Position numbers and translations under genes: made by a program
From: an uncultured Erysipelotrichaceae bacterium
GTDB taxonomy: Bacteria > Bacillota_I > Bacilli_A > RFN20 > CAG-826
Length of the DNA stretch: 64,000 nt
NCBI GenBank assembly: GCA_902802905.1
Contig: CADCNT010000005.1
Coordinates: 1 to 64,000, forward strand
Direction: 5' to 3'
Shown: one piece after another, positions 1 to 64,000 of the stretch
Layout of the letters: each line of letters opens with the position of its first letter
Position numbering within the stretch: the stretch's first letter is position 1
Notes under the pieces: model-generated
Told to the model about the DNA's origin: nothing
The model's database searches: none
The model's input: the letters and a program-made list of their open reading frames with translations, nothing else

Positions 1-65
1 CCTGCTCCCACCTACTTAGGCTTAGCCATTAACCCAAGAAACATAACAATATTTTACTTGAGCAA

Positions 66-88
66 AAGAAAAACCCTATATTTAGGGT
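66..88 (-). terminator. Distal terminator of the rpsF-ssb-rpsR operon
   Basis: On the minus strand the inverted repeat ACCCTA/TAGGGT with a 4-base loop is followed by a U-rich tract (TTTTTCTTTT). It lies just beyond a stronger terminator and may act as a backup for the ribosomal protein operon. Confidence 0.6.
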
Positions 89-114
89 AAAAAAAAGCCG
101 CCGCAATGGACGAC
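89..114 (-). terminator. Main terminator of the rpsF-ssb-rpsR operon
   Basis: Read on the minus strand, GTCGTC-CATTGC-GGCGGC is followed by eight T. The stem has six pairs including two G-U pairs, which only form in the minus-strand RNA and so fix the orientation. It lies about 120 bases after the rpsR stop. Confidence 0.7.
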
Positions 115-236
115 TTAATTTACATTGATTTAGCCCTAGACTTAGGACTTCTTCACATGCTTCGACTAATGCTTTACGAGGAAAGTCATTTTTAGCCAAC
201 TGAGGCAAATCGCGACTGTCCTGCTACAACTTTCAA
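115..236 (-). other. Unexplained 3' untranslated stretch after rpsR
   Basis: This transcribed stretch lies between the rpsR stop and the tandem terminators. One minus-strand frame is open through most of it and reads like protein (a fragment is LAKNDFPRKALVEACEEV), but it is preceded by a TAG and has no ATG or Shine-Dalgarno site. It could be a gene remnant or chance. The partners dnaB and rplI, which often follow rpsR in Bacilli, are not seen here. Confidence 0.3.
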
Positions 237-464
237 TTAGTCAGCAACGTATGGGAGAAGAGCCATGAATCTTGCATTTTTAATTGCAACAGCTAATTCT
301 CTTTGATGCTTTGCACATGTACCGGTGGTTCTACGTGGAGAAATTTTTCCATTAGAAGCAATAAACATTTTTAATGTTTCAACATCTTTGTAATCGATGT
401 GGGTAATGTTATTTTTCTTAAAGTAACAGACTTTTTTGTGTGGTCTAACTTTTTTAAATGCCAT
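237..464 (-). CDS. rpsR: 30S ribosomal protein S18
   Basis: S18 sits on the platform of the small ribosomal subunit and binds S6. The 75-residue product has the usual S18 length and carries the family core: IDYKD near residue 23, the KISPRRTTG segment near residue 41 and the AKHQREL segment near residue 51 that contacts 16S rRNA. It is the last gene of the rpsF-ssb-rpsR operon, 19 bases after ssb, the order found across Firmicutes. Nothing unusual is seen. Confidence 0.97.
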
Positions 465-483
465 TTTAATTTATCTTCCTTTC

Positions 484-903
484 TTAGAATGGGAGATCGT
501 CATCTGCTAGTTCAAACTTGTCAGTAGCGTTATTATCATCTTCTGAAGCTGGAGTTACATCATCAAATGGTGGAATTTCCATTTCTTCATTTGCGACTGG
601 TTCATCTCTTCTTTCTAAGAATTGAACTGAATCGCAGATAACTTCAAGGACACTGCCCTTGCTACCGTCTTGACGGTTGAAACTTCTTTGATTGAGGCGA
701 CCTTCGACTCCTACTAATAAACCCTTACGGGCGAATTTGCAGACTGTGTCAGCGCGTTGCTCATTTAAGACAACACATGGGATAAAGCTTGTTGATTTTT
801 CTTTACCTAGGTTGTCGATAGCAAGCGTGAACACTGCAACAGAGTTTCCTCTTAATTCTGGGTCTCTAGTTAAGCGACCCACCAAAACTACACGATTAAT
901 CAT
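484..903 (-). CDS. ssb: Single-stranded DNA-binding protein
   Basis: SSB coats single-stranded DNA in replication, repair and recombination. The 139-residue protein has an N-terminal OB fold (INRVVLVGRLTRDPELR start, about residues 1-105), an acidic linker of about 30 residues, and the conserved C-terminal tip DDDLPF that recruits partner proteins. It lies between rpsF and rpsR, 11 bases after rpsF, so S6, SSB and S18 are made from one message. The linker is short compared with most Bacilli. Confidence 0.97.
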   Translation of the reverse strand: MINRVVLVGRLTRDPELRGNSVAVFTLAIDNLGKEKSTSFIPCVVLNEQRADTVCKFARKGLLVGVEGRLNQRSFNRQDGSKGSVLEVICDSVQFLERRDEPVANEEMEIPPFDDVTPASEDDNNATDKFELADDDLPF

Positions 904-914
904 GATTAATCCTC

Positions 915-1205
915 CTACTTATGATCTACAACAATGAGATGACGTAAGACACTTGGGTTAATACGGACTTTACGGTTGAATTCGTTAATTGCAATGTTGT
1001 CCATGCTAACTTTAAGTACAACATAGTAGCCTTTGGTTTGATCTTTGATTTCATAAGCGAGATCACGTAAGCCCATGGATTCATCAGTGTTTTCCACTTT
1101 GCCTCCATTGTCAGTGATAATCTTAGCGAGTTTATCCATGACTTCTTTACGGGTTGCTTCATCTAAGTCGGCTCTTAAAATGTACATAATTTCGTATTTG
1201 CGCAT
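915..1205 (-). CDS. rpsF: 30S ribosomal protein S6
   Basis: S6 pairs with S18 on the 30S platform. The 96-residue product has the S6 opening (MRKYEIMYILRADLD) and the conserved DLAYEIKDQTKGYYVV segment in the middle. It is the first gene of the rpsF-ssb-rpsR operon. A Shine-Dalgarno AGGAGG precedes the ATG. The S6-S18 complex often represses this operon through its leader RNA, and the leader here has two hairpins (see the promoter entry). Confidence 0.97.
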   Translation of the reverse strand: MRKYEIMYILRADLDEATRKEVMDKLAKIITDNGGKVENTDESMGLRDLAYEIKDQTKGYYVVLKVSMDNIAINEFNRKVRINPSVLRHLIVVDHK

Positions 1206-1308
1206 TTTCTTTTCCTCCTCTATGGTCTAGTGGCTGTTATCATAGTAACAGCAGAGTGTGCTAACTTTTTAGCATATGTATTATACATATCGCCCCTATG
1301 CTTGTAAA
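1206..1308 (-). promoter_or_regulatory. Promoter and structured leader of the rpsF operon
   Basis: On the minus strand a near-consensus sigma-A promoter is visible: -35 TTTACA at 1303-1308, a 17-base spacer and -10 TATAAT (with upstream TG) at 1280-1285. The predicted leader is about 68 bases. It can form a hairpin TGCTAA/TTAGCA and a second GCTGTTA/TAACAGC hairpin, whose outer CTCT can pair with AGAG next to the Shine-Dalgarno site. The place fits an S6-S18 autoregulatory leader, but the published S6-S18 binding motif was not recognised. Confidence 0.65.
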
Positions 1309-1391
1309 GAAACAAATGTCCTACCCCTCTTTTTCAATATTTACACCCTATAAATGGCGAAAATAGGACGTTATATTGACAAAGCCTGATA

Positions 1392-1564
1392 CTTGGTTTA
1401 CTTTATAAATAGGTTTGAGCCCTATCCCTTACGGGTTGGGCCTTTTATTATGCTGACCAGGCAACATAACAAAACGAGAATGATTATGAAGTCCATATCA
1501 TCTCCTCCTTTCATTTAACTCTTAGACTCATCCGTGGATAAGATAAGACCGTAAGTAAACCAAG
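1392..1564 (-). repeat. 12-bp perfect inverted repeat bracketing the toxin-like ORF
   Basis: CTTGGTTTACTT at 1392-1403 and AAGTAAACCAAG at 1553-1564 are perfect complements 149 bases apart, one on each side of the small ORF. In the minus-strand RNA they would pair the 5' untranslated region with the 3' end. This is the kind of long-distance interaction that keeps type I toxin mRNAs such as hok silent. The 5' arm is largely lost in the second copy near 8.68 kb. Confidence 0.7.
1422..1496 (-). CDS. Putative type I toxin peptide, 24 residues
   Basis: A 24-codon ORF encodes a hydrophobic helix with a short basic tail. It begins MDFIIILVLLCCLVS and ends IIKGPTRKG, resembling small membrane toxins in character. 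A strong Shine-Dalgarno AGGAGG lies 7 bases before the ATG. The peptide core is conserved in the copy at 8630-8701 with mostly synonymous or conservative changes (LVLLCCLISIIKGP), which supports coding. The Shine-Dalgarno region GAAAGGAG (1505-1512) can pair with CUUCUUUC upstream (complement of 1564-1571), which would block translation. No known toxin family was recognised. Type I toxin is inferred from architecture, not homology. Confidence 0.6.
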   Translation of the reverse strand: MDFIIILVLLCCLVSIIKGPTRKG

Positions 1565-1617
1565 AAAGAAGATCCTTAACTAACATCCAAGGATGCTAGA
1601 CAGCGTCCATAAAAAGT

Positions 1618-1647
1618 GCCTCTATATAATAAAGAGGCGATTTTTTT
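1618..1647 (+). terminator. Terminator of the putative antisense RNA
   Basis: GCCTC, an 11-base AT-rich loop and GAGGC are followed by GA and seven T. The same element is kept base for base in the second copy at 8766-8794. It overlaps the minus-strand promoter of the toxin-like gene. Confidence 0.85.
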
Positions 1648-1650
1648 CAA
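1623..1650 (-). promoter_or_regulatory. Putative promoter of the toxin-like mRNA
   Basis: On the minus strand, TTGAAA (1645-1650), a 16-base spacer and TATATA (1623-1628) form a plausible sigma-A promoter. The toxin-like message would start near 1616 with a 5' untranslated region of about 120 bases. The second copy keeps TATATA and has TTAAGA in place of TTGAAA. Confidence 0.5.
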
Positions 1651-1703
1651 AATTTTGACTTCGATTTTTATAAATTATCTATTATTAACTATGTTAATAA
1701 AAA

Positions 1704-1724
1704 AATCTCAGTTTCCTGAGATTA
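1704..1724 (-). terminator. Terminator of mscS
   Basis: Minus-strand ATCTCAG-GAAA-CTGAGAT is followed by TTTTTTATT. The hairpin starts at the mscS stop codon. Confidence 0.85.
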
Positions 1725-2597
1725 TTGTTTAACTTTAATATCGGTAGAACTTGGAATGTTAATTCCTTTTTCTCTAAACGCTAGAAGGACTCTTTCTGGG
1801 ATTTGATAGTATAGTGGCCAATAGTCTTCTACCTTTGTCCAATATCTTAGTCTAAGATTAACGGAATACGCTCCTAAGCTTTCAACATACACCATTGTCT
1901 TTTCGGGATGGATAATCACCTTATCATCTTTGATTACATTAAGTAATGTTTCTTTTGCTAAGGCTATATCAGTGTCATAAGCAACACCGACATCAAAGTC
2001 ACAGCGTCTTTCTCCTAAGACAGTGAAATTAGTGATAACTGCACTTGTCATGTTCTTGTTAGGAACAATAACTCTCTGACCTTTAAATGTTTTTAAGTAG
2101 GTGACAAAGAAATGCACTCTTTCAACTTCTCCTTCACATTCACCAAAGCTATTTTTAACTAGGATATAATCACCGGTTCTAATACTCTTTTGATTGATAA
2201 TAAGTAAACCAGAGAAGAAAGATCCAATTAAATCTTGCAAAGCAAGACCTAACGCTACTGCGATGGCGGAAGTAATACCAGCAACACCAGATAAATTAAG
2301 CTTCAAGACGTAGGCAACAACAAAAGCTACACCAATCCATAAAAGGATTTTGATTACTTCAATAGCCAAGTATTTAGCGGAAGCATCAATATCTGGCCCA
2401 CGCTTAATTCTAAAAGCTTTCTTTAGTGCAAGGCCAATCAATTTAATGAATAGCCAAGATACAACGATAATTCCGATCGCTATTGCAATACGAGTTAAAT
2501 AATTTAGACCATTAGTATCAGGTAGCCAAAAGAAATCTGCAAATTTTTTCCAGAAATCTAACCAACCTTGATATGCATCTAATACAACTCTATTCAT
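1722..2597 (-). CDS. mscS: Small-conductance mechanosensitive channel MscS family
   Basis: This membrane channel opens on hypo-osmotic shock and releases solutes. The 291-residue protein has three predicted membrane helices (about 33-56, 80-100 and 104-135). The third is the Gly/Ala-rich pore helix (GITSAIAVALGLALQDLIG) typical of MscS. It is followed by the beta domain (GDYILVKNSFGECEGEVERV) and a cytoplasmic alpha/beta vestibule to the end. Length and order match MscS/YkuT proteins. It is transcribed alone and ends at its own terminator. A hairpin (2622-2641) lies just upstream of the start. Confidence 0.92.
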   Translation of the reverse strand: MNRVVLDAYQGWLDFWKKFADFFWLPDTNGLNYLTRIAIAIGIIVVSWLFIKLIGLALKKAFRIKRGPDIDASAKYLAIEVIKILLWIGVAFVVAYVLKLNLSGVAGITSAIAVALGLALQDLIGSFFSGLLIINQKSIRTGDYILVKNSFGECEGEVERVHFFVTYLKTFKGQRVIVPNKNMTSAVITNFTVLGERRCDFDVGVAYDTDIALAKETLLNVIKDDKVIIHPEKTMVYVESLGAYSVNLRLRYWTKVEDYWPLYYQIPERVLLAFREKGINIPSSTDIKVKQ

Positions 2598-2687
2598 AGC
2601 GTGCCTATTCTATCACATTAACTCCACTTATTAAAGTGGGGTTTTCCTTATTATTTGGACAATGTTGATGTAAAATATATCCAGTTT

Positions 2688-3539
2688 ATGAATGTTAAGA
2701 AATACGTAGATAGTTTACCTGTTACCAACAAACACACTATTGCGATTACCGGAGCGACATCTGGTATCGGCAAAGCGCTTTTTTATCATTTAATAAACAA
2801 AGATGTAGATATCATTCTTTTAGTTAGGAATTTAAATAAAGGCAATGCTTTAAAAAATGAATTCCCAAATAAAAAGATTGACGTAATTGAATATGACCAA
2901 TCTTCTTTTAAGAAAATTGAAAAGGCTTGTGATGAGTTAGCGAATAAATATCCTAAGTTAGACACTATTGTTTTAGATGCCGGAAATCTTGGTGAAAAGG
3001 CACCAACTGAAGATGGTTATCCCGGTACAATCGGAGTTAACTATTTTGGTGTTAGACATTTTATTGACTACATTTCACCAAAATTAAAAGGCAATGTTCG
3101 CTTTGTAATTCAAGGCTCAATTGTGGGAGGCCTAAAACCAAAAAAGAATGCCTCTCTGCTTGATATTCATCTAAAAATGTTTGATCAATACAATCTTTCA
3201 AAAATATATTTGGAAGCTTATTTTTATAAACTATTTACCGAGAAGCATTATGCAAATATTGAATATGTTTTAACTGAACCAGGCATTAGCGGCACAAACA
3301 TAATAAGAAATATGAACGGCTTTATTAGATTTAATGGTAAATGGTTCTTAAAACTATTCTTCCACTCTCCTAAAAAAGCATCTTTAACTTTATTAACTGG
3401 GGTAAGTGATATAGCAAAAAATGGAGATTACATTGTTCCTAGAGGATTATTCACTATGGGTGGGTATCCTAAAATAAAAGAATTCCCTTCTAAAAGAAGA
3501 AGAGAGTATTTGTTTGAAAAAGAAAAGTCTCCAAACTAA
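2688..3539 (+). CDS. Short-chain dehydrogenase/reductase
   Basis: This NAD(P)-dependent oxidoreductase of the classical SDR fold has an unknown substrate. The TGATSGIGKAL cofactor loop is near residues 21-31, a variant of the NNAG motif appears as DAGNLG near residue 90, and the catalytic YNLSK is near residue 168. I chose ATG 2688 over an upstream in-frame TTG at 2655 because the Rossmann fold then starts about 20 residues in. No Shine-Dalgarno site is visible. TTGGAC at 2655 and TATATC at 2676 would place the transcript start near the ATG, so the message may be leaderless. The C-terminal part resembles plant protochlorophyllide reductase-like SDRs only loosely. Confidence 0.8.
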   Translation: MNVKKYVDSLPVTNKHTIAITGATSGIGKALFYHLINKDVDIILLVRNLNKGNALKNEFPNKKIDVIEYDQSSFKKIEKACDELANKYPKLDTIVLDAGNLGEKAPTEDGYPGTIGVNYFGVRHFIDYISPKLKGNVRFVIQGSIVGGLKPKKNASLLDIHLKMFDQYNLSKIYLEAYFYKLFTEKHYANIEYVLTEPGISGTNIIRNMNGFIRFNGKWFLKLFFHSPKKASLTLLTGVSDIAKNGDYIVPRGLFTMGGYPKIKEFPSKRRREYLFEKEKSPN

Positions 3540-3558
3540 TTATTGGAGACCTCTTTTT
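3527..3558 (+). terminator. Bidirectional terminator between the SDR gene and rubrerythrin
   Basis: GTCTCCAA and TTGGAGAC form an 8-bp stem around the SDR stop codon, followed by CTCTTTTT on the plus strand. It also precedes the end of the convergent rubrerythrin gene. Confidence 0.8.
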
Positions 3559-3569
3559 AATGATAGATA

Positions 3570-4109
3570 TTAATAGTTTTTAGCTTGTCTTTCAAAGTAG
3601 CTCTTTGGATGTTTGCAAGTTGGGCAAAGTTCTGGAGCTTCTTTTCCAACATGGATATGGCCACAGTTACGGCATTTCCAAATAACAACATCATCACTAA
3701 CAAAGACTTTGTCGGATTTCACTTTTTCAAGTAAAGCAAGATATCTTTCTTCGTGTTCTTTTTCAATCTTACCAACTAATTCAAATTTAATTGCGATTTC
3801 TGTAAATCCTTCTTCTCTTGCGACCGCTGCCATTTCTTTATACATATCGGTCCATTCAAAGTTTTCACCTGCAGCAGCGTCTGCTAAGTTTTCAGCTGTT
3901 GTAGGGACTTGGCCACCATGTAAATACTTGAACCATAATTCAGCATGTTCTTTTTCGTTTTCAGCTGTCTCTAAGAAGATTGCTGCGATTTGTTCAAAAC
4001 CTTCTTTTTTAGCTTTAGAAGCATAATAGGTGTATTTGTTTCTAGCTTGACTCTCGCCAGCAAAAGCGGCTTGTAAGTTTTTCTCAGTACGACTACCTTT
4101 TAATTCCAT
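3570..4109 (-). CDS. rbr: Rubrerythrin
   Basis: Rubrerythrin reduces hydrogen peroxide in anaerobes with a diiron centre. The 179-residue protein has the ferritin-like four-helix domain (ExxxR near residue 19 in [10 protein letters not shown], and ENEKEH near residue 50) and the C-terminal rubredoxin-like domain with two CxxC pairs (CRNCGH and CPTCKH, about 145-165). The length is typical of short Firmicute rubrerythrins. It lies 3 bases after galK and may share its transcript. Its presence supports an anaerobic host exposed to occasional oxygen. Confidence 0.96.
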
Positions 4110-4112
4110 AAA

Positions 4113-5300
4113 TTATTTCTCCTTGTTTCTATTATAAATGGTATTTGGTCCTTCTTCTCTAATAAATATTTCTTTTACATTTTGTGGTCCATATTTTTCA
4201 GACATTTTTTCTAAGACCTTGTCTAAGTATTTGCTAGGTATAAACGCAATAACTGAACCAGCGAATCCACCACCATTGATTTTCACTGCTCCATTATTGT
4301 TAGTTGCTTTTAACAATAAGTCACAAGCTTCAAGAGGAGAACCTTCATATTGTTTCTCCACCATCATGTTCTTTAAATTTTTAGTGGATGATTCTCTGGA
4401 TTCATTAATCATTTGTAAGAACTTTTCTTGGTCGTTATTTCTAATCGCTTCAAAAGCTTTCTTTACTCTTTCGTTTTCTTCATAGAAATGAACCGCTCTT
4501 GAATAAACCAATGGATCCAATTCATTTTTGTGTGATTCTAATTCTTCTAGAGAACCTTCAATTAAATATTGATGTCCACAAATTCTAGCGGCTTCTAGCA
4601 TGTCACTTGGAATAGAAGAATATAAATCACTTAATGAAGAATGATCTCCACCAGTGTTGATAAGAACAAAATGCAAATCTTTAAACGGGAATTCAATTTG
4701 TTTAACTTCTGGATTATCGATATCCTTGAAATCTATTTCCACAACTTCACCGTAGCCAACGCCAATTTGGTCTAAAAGACCACTCTTCTTGCCAAAGAAA
4801 ACATTCTCAGCGTATTTGCCGGCTTTGCAAAGTTCAATTTTGCTAATCTTTCCGTCGTTAAATAGCACATTAAAAATGTGACCCACTAATAATTCAAAGG
4901 CTGCAGAAGAAGAAACGCCTGCTCCTTTAAAAATGGAAGATTCGCTATATGCATTAAATCCACCAATTTTATAACCGTGTTCTTTTAAATAAGAAGCAAC
5001 GCCTCTAATCAATCCTTTTGATGTAGCGTATTCAACTGGTCTAGGTTCTAAATCAGATAAATCCAGTTCATCTGGATCAAATCTTAATGACTGGAAGTTT
5101 ACTTCTTTCGAATCATTTTTGCTGACCGCCGCAATTATTTGTAAATCGCATGCGCTAGCTAAACACAAACCATGATTATGGTCTGTATGATTACCCAAGA
5201 TTTCAAATCTTCCACCACAAGAAAATAAATAATCAGGTTCTTTTGCGTATAAAGAAGTAAAAGAATTCCTTATATCCACTATGTTTTTATCCGTTTCCAT
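4113..5300 (-). CDS. galK: Galactokinase
   Basis: GalK phosphorylates galactose to galactose 1-phosphate, the first step of the Leloir pathway. The 395-residue GHMP kinase has the galactose-binding signature GRFEILGNHTDHNHG near residue 26, the ATP-binding loop GAGVSSSAA near residue 130 and the third GHMP motif GGGFAGSVIAF near residue 342. The usual GEHTDYN reads GNHTDHN here. galT and galE are not adjacent. An alpha-galactosidase at 61.4-63.1 kb could supply substrate. It appears to be in a minus-strand run with rubrerythrin and the flavin reductase-like gene. Confidence 0.9.
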   Translation of the reverse strand: METDKNIVDIRNSFTSLYAKEPDYLFSCGGRFEILGNHTDHNHGLCLASACDLQIIAAVSKNDSKEVNFQSLRFDPDELDLSDLEPRPVEYATSKGLIRGVASYLKEHGYKIGGFNAYSESSIFKGAGVSSSAAFELLVGHIFNVLFNDGKISKIELCKAGKYAENVFFGKKSGLLDQIGVGYGEVVEIDFKDIDNPEVKQIEFPFKDLHFVLINTGGDHSSLSDLYSSIPSDMLEAARICGHQYLIEGSLEELESHKNELDPLVYSRAVHFYEENERVKKAFEAIRNNDQEKFLQMINESRESSTKNLKNMMVEKQYEGSPLEACDLLLKATNNNGAVKINGGGFAGSVIAFIPSKYLDKVLEKMSEKYGPQNVKEIFIREEGPNTIYNRNKEK

Positions 5301-5302
5301 AA

Positions 5303-5860
5303 TTACATTAATTTCCTTCCTTCTGAAAATGCTTGTCCAACCTTCTCACCAACCACGTAATAACCATGGTTAAATGGGTCATAGGCAATAATCCTCATTT
5401 TAGCCAAATTAATTTTACCATTTTCATCAAAATATTTATCATCAACTAATAGCCTTTTTATGTTTCCAATAATTCCATAGTCTTCTTTGAAACATTCAAG
5501 TGTACATTCCATTGAATAAGGGAAGTCATCAAGTATAGGTGCATCAACTATGTCGCTTTTATGAGCACGCCAATGAGTCTTTTCAAATTTATCTTTAACA
5601 TTTTTAGCAGACACCATTCCAACATAGTCAGCAGCAACCATATTATCAACATTAGCAAGGGAAACACTAAACGCTTTTCTCTTTCTAATGTTTTCAGTTG
5701 TTCTATGGCTATCGGATATGTTTAGCTCAATTTGATTTGTGTCAAATGGGGTGCCCCAAGCAGCATTCATAACATCAATTGTGCCATCATCATTGTAGGT
5801 TGCTATCATAATAACTGGCAATGGAAATATAGCTGGACAAATTTTCATTTCTTTTTTCAT
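5303..5860 (-). CDS. Flavin reductase-like (FMN-binding split barrel) protein
   Basis: This 185-residue protein resembles the flavoredoxin/flavin reductase domain: ICPAIFPLPVIMIATYNDDGTIDVMN at the start, then the NI.SDSHRTTENIRKRKAFSV segment and VDNMVAADYVGMVSAKN that bind FMN. Such proteins transfer electrons between NAD(P)H, FMN and partner proteins in anaerobes, and the partner is unknown here. It touches the aminotransferase gene upstream (shared base at 5860) and is 2 bases from galK, so it is likely co-transcribed. Confidence 0.85.
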   Translation of the reverse strand: MKKEMKICPAIFPLPVIMIATYNDDGTIDVMNAAWGTPFDTNQIELNISDSHRTTENIRKRKAFSVSLANVDNMVAADYVGMVSAKNVKDKFEKTHWRAHKSDIVDAPILDDFPYSMECTLECFKEDYGIIGNIKRLLVDDKYFDENGKINLAKMRIIAYDPFNHGYYVVGEKVGQAFSEGRKLM

Positions 5861-7035
5861 TATTTTTCTCCCTCTAATTCTTTAATGAAATCAAATAATC
5901 TATTACACGCGTCTTCAATATTCTTTCTTTGTGTTGCAATGTTTAATCGAATAAAATTATCACCATTTTCTCCATAGTTCTTACCAGGAGCAACTATTAA
6001 ACCAGTTTTGTTCTTAAGCCTAGAAGCAAATTCAACTGATTTAAGCTTATAATAGGAAATGTCAATCCACAGAAGATAAGTGTAATGTATTGGAATAATT
6101 TTTAGATTTGGCAGAAATTTATTGAAAAATTTGTGCAAAAACTCCAAATTTTCACATAAATATTCATTTAATTCTACAACATATTGCTTTCCATGAGTGA
6201 AGGCAGCAACGACGGGATCTACTGCGAAATAATTAGGCTCGCCTATATCCTCTTTATATAATGCATTTTGAACAGTTTGTCTTAATAATTCATCTTTTAT
6301 AACAAGAGAAGAAGTTTGTAATCCCGCAATGTTGAAGATCTTGGTTGGAGATATTAATAGGATGATGTTTTTATAAGTTGAGTATTCGCTATGAAATATA
6401 GAAACATATTTTGATTTGTTATAGTCAATATCGCAGTGAATTTCATCACTTATTAAATACACATTATTCTTTTTACATAGGTTAATTATTCTGTTAATCT
6501 CTTCTAATGAAAATCCTCTGCCAACCGGATTATGTGGATTGCAAAAAATAAAAGCTTTTGTCTTCTTATCTAAAATTGTTTTTTCGAATTTGTCCCAATC
6601 AATTTTGTATTCATTATCCCTATAAATTAATTCGCATTCTTTGAGAACCAGCCCGTTGTTTTTAATACAGTTATAAAAGACATTGTAAATTGGTGTGAAC
6701 ATTACGACTTGATCATTTTCTTTTAATAAATGCTTAAGAACTGTATCGATAGAGCCAACTACAGAAGATGAAAATAGAAACCAATTTCTATCTAAAGACA
6801 AGTTATGTCTTTCTTTCCACCAACGAACATAGGCTTCAAAATATTCTTTTGGAGTATCAATATAACCATAACAATCTAATTCACTTCGCTTTTTAATTGC
6901 TTCTTTTATTTCTGGAAGCACTTCAAAATCCATATCAGCGATGTTTAAAGGTAATTCACTATCTTTAACATTCCATCTGAAGCTATAAGTTACTCTTCTA
7001 TCTATGGTTTTATCAAAATTATATTTTTTCACCAA
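5860..7035 (-). CDS. PatB/MalY-type pyridoxal-phosphate aminotransferase (C-S lyase)
   Basis: Class I/II fold PLP enzyme, 391 residues. The MalY/PatB subgroup usually cleaves cystathionine or other C-S bonds. Visible are the PLP-binding aspartate region NPHNPVGRGFSLEEI (about 165-180), ISDEIHCDI (about 196-204), the Schiff-base lysine in SPTKIFNIAG (about residue 231) and the C-terminal arginine in NFIRLNIA. The opening DRRVTYSFRWNVKD is diverged from the RRGTxSxKWD of the family. It overlaps the DUF3737 gene by 17 bases and the next gene by one, so they are translationally coupled. The exact substrate cannot be told. Confidence 0.87.
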   Translation of the reverse strand: MVKKYNFDKTIDRRVTYSFRWNVKDSELPLNIADMDFEVLPEIKEAIKKRSELDCYGYIDTPKEYFEAYVRWWKERHNLSLDRNWFLFSSSVVGSIDTVLKHLLKENDQVVMFTPIYNVFYNCIKNNGLVLKECELIYRDNEYKIDWDKFEKTILDKKTKAFIFCNPHNPVGRGFSLEEINRIINLCKKNNVYLISDEIHCDIDYNKSKYVSIFHSEYSTYKNIILLISPTKIFNIAGLQTSSLVIKDELLRQTVQNALYKEDIGEPNYFAVDPVVAAFTHGKQYVVELNEYLCENLEFLHKFFNKFLPNLKIIPIHYTYLLWIDISYYKLKSVEFASRLKNKTGLIVAPGKNYGENGDNFIRLNIATQRKNIEDACNRLFDFIKELEGEK

Positions 7036-7867
7036 TGATAATCTCCGTTTTTGTTGTGTCTATTTTATCATTTTCAAGAATTAGTTGCCTGACACCTTTA
7101 ACCACTATTCTTCCGCTAAAAGGATTTTTAATTGAATCAACTACAGAGTTAATTCTCGCATCAATGTTAGAACAGAATTCAAAACATAAGTCAGAGTTGT
7201 TCAATTCACATTCAGCCATTTTAAGGTTGTTAATATAACAAAGTCCTTGATGAGAAACTATCTTGCAGTTGATCAAAGTTACATTTTTGCTATTCCATCC
7301 TAGATATTCACCATTAATAACACAATTAATTAGTGTTACATTCTCACAATTCCAAAAGGCATCTTTGCTATTTAGGATTGAATCTCTTATAACAATATTT
7401 TTACCGCCATCAAAAGCATAGTTACCATCTAATTTTAAATTATCCATTTCTACATCTTGACTATTCATACCAAAATAATCGCCATTAGCGGTTACATCTC
7501 TACCTTTTACTTTATTACTGGTCCAAAGGGTTTCTTGAGCGTTAGGTATTTTAACATTTACTAAAGTAATATCTTCACATCTTCTAAATTGTTTTGGTGC
7601 ATGGATATTGCAATCAATTACTTCAATATGCTTTGTGTACCATACTCCACTTCTCGCGGTTTCAAACCAAGTGACATTATGGCATTTAATATTTTCACAA
7701 TACCAAAGCGGATATTTCCATTTGAATTCACATAATTGGAGTTCAATATTCTTTGATTCTTTAAGAGGAGATTCTCCATCCATAAAAGTACATCCGTTCA
7801 CAAATAAATCGGACGACATAAATAGCGGTCTTTCCCCTTTAAAAATCATTGAATTAATATATTTCAT
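7019..7867 (-). CDS. DUF3737 family right-handed beta-helix protein
   Basis: This 282-residue cytoplasmic protein of unknown function matches the DUF3737 pattern. It is a ladder of short repeats of the type xxNVTLINCxI (for example CENVTLINCVINGEYLGW then SKNVTLINCKIV) that builds a parallel beta-helix. Tryptophans recur at the same turn (PLWYC, GVWYT, ETLWT, AFWNC, LGWNS). In gut Firmicutes such genes often sit beside PatB-type aminotransferases, as here. It has no signal peptide. It lies 3 bases downstream of hypB1. Confidence 0.85.
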   Translation of the reverse strand: MKYINSMIFKGERPLFMSSDLFVNGCTFMDGESPLKESKNIELQLCEFKWKYPLWYCENIKCHNVTWFETARSGVWYTKHIEVIDCNIHAPKQFRRCEDITLVNVKIPNAQETLWTSNKVKGRDVTANGDYFGMNSQDVEMDNLKLDGNYAFDGGKNIVIRDSILNSKDAFWNCENVTLINCVINGEYLGWNSKNVTLINCKIVSHQGLCYINNLKMAECELNNSDLCFEFCSNIDARINSVVDSIKNPFSGRIVVKGVRQLILENDKIDTTKTEIIIGEKI

Positions 7868-7870
7868 ATA

Positions 7871-8533
7871 TTATTTGTTTTGAATTAACTTATCTAAATA
7901 GGAAATGAGCTCATCAACTCCACATCCATCTTTAGCGCACACTTTAAAGATCTTTGCTTCCTTATTTCTCATGTGGATATATTCTTCACATTTGGCAAAG
8001 TCAAAATCGAAAATATCTGCAGTATCAATTTTAGTAATAACAGCGATTTTAGATACTTGGAACATTAATGGATATTTAAGTGGCTTATCATGTCCTTCAG
8101 GAACCGATAGAAGCATCATGTTTATATTACTTCCTGTATCAAATTCTGCTGGACATACAAGATTTCCAACATTTTCTAATATAACAAGATCTAAATCATC
8201 AACACCAAATTGGTTTAAAGCATCATCCACCATTTGAGCGGTTAAGTGACATGCCCCAGATGTATGTACTTGTATTGTTTTAACGCCAGTTAATTTAGCT
8301 ATCTTTTCAGCATCAACTTCTCCATCGATATCAGCTTCTAAAACGCCGATACGATATCTATTCTTTAAAACATTAATAACTTTAGTTAAAAGAGTGGTTT
8401 TCCCACTTCCAGGCGATGCCATAACATTAATGAAATAAATACCTTTTTCATTAAGCTTTTTTCTTAGCTCATCAGCCTTTTTATTATTCTCAATTAAAAT
8501 ATCTTCTTTTACTTTGACAACCGAGTATTCCAT
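7871..8533 (-). CDS. hypB: HypB-family nickel-insertion GTPase (copy 1)
   Basis: HypB is a SIMIBI-class GTPase that delivers nickel to [NiFe] enzymes. The 220-residue protein has the P-loop ASPGSGKTT near residue 41, ADIDGEVDAEK (switch region), the metal-binding Cys-His in SGACHL (about residue 117) and Cys in VENVGNLVCPAEFD-like LENVGNLVCPAEFD, and the guanine motif ITKID. The His-rich N-terminal extension of many HypB proteins is absent. I chose the ATG at 8533; the codon before it is TTG. A diverged paralogue lies divergently at 8922. No [NiFe] hydrogenase gene is in the window. Confidence 0.88.
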   Translation of the reverse strand: MEYSVVKVKEDILIENNKKADELRKKLNEKGIYFINVMASPGSGKTTLLTKVINVLKNRYRIGVLEADIDGEVDAEKIAKLTGVKTIQVHTSGACHLTAQMVDDALNQFGVDDLDLVILENVGNLVCPAEFDTGSNINMMLLSVPEGHDKPLKYPLMFQVSKIAVITKIDTADIFDFDFAKCEEYIHMRNKEAKIFKVCAKDGCGVDELISYLDKLIQNK

Positions 8534-8629
8534 CAAACAAAAACCTCAACGCAAATATAATACTATATTTATATTCGTTTTGCTTAATATTTACTGATGC
8601 TTGGTTTACTTTATAGATGTAGGTGGGGC

Positions 8630-8701
8630 TTAACCTTTTGGGCTAGGCCCTTTTATTATGCTAATCAGGCAACATAGCAAAACAAGAAAGAAGATCCTTA
8701 A
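8630..8701 (-). pseudogene. Truncated relative of the 24-residue toxin-like peptide
   Basis: On the minus strand an open frame without an ATG reads LVLLCCLISIIKGPSPKG and then a stop. It aligns with the last 18 residues of the peptide at 1422-1496, with synonymous changes (TTG TTA to TTG CTA) and conservative ones (V to I, T to S). The start codon and Shine-Dalgarno site fall in a deletion whose ends are short similar sequences (AAAACGAG and AAACCAAG). It is probably non-functional as a toxin. Confidence 0.5.
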
Positions 8702-8765
8702 CTAACATCCAAGGATGCTAGACTAAGAGCAAGAACACTCTTTTTAACCAGCATCTATAAAAAGT

Positions 8766-8794
8766 GCCTCTATATAATAAAGAGGCGATTTTTT
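8766..8794 (+). terminator. Terminator of the second copy
   Basis: GCCTC/GAGGC stem with the same 11-base loop as at 1618-1647, followed by GATTTTTT. It also isolates the hypB2 transcript. Confidence 0.85.
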
Positions 8795-8909
8795 CTTAAA
8801 TTTGCTAAAAACTTTTAGAGATTGGTACTTATTTCTTTATTAAAGAAATAAAAATTTATTTGTATTTTTAGATACTGTAAAACTTAGTTTTAATATTAGT
8901 AAACTTAGA

Positions 8910-8924
8910 TATAATGTTGTTATG
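8910..8924 (+). promoter_or_regulatory. Perfect -10 box six bases before the hypB2 start codon
   Basis: TATAAT at 8910-8915 lies 6 bases before ATG 8922, so transcription should start at or next to the ATG and give a leaderless mRNA. No Shine-Dalgarno sequence is present. The -35 region (GTTTTA) is poor, so an activator may be involved. Confidence 0.65.
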
Positions 8925-9593
8925 AGTGAAGTGAGAACAATTCTCTTGAATCGTTCTGCCTATGCGGATAATGATCAAGAAGCTGATGCTCTTAGAGAAT
9001 ACTTGAAAGACCATCAAACTTTTTTAGTGAATGTAATGTCTTCTCCAGGAAGTGGAAAGACCACAACTCTTACTAAATTAATCAATATCCTAAAGTCAGA
9101 ATTTAAAATTGGAGTTATGGAAGCTGACATTGATAGCGATGTCGACGCTATTTCGATTGCTAAGAACACCGGCGTTAGTTCTATTCAGCTACACACTAAT
9201 GGAATGTGTCATCTTGATGCAGGTATGACAAAAACCGGTTTAGATGGAATAAATTTTCATGATTACGACTTAATATTCTTAGAAAACGTTGGAAATCTTG
9301 TATGTCCAGCAGAATTTGATACAGGTGCGTCCATGGATATGGTAATATTAAGCGTGCCGGAGGGCGATGACAAACCAATCAAATACCCATTAGTGTTCGA
9401 AAAGTCAAAACTCGTTCTCATTAATAAGATTGACGCTCTTCCATATTTTGACTTTGATATGGGAAAGGTCACAAAAAACATTCGTTATAGAAATAAAAAT
9501 TCAACAATTATTCCTATCAGTGCCAAAACAGGCGAGAATATGGAAAAAGTTGCTGACTACTTTAGAAAAATAATTGCAGAGTGGAGGAAATAA
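8922..9593 (+). CDS. hypB: HypB-family nickel-insertion GTPase (copy 2)
   Basis: This 223-residue SIMIBI GTPase is homologous to hypB1. It has the P-loop SSPGSGKTT near residue 41, EADIDSDVDA, the Cys-His metal site in NGMCHL, Cys in LENVGNLVCPAEFD and the guanine motif INKID. The two copies differ at many positions, so the duplication is old. It is the first gene of a plus-strand operon with the 964-residue oxidoreductase (3 bases on) and hypA. The operon order hypB-oxidoreductase-hypA suggests nickel delivery or GTP-dependent assembly for a redox enzyme that is not identified here. Confidence 0.88.
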   Translation: MSEVRTILLNRSAYADNDQEADALREYLKDHQTFLVNVMSSPGSGKTTTLTKLINILKSEFKIGVMEADIDSDVDAISIAKNTGVSSIQLHTNGMCHLDAGMTKTGLDGINFHDYDLIFLENVGNLVCPAEFDTGASMDMVILSVPEGDDKPIKYPLVFEKSKLVLINKIDALPYFDFDMGKVTKNIRYRNKNSTIIPISAKTGENMEKVADYFRKIIAEWRK

Positions 9594-9596
9594 TTA

Positions 9597-12491
9597 ATGC
9601 CAGAAAAATGCAAAAAACCAGAAGTAACTTCTAAATATGAAGGCGAGAAAGATTTTAAAAAGGAATACGCTAAACTTGGAAAAAAGATTACTGACGTTGT
9701 CCCACACAAATTGTTCGGTGTTAAAAACACTGATCCAGAATATTGGGGATTAAGAGAAGTATTATCTGAAGAACAAGTCAAATTCCTTTTAAAACTTAAA
9801 CAAAGAAAATGGTACAGTCTTGAACAACTCATCAAAATGAACAAGGAATTAACTCCTGTAGATGTTCAAAGACTTTTAGACGAGCTCTCTTATATTGGTT
9901 TTATCGAATATGATTACGGTGATAACTATGCAGATGAACATCCAATCGAAGATGCACCAAAAATTAAGAGATATCGTTTATCTTATTTCGTCCCAGGTTC
10001 TGCCGAATTGATGAACTCCTCTGTTGACAGAATTGCCAAAAACCCTGCAGTAGCTAACTTCTTTGAAAGAATGACATTCATTCCTTTAGCAGGTATCACG
10101 GAAATGATTATGGAAGGTGGTAATGGTATTGGCATGCACACCATTCCAGTTGAAAAAGCCATTGAAGGTGAACCAACATCTGTCTCAGTCGAACATATTT
10201 CCCACTGGTTAAAGAAATATGAAGGCCATATCTCTGCTGGTATTTGTTCCTGTAGAGCTAGTAGAGCTATATTAGGTGATGGTTGTATCGATGATGTCGA
10301 TGATTGGTGTATCCAATTAGGTGATATGGCGGATTACACAGTTGAAACAAAACGTGCTCACTACATCACTAAAGAAGAGGCTTTAAGAATCTTAGAATTA
10401 TCTGAGAAGAATGGTTTCGTTCACCAAATCACTAACATTGATGGCAAAGACCATATCTTTGATATTTGTAACTGTGATGTCAAAATCTGTAATGCTTTAA
10501 GAACATCCATGTTATTTAACACACCAAACTTATCAAGAAGCGCATATACCGCTAAAGTCACCACCACCAACTGTGTAGCTTGTGGTCAATGTGTTGCAAA
10601 CTGTCCTTCAGGTGCAGTTAAGTTAGGTCAAAAATTATGTAAGGGCGATGGTAAAGAACAAGAATATCCAATTCAACCATTACCAGACAAAATCAAATGG
10701 GGTAAATATGCTTGGGATGAAAACTATCGCGACACAATGAGAAAGAGCGATACATACCCAACCGGTACTGCTCCATGTAAGACCGCATGTCCTGCTCACG
10801 TTCCAGTTCAAGGTTATTTAAAAATGGCTCATGAAGGACGTTATAAAGAAGCTTTAGCGTTAATCAAAACTCAAAACCCATTCCCAGCAGTTTGTGGCCG
10901 TGTTTGTAATAAACGCTGTGAAGATGAATGTACTCGTGGTGAAATTGATAGAGCCGTCTCTATTGACGCTGTTAAGAAGTTCGTCGCTGACTTAGATTTG
11001 AAGTCTAAAGATAGATACATTCCAGAGAAAATTGTCCCATCTGTGCATGGTCATTTTGATGAAAAGATTGCTATCATTGGAGCGGGCCCTGCTGGATTAT
11101 CCGCTGCATATTACTTAGCAGAGATGGGCTTCACACCTACAGTCTTTGAAAAGAATGAAAAACCTGGTGGTATGTTAAGATATGGCATCCCATCCTATAA
11201 ATTAGAAAAAGATGTAATCGATGCAGAAATCGATGTCATTAGAGAATTAGGCGCTGAAATTAAATGTGGCGTTGAAGTCGGTAAAGACATCACCATCGAA
11301 GAACTCAAGAAACAAGGCTATAAAGCATTCTATATCGCTATTGGCTGTCAAGGTGGAAGAAGACCAAACGTTCCTAATGATACCGCTAAAGGTACCGATA
11401 TCGCAGTTTCTTATTTAAGAAATGCTTTAGACAAGCAAAAAGAATTCAAGGGTAAAGTAGTTGTCGTTGGTGGCGGTAATGTCGCTGTTGACTGTGCAAG
11501 AACTGCTCATAGATTAAAAGCTGAATCAGTGAAGATGCTCTGTTTAGAAGATAGAGACCATATGCCAGCTAGTAACGAAGAAATTAGAGAAACTCTCGAA
11601 GAGAACATCGAAATCATGAACTCTTGGGGTCCAAAAGAAGTACTCGTTAACGAAAAAGGTGAAGTCAAAGGAATCATCTTCAAGAAATGTACTGCAACCT
11701 TAGACAAAGAAGGTAAATTCAATCCTCAATATGATGAAAATGAAACCATCACCATTGAAGCAGATCAAATCATCTTCGCTATCGGTCAAGCCATCGAATG
11801 GGGCAAACTCTTAGAAGGAACCAAAGTTGAATTCTGGCATGGTAATTACCCACTCGCTGATAAACTTACATATCAAACTAATGATGATGATATCTTTGTT
11901 GGTGGCGACGTTTTTACCGGTCCTAAGTTCGTTATCGATGCTATCGCTGCTGGCCATGCTGTTGCCGATGCTTTAGCAAGACACGTTAGACCAAATGCCC
12001 ATCCAACAATCGCATTTAACCATCGTGGATTTACACCTCTTAATAAGAAAGATATTACTCTTCCAGGTTATGATGAAGCTGGTAGACAAGAAGAAGGTAT
12101 GGATGAATCCATCGATTACAAAAACTCCTTCAAGGATGCTCATAAGACCTTAACTGAAGAGCAAGTCCATATTGAAACCGGTAGATGCTTATCTTGTGGT
12201 GCAGCGTTCGTTGATCCGCATAAGTGTATTGGCTGTGGTGTCTGTACTACCAAATGTCAATTTGACGCTATCCACTTAGTAAGAGACCATCCAAAAGCCT
12301 CCAACATGCGATTTGCTGAAAATAAAGTTACTGGCTTACTTAAGTATGCCTTACCAAGAATGTTCAAGATTCTCTTCTACTCTGGCTCTAAAGAAGCTCG
12401 TATGATGAGAAAGAAACGTAAAGCTTGGAACAAGCACTATAAAGAAGCTAAAAAGACCGCTCCAGATACAGGAAACGCTGTAGATGCATGA
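9597..12491 (+). CDS. Multidomain Fe-S/FAD NAD(P)H oxidoreductase, GltD/NfnB-like
   Basis: This 964-residue cytoplasmic electron-transfer protein contains, in order: a winged-helix-like region (about 40-110); a cysteine-rich part with ICSCRASR (216) and DICNCDVKIC (288); a ferredoxin motif CVACGQCVANCPSG (about 324); a GltD-type N-terminal Fe-S domain with CKTACPAHVPVQGY (about 392) and CGRVCNKRCEDEC (about 430); an FAD site IIGAGPAGLSAAYY (about 490); an NADPH site VVVGGGNVAVDCART (about 620); and a C-terminal ferredoxin motif CLSCG...CIGCGVCTTKC (863-885). This is the GltD/NfnB flavoprotein core with added clusters. It lies between hypB2 and hypA, overlapping hypA by 8 bases. The electron partners are unknown; the [FeFe] hydrogenase at 17.2-18.6 kb is one candidate. 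Confidence 0.85.
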   Translation: MPEKCKKPEVTSKYEGEKDFKKEYAKLGKKITDVVPHKLFGVKNTDPEYWGLREVLSEEQVKFLLKLKQRKWYSLEQLIKMNKELTPVDVQRLLDELSYIGFIEYDYGDNYADEHPIEDAPKIKRYRLSYFVPGSAELMNSSVDRIAKNPAVANFFERMTFIPLAGITEMIMEGGNGIGMHTIPVEKAIEGEPTSVSVEHISHWLKKYEGHISAGICSCRASRAILGDGCIDDVDDWCIQLGDMADYTVETKRAHYITKEEALRILELSEKNGFVHQITNIDGKDHIFDICNCDVKICNALRTSMLFNTPNLSRSAYTAKVTTTNCVACGQCVANCPSGAVKLGQKLCKGDGKEQEYPIQPLPDKIKWGKYAWDENYRDTMRKSDTYPTGTAPCKTACPAHVPVQGYLKMAHEGRYKEALALIKTQNPFPAVCGRVCNKRCEDECTRGEIDRAVSIDAVKKFVADLDLKSKDRYIPEKIVPSVHGHFDEKIAIIGAGPAGLSAAYYLAEMGFTPTVFEKNEKPGGMLRYGIPSYKLEKDVIDAEIDVIRELGAEIKCGVEVGKDITIEELKKQGYKAFYIAIGCQGGRRPNVPNDTAKGTDIAVSYLRNALDKQKEFKGKVVVVGGGNVAVDCARTAHRLKAESVKMLCLEDRDHMPASNEEIRETLEENIEIMNSWGPKEVLVNEKGEVKGIIFKKCTATLDKEGKFNPQYDENETITIEADQIIFAIGQAIEWGKLLEGTKVEFWHGNYPLADKLTYQTNDDDIFVGGDVFTGPKFVIDAIAAGHAVADALARHVRPNAHPTIAFNHRGFTPLNKKDITLPGYDEAGRQEEGMDESIDYKNSFKDAHKTLTEEQVHIETGRCLSCGAAFVDPHKCIGCGVCTTKCQFDAIHLVRDHPKASNMRFAENKVTGLLKYALPRMFKILFYSGSKEARMMRKKRKAWNKHYKEAKKTAPDTGNAVDA

Positions 12492-12828
12492 GTTAGGAAT
12501 AGTTGTTCACGTTATTAACCAAGTTGAAAAAATCGCGGAAGAAAATAAAGTGAGCAAAGTTGTTGAACTCACCTTAGAAGTTGGCGAAGTTTCTGGTGTA
12601 GTAAAAGAATACTTTGTAGATTGCTATAATTGGTCAATTAAGAAGACAAAATATATGCAAGAATGCAAACTTAACTTCATTATCATTAAAGGCATCACTT
12701 ATTGCGAAAGCTGTGGCAAAACATACGAAACCACAAAATATGGAAAAGAATGCCCATATTGCCATAGTGATAAGACATACCTTGTAACTGGTAGAGATGT
12801 CTCAATAAAAGACATTAAAGTAATTTAA
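12484..12828 (+). CDS. hypA: Hydrogenase/nickel maturation protein HypA
   Basis: HypA hands nickel to target enzymes with HypB. The 114-residue protein starts MHELGI, so the nickel-binding His2 and Glu3 are present, and has the zinc site CESCGK...CPYCHS (about 78-98). Length is normal. It overlaps the end of the oxidoreductase gene by 8 bases and ends before a strong terminator. hypC, hypD, hypE, hypF and a [NiFe] large subunit are not in the window, so the nickel enzyme served is unknown. Confidence 0.92.
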   Translation: MHELGIVVHVINQVEKIAEENKVSKVVELTLEVGEVSGVVKEYFVDCYNWSIKKTKYMQECKLNFIIIKGITYCESCGKTYETTKYGKECPYCHSDKTYLVTGRDVSIKDIKVI

Positions 12829-12834
12829 AAAAAT

Positions 12835-12866
12835 AAGGAACGTGATTAATTCGCGTTCCTTTTATT
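12835..12866 (+). terminator. Terminator between hypA and the TtcA-like gene
   Basis: AAGGAACG and CGTTCCTT form an 8-bp stem with an 11-base loop followed by TTATT. It serves the convergent ends of both genes. Confidence 0.8.
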
Positions 12867-13701
12867 CTTCCTTATCATAATCATCCAAGAAGGAATGATA
12901 TTCACCTTTTTCTTTATAACCAAGAATCATATCAAGTGTCACATTATCAGCGGCCTTAAATATGTTCTTTTCAATTTGTGGGATTTCTTTTCTTAAATCA
13001 TAGATAAGTTGTTTAACGAACTTTCTTTGGCCAGCGCTTTGCTCTGCAGCTTCTTCTTCGGTAAATTTACAAGCGCATTGTAGAAATTCTAAGCCATGAT
13101 ATTTAGACCAATTAATAATGTCTTTTTCTCTGATATAGTACATAGGTCTAATTAATTCCATTCCAGGATAGTTTGTGCTATGAAGTTTTGGAAGCATAGT
13201 TTGGAAGCTACCGCTATTAAGGAGATTCATTAAAGTTGTGGTGATAACATCATCATAGTGATGGCCTAAAGCAATCTTATTGCAACCCATCTTTTTAGCG
13301 GTGTTATATAACGCTCCTCTTCTCATTTTTGCGCACAAAAAGCAACTTCCTTTCGACTGTAACGCTGCAATTTCAAAGATATCTGTTTTTACAATTTCAG
13401 CTGGGATGCGTAGCGTTTTTAAATTCTTTTTTATCAAATCGATATTCTTTTTGTTATACCCAGGATCCATGACAAGATATTTGACATCAAAGTCATAATC
13501 AGAGTGTTTATGAAGAAACATAAAAAGCTTGGCAAGACACATTGAATCTTTGCCACCAGAAATACAAACACACACTTTATCACCGGGTTTTAAAAGTTGA
13601 TATTCTTTGATACCCTTAACAAACCTGGACCACAAAGTAAGTCTATATCTAGTAGACAAAGCTTTTTCAAATTCGTCTGTGAACTTACGATTCTCTTCCA
13701 T
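12862..13701 (-). CDS. TtcA-family ATP-dependent tRNA thiolase-like protein
   Basis: This 279-residue PP-loop ATPase has CISGGKDSMCLA near residue 46, the CxxC pair CFLCAKMRRGALY near residue 122 and a further CACKF near residue 217. TtcA uses such cysteines to hold a [4Fe-4S] cluster and makes 2-thiocytidine at tRNA position 32. The GHHYDDVITTTLMNL segment is the family core. The end of the protein differs from enterobacterial TtcA, so the exact tRNA position modified is inferred. Its start codon shares a base with the stop of the DUF308 gene upstream. Confidence 0.8.
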   Translation of the reverse strand: MEENRKFTDEFEKALSTRYRLTLWSRFVKGIKEYQLLKPGDKVCVCISGGKDSMCLAKLFMFLHKHSDYDFDVKYLVMDPGYNKKNIDLIKKNLKTLRIPAEIVKTDIFEIAALQSKGSCFLCAKMRRGALYNTAKKMGCNKIALGHHYDDVITTTLMNLLNSGSFQTMLPKLHSTNYPGMELIRPMYYIREKDIINWSKYHGLEFLQCACKFTEEEAAEQSAGQRKFVKQLIYDLRKEIPQIEKNIFKAADNVTLDMILGYKEKGEYHSFLDDYDKEE

Positions 13702-14288
13702 TATTTCTTTTCAGGTTCTTTTTTCTCTTCTTCTTTTTTGGTTAAGGCTTTAACGCCATAGACAAATAAAACCACACCAATAGCGGCAATGGTGGCACCA
13801 ATAAGGCAATAAATTACTTGAGATACAGCAGGTGATCTATTTAAGTTAACTAACGCTAAAATACCTAGGGTAATACCAATGGTGGCGCCTAAGAAATAAA
13901 CAATAATCCAACCAACTTTATATTTAAAGACAATAGCGACAATTGCTTTCACTAGGAAGATTGTGCCTAACGCTAATAAAAGAACAGGAACAAAGTAAAT
14001 GATAAATTGGCCTAAGATATGTGGGATGATGATAAATACAACGCCACAAGAAACAGCTATTGCACCAAGAACAAACGCACCTTTAAAGAATGCTTTAGTG
14101 TTAGCAACAAATGCCACAATGATATGCATTATACCAACAACTAATAATCCAACAGCGACAACATAACTCATTAAGTGCATTGCAGAATTGAAATCAACAA
14201 TGCTTAAAACGAATTGAACAACGCCGATAGTAAATAGAATTACTCCATAGACTAGAATCATCCATTTTTGCTCTTTAAATGCTTTCAT
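13701..14288 (-). CDS. DUF308/HdeD-like integral membrane protein
   Basis: The 195-residue protein has about six hydrophobic helices in three hairpins (starting near residues 10, 38, 66, 92, 124 and 155) and a short charged tail KKEEEKKEPEKK. The pattern of paired helices with glycine-rich turns (VVAVGLLVVGIMHII) resembles the HdeD/DUF308 family. Function is unknown. It is the first gene of a two-gene minus-strand unit with the TtcA-like gene. Confidence 0.6.
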   Translation of the reverse strand: MKAFKEQKWMILVYGVILFTIGVVQFVLSIVDFNSAMHLMSYVVAVGLLVVGIMHIIVAFVANTKAFFKGAFVLGAIAVSCGVVFIIIPHILGQFIIYFVPVLLLALGTIFLVKAIVAIVFKYKVGWIIVYFLGATIGITLGILALVNLNRSPAVSQVIYCLIGATIAAIGVVLFVYGVKALTKKEEEKKEPEKK

Positions 14289-14387
14289 AATCTTGCTCCT
14301 ATACTTTTTAGTATAAATTTTCCACCTTATTATTTTTTCTTATTGCGAAATAATTTACAATAAGAAATGCTCATGGAGGACATTATT

Positions 14388-15611
14388 ATGAAAATAGAAA
14401 GATTAAGAGAATACGCTACTTTATTAGCACGTAAAGGCATCAATGTTCAAAAGGATGAAGAAGTTTGGGTTAACTGCCAATTAGATCAAGTTGAATTTGT
14501 ACGTTTAGTGGTCGAAGAATGTTATAAAGCAGGCGCTAAAAAAGTAAGAGTTAGATTCTCTGATAACCAACTTAGCAAAATTAGTTATAAATACGCTAAA
14601 ACTAATGTTTTAAAGAAAGTAGATAACTACACTATCGCTGAATATAAATACATGGTGAAACATAACCCAAGTATGCTGCACATTGTTTCTGATGATCCAG
14701 ATGCATTTAAAGGTATCTCACAAAATAAACTCACAAGTGTATCAATGGGAATCAGAAAGAAAGTCAAACCATATAGAGATGAAATGGACGGCAAATATAA
14801 ATGGTGTATCGCCGCTGTTCCTTCCTTAGCCTGGGCCGAAAAAGTCTTTCCAAAGCTAAAAGGTGAAGAAGCAATCGAAGCTCTCTGGGAAGCAATCCTA
14901 TCCACTTCTAGAGTAGATGGGCACGCTTTAGAAAACTGGGACAAGCATAATGAAGAATTAATGGTGCATCGTAAAAAACTAGCTGAACTAGATTTAGAAT
15001 ATCTCGAATATAAAGCATCCAACGGAACAGACTTTAAAGTCGGATTAATGAAAGATGTTCTCTGGGGTGGCGGAGTTGAATTTACCGATAAAGGATTATC
15101 CTATAATCCAAACATCCCTTCCGAGGAAGTATTTACTTCTCCAAAAGCAGGATCAATCGATGGAATTGTTTATTCCAGCAAACCATTAAGTTATAACGGC
15201 CAAATCATTGACGAATTTTGGCTCAGATTTAAAAATGGAAAAGTTGTCGAAGTAGGCGCTAAAAAGAATCAGGGGTTACTTCAACAAATGGTGGACACCG
15301 ACGAAGGTAGCCATATGTTAGGTGAAGTCGCTTTAGTACCATATGATTCACCAATTCAAAATTCGAAAATTTTATTCTATGAAACACTATTTGACGAAAA
15401 TGCTGCCTGTCACCTTGCCTTAGGTCATGGTTTTAAAGAATTATTCCCAGAAGGTGCATCTATTTCAAACGAGGAAGCACGTAAAAGAGGATTAAATGAT
15501 TCTATGATTCATGTCGACTTTATGATAGGGACTAAAGACTTGCAAATTATCGGTACGTCATTCAACGGTAAGAAAACAGTTATCTTTAAAGATGGTAACT
15601 GGGCAATTTAG
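14388..15611 (+). CDS. M29-family aminopeptidase (PepS/AmpS type)
   Basis: This is a thermophilic-type metallo-aminopeptidase of peptidase family M29 that removes N-terminal residues in the cytoplasm, 407 residues. Metal-ligand motifs are present near the C-terminus: LGEVALVPYDSP (about 310), ETLFDENAACHLALG (about 327-341) and HVDFMIGT (about 375). I chose ATG 14388 because GGAGG lies 8-12 bases upstream; a longer frame from 14367 would start inside that ribosome-binding site. It is followed closely by rmuC. Confidence 0.92.
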   Translation: MKIERLREYATLLARKGINVQKDEEVWVNCQLDQVEFVRLVVEECYKAGAKKVRVRFSDNQLSKISYKYAKTNVLKKVDNYTIAEYKYMVKHNPSMLHIVSDDPDAFKGISQNKLTSVSMGIRKKVKPYRDEMDGKYKWCIAAVPSLAWAEKVFPKLKGEEAIEALWEAILSTSRVDGHALENWDKHNEELMVHRKKLAELDLEYLEYKASNGTDFKVGLMKDVLWGGGVEFTDKGLSYNPNIPSEEVFTSPKAGSIDGIVYSSKPLSYNGQIIDEFWLRFKNGKVVEVGAKKNQGLLQQMVDTDEGSHMLGEVALVPYDSPIQNSKILFYETLFDENAACHLALGHGFKELFPEGASISNEEARKRGLNDSMIHVDFMIGTKDLQIIGTSFNGKKTVIFKDGNWAI

Positions 15612-15622
15612 GGGGTCTCTGT

Positions 15623-16816
15623 ATGGAATATGCAGTATTATCTATTTTAATTGTCTTATTTATCGCTGTAGTCGTTTTAACTATTTTTGTTATTAGGTTA
15701 TCCAAGAAGCAAAATGGTCCTACATCCACTATCTCAGAAAAAGATATTGGTATGCTTTCCCAACAAATAAAATCCTTAGAAGACTCGATGAAAAAAGAAG
15801 TTGAACTTGCCATGGCTAAAGAGACAGTTAAGAGCAACGAATTTCAAAATGAAAAATTAGAAAGATTCCAAACTAACATTATCGAGACCATGACTAAAAG
15901 ATTTGAGGCCATCAATCTTCAAATCGGTGAAAAGATGAAAGAGATTAACCAAAAAGTTGAAGAAAAACTCAAAGAAGGTTTCCAAGGCACTAGTGAAACT
16001 ATCGCTCAAGTTAGAGAAAGATTAAAAGTAATTGATGAAGCTCAAAAGAACATGGAAAATCTTTCTAAAGATGTAATCTCCTTGAGGAGTATCATGGAAG
16101 GCAATCAAACTCGTGGTGCTTATGGAGAATATCAACTAGAAATGGTGCTTCACAATGTCTTTGGTGACACAGTTGGTTGTTATCAAGAACAATACACCAT
16201 TAAAAGAGGAAAAGACGGCAATGATGTACGCGCTGACGCAGTCGTCTTTATGCCTGAACCAAACAAAATGATTTGCATTGACTCTAAATTCCCATTCCAA
16301 GACTATGAAAAGTTGATGAAAGAGGAAGATGAGTCGTTAAAAGAAGAATATCAAAAAGCCTTCGCAAGAGCGGTGAAAATGCATATCACCACTATTAAAG
16401 ATAAATACATTATTGAAGGAAAAACCGCACAAGAAGCCCTTATGTTTATTCCTAATGATGGAGTGTTTGCGTATATCCATCAAAACTTGCAAGATGTTGT
16501 TGATTACGCTAGAGAAAAAAGAGTTATTCTCACTTCTCCAAGTACACTTCCAGCAATCTTAGTTACCATTAATATGGTAAGGATTGAATCTGAAAGAGCA
16601 AAGAATGTAAAAGAGATCTCTAAACAATTAGAATTCCTAGGAAGACAATTCACTCAATTTGCTAAAGAGTGGGAATCGTTCTCTAGACAATTAGAGCTCA
16701 CTTCTAGAACAAGAGAAAAACTCGATACAAGAGTTAATCGTATCGCAAATAAATTTGACGCTATTTCTTCAAGCAGTGAAATGCCGCAAATTGAAGACGA
16801 AAAAGAAGATGAATAG
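15623..16816 (+). CDS. rmuC: RmuC-family DNA recombination protein
   Basis: RmuC proteins limit DNA inversions and carry a nuclease-like fold. The 397-residue product has one N-terminal membrane helix (about 3-25), a long coiled coil (about 35-155) and the RmuC domain with the signature NQTRGAYGEYQLE (about 160), ADAVVFMPE and CIDSKFPFQDYE (about 215-230). AGGGGG just before the ATG is a clear ribosome-binding site. It ends in an acidic tail and a strong terminator. Confidence 0.93.
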   Translation: MEYAVLSILIVLFIAVVVLTIFVIRLSKKQNGPTSTISEKDIGMLSQQIKSLEDSMKKEVELAMAKETVKSNEFQNEKLERFQTNIIETMTKRFEAINLQIGEKMKEINQKVEEKLKEGFQGTSETIAQVRERLKVIDEAQKNMENLSKDVISLRSIMEGNQTRGAYGEYQLEMVLHNVFGDTVGCYQEQYTIKRGKDGNDVRADAVVFMPEPNKMICIDSKFPFQDYEKLMKEEDESLKEEYQKAFARAVKMHITTIKDKYIIEGKTAQEALMFIPNDGVFAYIHQNLQDVVDYAREKRVILTSPSTLPAILVTINMVRIESERAKNVKEISKQLEFLGRQFTQFAKEWESFSRQLELTSRTREKLDTRVNRIANKFDAISSSSEMPQIEDEKEDE

Positions 16817-16822
16817 AAAGAA

Positions 16823-16857
16823 AATATGGCCGATTATTTCTGGCCATATTTTTTTTC
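16823..16857 (+). terminator. Terminator of rmuC
   Basis: AATATGGCC and GGCCATATT form a 9-bp stem followed by seven T. It also overlaps the 3' end of the convergent small zinc-ribbon gene. Confidence 0.9.
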
Positions 16858-17151
16858 GATTTTAATGATTGTTTCTGGATCAACTTTGTATCCACATTTA
16901 TCGTTAGTGCATTTATATAATGTCTTATAATCCTTAGTTCTATAGATTTGGAATTCACTATCGCATTTTGGACAGTGATAATTCTTAATCTCTTTTAGAT
17001 AATAGACATACTTATTAGTGATTTTCTTATTAAACTTTTCAGTTTGAGTAATCACTAAGGTCAATATAATACCAGCGACTATAAGTAAGCCTATAACCGC
17101 CATTCCGACGATTAAAGCAATAGTTTTGGTAGGTAATTCTGCTAAGACCAT
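16834..17151 (-). CDS. Small membrane protein with C-terminal zinc ribbon
   Basis: The 105-residue protein has one membrane helix (about 11-34) and a zinc-ribbon-like domain with CPKCDSEFQ (about residue 61) and CTNDKCGYK (about residue 82). The topology suggests a cytoplasmic ribbon on a membrane anchor. No family was recognised. It lies one base after the hydrogenase gene on the same strand, so it is upstream-coupled neither in function nor clearly in regulation; its stop is inside the shared terminator. Confidence 0.65.
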   Translation of the reverse strand: MVLAELPTKTIALIVGMAVIGLLIVAGIILTLVITQTEKFNKKITNKYVYYLKEIKNYHCPKCDSEFQIYRTKDYKTLYKCTNDKCGYKVDPETIIKIEKKYGQK

Positions 17152-17152
17152 A

Positions 17153-18583
17153 TTACTTCTCCAACTTCTTTAAAGAGTCTACTATAGTTTGGCTCTTTGC
17201 TTCCATACCATATTTATCAACATCGGCTTTATTTCTAACTTCATGAGATAAAGAACATGGCCCACCAATACAGCCACCTGGACAGGCCATACCTTCAATA
17301 AAATTGAATTCTTTAGTGCCTGCTTTGGCTTTAAGTAACGCTAATCTACAATTCTCAATTCCATCAGCAGCAATTGGTTGATAGTCAAATTCGATTCCGT
17401 GTTCTTTTAGACCTTCTCTAACTGCATCAGTAATGCCTCTACTACGAGCAAAAATTCTTCCAAAGTAAGAAGCATTATCAAATGGAGACTCTTCAAGTAC
17501 TGAGATATCGATATCTTGTGCATCAAATAAAGCTTGCAATTCTTCGAATGTTAATGTCACATCAACATATGGTTTTACTCTATCTAACATGATTTCTTTT
17601 TTCTTAGAAATACATGGCCCGATGAACATGATTTTAGTGGCTGGATAATGTTCCTTTATCCACTTAGCAATTGTTGCCATTGGAGACAAATTAGTGGATA
17701 TGTGTTCGATTAATGTAGGGAAATTCTTCTTTATGTATTCCACAAAAGTTGGGCAACAACTGGAAGTTAAGAATCCTTTTTCTGCTAATTCTTTAGCTTC
17801 GTTATATGCGACCATATCTGCGCCTAATGCGGCTTCAACAATTTCAGAATAACCAAGTTTATGTAAGCCTGTTGCAACTTGTCCTAGTGTTCCATATTTA
17901 AATTGGGTGGAAATAGCAGGTGCTACGATGGCGACTACAGGGTATTTCTTTCCATATTCACTATCTTTAAAGATATCAATGGCTTCTTTGATATAGGATT
18001 TATCCATGATGGCGCCAAATGGGCATTGATAAACACATGCTCCACATTGGATGCACTTTTCATCGTCGATTTTTGCAGCATTATCTTCACCCATGGAAAT
18101 GGCGTGAACTTTGCATGCTTGCTCGCATGGCCTTAAATAGTTTTGAATGGCGTTATATTGGCATGCTTTTGCACACATTCCACAGTTAATACATTTCTCT
18201 TTATCAATAACTGCAGCGTGAGTCTTATCATCAAATTTAATCGCATCTCTATGACATGCTTTTTGACATCTATGAGCGATACATCCACGACATCTATCAC
18301 TTACTTCATATCCACCTAAAGGACATTCATCACAAGCAACTTTAATAACTTCAACAATATTATCTATTTCTTTTGATCCGCCTAGAGCTAGTTTCATTCT
18401 TTCTAAAACAATCGCTCTTTCTTTGTAGATACAGCAACGCATGGTAGGTTTTGGACCAGGAACAATCTTTTTTGGAATATCAAAAAAATCATCATTCAAA
18501 GTTCCTTGATAATAAGACTTTGCAATTTCTTTAAGAACTTTGTGTTTTAATTCTTGAACTCTAGTATCGAAAGTGTAATTCAT
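17153..18583 (-). CDS. [FeFe] hydrogenase, monomeric group B-like
   Basis: This enzyme reversibly makes hydrogen from protons and reduced ferredoxin. The 476-residue protein has an N-terminal cysteine-rich part with several ferredoxin motifs (CRGCIAHRCQKAC, CINCGMCAKAC, CIQCGACVYQCPFG, about 93-205). The H-cluster domain follows with L1 TSCCPTF (about 272), L2 FIGPCISKKKE (about 321) and L3 EGMACPGGCIGGPC (about 428). The F in TSCCPTF, where group A enzymes have W, and the GPC form of L2 fit group B. The maturases HydE, HydF and HydG are not in this window. Distance to the hypA/hypB cluster is about 4.3 kb. Confidence 0.92.
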   Translation of the reverse strand: MNYTFDTRVQELKHKVLKEIAKSYYQGTLNDDFFDIPKKIVPGPKPTMRCCIYKERAIVLERMKLALGGSKEIDNIVEVIKVACDECPLGGYEVSDRCRGCIAHRCQKACHRDAIKFDDKTHAAVIDKEKCINCGMCAKACQYNAIQNYLRPCEQACKVHAISMGEDNAAKIDDEKCIQCGACVYQCPFGAIMDKSYIKEAIDIFKDSEYGKKYPVVAIVAPAISTQFKYGTLGQVATGLHKLGYSEIVEAALGADMVAYNEAKELAEKGFLTSSCCPTFVEYIKKNFPTLIEHISTNLSPMATIAKWIKEHYPATKIMFIGPCISKKKEIMLDRVKPYVDVTLTFEELQALFDAQDIDISVLEESPFDNASYFGRIFARSRGITDAVREGLKEHGIEFDYQPIAADGIENCRLALLKAKAGTKEFNFIEGMACPGGCIGGPCSLSHEVRNKADVDKYGMEAKSQTIVDSLKKLEK

Positions 18584-18625
18584 CTTTAGTTATTCTATCA
18601 TTTATATTGATTCAATCAATAAATC

Positions 18626-19168
18626 TTATAGACCTTTAATTTGTTTTTCAATTTCATCTCTTTTGACTTTACCAAGCAATTTTTCCACAATTGCTAAAGC
18701 AAAATCACAGCTATAGTACATACTTCTAGCGGTAATGATATTGCCATCAGTTACCACTGGTTCTTCAACTCGTTCTCCGCCAAATTCATCTTTCGAATAG
18801 CCTGGGAAACAAGTATATTTTTTGCCTTTGAGTAGGCCTAATTCACCTAAAATACTTGGGGCAGCACATATAGCGGCAACTACTCCACCATTTTCTAACA
18901 CTTTAAAGACTTCAGATTTAAGTGGATCATGAGTAGCGTAGAACTTTGTGTATTCTGTTCCTCTTCCACCTGGGAAAATAAGTACATCACAATCATCGGC
19001 TTTGAAATCATAATAATCATCATTTCGATATTGGACATAGTCAAAGCCATTTCCAATTTGAATAGGATTAATACCTGCTCTTAAAAGCACATCTTTAGTG
19101 GCTAAATATTCCGTAACTTCTGTTCCGTTTGCGACAACGAAATACGCTTTTTTACTATATTTATTCAT
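18626..19168 (-). CDS. DJ-1/PfpI family protein
   Basis: The 180-residue protein has the class I glutamine amidotransferase-like fold of DJ-1/PfpI, with a nucleophilic elbow AAICAAPSIL (Cys about 107), an early glutamate (NGTEVTEYLAT) and FPGGRGTEY near residue 67. Members act as chaperones, deglycases or proteases, and the role here is open. ATG 19168 was chosen because AGGAG precedes it at normal spacing; the upstream GTG at 19174 is too close to that site. Confidence 0.87.
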   Translation of the reverse strand: MNKYSKKAYFVVANGTEVTEYLATKDVLLRAGINPIQIGNGFDYVQYRNDDYYDFKADDCDVLIFPGGRGTEYTKFYATHDPLKSEVFKVLENGGVVAAICAAPSILGELGLLKGKKYTCFPGYSKDEFGGERVEEPVVTDGNIITARSMYYSCDFALAIVEKLLGKVKRDEIEKQIKGL

Positions 19169-19237
19169 ATGCACTCCTATCCATTTTTCTCAGAAAAATT
19201 TGTTCTAAGCTACATAAAATGTATCACACAAATGCGC

Positions 19238-19266
19238 AAAATAAAATGATGCATTAATTTGCATCA
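19238..19266 (-). terminator. Terminator of the 79-residue membrane protein gene
   Basis: Minus-strand TGATGC/GCATCA stem with an 8-base loop followed by TTTTATTTTG. Confidence 0.7.
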
Positions 19267-19293
19267 CTTTATAATGTTTGATTTTCTTATTGA

Positions 19294-19533
19294 TTAGTCT
19301 TCAACAAACCAGAAAATTCTATTGAAGAGAATAATCCAGATAAGGTCTAAAATCCAACCGACTGTACCAGCAGCAACTACCCAAATGATAGCAAGGACAA
19401 AGTGGAGCCAGTTTTTTTTCATAGCAGCACGTCCAATACGGTAAACAGCCCAGGTGATATCCAAAATCCAGATACATAAGATGATTTTGATGAGTCTATC
19501 ATGACCATCCATCCAATTAATGTAATTTTGCAT
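19294..19533 (-). CDS. Small two- to three-helix membrane protein
   Basis: The 79-residue protein has hydrophobic segments near residues 15-32 and 42-74 and many tryptophans (WILDITWAVYRIG, IIWVVAAGTVGWILDLIWII). No family was recognised with confidence. It has its own promoter and terminator and an AAGGAG ribosome-binding site, so it is a real single-gene unit. Confidence 0.65.
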   Translation of the reverse strand: MQNYINWMDGHDRLIKIILCIWILDITWAVYRIGRAAMKKNWLHFVLAIIWVVAAGTVGWILDLIWIILFNRIFWFVED

Positions 19534-19587
19534 TATGAATTTCTCCTTTAAATTAGTACTAATTGTTAGATTTCTCTAACGGCTATA

Positions 19588-19615
19588 AGTATACTCTCAA
19601 ATATTAAGTTGTAAA
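19588..19615 (-). promoter_or_regulatory. Promoter of the 79-residue membrane protein gene
   Basis: Minus-strand TTTACA (19610-19615), a 16-base spacer and TATACT (19588-19593). The leader contains a GTTAGA-GAAA-TCTAAC hairpin with a GNRA tetraloop just before the ribosome-binding site. Confidence 0.6.
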
Positions 19616-19618
19616 CAA

Positions 19619-19643
19619 GAAAAAACTAGAGCCGAAGCCCTAG
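19619..19643 (-). terminator. Terminator of secG with a UUCG tetraloop
   Basis: On the minus strand CTAGGGC-TTCG-GCTCTAG is followed by TTTTTTCTTG. The C(UUCG)G loop is unusually stable. Confidence 0.85.
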
Positions 19644-19664
19644 TTTTCTTCACTATCCAAGATT

Positions 19665-19901
19665 TTATCTTGTAGCGCTTAAAATCTTGATGATAATCGC
19701 AAGAATAAAGAAGATTCCAGCGATAATAAGTGTAAGAATAGAGATCACTTTTTCAGCACCTCTTTCTTTAGTCTTAACGAAAACGTTAAGACCACCACCG
19801 GTAATTGCACCAGAAGCACCTTCAGATTTACCACCTTGGAGTAAGCATAAAACAATGATAATGATACTTGTTGCTAATAATACCCAATCATACCAATACA
19901 T
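19665..19901 (-). CDS. secG: Preprotein translocase subunit SecG
   Basis: SecG is an accessory subunit of the SecYEG channel. The 78-residue protein has two membrane helices (about 4-20 and 50-72) joined by the conserved loop LLQGGKSEGASGAITGGG. Length and loop are typical. An AAGGAG ribosome-binding site precedes the ATG. It is transcribed alone. Confidence 0.95.
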   Translation of the reverse strand: MYWYDWVLLATSIIIIVLCLLQGGKSEGASGAITGGGLNVFVKTKERGAEKVISILTLIIAGIFFILAIIIKILSATR

Positions 19902-19968
19902 ATTGTTTTGTCTCCTTTCTTCTTTTTCGCTGTTATATTGTAATTAAATCAAATAATTTAATCAAACA

Positions 19969-22230
19969 TTATTTTAATGTTGCACTACCTAAAGCACTAT
20001 AAACGATACATCCATTAGTGCTGTATTTAAGTGTAAACACATAGATAACATCAGAGTTTGCAAACGTTAAAGAATGCTCTCCAGCACTGACAGTGGAGCT
20101 CGAGCAAAGAGTCTTTGCCACTCCACTTGCAGATGGTGTTCTTTCAATGCCGCCAAAAACCGCTATTGTACCGCCAGTAAGTGTCACTGTACTTTCAGTA
20201 TCAAGAGCAAAAGATCCTCCACCACCAGAACCACTGGCTCTGCCTGGGCCTCTAACGATAACAACACCACCGGTTTGCTTATAGATTCCGTTGGAATCAA
20301 TACCATCTGTGTCACCATTTGTTGGAACAGTGACATCTAAATATCCACCAGATACTAGGATTTGTGGACTTGCTGTTCCACTTGCTGCGTTAACACCGTC
20401 ATCGCTAGCATAAACAGTAGCTTTGCCACCATTTACTTTAATGACATTGCCTTCTAATCCTTCATAAGAATCAGTAATTAAAACCTCTCCAGCATTGATT
20501 ACAAGAATATTGTCAGCATGAATGCCATCATCGCTAGCAAAAATTGTGGTTGTTCCACCATTGATGGTCACATTTCCTAAAGGTGCATAACCGTTTTCTA
20601 AATTGGCTTCATTAGCATTTGCGTGAATACCATCATCGTATGCTTTTAAGTCAATGGTTCCTGAATTGATGATTACTTCATTAGCGGCTTTAATACCTTT
20701 TGCAGAACTATTGGCTTTATCGGTGTTGCCTTCTTGTCCACCAGGACCCCAGCCACCACCTCCGCCACCGGAACTATAAGTTGACCAGCTTCCAAAATTA
20801 AGGGTGGAACCACTAATAGAAACACTAATCATATCATAGTAACTATTAAAGGTTTTTGCTTCGCTTTTAGCGTTATAACTAGTTGTAGAAAAATTAGTTA
20901 CATTTGAGCCACTGAATCTATAAAGAACAAAACTAGAAGCATCACTTGGTCTTTCAAGTTGAAAAATATATTTAGTTCCACCATTTGGTCCACCGCCACC
21001 TTGCTTGGTTAAGTAAGTGGCTTTGTACCATTGATTATTAATGTAACAAGCAAATGTATAGTTGCCATTACCATATGCATTACTATCAAGTTTTAAATAT
21101 AACTTAGTTGTATCTGGTTCAATCACATCTCCATCATAGGATGAATATTTATTTGTTTTTGCTGTGAATTCAATTGGCACATAGTCTTCACTATCTGCGG
21201 CAAGTTCTTCAAACACTGCATTATATGAAGCATCGATAGCGTCACCCCATGAGTTAATCGTGACATTTCCACCAATAATCGCAACAGAGCCCCTCTGGTT
21301 TCCTTTTGATGAGATATCAGAGTTTTCAGTTTTTAATCCGTCTCCACCACAAACAATATTGATAGTTCCACTATTGATAGTGATAGAATCATTGCCTTTT
21401 ATTCCATGATTAACAGCGTTGACATTTAATGTTTGCTTTTGAATTTTTACATCATCTTTTCCGTGTATACCGTTATAGTAGTTTCCGTTAATGGTTAAGG
21501 TTCCAGTTCCTTTAAGTTTTAAATCGCCATCAGCAACATAAATTGCACCTTTTCCTTGGCCTTCTTCATCTCCTGAATAAGCTTCACGGTTATCGTTAAT
21601 TACGTTTGTTGTTTTCTTTTTCGCGCTGATGTCGATAGAATCACACGTTGCGACGTATATTGGGGAATTTTCAGAGTAATTTAGTGTTACTCCATTTAAT
21701 TCGATTTCAACTTTAGCATCAGGAGCGTTTACATAAATTTGCTCATTTAACTCTCCAGTAAAGCTATATGTTCCAGCTTCTGTAATTTGAGTGACATTCT
21801 CAAGACCAGTTGGATCATAATCATCGTCATCGTCGTCATCTTCTCCAGTACTTCCGCCATCATCATCGGCGCCACATTCAGAGACTACAGTAACTGCACA
21901 TTTAGCAGTATAGTCACCATCTTCAGTGGTGACTGTGACTGTGGTTTTGCCAACTGATAAAGCAGATACTTTTCCATTAGCTACACTTGCTATTGCAGAA
22001 TCTGCTTCTGGAATTGACCAGGTAATATTCGTATTGATTGCGTCTTTTGGTGCAATAGTCGCTGACAATTGATAAGTCACACCAACAGATAAAGATATAG
22101 AGGACGCATTTAAAGAAACACTAGTTACACTTCCATCAGAAATATATTCTTCTGGTTTATTGGAATTACCTCCGCATCCCGCCATTATTAATGGGAGAAC
22201 AAAAGTAAAAGCTAGAAATCTGTTTTTCAT
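19969..22230 (-). CDS. Surface lipoprotein with BIG2 and DUF4353 carbohydrate-binding-like beta-helix
   Basis: The 753-residue protein has a lipoprotein signal (PLIMAGC, Cys about 18), a BIG2 Ig-like domain (about 36-115), a run of aspartates (DDDDDDDYD, about 130) and a long DUF4353 region, annotated elsewhere as a carbohydrate-binding domain, made of beta-helix turns. Repeats such as DDGIHADN, GIHGKDDV, DGLKTEN and DDGVNAASG mark the coils, each about 25 residues apart. A glycine-rich insert (GGGGGGWGPGG) splits the helix near residue 490. It is probably anchored on the outer face of the membrane. The ligand is unknown. Confidence 0.83.
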   Translation of the reverse strand: MKNRFLAFTFVLPLIMAGCGGNSNKPEEYISDGSVTSVSLNASSISLSVGVTYQLSATIAPKDAINTNITWSIPEADSAIASVANGKVSALSVGKTTVTVTTEDGDYTAKCAVTVVSECGADDDGGSTGEDDDDDDDYDPTGLENVTQITEAGTYSFTGELNEQIYVNAPDAKVEIELNGVTLNYSENSPIYVATCDSIDISAKKKTTNVINDNREAYSGDEEGQGKGAIYVADGDLKLKGTGTLTINGNYYNGIHGKDDVKIQKQTLNVNAVNHGIKGNDSITINSGTINIVCGGDGLKTENSDISSKGNQRGSVAIIGGNVTINSWGDAIDASYNAVFEELAADSEDYVPIEFTAKTNKYSSYDGDVIEPDTTKLYLKLDSNAYGNGNYTFACYINNQWYKATYLTKQGGGGPNGGTKYIFQLERPSDASSFVLYRFSGSNVTNFSTTSYNAKSEAKTFNSYYDMISVSISGSTLNFGSWSTYSSGGGGGGWGPGGQEGNTDKANSSAKGIKAANEVIINSGTIDLKAYDDGIHANANEANLENGYAPLGNVTINGGTTTIFASDDGIHADNILVINAGEVLITDSYEGLEGNVIKVNGGKATVYASDDGVNAASGTASPQILVSGGYLDVTVPTNGDTDGIDSNGIYKQTGGVVIVRGPGRASGSGGGGSFALDTESTVTLTGGTIAVFGGIERTPSASGVAKTLCSSSTVSAGEHSLTFANSDVIYVFTLKYSTNGCIVYSALGSATLK

Positions 22231-22313
22231 ATATCATACCTCCAATCTACTAATTCGGTTGGTAGATGTATCTTACATGAAAAAAAAGACTTCGTGTAAG
22301 TAATTTTATAAAA

Positions 22314-24302
22314 TTAATCTGAAGCCTTTAATTCGAGAATAATATCTCTAAGTTCTGCTGCTCTTTCGAAATCGAAGTTTTTAGCAGCTTCTCTCATTTG
22401 TTTTTCTAAATCTTTTATATGCTTTTGAATCTCAGTTCTAGAGCCTTTTTTAGTCAAACTAATCATCTCTGAAACTTCATCATCGCTATTATGGATTGGT
22501 GGTCTAATCTCTTTAACAATAGTTCTTGGAATAATACCATTCTCTTCATTATATGCTTCTTGAATTGCTCTTCTTCTATTGGTTTCCTCAATCGCCGCTT
22601 TCATAGAATCAGTCATGTTATCAGCGTACATAATGACTAAACCATTTTGGTTACGACTTGCTCTACCAATAACTTGAATTAAGCTTCTAGTGCTTCTTAA
22701 GAATCCTTCTTTATCAGCATCTAAAATAGATATCAAAGATACTTCAGGAATATCTAAACCTTCTCTAAGAAGATTAATACCCACTAAGACATCGTATTTT
22801 CCTTTACGTAATTGATAAATAATTTCACTACGTTCAAGTGTTTTTGTCTCATGATGTAAATAGACAACTTTAATGCCTCTTTCTTTTAAATACTGCGTAA
22901 GGTCTTCTGCCATTTTGACTGTTAAAGTAACAAGCATGACGCGTTCATTTCTTTCTGTACGCTTCTTAATTTCAAAAAGAATGTCATCAATTTGGCCTCT
23001 AGTAGGTCTCACTTCGATATGTGGATCAAGCAATCCTGTAGGCCTAATAATTTGCTCTGCGATTGGAGCGTCAGTTTTATTCAATTCGTAATCACCAGGA
23101 GTAGCACTTGTGCAAATTACTTGAGGAATAAGTTTTTCAAATTCTTCGAAATTAAGTGGTCTATTATCTAATGCACTTGGTAAGCGGAAACCATATTCCA
23201 CAAGAGTTTCTTTTCTGCTTCTATCTCCGTTATACATGCCCCTGATTTGTGGTAACGAAACATGTGATTCATCAATAAATAAGACAAAGTCTTCTGGGAA
23301 ATAATCGATTAAGCAGAATGGTCTTTGACCAGGTTTTCTTTTATCAATATGTCTTGAATAATTTTCAATACCAGGACACATGCCAAATTCTTCCATGCTC
23401 TCAACATCTTGATTAGTTCTCATTTCAAGTCTTTCAGCTTCAAGAAGTTGTCCGTTCTCTCTAAAGAATTTAAGTCTTTCTGCTAGCTCTGCTTTTATTG
23501 ATACACACGCTTCCTTAATTCTTTCATGCGTAGATGCGTGGTCGTAAGCAGGGAAAATTGGGTAAGTATGATAGGAATGCCTAATCTCCCCAGTAAGTAA
23601 ATCTACTTCACAAATCTTTTCAATCTCATCACCAAAAGTATCAATACGAATAACTGTATGATCCTCAACATTGGTAGGTACAATTTCAATAACGTCTCCC
23701 CTGACTCTAAATGATCCAGGAGGGGTATCCATATTGTTACGTTTATACTGAGCATCCACTAAGGATTTATAGAACGCTTTTCTATCAATTTCTTCACCGA
23801 CACGAATCTCGAAAACTAAACGACGATATTCATCTGGATCAGTCAAGCCATAGATTGAAGCAACAGACGCCACCACAATTGTGTCTCTACGTTCTAAAAC
23901 TGAGTTAATAGCACTGGTTCTCAACATCTCAATTTCTTCATTCATAACAGCGTTCTTATCGATGTAAGTATCACTCTTAGGAATGTAAGCTTCAGGTTGA
24001 TAAAAATCAAAATTGGAAACAAAATATTCGACACGGTTATTTGGAAACAATTCTTTAAATTCTGAGTAAAGTTGACCCGCTAATGTTTTGTTATGAACTA
24101 ACACTAAAGCAGGACGTTGAACTGATTGGATGATATTGGCCATTGTAAAAGTCTTTCCAGTACCAGTAGCACCTAGAAGAACTTGTAGCTTCTTACCATC
24201 ATTTAAACCTTTAACTAACTGCGCAATTGCGGTAGGCTGATCACCAGTTGGTTTGAAGTTAGAAACTATATCGAATTTATGGGAATTATCGATAATTTTC
24301 AT
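22314..24302 (-). CDS. uvrB: Excinuclease ABC subunit B
   Basis: UvrB verifies DNA damage in nucleotide excision repair. The 662-residue protein has Walker [11 protein letters not shown] (about 44), the beta-hairpin region YYQPEAYIP-like [12 protein letters not shown] (about 98), DESHV (about 338), helicase motif [11 protein letters not shown] (about 540) and the C-terminal UVR coiled coil [11 protein letters not shown] that binds UvrC. uvrA is not adjacent. Full length, nothing missing. Confidence 0.98.
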
Positions 24303-24311
24303 GCAAAATGC

Positions 24312-25259
24312 CTATTTTTTAGAATTTTTCTTGTTTTTCTTGTTACTTTTAAATCCTTCACCAAATACAGCATTAGTCTGTGTAAAAGTAACAAAAGCTT
24401 TTGGGTCAACAGAAGCAATATATTCTCTAATTTTTTCATATTGTCTTTTATCAAAAACCACTCTAAGAATGACTCTCTCATCGCCTTTATAACCACCCTC
24501 AGCACGAATAATTGTAGCGCCTCTTTCAAGTTCATCTTGAGCGTATCTAGAGATTTCTTCCCACTTCTCAGAGATGATATCAACTTGATATGCTGTTTGG
24601 TTTCTAATGTAGACAATTTCAATCAAAACTGCAGTGACAAAACTCGATAAAATACCACATAACGCAGCGTTCCAAAGTTCGTGATGGCCAGTACCAATAA
24701 TCATGGCAAAGATACCTGCTAAAATTACACTGGCATCAATGAGAAATGCACTTATTGATTCTTTGATTCTTAAATATTTTGATAGCATCACTTGAATAAC
24801 ATCTACACCACCAGTGGAACCTCCACCAATAAATGTAAATGCAACACCTCCACCAACAAAAACACCACCAAAAACACCACACAAAATGAGATTGCCAACT
24901 GCAGGTGCGTCTCCATTAATTGTTCCCGCGAATTGTTTAGCTAAAGTGGTAAAGAAATCAACTCTTTTAAATAAGAAGGTAAATCCAATATATAGAATAG
25001 ATGATAAAAGTGTCTTTAACGCAAAGTCTTTACCTAAAAAAACTAAACCCAGCACCCAGAAGATAACTGTTAAGCTAGCCACAACGTAATCATAAACAGG
25101 AACAGTAACAAAGTGTTGAACGATAATTGCAATACCACTTATGCCACCAGCAACGAGTTCTGCTTCAGTTAAGAAAATAACAGAACCAAACGCTAATAAA
25201 AATGTACCAATGATTACAGCAATATAATTATTCAAAATTTTAAGTACTTTTTTATTCAT
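24312..25259 (-). CDS. YitT-family membrane protein (DUF161/DUF2179)
   Basis: The 315-residue protein has five or six membrane helices with the YitT signature [21 protein letters not shown] near residue 20 and [14 protein letters not shown] near residue 143. A soluble C-terminal DUF2179 domain follows (about 210-290). It ends in a Lys/Asn-rich tail. I chose ATG 25259, which has AGGAGG upstream and overlaps the end of prfB by 8 bases. Function is unknown. Confidence 0.9.
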
Positions 25260-26356
25260 GATTCTTTGCCTCCTGTTGTAAATATGCATAAATGAAATTG
25301 TCGATTCCGCCATTCATCACAGCCTGGACATCTACTTCTTCATAATTTGTACGATTGTCTTTCACTAAGGTGTAGGGACAGAAGACATATGATCTAATTT
25401 GGCTTCCCCATTCAATATTTTTCTTTTCGCCAACAATAGAATTAAGAGCGTTATTTCTTTTCTCTACTTCTAACAAATAGAGTTTGCTCTTTAACATCAT
25501 CATCGCGGTTTCTTTATTAGATAATTGGCTTCTTTCAATCTGACATGAAACAACAATGCCGGTAGGTAAGTGAGTAATGCGAACAGCAGTTTCGACTTTA
25601 TTGACATTTTGACCGCCTGCGCCACCACTTCTATATGTATCAACCTTTAAATCAGCGTCGTTAATTTCGATGTTTATAGAGTCGTTTTGGAATTCAGGAA
25701 TAACATTGACACTAGCAAAGCTAGTATGTCTTCTCTTGTTCGCATCAAAAGGTGAGATTCTCACTAAACGATGAACGCCTTTTTCACCTTTTAACAAACC
25801 ATAAGCGTGTTTACCACTAATCTTAATGGTGACACTTTTAATACCAGCTTCTTCACCAGGTTCAAAAGAGATGAGTTGCATCTTAAATTTATGATTCTCG
25901 GCGTATAAAACATACATGCGATAAAGCATATCAGCCCAATCTTGAGCTTCTGTTCCACCAGCGCCTGGATGAATTTCTAAGATTGCGTTTAAATTATCAA
26001 ACTCGCCACTGAATAATCGGTCCACTTCAAACTCTTCAACATCTTTTTTGAGTTGTTCAAAAGAATCACAAATGGATTCGTATATTGATTCATCACCCAG
26101 TTCTAAAAGTTCCACTAAATCAGTGTATGTAGAACTAATTGATTTATATGATTCGTAAGTTGTACGAATTGTATTTAAACGATTAATCGTTTCTAATGCA
26201 GATTGTCGATCATTCCAAAAGTCTGGAGATTCCGATTTATCTGTTAGTTCTTTAATCTCGGCTTCTAATTTAGCCAAGTCAAAGAGAAGACCCGAGTTGA
26301 CGGATTCTCTCGCCAACAGCACCAAGTTCTTGTCTTAAAGTAACTAGGTCTTTCAT
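25252..26356 (-). CDS. prfB: Peptide chain release factor 2, expressed by programmed +1 frameshift
   Basis: RF2 ends translation at UGA and UAA. The first 25 codons run from ATG 26356 to CTT, then an in-frame UGA. The main frame continues from GAC after a +1 shift at CUU UGA C. The body shows the SPF stop-codon motif ([15 protein letters not shown]) and the peptidyl-hydrolysis GGQ ([12 protein letters not shown]). UGA at codon 26 is where Escherichia coli has it. The ATG overlaps the secA stop as TAATG. The upstream Shine-Dalgarno-like stimulator is weak here (CTCGGGTCTTCT). Confidence 0.95.
26278..26284 (-). promoter_or_regulatory. Autoregulatory +1 frameshift site of prfB
   Basis: Minus-strand CTTTGAC: the ribosome pauses at UGA when RF2 is scarce and slips from CUU to UUU, restoring RF2. 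The site is classical, but the AGGGGG-like spur that usually lies 3 bases upstream is replaced by CGGGTCTTCT. Confidence 0.93.
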
Positions 26357-28815
26357 TACTCTTTTTTCTCCTCGACTTCAGCGTCGATGACATCGCCCTT
26401 ATTTTCTTCTTGTGGCTTTTCTTCAACTGGTTTTCTTTCCACTTTGACATTTACAAGATTTAAAACAGCGTCAACACTAGCGATGTTTAAGCATTCTCTA
26501 AACATCTTGTAGCCTTCATTAACATAGTCTTGTAATGGGTTAACGTTCGCATAGCTTCTTAAGTGAATACCTTCTCTTAATCTTGCCATTGCGTCGATAT
26601 GTTTAGTCCAGTTTTGATCAATACATCTTAAAATGTAGTTTCTTTCAATTTGTTCAGCGAGTTCTTCTGGCCATTCTTTTCTTCTTTCAAGATAATAATC
26701 TTGAATTGTTTCACCTAAATCTGGTCCACATTCTTCTGGATAAGATTCATCAAACGCTGCAGAATTTAATGTGCCAGCAGGTAAGAATCTTGGTTCGACT
26801 TCCTTGAGTAAAAGTTCACCGCTAACTAGGTTAGAGTTACTTCCAACTGGAACCGCTTTTCCACACAAGAAATCGCCTGTGGTCTTAAAGATTTCATCAA
26901 CAATGTCATGAATATCTTTACCTTCAATGATTCTATCACGTTTGTCATAGACAATTTGACGTTGTTTGGCTAAAACATCATCATATTCAAGTAATGATTT
27001 ACGCGTATCAAAGTTTTGTCCTTCGATACGTTTTTGAGCACTGGTAATAACGCTAGAAACCATCTTTGCTTCAAGAGCTTCATCTCCAAAGTTCTTCTCA
27101 ATGTAGTTACGCATATTATCAGCAGCGAATCTGATTAAAAGTTCATCATCAAAGGAAACATAGAATCTAGAGAAGCCTGGATCACCTTGACGGCCAGAAC
27201 GACCACGCAATTGGTTATCAATACGTCTAGATTCATGTCTTTCAGTGCCTAAGACACAAAGGCCACTTAAGTGAGAATAGCCTTTTTCCGCTAATTCTTT
27301 CTTTTTATCTTCAGGAACTGTGGATTCTAAGTTACGAACTTGATCATCGATTTTGATATCGGTACCTCTACCAGCCATGTTAGTAGCAAGAGTGATAGAG
27401 CCTAACTTACCAGCATCTTTAATAATTTCAGCTTCGCGAGCGTGGTTTTTAGCATTCAACATTTCATGTTGCAAACCAGCTTCAGTTAAATAACTGGAGA
27501 TTTCTTCAGATGATTCAACTGAAACAGTACCAATTAAAATTGGCTGTCCGATAGCGTGTCTAGCTTTGACTTCTTCCACTAATGCTCTTAATTTTGGAGC
27601 TTTATGCGCATAGATATAATCGAGTGCGTCCACACGAGCAATTGGTCTGTTTGGTGGAACACAAACAACACGCATGTTATAAATTTTTCTAAATTCCTCT
27701 TCTTCAGTTTTAGCGGTACCGGTCATACCAGCCATTTTCTTATAAAGACGGAAGAAGTTTTGGTAAGTAATGGTTGCTAAAGTTGTGGTCTCTTGTTTGA
27801 TTTCCACATTTTCTTTAGCTTGGACGGCTTGATGTAAACCATCAGACCATTCTCTTCCTGGAAGGACACGGCCTGTAAATTGGTCAATAATTTGTACTTG
27901 TCCTTCAGCATCGACTAAATAGTCGACATCTCTAAACATAATATAGTTTGCTCTTAAAGCATTATGAATTCTATGAACTAGATCAGCGTATTCAGGATCA
28001 TAAAGATTCTTAATACCGAACATTCTATCCGCTTTAGCATTACCTTCATCAGTTAAGTTAACAGTCTTTTCTTTAACATCAACGACATAGTCGACATCTT
28101 TCTTTAAGACTTTAACGAATCTATCGGCAACTGTGTATTGAGATGCGCTTGCTCTAGCACCACCAGAAATAATAAGTGGGGTTCTAGATTCATCAATTAA
28201 AATTGAGTCAGCTTCATCAACGATACAGAAGTTAAGTCCTCTAAGGACTCTACCTTGCATGGATGTTGCCATATTATCTCTTAGATAATCGAAACCTAAT
28301 TCTGAATTTGTTGTATATGTGATATCACAAAGATATGCTTCTTTTTTCTCTGAAGTAGTCTTTGTTCTAAGGTTAACACCAACAGTTAAGCCTAAGAATC
28401 TATAAATTTGTCCCATCCAGTTAGCATCACGTTCTGACAGATATTCGTTAACTGTAACAACGTGAACACCATTACCTGCTAAAGCGTTTAAATAAACAGC
28501 CATGGTAGCAGTTAAGGTCTTACCTTCACCGGTTTTCATTTCTGCAACGTCTCCAGCGTGTAAAACTAATGAACCAATAACTTGTACTTTATAAGGGAAT
28601 TCAGATAGTGTTCTTCTTGCTGCTTCTCTTGCAACCGCAAAAGCTTCGACTTTAATGTCATCTAAGGTTTTGCCATTAGCGAGCAATTCTTTAAAATAAG
28701 GTGTTTTTGCTCTTAGTTCGTCATCGCTTAAAGCTTTCATTTCATCTTCAAGAGCGAGGACCTTATCAGCAATTTTTGAATATTTTTTAAGTGCTAATTT
28801 ATCAAATAGACCCAT
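26356..28815 (-). CDS. secA: Protein translocase ATPase SecA
   Basis: SecA drives secretion through SecYEG. The 819-residue protein has Walker A EMKTGEGKT (about 100), the DEAD-like VDEADSIL (about 200), the PPXD region, and motif VI QLRGRSGRQGDPG (about 525). The C-terminus ends in an acidic/lysine tail (PQEENKGDVIDAEVEEKKE) and lacks the CxCxSGxxxxxCHG zinc site found in many SecA proteins. The gene is followed without a gap by prfB, the same order as in Bacillus. Confidence 0.98.
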   Translation of the reverse strand: MGLFDKLALKKYSKIADKVLALEDEMKALSDDELRAKTPYFKELLANGKTLDDIKVEAFAVAREAARRTLSEFPYKVQVIGSLVLHAGDVAEMKTGEGKTLTATMAVYLNALAGNGVHVVTVNEYLSERDANWMGQIYRFLGLTVGVNLRTKTTSEKKEAYLCDITYTTNSELGFDYLRDNMATSMQGRVLRGLNFCIVDEADSILIDESRTPLIISGGARASASQYTVADRFVKVLKKDVDYVVDVKEKTVNLTDEGNAKADRMFGIKNLYDPEYADLVHRIHNALRANYIMFRDVDYLVDAEGQVQIIDQFTGRVLPGREWSDGLHQAVQAKENVEIKQETTTLATITYQNFFRLYKKMAGMTGTAKTEEEEFRKIYNMRVVCVPPNRPIARVDALDYIYAHKAPKLRALVEEVKARHAIGQPILIGTVSVESSEEISSYLTEAGLQHEMLNAKNHAREAEIIKDAGKLGSITLATNMAGRGTDIKIDDQVRNLESTVPEDKKKELAEKGYSHLSGLCVLGTERHESRRIDNQLRGRSGRQGDPGFSRFYVSFDDELLIRFAADNMRNYIEKNFGDEALEAKMVSSVITSAQKRIEGQNFDTRKSLLEYDDVLAKQRQIVYDKRDRIIEGKDIHDIVDEIFKTTGDFLCGKAVPVGSNSNLVSGELLLKEVEPRFLPAGTLNSAAFDESYPEECGPDLGETIQDYYLERRKEWPEELAEQIERNYILRCIDQNWTKHIDAMARLREGIHLRSYANVNPLQDYVNEGYKMFRECLNIASVDAVLNLVNVKVERKPVEEKPQEENKGDVIDAEVEEKKE

Positions 28816-28915
28816 ATAATACCTCCAATAATCTTTCTTTAAATAATAAAGAACGGATTAACATTCGCTAGAATAATATATCATTTATGTATTAGTTTTT
28901 GCTAATACAAAATAG

Positions 28916-29539
28916 TTAATATTCTTGTTTTTCCTTCTTTTTTGTTTTTGCAATTACTAAAACTTCAATCTTTTTAGCTCCTCTCTTTTTTAATAAATCA
29001 ATACAACTCATAGCTGTACTACCAGTAGTAAAGATATCATCTACAAACAATATTTTTTTATCCTTCAAATCGACATTTTCGATTGCGAATATTTTGTTAA
29101 CTTCATATCTTTTTTTAAAAGACTGACTAGACTGTTTATGAGCCTCAATCTTTGTAATGATTGGTAGCATTTTTAACTTTAACGACTTGAAGATTTCCAC
29201 CACATGATTGAATCCTCTTTTTTCATCTTCAATATGATAAGAAGGAGCCGGAACAACATAATAACCGTGGTAATTAATCCTTAAATAATTAATATAGCGA
29301 TATAAAAATACATCCTTAAGTTCATAGTCATAACATCCTTTAAATTTATAGATTAATTCTTTTATGAAATCTGTATATTCATAAATCGAAATGGCTCTAA
29401 CAGATCCAATTTTAAAGTTAATAAATTTTGCCTCTAATTTAGCAAAGCAATTCTCACATAAAATGTTATTTTTACTAATTAGACTATATAAAGAATAGTC
29501 AGTTATTCTTTTAAAACAAACCTTGCAATAATTATCCAT
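28916..29539 (-). CDS. comFC: ComFC-like phosphoribosyltransferase-fold protein
   Basis: The 207-residue protein has an N-terminal zinc-finger-like pair (CKVCFKR and CENCFAK) and a C-terminal PRPP-binding loop ILFVDDIFTTGSTA (about 165-178). In naturally competent bacteria ComFC works with the ComFA helicase in uptake of transforming DNA. It overlaps comFA by 8 bases. Other competence genes are not in the window. It could also act in general DNA processing. Confidence 0.9.
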   Translation of the reverse strand: MDNYCKVCFKRITDYSLYSLISKNNILCENCFAKLEAKFINFKIGSVRAISIYEYTDFIKELIYKFKGCYDYELKDVFLYRYINYLRINYHGYYVVPAPSYHIEDEKRGFNHVVEIFKSLKLKMLPIITKIEAHKQSSQSFKKRYEVNKIFAIENVDLKDKKILFVDDIFTTGSTAMSCIDLLKKRGAKKIEVLVIAKTKKKEKQEY

Positions 29540-30680
29540 TTAATGCCTCATTAGATTTCATAATATCGTTAATTGCCGTCACCATACTCTTGGTGGTTTT
29601 TGATGCATAGAATATGACATCCCCAGTAGGCGCATCAGCTTTTCTGCCTGCTCTTCCTGCAATTTGGATTAAAGTGCCTTTTTCATATATTTTATGGTCA
29701 CTTTGACAAACAATTACCTGTAAATTTCTAACAGTTACACCTCTTTCTAAAACGGAAGTTGTTACCAAATATTGATATATTCCATGCCGAAAATTTTCTA
29801 TGATTTCATTCCTTTTATTCCGTTTAGAATGAACATAGTTACCTCCAGAAACAAAAGCATTCAAAATCTTAAATATTCTTTCACAAGAATCAATTGTCGG
29901 AGCAAAAATAAAAGCTTGTTTTCCTTCTTTCACATACCTTTTTAGCTTTCTTATGATTAGAACAAATTGAATTAACTTTTTTGCGTTTATAATGACAGGA
30001 ACAGGAAGTGGATGTCTATGAAATCTTGTATCTAATCTTAAGATGTCTTTGTTACTTCCTGAAAAATGATTTATCACTTCTTTTGATGGCGTTGCCGACA
30101 TCATTACATAATGTCCACATAATGATTTAAAAAACATTTCATGAAGTACAGGATCATTTTTGAAAGGAAAGGCATCAATTTCGTCTAGCACTATCAAAGA
30201 AAAGTAATTTTTAAATCTATATAGTTGATGTGTTGTTAAAACTACAATGTCTCCTTCTTTCTCTTTTGTATGTCCTCCGTAAAGACATATTACTCTATTT
30301 TTATTAAATATTTCTTTTAACCTATTATGTAATTCTATTGCTACATCTCTTCTTGGCAACGCAAAGGCAACTTTATCCCCACAATTAAGAGCATATTGTA
30401 TTATTTGCAAGCTTATTTCTGTCTTACCAGATCCACACACCGCAAAAACTAAACTATCAATACCTTTCTTATAGTTCTCAACCAACTTATCTGACAATTC
30501 CTTCTGTTCTGGAGATAGTTCATATTCTAGATATATAGGTGCTTTCTTTGGATAAGATGGTTTATGTTCTACTTCTTCGCCTTTAAAAGAAATGCATCTA
30601 CGACAATATGGCTTACCATTTAATATTCCTATCGAATGAATATCGGTGTTTCCACAAATCGGGCATTTGTAAGATTCCAT
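29532..30680 (-). CDS. comFA: ComFA-like DEAD-box helicase
   Basis: ComFA is an ATP-dependent DNA translocase in competence. The 382-residue protein has a four-cysteine zinc finger at the start (CPICGN...CRRCISF), Walker A AVCGSGKTE (about 81), LDEIDAFPF (DEAD-type box, about 168), SATPSKE and motif VI IQIAGRAGRKADAPTGD (about 338). It starts 116 bases after the small basic protein gene, with a structured RNA element in between. Confidence 0.92.
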   Translation of the reverse strand: MESYKCPICGNTDIHSIGILNGKPYCRRCISFKGEEVEHKPSYPKKAPIYLEYELSPEQKELSDKLVENYKKGIDSLVFAVCGSGKTEISLQIIQYALNCGDKVAFALPRRDVAIELHNRLKEIFNKNRVICLYGGHTKEKEGDIVVLTTHQLYRFKNYFSLIVLDEIDAFPFKNDPVLHEMFFKSLCGHYVMMSATPSKEVINHFSGSNKDILRLDTRFHRHPLPVPVIINAKKLIQFVLIIRKLKRYVKEGKQAFIFAPTIDSCERIFKILNAFVSGGNYVHSKRNKRNEIIENFRHGIYQYLVTTSVLERGVTVRNLQVIVCQSDHKIYEKGTLIQIAGRAGRKADAPTGDVIFYASKTTKSMVTAINDIMKSNEALNG

Positions 30681-30720
30681 ATTGAATTATCTCCTTTCTT
30701 TTGATTAAATATATCTACAA

Positions 30721-30807
30721 GTTGTCATGCAGAGCTAAATAGGCTCAGACAACAGCGCACCAATTGGCAGCTCGATCTGCCCGATGCACTAAGTCCCTAG
30801 CGGACTT
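30721..30807 (-). ncRNA. Structured RNA element between a small basic ORF and comFA
   Basis: On the minus strand three hairpins follow each other: AAGTCC/GGACTT over the upstream stop codon, then AGTGCATC/GGTGCGCT enclosing GGCAG/CTGCC, then GTTGTC/GACAAC enclosing GAGC/GCTC. The eight-pair outer stem of the second hairpin uses two G-U pairs that become C-A mismatches on the plus strand, so the functional RNA is probably minus-strand. It lies in the comFA leader. It matches no riboswitch class I know. Confidence 0.45.
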
Positions 30808-30814
30808 TTTTATT
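30791..30814 (+). terminator. Plus-strand terminator over the end of the small basic gene
   Basis: AAGTCC/GGACTT with a 5-base loop is followed by a T run on the plus strand (TTTTTATTTTTTT). No clear plus-strand gene ends here, so it either stops antisense transcription into the basic gene or is the first hairpin of the minus-strand element. Confidence 0.5.
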
Positions 30815-31171
30815 TTTTTCCAAATACTTTTTATATTTTTTAGTTAATTGAGGTTTCTTTCTTTTAATTAATTCAATTCTAGGTTTATCTACATTATCGA
30901 CTTTCAAACCAACTAATTCATGATCACCCAAATCTTCATGAGAAGCTATCACTGGTTTTTTATGCACAAAAGAAGCTTTTACAGTGATTCCAATCGGAAC
31001 TTTTAGCATTATTCTGTCATTTCTTCCTGTAGTATCAAAAACAACTATCCAATACTTATTGCTTTTACGATCCAGTCTAAAAACTAAGGATGGATGACCT
31101 AATCGGCCAGTATGGAACGTTGTATAAAATTTTCCTCTTAGAATTCTGATCCTTTTTCGTTTTTTACTCAT
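30797..31171 (-). CDS. Small basic protein of unknown function
   Basis: The 124-residue protein is very basic at both ends (MSKKRKRIRILRGKF and KPQLTKKYKKYLEKNKK). The middle is beta-rich, with GHPSLVFRLDRKSNKYWIVV and a later HKKPVIASHEDLGDHELVG. I do not recognise it with certainty; similar small basic proteins with an HPS motif occur in Firmicute genomes. I chose ATG 31171 because AGGAGGTG lies 6 bases upstream; an upstream in-frame start at 31231 is within the terminator region. It could bind nucleic acid. Confidence 0.7.
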   Translation of the reverse strand: MSKKRKRIRILRGKFYTTFHTGRLGHPSLVFRLDRKSNKYWIVVFDTTGRNDRIMLKVPIGITVKASFVHKKPVIASHEDLGDHELVGLKVDNVDKPRIELIKRKKPQLTKKYKKYLEKNKKVR

Positions 31172-31231
31172 TAGACACCTCCTTTCTGTTATGGATTTCA
31201 TGACTTTAGGAAGGTTTTGAAAAGCAATCAT

Positions 31232-31268
31232 TAAAAAACCCTCTCATATATATAAGAGGGAATTTTTT
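31232..31268 (-). terminator. Bidirectional terminator after rpiB
   Basis: CCCTCT/AGAGGG stem with a 10-base loop, TTTTTT on the minus strand and AATTTTTTCG on the plus strand. It ends the prfA-prmC-tsaC-rpiB operon. Confidence 0.8.
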
Positions 31269-31299
31269 CGAAAATTTTGAAAATTATTTTAATTTTTTA

Positions 31300-31737
31300 T
31301 TATTTTTCTATTTCGGATATTAGATCAACACGGGTTTGATGACGTCCGCCTTCAAAATCAGTTGATATAAATATATCAACTCTTCTTAAAACATCATTCA
31401 AATCCATGAACTTTTGTCCAAAAGCGATAACATTAGCATTATTGTGTTGTCTCATGAGTCTAGCTACATCATCGTTATAAGCGATTCCACATCTAACTCC
31501 TTTTACTTTGTTTGCAGAAATAGCGATACCTTCACCACTAGTGCAAACTACAACACCATAGTCACATTCTTTGGAAGCAACTTTTCTTGCGACAGCTTCA
31601 CCATAGATTGGATAATGGCATGAATCTAATGTATATGTTCCAACATCAATTACTTCATGTCCTTCATTCTTTAAATGCTCTGCAATGGCGTTTTTGTATT
31701 CGAGTCCACCATGGTCACATCCTACTGCAATCTTCAT
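31300..31737 (-). CDS. rpiB: Ribose 5-phosphate isomerase B
   Basis: RpiB interconverts ribose 5-phosphate and ribulose 5-phosphate in the pentose phosphate pathway. The 145-residue protein begins MKIAVGCDHGGLEYK, has the active cysteine in GVVVCTSGEGIAISANK (about 65) and the RHNNAN-like RQHNNANVIAFG (about 98). Length and motifs are those of RpiB/LacAB. It is 1 base after tsaC and the last gene of the operon. Confidence 0.95.
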   Translation of the reverse strand: MKIAVGCDHGGLEYKNAIAEHLKNEGHEVIDVGTYTLDSCHYPIYGEAVARKVASKECDYGVVVCTSGEGIAISANKVKGVRCGIAYNDDVARLMRQHNNANVIAFGQKFMDLNDVLRRVDIFISTDFEGGRHQTRVDLISEIEK

Positions 31738-31738
31738 T

Positions 31739-32344
31739 TTATTTGCCTCCTTTTAACAAGCGACTGATATCTTCTAAGGAAATAGGTCCTTCTCTTAAAA
31801 TTTTAACTTCTTCTCCAGTAAGGTCAACTATTGTTGAAGGTCTGCCACCAGGGCAACTGCCTTCAAATACATAACCGACTTCATTTCCAAATATTTTTTT
31901 TACTTCATCTGAATTAAGAGCAGGTTTATCTCCACTCTTATTAGCGGATGGAACAAGCAAAGGCTTATCACAATAATTAATAAAATCTAATATTTCACGC
32001 ATATCAGGCACACGCACACCAATAACTCCAGTGTTATGAGTTACGTATCCAGGGATATTTTCCTTTGACTTAAGAAGCAAAGTGATTGAACCAGGTATAA
32101 AAGCATCAATTATCATTTGAGCCTCTTTTGAAACAAATGCATAATTATCGATATCATTTTTTGAACCTAACATAAGAGTGTAAGGTTTATCTTCTGGTCT
32201 ATTTTTAATTTTGTTCAAATATTGATAAGCAACATAATCATCAAAATAGACACCGAGTCCCATAACAGTTTCGGTAGGAAAAGCAATAACTCCAGAGTTA
32301 TCTAATACTGATTTGGCATAATCAAAATCATTAATTGAGCGCAT
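31739..32344 (-). CDS. tsaC: Threonylcarbamoyl-AMP synthase (TsaC/YrdC domain)
   Basis: It makes the threonylcarbamoyl-AMP needed for t6A at tRNA position 37. The 201-residue protein has the YrdC core: VIAFPTETVMGLGVYFDD near residue 18, IKNRPEDKPYTLML near residue 45, and PLLVPSANKSGDKPA near residue 127. It lacks the extra Sua5 domain. It overlaps prmC by 14 bases, the Firmicute order prfA-prmC-tsaC-rpiB. Confidence 0.94.
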   Translation of the reverse strand: MRSINDFDYAKSVLDNSGVIAFPTETVMGLGVYFDDYVAYQYLNKIKNRPEDKPYTLMLGSKNDIDNYAFVSKEAQMIIDAFIPGSITLLLKSKENIPGYVTHNTGVIGVRVPDMREILDFINYCDKPLLVPSANKSGDKPALNSDEVKKIFGNEVGYVFEGSCPGGRPSTIVDLTGEEVKILREGPISLEDISRLLKGGK

Positions 32345-33197
32345 CAGTTAATTCCTCATTTTTAACTATATATAAGAATCTATCTTTTCCATAAATATCT
32401 TTTTCAAATCTATACATGATATTTGGATATTTTGACTCGATGATATTAGTTAATCTATCTTTCATATCTTCACCAATTTCAAAAGCAATAATAAACTTTT
32501 GATCATTAAGTAATTGTTTATCAATAGAGGTTAATATCTCTTCGTAATATTTAGTGTCTGGATTTGCAAATAAAGCAAGGTGTGGTTCGTATTTTAATGT
32601 CTGTGGATCCACTGTTGATTCATCCAAGATATATGGTGGATTTGAGACAATGACATCGATGTTATTCTCATCCATAATTGGCGCAAGCATATCGCCTTGT
32701 CTAAGTTCAACTTCCACATTATGAAGTTTTGCGTTTTTTTCGGAAATTTTTAGGCATTTATCAGAAATATCGGTGCAAATTACCCTTGATTTAGGAAAAT
32801 ACTCTTTTAAATAGATACCTAAGATGCCTGAACCAGTTCCAATATCTATGATAGTAATTTTAGGGCTTTTCCCAAATAGTTTTATGATTTGAGTTAATAC
32901 ACCTACAGCTAGTTGCTCTGTTTCTTGTCGAGGGATTAAAACATCCTTCGTTACTATATAGTTTGAATTCACAAAATATGCATAACCTAAAACATACTGT
33001 AATGGTTCCCCATAGGTTATTTTTTCTATTTGAGAATTCAGCTTATTTGCATCTTTTATTTCATCATCAAAATGATTGAGCAAATCAAAAAAATCTTTAT
33101 AATTTCCGTTATCTACCAAAAGTGTTTTGATTGCGGTTAAATTTAAGTATTTGTTATTAAGATTTTTGAGTTCGAAAAATTTTTGGCGGTATGTCAT
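32331..33197 (-). CDS. prmC: Release factor glutamine methyltransferase
   Basis: PrmC methylates the GGQ glutamine of RF1 and RF2. The 288-residue protein has a helical N-terminal domain, the SAM-binding IDIGTGSGILGIYL (about 112) and the catalytic NPPYIL (about 183). It shares its start base with the end of prfA. Both of its substrates are encoded in this window (prfA next door, prfB at 25-26 kb). Confidence 0.96.
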   Translation of the reverse strand: MTYRQKFFELKNLNNKYLNLTAIKTLLVDNGNYKDFFDLLNHFDDEIKDANKLNSQIEKITYGEPLQYVLGYAYFVNSNYIVTKDVLIPRQETEQLAVGVLTQIIKLFGKSPKITIIDIGTGSGILGIYLKEYFPKSRVICTDISDKCLKISEKNAKLHNVEVELRQGDMLAPIMDENNIDVIVSNPPYILDESTVDPQTLKYEPHLALFANPDTKYYEEILTSIDKQLLNDQKFIIAFEIGEDMKDRLTNIIESKYPNIMYRFEKDIYGKDRFLYIVKNEELTDALN

Positions 33198-34273
33198 TAA
33201 TTCTCACCCGCGATTTTTTGTGATTGGTCAAAATGGATAAGTGCTTCAATAATGGAATCCAATTCACCTTCCATGACTCTATCTAATTGTTGAATAGTAA
33301 AACCAATTCTATGGTCTGTGACACGATTCTGTGGATAGTTATAAGTTCTAATCTTTTCGCTTCTTTCACCAGTGCCAACTTTAAGTTTTCTTTCAGCACC
33401 AATTTCTTCTTGCTGCTTTTCAAGCATTGTAGAATACATCTTTGCTCTTAACATTTGCATAGCGATTTCTCTATTTTGAATTTGTGATTTTTCAGTTTGG
33501 CAAGCAACAACAATACCGGTTGGAATGTGTGTAATACGAACTGCAGATTCAGTTTTGTTAACGTTTTGTCCGCCAGCGCCTTGTGAGTGATAGGTATCAA
33601 CTTGCAAATCGTTTGGATTAATTTCCACATCGATTTCTTCGGCTTCAGGCATAACTAAAACTGTAGCGGTAGAAGTATGAATTCTTCCACTAGCCTCGGT
33701 TTTAGGAACTCTTTGTACACGATGGGCTCCACTTTCGAATTTCAATTTGGAGTACACCATTTTTCCTTTTATCATAAATGACACTTGTGAGAATCCTCCG
33801 GCTTCTGATGGGCTTTCATCCATCATTTGGATTTTCCAGCCTTGGGCTTCTGCGTATCTCGTATACATTCTAAATAAGTCACCAGCAAAAATATTTGCTT
33901 CATCTCCACCGGCAGCGCCTCTAATCTCAACAATGATATTCTTATCGTCATTTGGATCTTTTGGAAGAAGCAACATTTTTAATTGTTCTTCAAGTTCTTC
34001 GTTCTCTTTAATGAGACGTTTGACTTCTTCTTTTCCCATTTCAGCGAGTTCAGGGTCTGAATCATTTGCCATCTCATAAGCGCCTTGGAGATCTTCTTCA
34101 TTCTTTTTATATTTATTAAAAGCTTCAACTTGTGGTTCTAATATTGCTCTTTCTTTAGAAATATCACGAAAATGTTTGATGTCTTTCATTGTGTTTTCAT
34201 CAAGCAATTCTTTATCAATTTCTTCTAAACGTTTCGTAGCAACGTTTAGTCTTTGGTACATGCTATCTTCCAT
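33197..34273 (-). CDS. prfA: Peptide chain release factor 1
   Basis: RF1 ends translation at UAA and UAG. The product from ATG 34273 is 358 residues, with the stop-codon region RVPKTEASGRIHTSTATV (about 185-202) and the GGQ loop [12 protein letters not shown] (about 225-236). I prefer 34273 because GAGGT precedes it; the longer frame from 34312 starts upstream of this site and reads through a likely -10 box. It is divergent from dnaX. Confidence 0.97.
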   Translation of the reverse strand: MEDSMYQRLNVATKRLEEIDKELLDENTMKDIKHFRDISKERAILEPQVEAFNKYKKNEEDLQGAYEMANDSDPELAEMGKEEVKRLIKENEELEEQLKMLLLPKDPNDDKNIIVEIRGAAGGDEANIFAGDLFRMYTRYAEAQGWKIQMMDESPSEAGGFSQVSFMIKGKMVYSKLKFESGAHRVQRVPKTEASGRIHTSTATVLVMPEAEEIDVEINPNDLQVDTYHSQGAGGQNVNKTESAVRITHIPTGIVVACQTEKSQIQNREIAMQMLRAKMYSTMLEKQQEEIGAERKLKVGTGERSEKIRTYNYPQNRVTDHRIGFTIQQLDRVMEGELDSIIEALIHFDQSQKIAGEN

Positions 34274-34369
34274 AATTACCTCAACCTGGCATATTGTATC
34301 ATATCTCTTCAAGAAGAAAAAGATTACTTAATATTAATATTAATTCTTCAAAGTGAACAGTGTTTGCTA

Positions 34370-34395
34370 TATACTAGAAAAAGGTAAAAAAACTT
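34370..34395 (+). promoter_or_regulatory. Putative promoter of the dnaX operon
   Basis: TATACT at 34370-34375 follows AT-rich sequence 20 bases before ATG 34396, giving a very short leader with only a weak AAAGG ribosome-binding site. Confidence 0.45.
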
Positions 34396-36123
34396 ATGGC
34401 ATATAAAGCATTATATAGAACATATCGTCCTCAAACTTTTGAAGAGGTTGCTGGACAAGAACATATCGTTAGAACACTTAAAAATGCATTAGCGACAGGT
34501 AAAATCGCTCATGCTTATTTGTTTGCTGGTCCTAGAGGAACTGGTAAAACCACCATGGCAAAATTATTTGCTAAAGCGCTTAACTGTGAAGAAGGAATTG
34601 GCCATCAATGCAATTCTTGTAAGAATTGTGTCGCAGTAACAGAAGGAAACCACCCAGATGTTTTAGAACTCGACGCTGCTAGTAATAATGGTGTTGATGA
34701 GATTCGTGAATTAATTGACAAAGTCAAATACGGAACAATCCTTGGAAGATATAAAGTCTACATCATCGACGAAGTCCATATGTTGTCTCAAGGTGCATTT
34801 AACGCTTTACTTAAAACATTAGAAGAACCACCAGCACACGTCATCTTCATTTTAGCAACAACAGAGCCACATAAAATTCTTCCAACCATTCTCTCTAGAT
34901 GTCAAAGATATGACTTCAATAAAGTAAGTGAAGTTGATATCAAAGAAAGAATTAAAATCATTCTTGAAAAAGAAGATGTTGAATATGTTGAGGAAGCAGT
35001 TGATTTAATTGTTAATCTCGCTGACGGAGGAATGAGAGACGCCCTATCTATTTTAGAAAAAGTTTTAGCGTACTCAGGAAATCGTTTAGTAGAAAAAGAT
35101 GTTCTAGATATCTTTGCTCTCGAATCTAAAGAAGAAAAGATTAAGTTAATTCGTTCTATCGTTAACCATGATATGGCAGATGTTCTTTCTCGACTTAATA
35201 ACTATGTTAACAAAGGAACAGACATTAAAAGATTAACTGAGGACTTATTAGTTATTCTTAAAGATGTTGTGATATACAATTCTTCAAACATCGGTAATTA
35301 TCTTGAAGCATTAAAAGAAGACGAAGCTAGTGAGTTATCTCGCTATATTTCAAATGATCAAGCATTAAGAATGATTGATGTTCTTATGAACACAGTTAGG
35401 GATTATAAAAATGTCACCGCTATCAATCCTATTTTTGAAATCAGTCTTATCAAAATGACTTCAATGGGCGAAGCACCTGTTAGACAAGTAAAGGTTGAGC
35501 CAAAAGAAGAGAAAGCCTTTATAACTCCAAAGGTTGAGCAAGTTAAACCAATTGAAAAACCAGTTGAGCCAGTCAAAGAAGAAGTTAAGGTAGAAATTAA
35601 ACCTGAACCTAAGGTTGAACCAAAATCTGAGCCAGAACCAGTTGTAGTAGAAGAAGTTTCACCTTCTTCAGTGAAAGAATTAGATAACGTCATCTATCTA
35701 AAAGATGCTGAACAAGCAGATAATTTCTCTATCAGTGATGAACTTATGGTAAAAATCATGGTCATGTCAAAGAAAGAACTTAGACATGAAATCAATGATG
35801 GTTGGAAAAATATAAAGAAATTATCCACTCATGAGAAATATGGTAAAGCCGCAAACTTATTAATCGATGGTCGTCCTTTAGCGGTATCTAACAAAATAAT
35901 CGTTTTAGAATATCCACTTCCAAAAATGGCGGAGAAAGTAAACGTTAAGGATATTCAATTAGATCTACAAACTGTTCTATATCATGTTTTCAAACGCCAA
36001 ATGTTTGTCTACGCAGTATGTAGAAAAGAATCAGTGGACTTACAAGCTCTATATATGAACTTATTACAAGTTAATAAATTACCTAAAGCAAAAGATATTG
36101 TTTTAGAGTTTGAAGGAGAATAA
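34396..36123 (+). CDS. dnaX: DNA polymerase III subunits gamma/tau
   Basis: DnaX is the clamp-loader ATPase. The 575-residue protein has Walker A GPRGTGKTTMAK (about 45), a zinc module (CEEG...CNSCKNC, about 64-82), Walker B IIDEVHML (about 118) and the arginine-finger SRC motif ILSRCQRY (about 160). A Pro/Glu/Lys-rich linker (about 370-430) leads to a short C-terminal domain. No frameshift signal was looked for in detail. It starts a compact plus-strand operon of replication and repair genes. Confidence 0.97.
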   Translation: MAYKALYRTYRPQTFEEVAGQEHIVRTLKNALATGKIAHAYLFAGPRGTGKTTMAKLFAKALNCEEGIGHQCNSCKNCVAVTEGNHPDVLELDAASNNGVDEIRELIDKVKYGTILGRYKVYIIDEVHMLSQGAFNALLKTLEEPPAHVIFILATTEPHKILPTILSRCQRYDFNKVSEVDIKERIKIILEKEDVEYVEEAVDLIVNLADGGMRDALSILEKVLAYSGNRLVEKDVLDIFALESKEEKIKLIRSIVNHDMADVLSRLNNYVNKGTDIKRLTEDLLVILKDVVIYNSSNIGNYLEALKEDEASELSRYISNDQALRMIDVLMNTVRDYKNVTAINPIFEISLIKMTSMGEAPVRQVKVEPKEEKAFITPKVEQVKPIEKPVEPVKEEVKVEIKPEPKVEPKSEPEPVVVEEVSPSSVKELDNVIYLKDAEQADNFSISDELMVKIMVMSKKELRHEINDGWKNIKKLSTHEKYGKAANLLIDGRPLAVSNKIIVLEYPLPKMAEKVNVKDIQLDLQTVLYHVFKRQMFVYAVCRKESVDLQALYMNLLQVNKLPKAKDIVLEFEGE

Positions 36124-36126
36124 TTT

Positions 36127-36432
36127 ATGAACCCAATGCAACAAATGGTCATACAAATGCAAAAGACTCAAAGAGAACTTCAAAAAGCTCACGCTGAGTT
36201 AGAAGCAAAGGAATTCAAAACCAATAAAGCCGGATTAGTGGATATCACTGTCATGGGAAGTAAGGAAATTGTTTCTATCAAGATTGAAGAAGATGGTTTT
36301 GAGCCAGACAATAAAGAGATGATTGAAGAATTAATCAGAGACGGATTAAACGAATTATTTGAAAAAATCGATGCGGAAGCCGCCTCAATTGATGAAAAGA
36401 TTGCTGGAAAGCAAGGAGGTTTTGGCTTCTAA
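36127..36432 (+). CDS. ebfC: Nucleoid-associated protein, YbaB/EbfC family
   Basis: The 101-residue protein starts MNPMQQMVIQMQKTQRELQKAHAE-type helical sequence and has the family strand VDITVMGSKEIVSIKIEED. YbaB proteins bind DNA as dimers. It lies 3 bases after dnaX and overlaps recR by one base, the common dnaX-ybaB-recR order. Confidence 0.94.
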   Translation: MNPMQQMVIQMQKTQRELQKAHAELEAKEFKTNKAGLVDITVMGSKEIVSIKIEEDGFEPDNKEMIEELIRDGLNELFEKIDAEAASIDEKIAGKQGGFGF

Positions 36433-37028
36433 TGGAGAAGTTAAAATCTCTAGAAGTTTTACAAGAACAGCTTTCCAAATTGCCTGGTGTCGGTAAAAAA
36501 AGCGCCGAACGTATGGCATATTCTCTTTTAGATTTCTCTCAAGAAGATTTGGATGATATTTCTTCCGCAATTAAAACCCTTAAAGAAAAGATTAAAGTCT
36601 GTCCTATTTGTGGCATGATTACCGATATTGATGGCTGCTATATTTGTGACGATTCCGAAAGAGATCAATCCACTTTAATGATTGTGTCTTATCCTAAAGA
36701 TGTCATCTCATTAGAGAATAGTGGCGCTTTTAAAGGTTTATATCATGTTCTAAACGGAGAAATTAATCTTCAAAAAGGATTAACAGTAGAATCACTCAAC
36801 TTAGAATCATTATTTAAAAGACTTGAAGATGGCACTATCAAGGAAGTTATCCTTGCCACTAACCCAACGTTAGACGGAGAAACCACATCATTATATCTTT
36901 CTAAATTATTAGCAAAATACAATGTCGAGATTACTCGTTTAGCCTATGGCTTACAAATGGGAGGCAATCTTGATTATGTAGATCCATTAACTTTATCTAA
37001 AGCATTAGAAGGAAGAAGAAAACTCTAG
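36432..37028 (+). CDS. recR: Recombination protein RecR
   Basis: RecR works with RecO and RecF in recombinational repair. The 198-residue protein has the helix-hairpin-helix [16 protein letters not shown] (about 14-29), the zinc finger CPICG...CYICDD (about 57-73) and the Toprim domain (about 80-175) with [16 protein letters not shown]. Normal length. Confidence 0.97.
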
Positions 37029-37038
37029 GAGGAAACTT

Positions 37039-37659
37039 ATGTTTATCACACTTGAAGGACCTGAAGGAAGCGGAAAAACCACTGCCGTAGAATATGCTGT
37101 TAAAGCACTTGAAGAAAAAGGATACCAAATAGTTAGAACTAGAGAACCAGGCGGTACTCCAATTGCAGAACAAATCCGTAATGTTATCCTAGATAAAGCT
37201 AACACAAACATGGATCCAAGAACCGAAGCACTTTTATATGCTGCCAGCAGAAGACAACATTTAGTGGAAAAAGTTTGGCCAGCTTTAAAAGAAGGTAAAA
37301 TCGTTATTTGTGACCGTTATCTCGACTCCTCATTAGCCTATCAAGGTGGCGCAAGAGGCTTAGGAATTGATAATATTTTGAACGTTAACTTATTTGCCAC
37401 AGAAAATACTTTCCCAGATCTAACTTTGTTATTTGACATCACTCCTGAAGAAGGCTTGAAGAGAATATCCGCTAATGCAAATAGAGAAGTAAACCGTTTA
37501 GATTTAGAAAAACTAGATTTCCATCATAAAGTAAGAAATACTTTCTTAGAATTAGCCAAACGCTATCCAGAAAGATTTGTCATTATTGATGCCTCTAAAT
37601 CTCGTGAAGAAGTAGCAAAAGCTACATTAGACGCAATCATGTCTAGATTATGCAAATAG
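37039..37659 (+). CDS. tmk: Thymidylate kinase
   Basis: Tmk phosphorylates dTMP to dTDP. The 206-residue protein has the P-loop [14 protein letters not shown] (about 2-15), the [12 protein letters not shown] segment (about 91-102) and [14 protein letters not shown] (about 34-47). GGAGG precedes the ATG. It overlaps holB by 10 bases. Confidence 0.97.
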
Positions 37660-38642
37660 ATCGATACTTAAAAAGATATCAACCAATCATATACCAAACG
37701 TTTACGAATTCTTTAAAAAAGAAAACACTTTCTCATGCCTATCTTTTAGTAGGCAATCCAGGTACACCTCTTTTAGAGACCGCTACCTTTTTGGCTAAAA
37801 CAATTTTATGCGATGACCCATCTCCATTAGCGTGTTGTAACTGTATTACATGTTTAAGAATCGATAGTGATAATTATCCAGATGTCATCACATTAGATGG
37901 TTCAAAAGAAACAATCAAAAAAGATGATGTTTTAAATATTGAAACCAGATTCGAAAAGACTGCATTTGAAACAAAAGGCATCATGATATATATCATCCAT
38001 CTAGTGGAAAACATGACTATCGAAGCGGTTAACTCAATGCTTAAATTCATTGAGGAACCAGAAGCAGAAGTATATGCTTTCTTAACCACAAACAACATCA
38101 ACAATGTTCTTCCTACTATTGTTTCAAGATGCCAAACATTGAATTTAAAAAGTGCAGATAGAAAAGACATTATTAAAGAAGCAGTAGAATATGGCATTGA
38201 ACAAGAAGATGCAGAACTTCTCTCTTATTTCTATAATGATGCAGAATTAATCTTTGATCTCTTAAAAGAAGGGGATGAAAAAGATAATTACTACATTTCT
38301 AAAAAAGCAGTTAACGAGCTTATTGAAACTCTCGATAACGGAACATTCAAAGATGCAATTTACTATGCACAAAAAGAAATCGTGCCTCTAGTTAAGACAA
38401 AAGAAGAGATGAGATTTTTCGTTGATTTGTTAAGTGAGATTTTTGAAGATTTACTAAATCTCAAATGTAATCGCGAGATAGTTTTAAAAAGTTATGTTAA
38501 TATATTAACCAGCTTATCGAACAAGCTGCCTCACATTGAAGAGTCATTATCAGAGATTTTAAAGCAAAGAAATCTCGTAAACATGAATGTTAATATCCCT
38601 CTTCAAATTGATCACCTCATCTTATACATCGTAAAGGAATAA
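37650..38642 (+). CDS. holB: DNA polymerase III subunit delta prime
   Basis: Delta prime is the non-hydrolysing clamp-loader subunit. The 330-residue protein resembles DnaX: a degenerate P-loop at [15 protein letters not shown] (no GKT), a zinc module [15 protein letters not shown] (about 52-66), and the SRC motif IVSRCQTLN (about 168). It is in the same operon as tmk and ricT, as in Bacillus. Confidence 0.9.
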
Positions 38643-38647
38643 AGAAT

Positions 38648-39511
38648 ATGGAAGAAGTAAATAAACAAGTTAATAAATTCGACTTCTATGTTGGAGTAAA
38701 ATTCGAAAGTGCATCTCGTGCATACTTTTTTGGTGTTAAAGATATAGAGCTAAAACTAGGTGATAAAGTCGTCGTTGAAACTATCCATGGACCTGAGTTA
38801 GGCGAGGTAACAATTGACCCGATTTCAATAGAAGAATATAAGAGTGTTTTAGAGCTTAGACCAGTCTTAAGAAAAGCAACTCCTACAGACCTCAAATTAC
38901 ACGAAACTAATTTAAAAGATGCTGAATTTGCCCTTGAAATCTGTAAAAAAGAAGTAAAAATTGCCGGATTAGATATGAGACTAATTTCATGTGAATACAC
39001 TCTTGATAAGAGCAAAGTTATCTTCACTTACATCGCTGATGAAAGAGTAGATTTCCGTGAACTTTTAAAGGTCTTAGCAAGCAAACTTCACACCCGTATT
39101 GAGTTACGCCAAGTTGGCGCTAGAGATAAAGCAAAAGCTATCGGTGGACTAGGAATATGTGGCCTTCCACTTTGCTGTGCTACTTACTTAAATGAGTTTG
39201 AAGGAATTGAAATTAAAAGAGCAAAAAATCAAATGCTCGCAATCAACATCCCAAAGCTTTCTGGGCAATGTGGTAAGTTAATGTGCTGTCTTAAATATGA
39301 GGATGATGCATATACCGATTTAAAGAAAGAATATCCAGAAATAGGAACTAAAGTATTTATTGATAAAGTTGAATTTGAAGTTACATCAATTAACGTTATC
39401 GCTAAATCAGTAAAATTAGATAATGCTGAGGACACAAAATTCCTATCCTTAGAAGACTTCAAACAACAAACTCACTGGCGTAAAAAGAAAAAAGATAATG
39501 AAGAGAATTAA
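38648..39511 (+). CDS. ricT: PSP1-domain protein RicT (YaaT)
   Basis: RicT is part of the RicA-RicF-RicT complex that guides mRNA processing by RNase Y in Bacillus. The 287-residue protein has the PSP1 domain and the conserved cysteine pattern GICGLPLCCATYL and GQCGKLMCCLKYE (about 174-220), which can carry Fe-S. The partners RicA and RicF are not adjacent. It overlaps rsmI by 14 bases. Confidence 0.93.
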   Translation: MEEVNKQVNKFDFYVGVKFESASRAYFFGVKDIELKLGDKVVVETIHGPELGEVTIDPISIEEYKSVLELRPVLRKATPTDLKLHETNLKDAEFALEICKKEVKIAGLDMRLISCEYTLDKSKVIFTYIADERVDFRELLKVLASKLHTRIELRQVGARDKAKAIGGLGICGLPLCCATYLNEFEGIEIKRAKNQMLAINIPKLSGQCGKLMCCLKYEDDAYTDLKKEYPEIGTKVFIDKVEFEVTSINVIAKSVKLDNAEDTKFLSLEDFKQQTHWRKKKKDNEEN

Positions 39512-40340
39512 GTCATTTGATAATTCCCATCCAGTTTTATATTTAATTGCTACCCCAATTGGCAATCTAGGGGAGTTTTCTTCCCGTGCCTTGAAGACAA
39601 TTGAAGAAATGGATTTAATCGCTGCCGAGGATACAAGAAATAGCGGAGAATTATTATCCAAATTCAATATAAAAAAGTCTTTTATCTCTTTAAGAGAACA
39701 TAACGAAATAGAAGCAAGTAAAAACTTAATTGAACAAATTAAAAACGGCAAGAAAGTCGCATATATGTCTGACGCTGGTTATCCAGGTATTTCCGATCCT
39801 GGTTATCTATTGGTTAAATTAGCGTTAGAAAATGATATTGCTGTATCTACGATTTCTGGTAGCTCTGCATTCTTAAATGCCTTAGTGAGATCCGGATTAG
39901 ACACCAGTCACTTCTATTTTCATGGGTTCCTATCTCCAAAAGATAGCGAAATGAAATCAGAATTAGAAGCGTTAAAAGATAAAACCGAAACAATGATTTT
40001 TTATGAGTCTCCACATCGAATCACGAGAACATTACAAAACATGTATGAAGTTTTAGGAGACAGAAATGCAAGCCTACAAAGAGAATTAACCAAATTAAAC
40101 GAAGAGAACATTATTGGCACTCTAAAAGAATTCATCGAATTAGATGAATCATCTTTAAAAGGCGAAATGGTTATTGTCGTGGAAGGAAATAAAGAAAATT
40201 CCGAAACAATGAGTGATGAAAAAATACTAGAACTAGTCGATATTTTTTTAAAACGTAATATTTCCAAAAAAGACGCCATCGAAATCATTTCAGTTGCTTT
40301 CAATATCCGCAAAAACTATCTCAAAGATTTAATAAAATAA
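39498..40340 (+). CDS. rsmI: 16S rRNA (cytidine-1402 2'-O) methyltransferase
   Basis: RsmI methylates C1402 in the decoding centre. The 280-residue protein has LYLIATPIGNLGEFSSRAL (about 13), AAEDTRNSG (about 38), SDAGYPGISDPG (about 90) and IFYESPHRI (about 170), all family motifs of the tetrapyrrole-methylase fold. It is the last gene of the dnaX operon, followed by a terminator. Confidence 0.96.
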   Translation: MKRIKSFDNSHPVLYLIATPIGNLGEFSSRALKTIEEMDLIAAEDTRNSGELLSKFNIKKSFISLREHNEIEASKNLIEQIKNGKKVAYMSDAGYPGISDPGYLLVKLALENDIAVSTISGSSAFLNALVRSGLDTSHFYFHGFLSPKDSEMKSELEALKDKTETMIFYESPHRITRTLQNMYEVLGDRNASLQRELTKLNEENIIGTLKEFIELDESSLKGEMVIVVEGNKENSETMSDEKILELVDIFLKRNISKKDAIEIISVAFNIRKNYLKDLIK

Positions 40341-40366
40341 ATAATTATTCTTGAAATTAGATTTCC

Positions 40367-40394
40367 TCTTTTCTATGATAGAAAAGATTTTTTT
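40367..40394 (+). terminator. Terminator between rsmI and typA
   Basis: TCTTTTCTA/TAGAAAAGA stem with a 3-base loop followed by seven T. Confidence 0.85.
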
Positions 40395-40409
40395 AATTAG
40401 GAGGAGATT

Positions 40410-42239
40410 ATGGAACTAAGAAATATCGCAATCATCGCACACGTTGACCATGGTAAAACCACTCTTGTTGATCAACTTTTAAAATCTTCCTCAACATTTA
40501 GAACCAATGAAGAATTAACTGATAGAGCAATGGATTCCAATGATATCGAAAGAGAAAGAGGAATCACTATCTTAGCAAAAACCACATCCATCATTTACAA
40601 AGATACAAAAATCAACATCTTAGACACTCCAGGTCACGCTGACTTTGGTGGTGAAGTTGAACGTATCATGAACATGGTTGATGGCTGTTTATTACTCGTT
40701 GATGCTTTCGAAGGCACCATGCCTCAAACAAGATTCGTTTTGAAGAAAGCATTAGAAGCTCATGTAAAGCCAATTGTCGTTATCAATAAAATTGATAGAG
40801 CAAACATCAATATCGAAGAAACGCTAGATGAAGTACTTACTCTATTTATTGAATTAGGCGCTCCAGATGAATTCTTAGACTTCAAAACTGTTTATGCTTC
40901 TGCTTTAAAAGGGACAAGCAGCCTATCAAGCAACCCAGCAGATCAAGTTGAAGGTATGGATGCGGTACTTCAAACAATCATCGATGAAATACCAGCTCCT
41001 AATACTGATAAAAATGGCTCACTGCAAATGCAAATTGCGTTATTGGACTATAACGATTTTGTCGGAAGAATCGGTATTGGCACTATTAAACGCGGCACAA
41101 TCCATGTAAATGACAATTTAACAGTGTCTAGATTAGATGGAAGTACCACTAACTTTAGAGTATTAAAACTCTTCGGTTTCCAAGGATTAAAACGTTTAGA
41201 AATCAATGAAGCTAGTGCCGGAGATATCGTTGCCGTTGCCGGTTTAGCGGATATCAATGTTGGAGAAACAATTTGTTCCCCAAACAATGTTGATCCACTA
41301 CCACTAATTAGATTAGATGAACCAACATTACAAATGACATTCGGTACTAACTCTTCTCCATTCTCTGGAAGAGATGGAAAACTCTTAACAGCAAGAAAGA
41401 TTGAAGAGAGATTATTTAGAGAAACACAAAAAGATGTTGCTTTAAGAGTTGAACGTATCCCAAATACCGAATCATGGATTGTCTCTGGTAGAGGCGAATT
41501 ACACCTTTCAATTCTGATTGAAAACATGAGAAGAGAAGGCTTTGAATTAGAAGTTTCTAAACCACAAGTTATCATTAAAGAAATTGATGGTGTGAAATGC
41601 GAACCATACGAAGACTTATTAATCGATGTTCCTAACGAATATGTTGGCGATATCATGACCACTATTGGTGAAAGAAGTGGCGAATTAGTTAATATGGATG
41701 CTAAAGAAACAGTGACAATATTAAAATATGTCATTCCTTCTAGAGGTTTATTAGGTTATATGACAAACTTTATGACCTTAACCAAAGGTTATGGTATTCT
41801 CTCACATGTTTATAAAGAATATCGTCCAATCGAATCACATTCTATTGGTGAAAGAAGTATTGGTGTTCTTGTTTCTGTAGAAGCTGGACAAGCCACTCCA
41901 TACGCTATCGAACATACCGAAGAAAGAGGAACAATGTTTATTGCTCCAGGAACTGAAGTATATGAAGGTATGATTGTTGGAGAACATCGTTATGATTTTG
42001 ACTTAGCTGTTAACGTTACTCAAAAGAAAAACTTATCAAATGTTAGAAGCAGTACCAAAGACAACACTGTGGTCTTAAAAACACCAAGAAAAATGTCTCT
42101 TGAAGCATGCCTAGATTACATCAATAGCGATGAATTAGTAGAGATTACTCCAAGCACATATAGAATGAGAAAAAAGATTCTTAACACAGCCGAAAGAAAG
42201 AAACACGAGGCGCACGTTAAGAAAGAACAAGAAAACTAA
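40410..42239 (+). CDS. typA: Ribosome-associated GTPase TypA/BipA
   Basis: TypA is an EF-G-like translational GTPase involved in ribosome assembly and stress growth. The 609-residue protein has G1 AHVDHGKTTL (about 10), G3 DTPGHADFGGE (about 74), G4 NKID and the C-terminal BipA domain (SRGLLGYMTNFMTLTKG, about 445). AGGAGGAG precedes the ATG. Normal length. Confidence 0.98.
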   Translation: MELRNIAIIAHVDHGKTTLVDQLLKSSSTFRTNEELTDRAMDSNDIERERGITILAKTTSIIYKDTKINILDTPGHADFGGEVERIMNMVDGCLLLVDAFEGTMPQTRFVLKKALEAHVKPIVVINKIDRANINIEETLDEVLTLFIELGAPDEFLDFKTVYASALKGTSSLSSNPADQVEGMDAVLQTIIDEIPAPNTDKNGSLQMQIALLDYNDFVGRIGIGTIKRGTIHVNDNLTVSRLDGSTTNFRVLKLFGFQGLKRLEINEASAGDIVAVAGLADINVGETICSPNNVDPLPLIRLDEPTLQMTFGTNSSPFSGRDGKLLTARKIEERLFRETQKDVALRVERIPNTESWIVSGRGELHLSILIENMRREGFELEVSKPQVIIKEIDGVKCEPYEDLLIDVPNEYVGDIMTTIGERSGELVNMDAKETVTILKYVIPSRGLLGYMTNFMTLTKGYGILSHVYKEYRPIESHSIGERSIGVLVSVEAGQATPYAIEHTEERGTMFIAPGTEVYEGMIVGEHRYDFDLAVNVTQKKNLSNVRSSTKDNTVVLKTPRKMSLEACLDYINSDELVEITPSTYRMRKKILNTAERKKHEAHVKKEQEN

Positions 42240-42251
42240 TCAAAATAAAAA

Positions 42252-42281
42252 AATAACGCGGCTGTGCTGCGTTATTTTATT
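42252..42281 (+). terminator. Terminator of typA
   Basis: AATAACGC/GCGTTATT stem with a 9-base loop followed by TTATT. Confidence 0.8.
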
Positions 42282-42293
42282 TATTTGTATCGT

Positions 42294-43835
42294 TTATGCT
42301 TGTGTGATTCTACTTCTATCAAAGCATTCCATATAGCTGCTATAATCTGATGACGACATAAGTGTACCAGTATTATAGTCATTATCTTTGAGCCACTTTC
42401 TTAAAATTAATCTATAGTTTATAGATAGCTGATCATCAGGTTGCCCATCAAAATAATAGAAGTAGTCATATGATCGATTAGAATTAGTGTGATACAGCAA
42501 GTAATCAATTACCGCAATTTTATAATAAGAATTAGGATTTATAATACAATCGAATGATGGATTAATATATACGTTATTATATTTCGCCACTTCGTTGATA
42601 ATGTCCCAGCCCTTAACTGATTCAATATAAATCACATTATCAAACGGGAATGATTGATAAATATTTGAATAATCCCATTGGTCAGAATAAAGATTGCTTC
42701 TTGCTTGGTTACAATAAGTTAGAACAACATCACTATGGCCTTCAGCAACACATTGATCGTAAATAGCCTTGCACATTAAATTAGGCGCTTCATATGAGCT
42801 TTTAAATGTGCCAGTAACATTGCTTGCTAATACTTCATTAGCCTCAGCGTCACATTGAACATTATATTGATTAATCAAAGATTGAATAGTTGTGTCAATG
42901 GATGTGATTTTGGAATTAATAGAATAATCATCAATTACTTCCTTAGAAGCGTAATTAACTTTATGAGTTTTGGTGTTATACGTTAATGTGATGTTTCCAA
43001 CATATCTTCCATATGCACCAAATTGTTCATAATGGAGATTCCCTTCGGTTGTTGATTCAGATTTATGTGTATGCCCGCATAACACTAAATCAACATAATC
43101 AGAAAGATTATTACCAATTAAATCTTCTTGCCCTGTATGAGCACTAGCGATAACTACATCACAGTCATTTTCTTCTCTTAATTGAGTGGCTAAAGTTTTA
43201 ACAATATCGATATGGTCTTTAAAACAAATATCCTCGGTATAAGATGAGGTAATCGATGTTATTTGATCTTTACCAATCACTCCAACAATGCCAACTTTTA
43301 ATCCGTTTTCTAAAGTATATGTGATAGTTTGCTGGCCAATTTCAATTTGTTGAGTATTACCATTTGTTTTAGTTGAAAAGTCATAATCATAAACATTTGC
43401 CGCAAGCACAGGCGTAACATAATCATCATATCCAGCAGCGGTATTAGCCTCTAAAGCTTCAACGCCCCAGTCAAAATCATGATTACCAACTGTTCTTGCG
43501 CTTAAATGGCAATATGAATACACATCATTTACCAATCTTCCACGATTATAATTTGAATAGATTGATCCTTGCCAATCATCACCTTGTGAAAGAATCAATG
43601 TATTATCTTCTTCGCTTTGTTGCTTTAAATATGTTCCTAACTTAGCTAACCCCATACGTCCGTTGTTTGAATCTTCTTCAATCGCACCATGGAAATCATT
43701 AAATGCAACGACATTAAGCTCTAATATGTCTTCTTTTGAAGAACCACCACCGCTTGGATCAAAAGAAAAGCCACAGCTAATAAGCAATGGCAAAAAAGAC
43801 ACAATGAAGGAAACTAGTGTTCTTTTATATTTCAT
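42294..43835 (-). CDS. Secreted lipoprotein 5'-nucleotidase / metallophosphoesterase
   Basis: This enzyme likely removes phosphate from extracellular nucleotides. The 513-residue protein has a lipoprotein signal (FLPLLISC, Cys about 21), the two-metal phosphoesterase domain with FNDFHG (about 45), GNHDFDWG (about 115) and CGHTHKSE (about 245), and the C-terminal 5'-nucleotidase domain (about 335-513) with FPFDNVIYI. It could supply nucleosides to a host that lacks de novo synthesis. That is inference. Confidence 0.9.
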   Translation of the reverse strand: MKYKRTLVSFIVSFLPLLISCGFSFDPSGGGSSKEDILELNVVAFNDFHGAIEEDSNNGRMGLAKLGTYLKQQSEEDNTLILSQGDDWQGSIYSNYNRGRLVNDVYSYCHLSARTVGNHDFDWGVEALEANTAAGYDDYVTPVLAANVYDYDFSTKTNGNTQQIEIGQQTITYTLENGLKVGIVGVIGKDQITSITSSYTEDICFKDHIDIVKTLATQLREENDCDVVIASAHTGQEDLIGNNLSDYVDLVLCGHTHKSESTTEGNLHYEQFGAYGRYVGNITLTYNTKTHKVNYASKEVIDDYSINSKITSIDTTIQSLINQYNVQCDAEANEVLASNVTGTFKSSYEAPNLMCKAIYDQCVAEGHSDVVLTYCNQARSNLYSDQWDYSNIYQSFPFDNVIYIESVKGWDIINEVAKYNNVYINPSFDCIINPNSYYKIAVIDYLLYHTNSNRSYDYFYYFDGQPDDQLSINYRLILRKWLKDNDYNTGTLMSSSDYSSYMECFDRSRITQA

Positions 43836-43870
43836 TAAATACCTCAGTGAATCTGCGGGTTGATAAAAAA

Positions 43871-44215
43871 TTATTTCTTTTTAATTTTTCCTTTGTTAGC
43901 ACCTTTTGAATTGTGGACTAACATGCTACCGCCTTGGTTTTCAGCCATTTTCTTTGAATAATCAATGGCTTCTTTTTGAGTATCAAACAATTTGATGGCT
44001 TTTTCTCCACCAGCAAATTTGACTTCCCACTTGCCATCAGATCTTTTGACGACGTGATAGGTTCTCTTAGCCTCTTTCTTTGGCTCTGGTTTCTTTGCAG
44101 CTTTCTTAGGAGCAGCTTTTTTTGGTGCTTCTTTCTTTGCTGCTGGTTTCTTGGCTGGTTCGGCCTTCTTCACCAATGGTTTTTTTGGTGCAGGTTTTGC
44201 TTTTTTGACTGCCAT
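43871..44215 (-). CDS. DUF2188 protein with a histone H1-like basic tail
   Basis: The 114-residue product has a Lys/Ala/Pro-rich low-complexity N-terminus (about 1-50, repeats of the type KKPAAKKEAPKKAAPKK) like eukaryotic histone H1, followed by a DUF2188 domain (YHVVKRSDGKWEVKFAGG, then ENQGGSMLVH). DUF2188 proteins are small and of unknown function. ATG 44215 fits the GGAG ribosome-binding site better than the upstream TTG. It may be a nucleoid-associated protein, but this is inferred from the tail only. Confidence 0.8.
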   Translation of the reverse strand: MAVKKAKPAPKKPLVKKAEPAKKPAAKKEAPKKAAPKKAAKKPEPKKEAKRTYHVVKRSDGKWEVKFAGGEKAIKLFDTQKEAIDYSKKMAENQGGSMLVHNSKGANKGKIKKK

Positions 44216-44237
44216 AATAAACAATTCTCCTTCTCAG

Positions 44238-45998
44238 TTATTGTTTGTTGAAACGTTTATTTCGTTTTATTAATAATAAACTAATTCCTAAAATGCTTAA
44301 AGTACTAATAATCACACTAGATGTAACAACATTGCCTCCACAACCTCTTTTTGCTGGGGCGGTTTTCTCTTTAACAACAAATATGCATTCAGCAGTTTTC
44401 ATTCCATCGATAGTTGTCACAATTACTTTAGAAGTTCCTACTGTATCAGCAGTTACTAATCCTGTATTCGATACAAGCACAGACGGATATTCAGCACCAT
44501 CCATTGATTCAGCAGACCAAACCACATCTTTATTGGTTGCGGTTGAAGGATTAATAGTTGCTTTTAATTGGAATTTTTCACCAACAACAAGTTCTTTCCT
44601 TGTTTCATTTAATGAAACACTTTCAACAGGGATAGTTTGTGGTGATTCAATAACGGTGACTTCACAAGTGGCGGTAAATCCACCATCAACAGTTGTAACT
44701 TTAACATTTGTTTTTCCGGCTCCAACTGCACTGACTTTGCCAGAAGTAACTGAAGCAATAGAAGTATTATCACTTGACCAAGTGACATCTTTATTTGAAG
44801 CATTTTGTGGTAATACACTAGCGGTTAATGTAAACGATTGTCCTGCTTGAAGGGAAATCGAAGATTTATTTAAAGAAACTCCAGTAACTGAAACCTTAAC
44901 TACATTAACAGTACATGTATCAGTGAAACCACCATCTTGAGTTGTAACAGTAATAGTTGCACTACCTTCTTTTAATCCAGTAGCAACTCCGCTAGTTGAA
45001 ACTGTAACAACTGAAGTATCACTTGAGGACCATGTAACCGCTTTGGTTGTAGCGTTACTAGGTTCAACAGTAGCGCTTAATTGAGTACTACCATTTAGGT
45101 TAACATCGTAGCTATCTTGGGCTATAGATACACCAGTAACTGAGACAGTTCCACTTTGGCCAGAACAGATTTGTCTTGTTTTATCATTGAAATCGCCCCA
45201 AATTCTGCAAGCATATTCAGGATGGTCGATAAATGGATTACGATTTCCTTGTCCATTAGCATGGTTTTGGATAGCATCGTTACGATTTAGCTCAGCTCTT
45301 CTTGCTATATCGTTAGCGCCTGTAAACGAAGTATCTGATGGTAAATATTGTAAATTCCACTCCAACATAGCGCTTATGGAGCCCATAGTGTTGCTTGGAT
45401 CAGTATTTTTATAATCGTGATCAAATGGGTCATCTGATAGATTCAATGATGTATTAGCAATCATACTATAAAAGATGATTCGAGATGCAGACCCACGATA
45501 ATAAGCAACATATTGTCCTGGATCATATGAATCAGGGCTATAGCCTTTTGAACCTCTTCCACTATTAACAGCAGTGGAATTGGGTCTTGTCATATGAGCG
45601 TCGCCTTCAACCACACTGCCTCCACGAGCATTTGGCCAAACATGTTCTCTATTCCAAGTTTTTCCACTGTCCCAAGAAGGTCCAACTAATGCATTATCAT
45701 AAAAGCTAAGAATCTTGCCACTTCCATTAGGATCGGCATCACTAATTGCGGAAAAAGTTCTCATGCCAGCATATCCAACAGTGGATTTTCTCTTGCTATT
45801 ATTCAAAGTGTTTAAGGCTTTTCTTAATTGCTCTCCAGTTAAATCATCGGTAATTGAACTGTAATAATCATCAACCGCATTAACAACAACAGTGTTCTTC
45901 TTTGCATCGTTTGCATTAATGTGCAAGCTAGACACCGCTAAAAGACCGCAAGAAAAGACAGATAAAAATGAAAGTGTAATAATTCTTTTAAATTTCAT
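44238..45998 (-). CDS. Secreted endonuclease I-family nuclease with three BIG2 domains and a Cys-Gly-Gly C-terminal anchor
   Basis: The 586-residue protein has a signal peptide (about 1-28), an EndA/endonuclease I domain (about 45-275) with WNREHVWPNARGG (about 120), HMTRPNSTAVNSGRG and RNPFIDHPEYACRIWG, and three BIG2 Ig-like domains (about 285-370, 371-455, 460-545; repeats of VTGVSL...VTWSSS...). It ends with KRGCGGN, one membrane helix and KRNKRFNKQ. This end looks like a sorting signal but is not LPxTG. It probably degrades extracellular DNA or RNA at the surface. Confidence 0.87.
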   Translation of the reverse strand: MKFKRIITLSFLSVFSCGLLAVSSLHINANDAKKNTVVVNAVDDYYSSITDDLTGEQLRKALNTLNNSKRKSTVGYAGMRTFSAISDADPNGSGKILSFYDNALVGPSWDSGKTWNREHVWPNARGGSVVEGDAHMTRPNSTAVNSGRGSKGYSPDSYDPGQYVAYYRGSASRIIFYSMIANTSLNLSDDPFDHDYKNTDPSNTMGSISAMLEWNLQYLPSDTSFTGANDIARRAELNRNDAIQNHANGQGNRNPFIDHPEYACRIWGDFNDKTRQICSGQSGTVSVTGVSIAQDSYDVNLNGSTQLSATVEPSNATTKAVTWSSSDTSVVTVSTSGVATGLKEGSATITVTTQDGGFTDTCTVNVVKVSVTGVSLNKSSISLQAGQSFTLTASVLPQNASNKDVTWSSDNTSIASVTSGKVSAVGAGKTNVKVTTVDGGFTATCEVTVIESPQTIPVESVSLNETRKELVVGEKFQLKATINPSTATNKDVVWSAESMDGAEYPSVLVSNTGLVTADTVGTSKVIVTTIDGMKTAECIFVVKEKTAPAKRGCGGNVVTSSVIISTLSILGISLLLIKRNKRFNKQ

Positions 45999-46046
45999 TG
46001 TTTTACTCCAATAAATTTTATGAATTTATTATAGTCTTTATTTAAT

Positions 46047-46074
46047 TAAATTAAAAGGAGTGAAAATCCACTCC
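46047..46074 (-). terminator. Terminator of the hemolysin III gene
   Basis: Minus-strand GGAGTG-GATTTT-CACTCC is followed by TTTTAATTTAATT. Confidence 0.8.
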
Positions 46075-46097
46075 AATTTAAGTCATCTAAATATAAA

Positions 46098-46763
46098 TTA
46101 TAAGGATAACACTATATTCCAGATGCCGATAAATTGAAGAACAGCCGCAACAACAATAAATACATGGAAAAGAGTGTGGAACCAAATTCTTTTCTTACCG
46201 ATGCCATATAGAATTGCACCAACCGTGTAAATGATTCCGCCAACAAGAATAAAAATGAAGATGTTAAATTCTAAACATTGATTAAAAGGATATACAAACA
46301 TTAACATCCACCCATCAACCAAATAAATGATGTAGGCAATTATTTCCATCGACTTATATTTTAAGCCACCAAAAATAGTGACCAGGATTCCTGCTAAAGC
46401 TAAGACATATTCTGCTATTAGAACTCCAGTTGAAATATCGGTGTTAGAAATGGCAAGTAGGCATATTGGAGTGTATGTTCCAGCCACGAACAAATAGATA
46501 TCGGAATGATCAATAACGCGACAGAGCTCACGTATTTTTGTGTTAAGCGGCCTTGAATGATAAATAGAAGAAACAAGAAAAACCACAAACATTGTAGTCA
46601 CATAAATGTAAAGTGGATACATTTTTATAAACGGGACATTAAAGCGTATTTCAAATCCTAATAGCATTCCAAAAACAACAAAGGAAAAAGCAACTCCAAC
46701 TATGTGTGTAATTGTATTCCATATTTCTTGTTTATGAGTGTATTGTGGTGAATGTTTATCCAT
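46098..46763 (-). CDS. Hemolysin III / YqfA-family membrane protein
   Basis: The 221-residue protein has seven membrane helices of the PAQR/hemolysin III type, with the metal-site motifs SSIYHS (about 66), HSDIYLFVAGTYTPICL (about 86-102) and FHTLFHVFIV (about 192-201), where conserved His, Asp and Ser bind zinc in this superfamily. The true function in bacteria is unclear despite the name. Confidence 0.92.
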   Translation of the reverse strand: MDKHSPQYTHKQEIWNTITHIVGVAFSFVVFGMLLGFEIRFNVPFIKMYPLYIYVTTMFVVFLVSSIYHSRPLNTKIRELCRVIDHSDIYLFVAGTYTPICLLAISNTDISTGVLIAEYVLALAGILVTIFGGLKYKSMEIIAYIIYLVDGWMLMFVYPFNQCLEFNIFIFILVGGIIYTVGAILYGIGKKRIWFHTLFHVFIVVAAVLQFIGIWNIVLSL

Positions 46764-46828
46764 GGATATTAAATGTACTCTATTTTATTGTAAAAGTAAA
46801 AATATCTTCACCAGTTCATATTTTTTGA

Positions 46829-46856
46829 CAAAAAAACAAGGTTTATTCTTCCTTGT
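46829..46856 (-). terminator. Terminator of the RCK-domain gene
   Basis: ACAAGG/CCTTGT stem with a 9-base loop followed by TTTTTTG on the minus strand, overlapping the end of the coding region. Confidence 0.75.
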
Positions 46857-47874
46857 CTTTTTCTTTATCTTCGTTATTGAACAACACCTTAATGTTCTTA
46901 TAAGGACCAAACATCGTTAACGTATCTCCATTTTCAATTACCGTATCTTTGCTTGCATAGATATAGGAATCGTTTCTTTTAATGATACCGATTGTGATGC
47001 TGTATCTATCTTTTAAATGAGAATCTATTATTTTCACATTTTTAAGTTCATCCGGAACTTCTTGGATAAAGACTTCCACTAGTGCATTTGGCCCATAGTT
47101 ATTGATTAAGTTAATTTCGTTGTATTTCTCATTATCTTTGATTTGTTCATTTGACACAGAATTGATAAAAGCTTGTTTGATATCATTAAGTAGACCAAAC
47201 ACTATAATAATGTCGCCCTTGCGGAACATCGTATCTTTTGTAACATCAACTATTCTTTTGCCTCTTTTAATAGAAAGAACATTAACAGAATAGTTTTTAG
47301 TTAATTCCATTTCACTTAATGGAATATCTAGAGCAAAGAATGGAAGGCTATTCAAAACCACTTCCGCAATTGCATGCTTTCCTTGTATGTCTAAAATTGT
47401 GATATGGTTAGTGTTTCTAGTTTTCTTAGATGAATTAAGAGCAAATGTTTCAAGAAACTTTTGGAAATGCTTGTTGATTGGCGGAATCTTTAAAACAAGC
47501 ATCGCTGCAAATAATCCAGAAGCGATATACAAAATAATGAAGTACCATTCAGTGTATGTCTGAACAGTAAAGTCAATTTGCTTCATATTCACTAAAGTGA
47601 AGAAAACATTAATGATTAGACCCATGAACGCCACAGAGAAGACATGGCCTGTATACATACAGATAGTTGCGATTCTTCTTCTACGGTCATCACTAGTGAT
47701 GAGCTCACTTTCAGAAGTAGTAAATCCAGTGCTAGTAAATAAAGATGCAACTTGAAATTTAATCTTCTTAGAAGAGAGGCCAGTAAGCTTAAACGCAACT
47801 GAGAAAATTTCTATCGCTAATAGATAGAATGTTACTACCGCTAAAATGAGTGCAATCGCTAACCAAATGTTCAT
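46843..47874 (-). CDS. Membrane protein with two RCK_C (TrkA-C) domains
   Basis: The 343-residue protein has three or four membrane helices in the first 135 residues (helix 1 about 3-30, then two near 67-95 and 108-130) including a TSTGFTTSES segment. Two RCK_C ligand-binding domains follow (about 170-235 and 255-335: SVNVLSIKRGKRIVDVTKDTMFRKGDIIIVFG and ITIGIIKRNDSYIYASKDTVIENGDTLTMFG). RCK_C domains bind small ligands and gate ion transport. The transported ion is unknown. Confidence 0.75.
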   Translation of the reverse strand: MNIWLAIALILAVVTFYLLAIEIFSVAFKLTGLSSKKIKFQVASLFTSTGFTTSESELITSDDRRRRIATICMYTGHVFSVAFMGLIINVFFTLVNMKQIDFTVQTYTEWYFIILYIASGLFAAMLVLKIPPINKHFQKFLETFALNSSKKTRNTNHITILDIQGKHAIAEVVLNSLPFFALDIPLSEMELTKNYSVNVLSIKRGKRIVDVTKDTMFRKGDIIIVFGLLNDIKQAFINSVSNEQIKDNEKYNEINLINNYGPNALVEVFIQEVPDELKNVKIIDSHLKDRYSITIGIIKRNDSYIYASKDTVIENGDTLTMFGPYKNIKVLFNNEDKEKDKEE

Positions 47875-47886
47875 ACTTGCTATATT

Positions 47887-48816
47887 CTACATTTTTGTTT
47901 TTATATTTGGAAACAAAGTTTCAAACTCTTTTGGTATTGGTGCTTTAAACTTCATCACCTTGCCACTGAACGGGTGAGTAAGTATCAGCTCATAAGCATG
48001 TAATCCCAGCCTTTTAATTGGATTACTTGGATTGCCGTATTTATCATCACCAATAACATGATGTCCTAGATCACCAAGATGGACTCTAATTTGATTTTTT
48101 CTACCGCTATCAATATGGACATCTAAGAAAGAGTATTGGTCTGTTTCTGCTTTAACTTCATAGTGAGTAACAGCAAATTGCCCGTCGCCTTTTTTCTTAG
48201 AAGAATACATCATGTTTTGTGCATTTTTCTTCAAATAAGACGACACAGTCCCCTTCTTTTCTTTTAACTGACCTTCCACAATAGCGTAGTATCCACGACT
48301 AGAAACTAGTTCATTCCACTTATCTTGAAGAGCGTCTCTTAGCTTTTCGTTTTTGGCCACCATTAATACTCCAGAGGTATCTTCATCAAGACGATGAACG
48401 ACATAGATTCTATTGTGTTTATCTTTTTGTTGAACATAATCCATCAACATACGATAAGCAGTTGAACCTTTTTCTTTATCGCTTGCAATGCTTAATAATC
48501 CATTAGGCTTATTGATGACAATGATCTCATCATTTTCAAATATGATAGGTAGATTACTTCTTGTCTTTTTATGGATTGGGTTTTTAGAAATAATTACGAC
48601 ATCACCTTTTGTGAGTTTAAAGTTATATTGACTGATTGGAGCACCATCAACCGAAACACGATGATTAGTTAAAAGAGACTTTACAGAGTTTCGAGATTGT
48701 CCTTTTAAAGTTTCTAAAAGAAACTCAAGTAGTTCACAGTTCTTAGTAACTGGATATTCTCGAATATCTTTGTAGTCTTTGGAATGATGTTCAAATCTCT
48801 TTTTATTCTTGTTCAT
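47887..48816 (-). CDS. RluA/RluD-family pseudouridine synthase
   Basis: This enzyme converts uridine to pseudouridine in rRNA or tRNA. The 309-residue protein has an N-terminal S4 RNA-binding domain (about 25-85), then the RluA signature with catalytic aspartate in VVHRLDEDTSGVLMVAK (about 142-158) and SGRKNQIRVHLGDLGHHVIGD (about 237-257). The target uridines cannot be told. It overlaps the ATP-grasp gene upstream by 14 bases. Confidence 0.93.
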   Translation of the reverse strand: MNKNKKRFEHHSKDYKDIREYPVTKNCELLEFLLETLKGQSRNSVKSLLTNHRVSVDGAPISQYNFKLTKGDVVIISKNPIHKKTRSNLPIIFENDEIIVINKPNGLLSIASDKEKGSTAYRMLMDYVQQKDKHNRIYVVHRLDEDTSGVLMVAKNEKLRDALQDKWNELVSSRGYYAIVEGQLKEKKGTVSSYLKKNAQNMMYSSKKKGDGQFAVTHYEVKAETDQYSFLDVHIDSGRKNQIRVHLGDLGHHVIGDDKYGNPSNPIKRLGLHAYELILTHPFSGKVMKFKAPIPKEFETLFPNIKTKM

Positions 48817-49684
48817 ATATTTTCTTTTTAATCATTTCTGCATATTTAAATGCAACATTAATACCTGTCACCTTTTCAAATTCTTCAAAGAAGGCATTGG
48901 AATTAATTTCGCACATCACAGGGTCACCATTTTCTAAAAACATAAAATCGATGCCTGCATATTCAATATCTAATTTATCCGCTATGAATTTAGCAAGTTT
49001 AAAACATTTGTCTTCATCTTTAAGCGGTCTACTAGAAGCATTGTCACCAAAATTACTTCTGAAATCACCTTTGTTATATCTGATAAATCCACCCACAACT
49101 TCCTTATCAATGATAATTACACGAGCGGAAACACCATAAGAACTTCCAACATATCTTTGGAATAATATAGGGGCTCTGCAGTGTTCTTTATATGCTTCAA
49201 TGAGTTCTTCCTTGGTTTTAATAAGGTAAACACCGAGACCTAAGGATCCATAGACACGCTTAAGAATTAAAGGAAGACCTAGTTCTTTAATAACATCATC
49301 TAAGAATAATAAATTCTCGGGTTTTAGTTCTTGCGAATAAAAAAGCGGACCAGTAATTGTATCTGGCATCGGAATTCCAATTGAAGCACAAGCAATATTA
49401 GTTAATGCTTTATCATCACAAAGTTTAATGAAATCGGCTTTATTAAATAAATGGTAGCCAACCTTTTCTAATATCCTCGCTAAGTAGATATCTTTATCCA
49501 AATAAAGGACAAAGTCACATTTAGGAAGATTCACAATTAGTTCATTATCTTTGATAGACGCTAAAGTTCCATTATTAACAAAAACATCCAAGGAAATACC
49601 CAGTTTTATAAACTCTTCTTTGAAGCGTTTAATTTTGTATTCGTTATGGCCTAGTTCTTGATTAACAATAATAATTCCGTTCAT
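48803..49684 (-). CDS. RimK-like ATP-grasp ligase
   Basis: The 293-residue protein has an N-terminal pre-ATP-grasp domain and an ATP-grasp fold with GLPLILKRVYGSLGLGVYLIK (about 135), RYVGSSYGVSARVIIID (about 178) and the metal-binding end IDFMFLENGDPVMCEINSNAFFEEFEKVTG (about 240-270). RimK-type ligases add amino acids to protein or peptide carboxyl ends. The substrate is unknown. It is co-transcribed with the pseudouridine synthase, and another ATP-grasp gene lies 0.6 kb upstream. Confidence 0.87.
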   Translation of the reverse strand: MNGIIIVNQELGHNEYKIKRFKEEFIKLGISLDVFVNNGTLASIKDNELIVNLPKCDFVLYLDKDIYLARILEKVGYHLFNKADFIKLCDDKALTNIACASIGIPMPDTITGPLFYSQELKPENLLFLDDVIKELGLPLILKRVYGSLGLGVYLIKTKEELIEAYKEHCRAPILFQRYVGSSYGVSARVIIIDKEVVGGFIRYNKGDFRSNFGDNASSRPLKDEDKCFKLAKFIADKLDIEYAGIDFMFLENGDPVMCEINSNAFFEEFEKVTGINVAFKYAEMIKKKIYEQE

Positions 49685-49727
49685 GGCTAATATTATAAAA
49701 AAATTGTATTTAATAATACAATCTTAT

Positions 49728-50234
49728 TTATTCAAACTTGAAGTTTTCATCAATCATCATGTCGATATAATCTTGCTTAAGTTGTTTGTATTGTTCCCAA
49801 TTATCTCCACATCGCTCAATAAGTTCTAATCGGAAATCGTTATATCTTAACACTCTTGAATTATCTTCTTTTAACAAAGTAATAAAGGCTTGGTAACGAA
49901 CAAATATAGGCGAGGCGTATTCCATTAAGCGTACACTGACACCGTATCCAAGAACTTTCTTGGGAGCAACTAAAAGGAAGAAATCTCCCTTAGGGCTTTG
50001 TTCAACAAGCTTATAGTTTTTTGATTGAAGCCTAACTAAAACAGAGTGAAGATCCGCTAAAGAGGATACAGTTAGCAAAATATCAACATTGCGATTACTT
50101 CTTCCTGCAGTAAAAGCTGTCGCGCCTATATGATTGATAGATACACGAAAATCTTTTAGATAGAAAAGTAAGTTGTTCTTCTCATCTATAAATGTTTCAC
50201 GCCAACCACGAGGATTAAATTCTAAATACTTCAT
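49728..50234 (-). CDS. GrpB-family (UPF0157) nucleotidyltransferase-fold protein
   Basis: The 168-residue protein resembles the GrpB family: INHIGATAFTAGRSNRNVDILLTV (about 33-56) corresponds to the HIGSTAVPGLxxKPxIDI core of a nucleotidyltransferase fold, here with a changed middle part. The end (YNDFRLELIERCGDNWEQYKQLKQDYID) fits the family. Function is unknown. It lies between two ATP-grasp genes on one strand. Confidence 0.75.
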   Translation of the reverse strand: MKYLEFNPRGWRETFIDEKNNLLFYLKDFRVSINHIGATAFTAGRSNRNVDILLTVSSLADLHSVLVRLQSKNYKLVEQSPKGDFFLLVAPKKVLGYGVSVRLMEYASPIFVRYQAFITLLKEDNSRVLRYNDFRLELIERCGDNWEQYKQLKQDYIDMMIDENFKFE

Positions 50235-50251
50235 AACTATAATATTTTATA

Positions 50252-51535
50252 TTAGGCTCCATCAATATGGGTATCGCAAATATTGTCACCTTCGCTAACT
50301 CTATTGAATTTAGCTCCATTAGATGAGGAAGAGGAATGATAATCAACTCTTCTATTAACATAATCTCTGAAAGTTAAAACATCCTTAACGTTGTCAAACT
50401 TGGCCATGAAAAATCTATCTCCCATGACGCCAGAAAGAACTTTTGGATATCTACCAACATTGCAAAGATTGTTTTTATATGTTCTTAAAACATCATCATC
50501 ACTATAAAAATATTCAACATTGTCCCGTCTAGAACCAGTAGGTAAATAGTATTTTGGAGACATGACTACAACTGGGTGTTGATCCGCCATAACTTGGCCA
50601 TATAATTCATAACAATCTATAGAATTTGCAAAGTTTTGCATATCAGGAGAATAACCTCCAGGAGAACGAATGTTGATTTCCAATCCAACTATATCTCCGA
50701 CTTCAAATAACCCTTTTCTTGCTTCTGTAACTCTAAAGTATTCGATATGAAAAAATCTCTTTTTAGCACCAAAAGCTTTAATGGTGGCTCTACCTAGTTC
50801 TTCAAACTTTTTGTCTAGGAAAGGATTAATGTAATAGAAGAAGTCATCACCTTTCTGAAGAATGTCACTAATAGAAGGAGGGCATTCAAGAGAAGTGCAG
50901 TATACACACTCTGAATTTTCATCAGCTAAGCCATCAAATGTGACAATGTCTCCAGTAACAAAAGTTTCGCAAATAAATTGGCAATTTTGTGATTTTTCAA
51001 CGTAAAACTTATGTAATTCATCCGAATTTTTAATTTTAAAGCTTTCTTCAGCACCAACACCAATATCAGGCTTTATAAAAAGAGGATAACCATATTTTTT
51101 TGCAAATTCTTCAAGGCTTCCAAGATCATTAACGAGCAAATAAGGAGCGACTTTTACGCCTGCTTCTTTGAAGTGTTGTTTCATTTTTGATTTGTGTTGA
51201 AACTCATCTAAATCATTTGGTCTAAGTCCATTTTCGACCCAAAATAGCTCTCTTAATTTTGCATCTTTTCTTAACCAGTACTCATTGTTGCTTTCAATAT
51301 AATCAATATGACCATATTTTTTTTCAAAATAACCTACAGCTTGCTTTTCTTCGTCAAAATTATCTAAGTTGTTAACTTTATAATATTCAGTCAATGCATC
51401 TTTTAATGCAGGGTTTAAATTATCATATGGTTCATCACCAACTCCAAGCACTCTGAAACCAGCATGTTTTAATCCAACACAGAATCTATAATATGTCTCT
51501 GGAAAATTAGGAGAAATAAATACAAAATTTTTCAT
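50252..51535 (-). CDS. ATP-grasp domain ligase of unknown substrate
   Basis: The 427-residue protein starts with a Rossmann-like domain (KNFVFISPNFPETYYRF) and has an ATP-grasp fold with FIKPDIGVGAEESFKIK (about 155), the FICETFVTGDIVTFDGL strand (about 187) and a metal-binding EINIRSPGG (about 287). It resembles carbamoyl-phosphate-synthase-like ATP-grasp proteins. The C-terminal part (about 335-427) is a separate domain. The two ATP-grasp genes and the GrpB gene look like a small set, but the product is not known. Confidence 0.8.
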   Translation of the reverse strand: MKNFVFISPNFPETYYRFCVGLKHAGFRVLGVGDEPYDNLNPALKDALTEYYKVNNLDNFDEEKQAVGYFEKKYGHIDYIESNNEYWLRKDAKLRELFWVENGLRPNDLDEFQHKSKMKQHFKEAGVKVAPYLLVNDLGSLEEFAKKYGYPLFIKPDIGVGAEESFKIKNSDELHKFYVEKSQNCQFICETFVTGDIVTFDGLADENSECVYCTSLECPPSISDILQKGDDFFYYINPFLDKKFEELGRATIKAFGAKKRFFHIEYFRVTEARKGLFEVGDIVGLEINIRSPGGYSPDMQNFANSIDCYELYGQVMADQHPVVVMSPKYYLPTGSRRDNVEYFYSDDDVLRTYKNNLCNVGRYPKVLSGVMGDRFFMAKFDNVKDVLTFRDYVNRRVDYHSSSSSNGAKFNRVSEGDNICDTHIDGA

Positions 51536-51639
51536 AAAAGCACCCGACTTTCTAAAACATTATATTATGAATCACTATAAAATATTGATTTTATTTTTAT
51601 TTAATGTATTATTGATTGACAATCTAGTTAATTAAAAAT

Positions 51640-52242
51640 ATGCCAAAAACAAAAGAACAATTTGAAGCAATTAGACAAGAAAGAAAAGACGCTATCCTTA
51701 ATGCAGCGCTTTATCTTTTTGCTACACGTGGCTATGACGCTACTACAACAGACGCCATTGCGGCCACTATTAATTGTTCTCATGGGCTTATATATCATTA
51801 TTTCCCTACAAAAGAATCATTAATCGATGCTGTTTTTGAATATGAGATTAGACCAATATCAAGAAAAATATTTGAAAATGTGAATTTTTTACAAAAAGCA
51901 AAATTTGTTCTTATAGATGTAATGGAAGCATTTTTGCGAGCTCTTAAAAGCAATAATGATGAGTATGTTTGGGGCTTGCATCTTTTATTAAATTTACACG
52001 TTACCAGTCTAACAAACCCTTTAATGAAACAAGTGGATCGAAAAAGAAATGTACATAATCGCCTTTTAGAATTAATCGAAAGAGGCAAAGAAGAAGGTGA
52101 CTTCAAACTATCTAGTACAAAAGAACAAGGTGCAGCCCTATTGGCATTATTCAAAGGTCTTGCTCACAACCGACTTAAAGTTGGCTATAAAAAATTTATC
52201 TGTCCAAGTAGTGACATTATTATGTCAATGTTGTTAAAATAA
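51640..52242 (+). CDS. TetR-family regulator of the adjacent ABC exporter
   Basis: The 200-residue repressor has an N-terminal HTH with the TetR pattern AALYLFATRGYDATTTDAIAATINCSHGLIYHYFPTKESLID (about 22-62). The C-terminal ligand domain is diverged. It is followed after 5 bases by two ABC exporter genes, which it probably controls. TTGACA at 51616-51621 lies just upstream; the message may have little or no leader since no Shine-Dalgarno site is visible. Confidence 0.92.
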   Translation: MPKTKEQFEAIRQERKDAILNAALYLFATRGYDATTTDAIAATINCSHGLIYHYFPTKESLIDAVFEYEIRPISRKIFENVNFLQKAKFVLIDVMEAFLRALKSNNDEYVWGLHLLLNLHVTSLTNPLMKQVDRKRNVHNRLLELIERGKEEGDFKLSSTKEQGAALLALFKGLAHNRLKVGYKKFICPSSDIIMSMLLK

Positions 52243-52247
52243 TTACT

Positions 52248-54077
52248 ATGTTTAAGAAATTCAAGCTTATTTTATCAAGTGTAAGAGAATATAAAAAATA
52301 CGCGATTCTGACCCCTATTTTCATGATTGGAGAAGCAGGTTTAGAGTGTGCTATGCCTTTTTTGATGGGCATGTTTGTTGATGAAATCAAACTCCTTACT
52401 ACTCCAGATAGTTTCTTCCATGTAGATGGTTCTGGTATTCCTGTTTTCTACATTGCCTTAATTTTATTAGGCATGGCCATTATCTCATTATTATGTGGCT
52501 GGATAGGTGGCAAAACTGCTTCCATAGCATCCGTTGGTTTAGCGTGCAATTTACGTGAAGATTTATACAAAAAATTATGTAGTTTCTCATTTGAGAACAT
52601 TGATAGATTCTCAACATCAAGTCTCGTCACTAGAATGACGACAGACATTAACAATGTCCAAATGGCATTCCAAATGATGATTCGTATTGTGGTAAGAGCC
52701 CCATTAATGCTTGTTTTCTCCGCTGTAATGACATTCGTTGGTGGTGGAATAATGGGCTTTATCTTTGTGGGATTAATTCCAATCGTCGCCTTTGGTTTAT
52801 TCATGATTATTAGACACGCAATGAGAATCTTTATTCGCGTTTTCAAAAGATACGACGTTCTTAATGAATCAGTTCAAGAAAATGTTTCTGGCATTAGAGT
52901 GGTTAAATCCTATGTTAGAGAGGAATTTGAAAAAGAGAAATTTGCTAACGCAAGTAACGCTATTACAACTGACTTTGTAAAGGCTGAAAAAATTGTCGCT
53001 CTCAATAACCCATTGATGAATACATCAATTCACCTTTCAAACATCTTGATTATTGCTTTAGGAACACTACTCATCTATAAAACCGGCCACTACGAAGAAC
53101 ACCTTAACGATAAAGGTCAACTTGTTGGTGACTGGGTTGGTGGAGAATTAACTCTTGGTCAATTATCAGCATTAATTACATATGGTATTCAAATTTTAAT
53201 GTCATTAATGATCATTTCTATGATTATGGTTATGCTCGCCATGTCACTAGAATCCATGAAGCGTATTGCAGAAGTATTACAAGAAGACCCAACTATCAAA
53301 GACAACAACGCTCCATTATATGAAGTAGCAAATGGTGATGTTGTTTTCGACAACGTTTCCTTCAAATATAAAAAAGAGAGCGAAAGAGAAGCTCTATCCA
53401 ACATTAATATAAATATTAAATCAGGGCAATTTGTTGGCATCCTTGGTTCAACCGGTAGTGGTAAAACCAGTGTTGTTAACCTGATTTCCAGATTATATGA
53501 CGTTACAGAAGGTCAAGTTCTTGTCGCAGATCATAATGTTAAAGAGTATGACTTAAAAGCATTAAGAGATAATGTCGCTGTTGTTTTGCAAAAGAATGTT
53601 TTATTCTCCGGCACCATAGAATCAAACCTTAAATGGGGCAATTTAAATGCTACTGAAGAAGAGATGATGAGAGCCTGTGAAATCGCTCAAGCCACAGAAA
53701 TTGTTAATGCTAAAGAAGAAGGCCTCCAATCTCGTGTAGAACAAGGTGGCGCTAACTTCTCTGGTGGTCAAAAACAAAGACTTTGTATCGCTAGAGCAAT
53801 TTTAAAGAATCCAAAAATTATGATTTTAGATGACTCCACTAGTGCAGTTGATACTAAAACCGATAGATTAATCAGAAAAGGCCTAAAAGAAGATCTTCCA
53901 CACATGACAAAAATTGTCATCGCACAGCGTATATCTTCTATTGAAGATGCCGATCAAATTATCATTATGGATAATGGTACTGTTAATGCCATCGGTACTC
54001 ACGAAGAATTATTAAAGACTAACCAAATCTATCAAGAAGTCTACTATACACAAAATAGAGTAGGGGGTGATAAGTAA
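52248..54077 (+). CDS. Heterodimeric ABC exporter, subunit with degenerate ATP site
   Basis: This half-transporter of 609 residues has six membrane helices (about 1-310) and one nucleotide-binding domain (about 350-609) with Walker A GSTGSGKTS and signature NFSGGQKQR. Walker B reads MILDDSTSAVD, with Asp in place of the catalytic Glu, and the H-loop His is replaced by Gln in VIAQRIS. These are the marks of the degenerate partner in heterodimers such as TM287/288 and BmrCD. It overlaps its partner gene by one base. The substrate is probably a drug or lipid, not known. Confidence 0.92.
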   Translation: MFKKFKLILSSVREYKKYAILTPIFMIGEAGLECAMPFLMGMFVDEIKLLTTPDSFFHVDGSGIPVFYIALILLGMAIISLLCGWIGGKTASIASVGLACNLREDLYKKLCSFSFENIDRFSTSSLVTRMTTDINNVQMAFQMMIRIVVRAPLMLVFSAVMTFVGGGIMGFIFVGLIPIVAFGLFMIIRHAMRIFIRVFKRYDVLNESVQENVSGIRVVKSYVREEFEKEKFANASNAITTDFVKAEKIVALNNPLMNTSIHLSNILIIALGTLLIYKTGHYEEHLNDKGQLVGDWVGGELTLGQLSALITYGIQILMSLMIISMIMVMLAMSLESMKRIAEVLQEDPTIKDNNAPLYEVANGDVVFDNVSFKYKKESEREALSNININIKSGQFVGILGSTGSGKTSVVNLISRLYDVTEGQVLVADHNVKEYDLKALRDNVAVVLQKNVLFSGTIESNLKWGNLNATEEEMMRACEIAQATEIVNAKEEGLQSRVEQGGANFSGGQKQRLCIARAILKNPKIMILDDSTSAVDTKTDRLIRKGLKEDLPHMTKIVIAQRISSIEDADQIIIMDNGTVNAIGTHEELLKTNQIYQEVYYTQNRVGGDK

Positions 54078-56047
54078 TGCCTCCAGTCCATATCAAAGAA
54101 AGAGCAAGAGCGAAAAAAGGAACCATGAAACGTCTTTTGAAGATGCTCTTTAAGCTTTATCCATGGCAACTTATCGTTTCTTTACTCTGCTTAATTTTTA
54201 ATGTTATTGGTAACTTATGTTCATCAATCTTTGTTTCACTTGCCACAACCGCATTAACTGCAGCAGGTAAACAAGGTGTTAATCCATTTGTTGGAGAATT
54301 TGCAGTTAGCAGTACATTTGGTTTCACTGTGTATACTAACATCACTTATCTTGTGATTATCTTAGGATGTATCTACATCGTCGGCATTCTTGCATCTTGG
54401 ACATGGAATAGAACCATGGCGATTGTCACCCAAAGATTCTTAAATGATTTCCGTAAGTCTATGTTTGCTCACATGGAAGATTTGCCAATCAAATATTTCG
54501 ACACACATGCTCGTGGTGCAATCATGTCAATGTACACCAATGATATTGATACAATTAGACAATTTATCTCTCAAGCTATGCCAAGTTTAATTCAAACTGG
54601 TTTAACAGTAATCTTTGTCTTCTTCACCATGCTCACTGCATCAATTTGGATGACCCTAGTAGTGGTTTTTGGATTTATTTTCATGTTAATCACTGTCAAA
54701 TTCATCGGTGGAAAATCCTCTAGTTACTTCATCAAACAACAAGGATCACTCGCCAAAGTTGAAGGTGCAATCGAAGAATCAATTAACGGCTTAAAAGTTA
54801 TCAAAGTCTTCTCACACGAAGAAAAGAGTATTGAAGAATTCAATGTCTTAAATAACGATCTTAAATACAACTCCACTCAAGCTAACATCCACGGTAACAT
54901 CATGATGCCAATCATGGCGAATATCGGTAATTTCTTGTATATCTTATGCGCACTTATGGGTGCATGCATATACGTGTTCGGCTGGAGAAACTTATCTGTA
55001 TCTGGCTTTGCTGTTTTACAAGGCCAACCAGAAAAATTTGCAGGTATGATTGCCTTATTCTTAATGATGTCACGTGTCTTCTCTAATAACGTTAATCAAT
55101 TCTCACAACAAATCACATTTATCGTTATGGGTATGGCGGGTGCATCTAGATGTCTTGATTTAATGGATGAAAAACCAGAAACAGACGAAGGATATGTCTA
55201 TTTATGTAACATCATTAGGCATGAAGATGGCTCGTTTGAAGAAACTAGCGAGCACACTCATGACTATGCATGGAAATATCGCCATAAAGATGGCAGTCTT
55301 GAATATCGTGAACTAAAAGGCGATATCTTGTTAGATAACGTTGACTTCTCTTACGATGGAGAAAGACTTGTTCTTAAAGACGTATATGTCTACGCACATC
55401 CAGGTCAAAAAATTGCTCTTGTAGGCGCTACTGGTGCTGGTAAAACCACAATCACTAACTTAATCAATAGATTCTATGACATCGCTGACGGCAAAATTCG
55501 TTATGACGGCATTAACATCAATAAGATTAAGAAAGCCGACTTAAGAAAGAGTTTAGGAATCGTTTTACAAGATACCAACTTATTTACCGGAACCGTTATG
55601 GAAAACATCAGATACGGCCGATTAGACGCTTCAGATGAAGAGTGTATCAAAGCAGCAAAGATTGCTAATGCTCATGACTTTATCATGCGTCTACCTGAAG
55701 GATATAACACCATGCTCTCTGGAGATGGTTCTAACTTATCTCAAGGTCAAAGACAATTGTTATCTATTGCTAGAGCCGCTGTCGCCGATGCTCCTGTGAT
55801 GATTCTTGACGAAGCCACTTCCTCAATTGATACTCGTACTGAAAAATTAGTGCAACAAGGTACAGATCAACTCATGGAAGGTAGAACTGTATTTGTTATC
55901 GCTCATAGACTTTCCACAGTTCAAAACTCTGACGCAATTATGGTGTTAGACCACGGAGAAATCATAGAACGTGGCACTCACGAAGACTTAATCAAACAAA
56001 AAGGCGTCTACTATCGCTTATATACCGGCGCCTTTGAATTAGAATAA
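54077..56047 (+). CDS. Heterodimeric ABC exporter, catalytic subunit
   Basis: The 656-residue half-transporter has six membrane helices and an NBD with Walker A GATGAGKTT (about 450), signature NLSQGQRQL, canonical Walker B MILDEATSSID and the H-loop IAHRLS. A polar insert (about 370-410, with HTHDYAWKYRHKDGS) lies between the membrane and ATPase parts, which is longer than in most relatives. It pairs with the gene upstream. Confidence 0.93.
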   Translation: MPPVHIKERARAKKGTMKRLLKMLFKLYPWQLIVSLLCLIFNVIGNLCSSIFVSLATTALTAAGKQGVNPFVGEFAVSSTFGFTVYTNITYLVIILGCIYIVGILASWTWNRTMAIVTQRFLNDFRKSMFAHMEDLPIKYFDTHARGAIMSMYTNDIDTIRQFISQAMPSLIQTGLTVIFVFFTMLTASIWMTLVVVFGFIFMLITVKFIGGKSSSYFIKQQGSLAKVEGAIEESINGLKVIKVFSHEEKSIEEFNVLNNDLKYNSTQANIHGNIMMPIMANIGNFLYILCALMGACIYVFGWRNLSVSGFAVLQGQPEKFAGMIALFLMMSRVFSNNVNQFSQQITFIVMGMAGASRCLDLMDEKPETDEGYVYLCNIIRHEDGSFEETSEHTHDYAWKYRHKDGSLEYRELKGDILLDNVDFSYDGERLVLKDVYVYAHPGQKIALVGATGAGKTTITNLINRFYDIADGKIRYDGININKIKKADLRKSLGIVLQDTNLFTGTVMENIRYGRLDASDEECIKAAKIANAHDFIMRLPEGYNTMLSGDGSNLSQGQRQLLSIARAAVADAPVMILDEATSSIDTRTEKLVQQGTDQLMEGRTVFVIAHRLSTVQNSDAIMVLDHGEIIERGTHEDLIKQKGVYYRLYTGAFELE

Positions 56048-56057
56048 AGGTAAAGAA

Positions 56058-56091
56058 AACGCTCTCGAAATATTCGGGAGCGTTCTTTTGT
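56058..56091 (+). terminator. Bidirectional terminator after the ABC exporter
   Basis: A 12-bp stem (AACGCTCTCGAA/TTCGGGAGCGTT with one G-U pair) and CTTTTG on the plus strand. It also ends the convergent fakA gene. Confidence 0.85.
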
Positions 56092-57779
56092 TATTCAACT
56101 GAGAAGAGATAATCGTAGATATCTTGTCCTCCATCAATTATTCCCATTTCTAGATAAGGGAAGTAGAAGGAGATTTGTTCTTGTAGTTTCTCTTTTTCTT
56201 TCTCGGTTACATTCTTACCACATATAACGATAAGAACTTCTTTTTGTTTAATACCTTTAACCTTGCTTAGTAAGCGTCTAAAGGCATAAAGTCTATTTCT
56301 ACTAGCAACAAGTAATTTACCATCAAGAATGCCGATATAATCGCCTTTATTGATGATAACCTTGTTAACTGTAGTTCTTCTAATTGAAGTAGTGATTTCA
56401 CCACTAGAAACGTTATCAATTGCTTGTTTGAAGTTACCAACAATAATTGTTAAGTCATCACTGGAGTAATCTAACATTGTTAAAGCACTATAACATTGAG
56501 GAATAGATGTGGAATTAATTACCACAACATTGCTGCCCTTATATAAGGTTGCAGCTTGTTTAGCTGCCATAATAATGTTCTTATTATTTGGGAAAACAAT
56601 AATGTTTTCTGCATCTAAAGATTTGAATGCCTTAATGAAATCTTCAGTAGATGGGTTCATGGATTGACCACCATCAATAATTACATTAACGCCAAATTCT
56701 TTGAATTGTTGTTTGATACCTTCTCCAGAAGCAACAGCAACCAAGGCGTATTTATAATGTTCTCTAGATCTAACTTCTTCAAGTTCACTATCACCGATTT
56801 GTTCGTTATGTTGTAACGCCATATTCTCAATTTTAATGGTGAGGAATTCACCAAATTTACGCATATGGTCGAGTACTTTTCCTGGATCTTTGGTGTGAAC
56901 ATGAACTTTGACCACGCTATCATCACTTAAAGCAACGATAGAGTCACCTTTAATATCATCACCATTTAAGATATCAATCACATCTTGAATATCGAATTTT
57001 TCAATATCAACTTTCGAGTTTTGCAATCTTAAGATAAATTCAGTACAGTAACCAAATTTGAGTTCATCATCTGGTCCAAAGGCATTAAAATCAACATCTG
57101 CACTTTGTGATAATGAACTGCCGGATTTAGAAGCGACGTCTAAGAATGAGAAATCAACTTCTTCACCTTCTAAATATTTAATAAAGCCTTTTACGATATA
57201 AACGTAACCTGCTCCACCAGAATCAATTACACCAGCTTCTTTTAAAACTGGTAACAAGTTAATTGTGTTGTTTAAACTTCTAACAGCTTCTTCTAAATGA
57301 TAATGGAAGAAGTCGTTAATAGAAGAGGTAAAATCAACCTTGCTAGCGGCGTATTCTGTTGCTTCTCTAAAAACGGTAAGAATTGTGCCTTCGACCGGAG
57401 TAACAACTGCACCATAAGCTTGTTTAACACCTAATTCATAGGCTTTAACTAAATCAACAGCGTTAACTTGTTTCTTACTTTGTAAGCCCTTACATATTCC
57501 ACGGAAAATTTGTGAAAGAATAACACCTGAATTTCCTCTAGCGCCAAGGAGCATGCCGCTACTGAGTGGTTTGCAGATATCGCTTAGTAATTCACTATCA
57601 ATACCCATCACCGCAGCAATGCCGCCTTCAATGGTGTGGCACATATTTGTACCAGTGTCACCATCAGGCACAGGAAAGACATTTAAGTTATTCACTTCGT
57701 CCATGTTATCTCTTAAGCATTTTGCTCCAGAGACAACAAGCGATTTAAAGTCCTTTCCGTTTAAAGTTTTTAAAACCAT
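56091..57779 (-). CDS. fakA: FakA/DhaL-type kinase (fatty acid kinase catalytic subunit)
   Basis: The 562-residue protein has the DhaL/DAK2 nucleotide-binding domain at the start (NVFPVPDGDTGTNMCHT at about 34-50; LLGARGNSGVILSQIFRG at about 83-100), a middle domain and a DegV-like C-terminal domain. FakA phosphorylates fatty acids bound by a DegV-type FakB partner, feeding phospholipid synthesis. A degV-like gene lies 3 bases upstream, so both subunits may be made together. Confidence 0.92.
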   Translation of the reverse strand: MVLKTLNGKDFKSLVVSGAKCLRDNMDEVNNLNVFPVPDGDTGTNMCHTIEGGIAAVMGIDSELLSDICKPLSSGMLLGARGNSGVILSQIFRGICKGLQSKKQVNAVDLVKAYELGVKQAYGAVVTPVEGTILTVFREATEYAASKVDFTSSINDFFHYHLEEAVRSLNNTINLLPVLKEAGVIDSGGAGYVYIVKGFIKYLEGEEVDFSFLDVASKSGSSLSQSADVDFNAFGPDDELKFGYCTEFILRLQNSKVDIEKFDIQDVIDILNGDDIKGDSIVALSDDSVVKVHVHTKDPGKVLDHMRKFGEFLTIKIENMALQHNEQIGDSELEEVRSREHYKYALVAVASGEGIKQQFKEFGVNVIIDGGQSMNPSTEDFIKAFKSLDAENIIVFPNNKNIIMAAKQAATLYKGSNVVVINSTSIPQCYSALTMLDYSSDDLTIIVGNFKQAIDNVSSGEITTSIRRTTVNKVIINKGDYIGILDGKLLVASRNRLYAFRRLLSKVKGIKQKEVLIVICGKNVTEKEKEKLQEQISFYFPYLEMGIIDGGQDIYDYLFSVE

Positions 57780-57782
57780 TGA

Positions 57783-58691
57783 TTATTCACCAACAACTTC
57801 AACTTTTTTACCAAAGAAAAATACGCCAACGGTGCCTTTACCGGTTGTGCCACCAATAATTGGTCCCATAGGAACGACATTGATTTCTTTGAATTTAACT
57901 TCACTCTTTAAATTGGAAACAAGTAATTCTAAATCTTCTGGTTTACATTCAGCGTCACTAATCCAACAAACATTCTTTTCTGGTTCAACAGCGAGTTCTT
58001 TAGCCATAGCAACAACTCTTAATAAGGCATTTCTTCTACCTTTTTGTTTTTCGACAGCAAAGTTATTACCTTTAGCATCACTAATTAAGATTGGCTTAAC
58101 ACCAAAAACGTTGCCAAAGAAAGCGGTGGAAGCTTTGACTCTACCAGCCATCTTTAAAGTATTTAAATTTTCAACTGTTGCTAATTGGTTGTATTCAAGT
58201 TTATGTTCTTCTAAATAGTCTCTAACTTCTTCAATAGATTTGCCATCAATTCTCATTTCAGCAGCTTTTAAAAGCATCATACCTTGACCCATACAGCTGT
58301 TGAGTGGGTCAACGATAATCACTTTTCTACCTGGGAATTTTTGTTCATATTTTGGTTGTAACTTTTTAGCAAGTTGCACAGAAGCACTTAAAGCGCCAGA
58401 ACAGGAAATGTATAAAACATCTTCGCCTTTTTCTAAGTGACGTCCAAACACTGCGTCAAATTCTTGTTCAGAAACTTGGCTAGTGAAGACTCTTGTGCCT
58501 TCCGCCAACATATCAAAGTATTCTTTATGTGAGATACCTTGATCCCAATCTAATGAAGCATAGACTTCTCTTTCTTTCTTATCTTTTGTTTGCCAAGAAA
58601 CCATCATACGACAATAGTCAATATCATGTTCTTTTCTTAATGCAGGGGTGAGATCACAAGTGGAATCTCCAATAATTGCAAATTTTGCCAT
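57783..58691 (-). CDS. DegV-family fatty acid-binding protein (FakB-like)
   Basis: The 302-residue protein has the DegV signature: DSTCDLTPAL near residue 9, the central SGALSASVQLAKK (about 100) and IIVDPLNSCMGQGMMLL (about 126), and RVKASTAFFGNVFGVKPIL (about 185), which form the fatty acid pocket. ATG 58691 is preceded by AAGGAG; the longer frame from 58757 reads through the promoter region. It hands fatty acids to FakA, its downstream neighbour. Confidence 0.9.
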   Translation of the reverse strand: MAKFAIIGDSTCDLTPALRKEHDIDYCRMMVSWQTKDKKEREVYASLDWDQGISHKEYFDMLAEGTRVFTSQVSEQEFDAVFGRHLEKGEDVLYISCSGALSASVQLAKKLQPKYEQKFPGRKVIIVDPLNSCMGQGMMLLKAAEMRIDGKSIEEVRDYLEEHKLEYNQLATVENLNTLKMAGRVKASTAFFGNVFGVKPILISDAKGNNFAVEKQKGRRNALLRVVAMAKELAVEPEKNVCWISDAECKPEDLELLVSNLKSEVKFKEINVVPMGPIIGGTTGKGTVGVFFFGKKVEVVGE

Positions 58692-58801
58692 TCTTTTTCT
58701 CCTTAAAACACTTATATAAATATAAAGACTTGAGATAATAGTAGCAATAAACAACAATATGCATTTGCCTATTATGCGACATTAATGATAAAATGCCTAA
58801 T

Positions 58802-59356
58802 ATGTCAGACTTAAGAACAATCAAAACAGAAGCCGCAATTGAAAACGCAATGATCGAGCTCATTGAAATCAAAGGCTTCTCTAAAATCAAGATGGTGGAC
58901 ATTGCTAAGCAAGCACAAGTGAATAGAAACACCATCTATCTTCACTACGAAACAAAAGAAGAAATAATCATCTCAATTCTTAAAAAAGCCTACGCAGACC
59001 AGGCCTTTTTGGATGATTTGAAAAAAGTGCAAACGCAAAGAACCGGCAAAAAGGAAATCAGATCTCTATATTTAAGCATCCTTAATAAAGTTGAGCACGA
59101 CATTGAGCTTTATCGTATTTTGTTAACAGACCCAAACCTCTTAGGTTACGTTAATAGGTTCTTAAAGTATTTCAGAGACGAAATAATGAAGTACTTTGAA
59201 AACTCCACCGCCAATAGAGTGAAACTTGAATATATTATCAACGGAGTATATGGAGTCTTATCAAGATGGGTGGTTAACGCATTCGCTAGTAAAGACGAAA
59301 TAGCGGAACAGTTAACCGAACTATTTATAAATGACATTAGAAAATTAAAAAGATGA
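58802..59356 (+). CDS. TetR-family regulator divergent from degV-fakA
   Basis: The 184-residue repressor has an HTH with NAMIELIEIKGFSKIKMVDIAKQAQVNRNTIYLHYETKEE (about 14-54). It is divergent from the degV-fakA pair with about 110 bases between, so it may control fatty acid uptake. TAAAAT at 58788-58793 lies 8 bases before ATG 58802, giving a nearly leaderless message; no Shine-Dalgarno site is seen. Confidence 0.88.
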   Translation: MSDLRTIKTEAAIENAMIELIEIKGFSKIKMVDIAKQAQVNRNTIYLHYETKEEIIISILKKAYADQAFLDDLKKVQTQRTGKKEIRSLYLSILNKVEHDIELYRILLTDPNLLGYVNRFLKYFRDEIMKYFENSTANRVKLEYIINGVYGVLSRWVVNAFASKDEIAEQLTELFINDIRKLKR

Positions 59357-59384
59357 CGCTAAATTAAACGTCATCTTCTTTTTT
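59352..59384 (+). terminator. Terminator of the second TetR gene
   Basis: GATGACG/CGTCATC stem with a 10-base loop followed by TTCTTTTTT. Confidence 0.85.
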
Positions 59385-59400
59385 AAACTATAAATATTAA

Positions 59401-59823
59401 TTAGTCTTCTAAACGAGCAAGTAAAGCTTTTTCTTTATCGCTTAATTCGTTATCAACAACGAAGAATAGAGCGACAAATCTAACAGCGGAGGCTTTAGCT
59501 TCTTTCTTTAAGCAATCAACGATTTCATCGACTGCGGAAACAAATGATTCTTCACCAGCGTTCTTGTTCATTGCAAAGAATTCATATTTATCGGTTTTGA
59601 TACCGGTAGCTTCTTCGAACAATTTTAATTCTTCAGCACTGGAATGTTTGTCAGCACCAGCAGCGAGTCTCACTAACATTGTAGCGAAATCATCGATTTC
59701 ATCTGCGGAATAGCCAGCAGCTTGCATTCTTGCACCTAATTCAGCATAAGCTTTTTTTGCTTCTTCTAATTTTTGTTCAAAAGATAAGTTTTTGTAATTT
59801 GCTAATAATTCTTTAACTTTCAT
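59401..59823 (-). CDS. Helical protein of unknown function
   Basis: The 140-residue cytoplasmic protein is predicted almost wholly helical, acidic and alanine-rich. It starts MKVKELLANYKNLSFEQK and ends DNELSDKEKALLARLED, loosely like TerB-type helical domains, though I do not claim the family. It has a clear ribosome-binding site (AAGGAG) and codon use like its neighbours, so it is a real gene. Confidence 0.65.
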   Translation of the reverse strand: MKVKELLANYKNLSFEQKLEEAKKAYAELGARMQAAGYSADEIDDFATMLVRLAAGADKHSSAEELKLFEEATGIKTDKYEFFAMNKNAGEESFVSAVDEIVDCLKKEAKASAVRFVALFFVVDNELSDKEKALLARLED

Positions 59824-59987
59824 GATTATTGCTCCTTTTAGTCTCCGTTATTATATAACAAGGTTAAGATTTTACCAACCACATTTTTTAAGTATGAAAA
59901 ATGTCTATTATGGGTACTATGTAACTCCTACTTTATTCCTAAAACTTTATCGTGGTCAATTAATCAAAAATATGACAATGTCTTTTA

Positions 59988-60016
59988 TAAAATAAAAAGG
60001 AAGGACGAGCCTTCCT
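59988..60016 (-). terminator. Terminator of the glycosyltransferase operon
   Basis: Minus-strand AGGAAGG/CCTTCCT stem with a 5-base loop followed by TTTTATTTT. Confidence 0.85.
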
Positions 60017-60024
60017 ATAATTGT

Positions 60025-61452
60025 TTATTTACCAACTGCAAGTTTAACACACTCATAAGCACCATTATAGTGTCCTTGGGCTTTGAGCTCATTGATGCGG
60101 TCGCACATATGAGGAATAATCTCTTTATCGCTAATCAAGCGGTCTAACATTTCGTTGGCCTCTTTCTTAGTTGGGCATTCAGGAGTGGAATCACCATTTT
60201 CTTGTCCATTAACTGCACCATACACTTCATGTCCACCAATGTGTCTCATAAAGAGTTTTGGAATTGGATAGTAAGCTAATTCGCTAGGTTTAGTGACTAA
60301 TAAATCAGTAACTGGCATTAATAAGTTAGTGGAATATACTGCTTCAAAGATATCTTTGTTATAAATGCAATAAATGCCTTCTGCTTCGCCTTCCTTAATC
60401 TCTTTAGCGAGTTCTTTTAACTTCTCGTATTCATTGAAGAAGTTCTTGGTTTCAACTTCCACTTTCTTAATCATCTTTTCATAGACGTCTTTATGGTCAC
60501 CAAAATTGATAAATAACGCCACTTTCTTTTCTTTGACATATGGTAGTAAGTGCTGCACCATAGCAAGGAACATATCAAAGCCTGCTCCAGCACCACCAAC
60601 AGTCATTAATATACGAATTGGTTTTCCGTTTCTCAATCTAGCCTTTCTTCTTTCATTATCACCTTCAAGATCCACTAAGAGTTCGTGGTCGATAAAGCAG
60701 CCAACCATCTTTAATTGATCTTCAGGAATGCCGTTTAGAGGTTTTTTATCAAATCCTCTTAAGGTTTTATAACCAAAGTAGGCAAATGGGGTTTGTACAG
60801 TGTGAATTGCACCTTCAGAAAGATGTAATCCCATTGGCCAGTTATCAGGAATAGCATTAACAACGTGAGTCATGCCAGCGTGAATTGCAGCTTGGCTTGG
60901 CCAAACGTGAGTAGCAATATAAGGGATATCTTTTGGAATGTTTCTGAAGATAGGTACTAAAAGTTCACTATTAGCTTGGTCTTTAGCGTTATAGGAAATC
61001 TTCTTAAATCCTTCAGAATTAAGTGGTTCCCAAACGAGTTTATTAAATAGCTTAGACTTTTGAGAAATTCTAGAAGCTAAAGAATACATATCGTTTTGTT
61101 CACGAATCATCTTGCTTCCAGTTGCATCAAAGCTCGCTAAGTCTAACCAATATGGTTTATAGCCTAACGCTCTAGCAGCGCTAGCCATAGCAATAGAAAT
61201 ACGATAGTGGCCAAAGCCCATACGAATATTACCAACAATTAAGGCTTTGCTATCGAACTTTTGGTTTTCTTCGGCAAAGACAATGTTGTCAGCCTTGATA
61301 AAATCAAGAGTTGGGATTTCTTTAAAAGCTACTTTGTAGTCTTTTTGAGAATCATCCCCATACTTCTTTACGAATTTTGCTTTGCTTTTATAAGCACCAT
61401 TAACCACTTTTTTTGGTTGAGGATTATTGAAAATTGATTCTGATTTACTCAT
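60025..61452 (-). CDS. Predicted GT-B glycosyltransferase (MurG/GT28-like)
   Basis: The 475-residue protein has GNIRMGFGHYRISIAMASAA (about 73-92), the GxGH motif of MurG and diacylglycerol glycosyltransferases, and a C-terminal donor-binding region VTDLLVTKPSELAYYPIPK (about 380-398) followed by HIGGHEVYG. A TVGGAGAGFD turn lies near residue 283. Acceptor and sugar donor are unknown. It overlaps the alpha-galactosidase gene by 8 bases, and a GPH transporter lies upstream, so it belongs to a glycoside or glycolipid locus. The N-terminal 70 residues are not recognised. Confidence 0.65.
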   Translation of the reverse strand: MSKSESIFNNPQPKKVVNGAYKSKAKFVKKYGDDSQKDYKVAFKEIPTLDFIKADNIVFAEENQKFDSKALIVGNIRMGFGHYRISIAMASAARALGYKPYWLDLASFDATGSKMIREQNDMYSLASRISQKSKLFNKLVWEPLNSEGFKKISYNAKDQANSELLVPIFRNIPKDIPYIATHVWPSQAAIHAGMTHVVNAIPDNWPMGLHLSEGAIHTVQTPFAYFGYKTLRGFDKKPLNGIPEDQLKMVGCFIDHELLVDLEGDNERRKARLRNGKPIRILMTVGGAGAGFDMFLAMVQHLLPYVKEKKVALFINFGDHKDVYEKMIKKVEVETKNFFNEYEKLKELAKEIKEGEAEGIYCIYNKDIFEAVYSTNLLMPVTDLLVTKPSELAYYPIPKLFMRHIGGHEVYGAVNGQENGDSTPECPTKKEANEMLDRLISDKEIIPHMCDRINELKAQGHYNGAYECVKLAVGK

Positions 61453-63058
61453 TTGCTAAAACTCCTTTCTCGGTGTTATATACGAGTTTGTAAATCTTTC
61501 CGCCTAACTCATATTGAATATCAACAAAGTATCTTCCTCTTCTAACAGCGGATAACACTTTTGCTTCTTTAAATAACACTAATGCTTGAGCAAGGGTTTG
61601 TTTCTTGTCATCATCATAGGTTGCAATGTCATCACTTGTCATAAGAACGCTTCCGAATAAAGCATTAAGTGTAGTTAACGCAATTCTTTGTTCTCTAGAT
61701 AAGTGAATATTTTCATCTCTTAAAAGGAAGACATCTGGGTCATTTCCAAATAAGTGTTGGTCAAAAATATGACGGAAGATTGTGTTTTGTAATGTAATCT
61801 TAGTGGAAATTCTTTCTCTATGGAACAAACGCATCACAGGCATATCGTCAAATGATAATGAAACATCAGGTCCAATACGTAAGTAATCAAACATGCGATA
61901 TGAACTAATGATATTCGCGCCACAGCCAAGGATAATTTTGTCTTTAAGTACTTCTCTTAAGAACTTATAGGCATCATTTTGAACTTGACATCTAGACTTG
62001 CCTTCAACAGGATATAAGGCGGCTGCGTATAGGAAATCGAGCTTAAAGAACTCAAATCCCATCTCCATATAATGTTCTAAGCACTTACGGATATACGCCC
62101 TTGCGTTTTCATTATAAATATCTAAAGAATAGAATCCTGACCAGTTACCACCAACAGTTACTGGTTTGCCTTTTGAATCACAAACCAACCAATCTTTGTG
62201 TTCTTGAAACATCTTAGATTTAGTTTCAACTGCAAATGGAGCAAGCCAAATTCCTGGAACGAATCCTTTTTCTTTAATCTTGCTAACGATTGGTTCTAAT
62301 CCACGTGGAAATTTCTTTGGATCAACATCTAGCCAATCACCAACCCATGTTTCATATCCATCATCGATTTGGAATACTTTAAATCTATTATCTAAGGCAT
62401 CTAAATCTCTTAAGATAATTTCTTCATTGATGTTTTGGTAATAGTTATACCAAGATGTATAACCAAAGATTTTCTCTTTATTAAGAAGTGGGAAATCTTT
62501 TTGGAATTCTTCTAATCCTTCTTCATAGTCGTTGAAGAATCGATAGTCGAATACATTAACTTCTTCACCAGCTTTTAATTTAATACCTCTAACATCGCTA
62601 ATAAGATGGATGCATCTTTGATCTTTGATCAATTCATAGATTAAATATGCGGTGTCAAAGTTTAAGGAATAGGAGAAACATTCATACTTTCCTCTTGAAT
62701 AGAACACATCATAACCGTGGCTCTTTTTAATGGAATAGCGATAGAAAGTGCTATCACCATATTTATCCAAAGCGAACTTATGGGTAATAATATGTGGAGA
62801 TTTCTTAATGTTTCTTAACCTTTTTTGTAAATAGTATTCTCTGGTATCGGTCCATGATTGATATCCGTTAAGGAAGTATCTATCAAAGTAGTTAACAAAG
62901 AACGCTACTTTGTGATCGGCTTTTAAAAGTTCAACATCTTTTAATGCTTTGATTTTAACAACATGACGATTTGCTTTATGTGAGGAAAAGACTTCTAAGT
63001 CCTTGTTCGACTCGGAAGTTTTTCTCTTTTTTCCTTCACTAATATAGTAAATACGCAT
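61445..63058 (-). CDS. GH36-family alpha-galactosidase
   Basis: This enzyme releases galactose from alpha-galactosides. The 537-residue protein has the (beta/alpha)8 barrel motifs FQIDDGYETWVGDW (about 235), GIWLAPFAVE (about 270), the nucleophile Asp in FFKLDFLYAAAL (about 335) and a later GCGANIISSYRMFDYLRIGPDVS. It has no signal peptide, so it works in the cytoplasm on imported sugar. It is shorter than many GH36 enzymes. I chose ATG 63058, which overlaps the transporter stop; an earlier start at 63079 is a TTG. Confidence 0.85.
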   Translation of the reverse strand: MRIYYISEGKKRKTSESNKDLEVFSSHKANRHVVKIKALKDVELLKADHKVAFFVNYFDRYFLNGYQSWTDTREYYLQKRLRNIKKSPHIITHKFALDKYGDSTFYRYSIKKSHGYDVFYSRGKYECFSYSLNFDTAYLIYELIKDQRCIHLISDVRGIKLKAGEEVNVFDYRFFNDYEEGLEEFQKDFPLLNKEKIFGYTSWYNYYQNINEEIILRDLDALDNRFKVFQIDDGYETWVGDWLDVDPKKFPRGLEPIVSKIKEKGFVPGIWLAPFAVETKSKMFQEHKDWLVCDSKGKPVTVGGNWSGFYSLDIYNENARAYIRKCLEHYMEMGFEFFKLDFLYAAALYPVEGKSRCQVQNDAYKFLREVLKDKIILGCGANIISSYRMFDYLRIGPDVSLSFDDMPVMRLFHRERISTKITLQNTIFRHIFDQHLFGNDPDVFLLRDENIHLSREQRIALTTLNALFGSVLMTSDDIATYDDDKKQTLAQALVLFKEAKVLSAVRRGRYFVDIQYELGGKIYKLVYNTEKGVLANE

Positions 63059-63059
63059 A

Positions 63060-64000
63060 TTACTTTTTCTCGTTTTCAATAGCTTTTAAGAATTCAGCGT
63101 CTTCTTCTTTAGCAATTGTCTTCATAACGTGTTTTTCGCGATAGAAGAGAAGGATTATTGCGCCTAAAACACAGAACGCAACTGCCACTAAAGCAGCAAT
63201 CATCATACCAGTTTTTGCTGGATAAATAGTGTCAGGATCGCTAGGTAAGACTTTACCACCAATTAAAGCAAAAGAAGTAAAGAGAATCATAGCTAGGGAT
63301 TGGCCGAATTTCATAGCGAATGTACGTGCCGCAAAGAACATACCTTCTCTATTTTGACCAGTGGTCTTGGCTTCTGCTTCAGCAACGTCAGCAACGATGG
63401 ATTGTGGAATGATACCAAGTAACGCCATTGGAAGAGCAGAGATAATCATGATAGCGATACCAAACACCCAGCTTAAACCATTAGCGTTATTTTCTGTTGG
63501 ACAAACACCTTCAATGGAACTAATTGCAGTAATTGCATAGCAAACAGCCAATCCTAAAAAACCAGCGATAACAAGTTTTTTCTTACCAAATTTTTTAACA
63601 AATTTAGTAACAAATGGATAGAAGACCGCTGCTAAAATTGACATGCCTCCCATGAAAAGCATGACCATACCGGCATCAAAACCCATTGATACCTTAACAA
63701 AGAATGGGAGTCCGGTTTGGAACATAGTTAATCCAACCCAATACATAATGTCTGAGCCAGCAAAAACTCTAAAATCTTTATTTTTAAAAGTGGAAACTAA
63801 AGATCTGAATACATTTTCATTTGATGGTTTAGGATCAATAAACTCAGTTTCTTTAAGTTTCAACGCTGGTAAAAGCATTGCAACACAAGCGATGACAGCT
63901 AAAACAATAAAACAAATTCTAAAACTCCATGCATAAGCAAGATCAGGAGCCATTCCGCCAGCCTCAAGCCACCCAGTAATAAGTTTAGGTGTTCTTTCAG
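63060..64000 (-). CDS. GPH-family sugar:cation symporter, N-terminal end cut by window edge
   Basis: This MelB-like transporter of the GPH subfamily shows about seven of its twelve membrane helices here, with family segments SFRICFIVLAVIAC, DIMYWVGLTMFQTGLPFFVKV and PQSIVADVAEAEAKTTGQNREGMFFAARTFAMKFGQSLA. The reading frame stays open to the window end, so the ATG at 63953 is internal and the true start lies outside. It likely imports the alpha-galactoside split by the next gene. Confidence 0.9.
   Translation of the reverse strand, partial: ERTPKLITGWLEAGGMAPDLAYAWSFRICFIVLAVIACVAMLLPALKLKETEFIDPKPSNENVFRSLVSTFKNKDFRVFAGSDIMYWVGLTMFQTGLPFFVKVSMGFDAGMVMLFMGGMSILAAVFYPFVTKFVKKFGKKKLVIAGFLGLAVCYAITAISSIEGVCPTENNANGLSWVFGIAIMIISALPMALLGIIPQSIVADVAEAEAKTTGQNREGMFFAARTFAMKFGQSLAMILFTSFALIGGKVLPSDPDTIYPAKTGMMIAALVAVAFCVLGAIILLFYREKHVMKTIAKEEDAEFLKAIENEKK

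Follow-up and report, generated by a model that had tools for sequence, protein, structure and literature searches.

A candidate RNA antitoxin gene convergent with a predicted MazF-fold toxin gene beside comFA in an uncultured Erysipelotrichaceae bacterium

Background

Type III toxin-antitoxin systems (ToxIN, CptIN and TenpIN) are defined, in the passages of PMC5086642 used here, as bicistronic operons in which an RNA consisting of a repeat array lies upstream of the toxin on the same strand, one promoter serves both, and a Rho-independent terminator stands before the toxin. According to the same passages it is by this upstream repeat array and terminator that such systems have been recognised so far. 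Their RNA antitoxin is an H-type pseudoknot, encoded as tandem short repeats. In type I systems of Gram-positive bacteria the RNA gene is convergent with the toxin gene and overlaps its 3' end, and the toxin is a small hydrophobic peptide, a rule to which exceptions exist. The type II systems MazEF and Kis-Kid combine a toxin of the MazF fold with an adjacent protein antitoxin gene. The competence gene comFA is a known prophage target (Croucher et al. 2016, in the sections of PMC4774983 drawn on here).

Here we analyse a locus between rpiB and comFA in a stretch of 64,000 nucleotides from an uncultured Erysipelotrichaceae bacterium; this whole stretch is called the window. The best explanation for the locus is an RNA-antitoxin system that would work like type III systems, is built differently, and is carried by cassettes in which the comFA 5' end is duplicated. 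It resembles type III systems in the predicted MazF-like fold of its protein, with CptN among the structural matches, in a structured small RNA as the likely partner, in tandem RNA copies found in some relatives, and in having no protein antitoxin gene beside the toxin. It differs in that the candidate RNA gene of the window lies on the opposite strand, 3' of the toxin (divergent and upstream in the distant f27/g189 relatives), with its own predicted promoter and terminator. The toxins, of about 98-144 aa, have no Pfam match, and the fold modelled for the element, among nested structures, is a bulged hairpin. In the window the element stands as a single copy; three relatives have 3-4 copies, some of them weak by model score. 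As it fails the gene-order definition, we do not class the system as a type III member.

A convergent RNA gene overlapping the 3' end of the toxin is shared with type I systems, whereas the toxin of the window is a 124-aa basic protein with a predicted MazF fold, the RNA fold is conserved, and the f27/g189 RNA element does not overlap the toxin message. The predicted toxin fold is that of MazEF, but no protein antitoxin gene is adjacent, the neighbours being rpiB and comFA. As described for the comFA prophages in the consulted sections of PMC4774983, comFA is a repeated target of mobile DNA, here in the form of small single-ORF cassettes with a replacement comFA 5' end, stacked in tandem. Integron gene cassettes recombine at attC with the IntI integrase; the constant junction here lies in comFA and not in a hairpin. 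We found no description of this toxin-RNA arrangement among the titles, abstract openings and passages searched (including parts of PMC8860590, PMC6315513 and PMC5408214), and no account of comFA cassette arrays among the titles and abstract openings of the comFA literature and the sections of PMC4774983 covered.

Results

Layout of the locus

On the minus strand the order is rpiB, the 124-aa basic protein, three hairpins, comFA and comFC. The features are as follows.

29532..30680, minus strand: comFA (context), named from its helicase domains, its neighbours and a cysteine motif seen by eye
30430..30680, minus strand: comFA nt 1-251, ending in the Walker A codons; the segment duplicated in the cassettes of relatives
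30682..30687, plus strand: -35 box TTGAAT of the predicted RNA promoter, conserved at fixed spacing in the hand-picked elements
30702..30710, plus strand: extended -10 box TGATTAAAT; TGn precedes the -10 box in 41/44 elements
30717..30815, plus strand: predicted small RNA of about 100 nt, from promoter, hairpins and terminator
30721..30753, plus strand: hairpin 3 (P3), with a 6-bp outer stem, a 5-nt bulge and an inner stem-loop
30754..30789, no strand assigned: hairpin 2 (P2), the fold being stronger on the minus strand
30791..30807, plus strand: hairpin 1 (P1), a predicted intrinsic terminator from the terminator scan, with a U-rich tail to about 30815
30797..31171, minus strand: basic protein, 124 aa, a predicted MazF-fold toxin from predicted structure and fold matches
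31172..31210, minus strand: cassette leader, CCTAAAGTCATGAAATCCATAACAGAAAGGAGG and following; a similar leader follows the truncated comFA copies in the arrays of relatives
31239..31260, minus strand: terminator-like hairpin with an AT-rich loop before the toxin gene, from the terminator scan
31300..31737, minus strand: rpiB (context)

The ORF list holds no other ORF of at least 50 aa between rpiB and comFA, hence there is no obvious protein antitoxin. The list is likewise empty of ORFs of at least 50 aa in the gap between comFC and secA (28816-28915), a place that in related bacteria is often occupied by a hibernation-factor gene.

The basic protein

The AlphaFold2 model of the 124-aa protein has a mean pLDDT of 90.1. 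When it was compared with the PDB by Foldseek, the first 22 matches were all MazF/Kid-type toxins, the best with E 0.0066 and none below 0.001. VIA-align gave Z 7.6 against MazF-mt9 (92 residues, 3.3 A) and Z 6.9 against the type III toxin CptN (4rmo_A; 105 residues, 3.6 A, 17% identity). It should be noted that an unrelated Tudor domain reached Z 6.4, and a Z of 7.6 by itself would be within the range that a common arrangement can give and is not proof. For a sister subfamily of 98 aa, linked to the window protein by iterated HMM search (E 0.001), Z was 10.8 against MazF-mt3, and all 50 matches shown were MazF-type or CcdB. Judged from these models the basic protein is probably an endoribonuclease toxin, and we infer that it is toxic to the cell.

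Pfam, NCBIfam and PADLOC gave no hit for the window protein, its sole match in PHROGs was to a PHROG of unknown function (E 0.07), and a sequence profile retrieved nothing below E 0.57 from the PDB; nor did Pfam and NCBIfam return anything meaningful for 29 family members. The window protein has no relative in plasmids or viral contigs, and a 107-aa relative had no match in phage, plasmid or viral collections; PemK-like proteins were among the weak matches in the BFVD viral structures.

A search with the single sequence found relatives in 29/146 genomes of the same family, and one with an alignment of 29 sequences found them in 44/279 genomes of the order, 42 of these in the same family. At the level of the class there were relatives in 13/395 genomes, four of which belong to another family, f27. 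The distribution is patchy, often with several copies per genome, and intact toxins of the family measure about 98-144 aa. The 13 named records of relatives are from uncultured Bacilli, some of them titled rumen or reticulum. The genome of the window itself has a second toxin copy (G000:C16:36412-37018), which is flanked by an RNA element on each side.

Fold and strand of the three hairpins

The three hairpins reported in the preliminary description are present, and the first does overlap the stop codon of the basic protein (30797-30799). Its count of eight pairs with two G-U pairs for the second hairpin on the minus strand is true if the innermost pair is omitted; the P2 outer stem has nine pairs on that strand, three of them G-U. 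Region 30681-30820 folds on the minus strand with -37.2 kcal/mol and z -2.52, 0/200 shuffles being as good, and less strikingly on the plus strand (z -0.99), while for the tighter region 30715-30817 z is -4.24 on the minus strand and -1.88 on the plus strand. This preference of the whole element is due to P2 with its G-U pairs, and from the second hairpin alone the minus strand had earlier been assigned. As an assignment for the whole element this fails, as the plus strand carries a promoter-like sequence and an intrinsic terminator (30791-30807). P3 taken alone (30717-30757) has z -2.88 on the plus strand against -1.50 on the minus strand. We regard a plus-strand RNA in the window as likely, not certain, on the evidence of the sequence.

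Comparison with relatives bears on the strand as well. The outer stem of P3 shows compensatory changes between GTTGTC and CCTGTC types, and a P1 variant in two relatives (L018 and L042) pairs on the plus strand only. P2 is nearly invariant in the relatives that have it, and therefore shows no covariation. Conservation of the hairpins in relatives, on which the preliminary description had let its proposal depend, was found: three relatives of the same 124-aa toxin subfamily keep all three (G038, G097 and G148, the toxin frame being broken in the last), and relatives with other toxin subfamilies have other hairpin types. The reported absence of tandem repeats holds for the window, where the element is a single copy, but not for some relatives, which have tandem copies. 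At the gathering threshold Rfam gave no match for the window or for five loci of relatives; a weak match to trypanosome mitochondrial rRNA (E 0.036) was taken as chance in AT-rich sequence.

Promoter and terminator

On the toxin strand of relatives a hairpin is followed by a conserved TATTAAAnCAAA, the complement of which is an extended -10 box, TGnTTTAAT, on the opposite strand. From 77 automatic hairpin hits we picked by hand 44 elements, the one of the window included, by their A-tract, their -10-like motif and their likely origin; the remaining 33 had the look of coding sequence or of chance hits. On the opposite strand the 44 follow the pattern TTG-17-TGnTTTAAT, with the -35 letters T in 41/44, T in 44/44 and G in 40/44. 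The -10 motif was part of the selection and the -35 box was not, and the table of the 44 promoters keeps one row (L006 1453) whose -10 box was anchored wrongly. Each hairpin is preceded by an A-tract, and read on the opposite strand this A-tract supplies the U-tract of an intrinsic terminator.

A pattern derived from the window and its relatives, TTGMAT-N14-TGnTTWAAT, has a single mismatch-free site in the whole genome (1.54 Mb), namely plus-strand 30682-30710; with at most one mismatch allowed the count rises to 9 sites, and the reversed pattern gives 5. From the -10 box, the RNA would start about 7 nt downstream, near 30717. A terminator scan of both strands of 30600-31300 found two terminator-like sites against 0.3 expected, namely the plus-strand 30791-30807 and a minus-strand hairpin at 31260-31239. 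A general promoter scan by the same tool, which applies other criteria, gave no plus-strand promoter between 30600 and 31300.

Terminator-like hairpins with a TATATATA-type loop were seen by eye before many toxin genes, including the one at 31239-31260 in the window. They may be promoter-terminator hybrids, or terminators before the toxin, and the hairpin of the window may also end the rpiB transcript. In many copies, again by eye, the RNA terminator and the lysine-rich tail of the toxin share the same A-tract, which would be a dual use of sequence. In the subfamily of 128-144-aa ORFs (L042, L085 and L026) the coding sequence of the toxin itself contains, at its 3' end, a hairpin and a promoter-like sequence.

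RNA elements in relatives

Opposite to the toxin strand, 37 of the 44 elements fold better; 6 fold better on the toxin strand, 5 of which belong to one class (GTTAGTG), and 1 is a tie. We aligned 20 related, hand-picked sequences on the opposite strand; the 14 pairs of the alignment are 96.1% paired, and in 7 of them both sides have changed. On four of the five measures of covariation 0/500 shuffles scored as high, and the fifth, the number of further pair types, was not above shuffles (252/500). A G-U pair is kept in 20/20 and a U-G pair in 19/20, both of which would be A-C mismatches on the toxin strand. The folds of one class have a bulge of 4-6 nt in 19/20 cases and a GAAA loop in 2/20. 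A toxin-strand RNA containing TATTAAAnCAAA had also been modelled (covariance model R1); it had 5 pairs changed on both sides, with 0/500 shuffles as high, and was overturned by the strand comparison and the fit to a promoter.

Within 260 nt behind the stop codon, the opposite-strand promoter matches at least 10/11 letters in 47/63 toxin-family copies, or 23/33 clusters at 80% identity, leaving 16/63 copies with no clear match; two of 65 copies had less than 200 nt downstream and were left out. The same letters at this threshold occur on the toxin strand in 2/63 copies and behind 18/261 control ORFs, a set that comes from the same loci and so includes some of the same promoters, and that leaves out ORFs of at most 200 aa with HP near the start, as possible toxins.

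The preliminary description had suggested a covariance-model search of relatives. Model R2, built for one RNA class, found 28 places in 19/279 genomes, although the element of the window itself scored poorly (18.6 bits, E 2.1). In 26/28 matches a toxin-family ORF lies in the fetched locus, and the other two stand, as judged by eye, beside a toxin remnant and a YhcG-like fragment. This association is partly circular, as most of the training elements of R2 are among the 28 matches; promoter motif and RNA model were also read from many of the same loci. In the model searches that scored the tandem copies and the element of the window the sources overlap, which makes their match counts redundant. 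A fair test is G046, which is absent from the training set and where the model led to a distant toxin member (E 1e-4) convergent with the RNA.

Tandem RNAs behind single toxins were found in G146 (4, with period 93 and 3.0 copies), G221 (4) and G077 (3). By model score the G221 copies have E 0.004-3.8, three of them weak, and the third G077 copy has E 4.4. At G000:C16 and G110:C2 there are RNA elements upstream of the toxin, and in some relatives such elements persist next to toxin remnants. At L211 (G126), positions 1350-1800, two tandem RNAs were seen by eye beside an apparent C-terminal toxin remnant and no toxin, with a 425-aa ORF on their other side.

Three genomes of f27/g189 have a hairpin with a U-tract upstream of the toxin, divergent, behind a TTGACA promoter. 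Judged by eye this is the same kind of RNA. Lying upstream and divergent it cannot pair with the toxin message, and pairing with toxin mRNA is unlikely as the general mode. Among five more distant relatives only one reaches 10/11 promoter letters, and no hairpin follows there. G418 (of f27) and G111 have a convergent promoter, hairpin and U-tract, their promoters matching 9/11 letters, below the threshold of at least 10/11.

comFA cassettes

Of 20 regions fetched, 17 hold comFA sequence, and 9 of these 17 contain 16 truncated comFA copies that break off near nt 251, within the Walker A codons; the other fetched regions have shorter comFA fragments or none. Each truncated copy runs into a shared leader (about CCCAAAGACACGAAAnCCATAACAGAAAGGAGG), behind which stands a small ORF, usually followed by an RNA element and then by a fresh 5' end of comFA. 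The position of the junction is accurate to within a few bases, as some ends were extrapolated up to 15 nt from the BLAST ends. The junctions may go back to site-specific insertion in comFA or to a single founding event spread by homologous recombination; the first letters past the junction still resemble comFA. Many of the cassette ORFs are toxin-family members and some are DUF1016/YhcG nucleases. We infer that recombination within the duplicated segment of comFA, or at the end of that segment, mobilises the cassettes. In the window the cassette leader (31172-31210) is still present, but a truncated comFA copy is not.

In L092-L110 tandem cassettes lie in the interval between rpiB and comFA; each has a small ORF, in most cases an RNA element, and a duplicate of the comFA 5' end. 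DUF1016/YhcG nuclease genes stand in the same cassettes at L104 2660-3652 and L107 574-1578, and at 4481-4804 of L094 (oriented) a like gene is, by eye, cut at a TGTGGTTC|CCC junction resembling that of comFA. The truncated comFA copies often end in frame as GSPKTRNP-stop, likewise by eye. The first codon of full-length comFA is ATA and not ATG in 12/13 listed loci, with the ribosome-binding site kept; in the window it is ATG.

Discussion

Most likely the locus holds an RNA antitoxin gene convergent with a MazF-fold toxin gene. In our reading, to which we give a probability of roughly 0.55, the two form a toxin-antitoxin unit. The minus-strand gene 30797-31171 would encode a basic protein of MazF/CptN-like fold, a probable endoribonuclease toxin. 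The plus-strand gene at about 30717-30815 would be transcribed from its own promoter, end at its own terminator and yield a short bulged-hairpin RNA. This RNA would neutralise the toxin, and the likeliest way is by binding to the protein, as type III antitoxins do; base pairing between the two convergent transcripts may be a further means of control. On this reading the RNA would be made, be the antidote and act on the protein. Action on the protein is favoured by the tandem RNAs, by RNAs lying upstream of toxins or beside remnants, and by the divergent f27/g189 element. The preliminary description had rated an RNA partner of the basic protein as a weak idea; of its proposals this is now the best supported, given the predicted MazF/CptN-type fold and the tandem RNA copies. 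More tentatively, we propose the wider picture of MazF-fold toxins accompanied by autonomous convergent bulged-hairpin RNAs, in stackable cassettes that each bring a fresh comFA 5' end.

The closest alternative, which we consider unlikely, is a type I-like RNA, antisense in cis, that would bind the 3' part of the message for the toxin (and comFA) and block or degrade it, its structure mattering little beyond termination. The 3' end of the predicted RNA does overlap the toxin stop codon, and the RNA would be complementary to a read-through message; convergent overlapping pairs are described in Clostridioides difficile (in the sections of PMC6563280 used here). Against this, the copies upstream of toxins at G000:C16 and G110:C2 and the f27/g189 element have no overlap with the toxin message, RNAs are retained next to toxin remnants, and the protein is basic with a predicted MazF fold and is no small hydrophobic peptide.

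It is improbable that the hairpins are only a terminator or bidirectional insulator, stopping stray plus-strand transcription between cassettes, and that the protein, whether toxin or regulator, has no RNA to partner it. In favour of this reading, hairpin 1 makes a good intrinsic terminator, and covariation would be expected of any terminator hairpin. A terminator needs neither a promoter-like sequence at fixed spacing before the hairpin, nor tandem copies, nor the recurring bulge of 4-6 nt (19/20 folds of one class).

The view of the preliminary description, a minus-strand structured comFA leader or a 3' processing element of the basic-protein message, is very doubtful. The more stable minus-strand fold of the window element (z -4.24) speaks for it and is owed to the G-U pairs of P2, but in the window no U-tract follows any of the three hairpins on the minus strand, and P1 and P3 variants of relatives, compared by eye, lose pairs on the minus strand and keep them on the plus strand. 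Similar elements also lie behind toxin-family genes away from comFA, and together with a promoter and terminator on the opposite strand this leaves attenuation of comFA and processing of the upstream message unsupported. An attC-like folded recombination site that moves the cassettes, the RNA not being the active form, is hardly credible. The elements do recur between cassette ORFs, some without ORF, but the constant junction of the arrays is about 250 bp away in comFA and not in the hairpin, and the letters that are conserved match a sigma promoter whose boxes are 17 bp apart. An IS605-like end was considered for the element and dropped.

Conclusions

Searches that rely on an upstream repeat array and terminator would miss systems built in this way. 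If the RNA-antidote reading is confirmed, small RNA genes on the opposite strand may control MazF-like toxins that lack a protein antitoxin, which would give a concrete search rule for orphan toxins. The comFA arrays would then represent a small mobile unit directed at a competence gene, the 5' end of which it renews. If the wider picture is true, the locus would accumulate RNA antidotes, some of them without a toxin, beside a gene for DNA uptake, and addiction modules would guard or exploit natural transformation.
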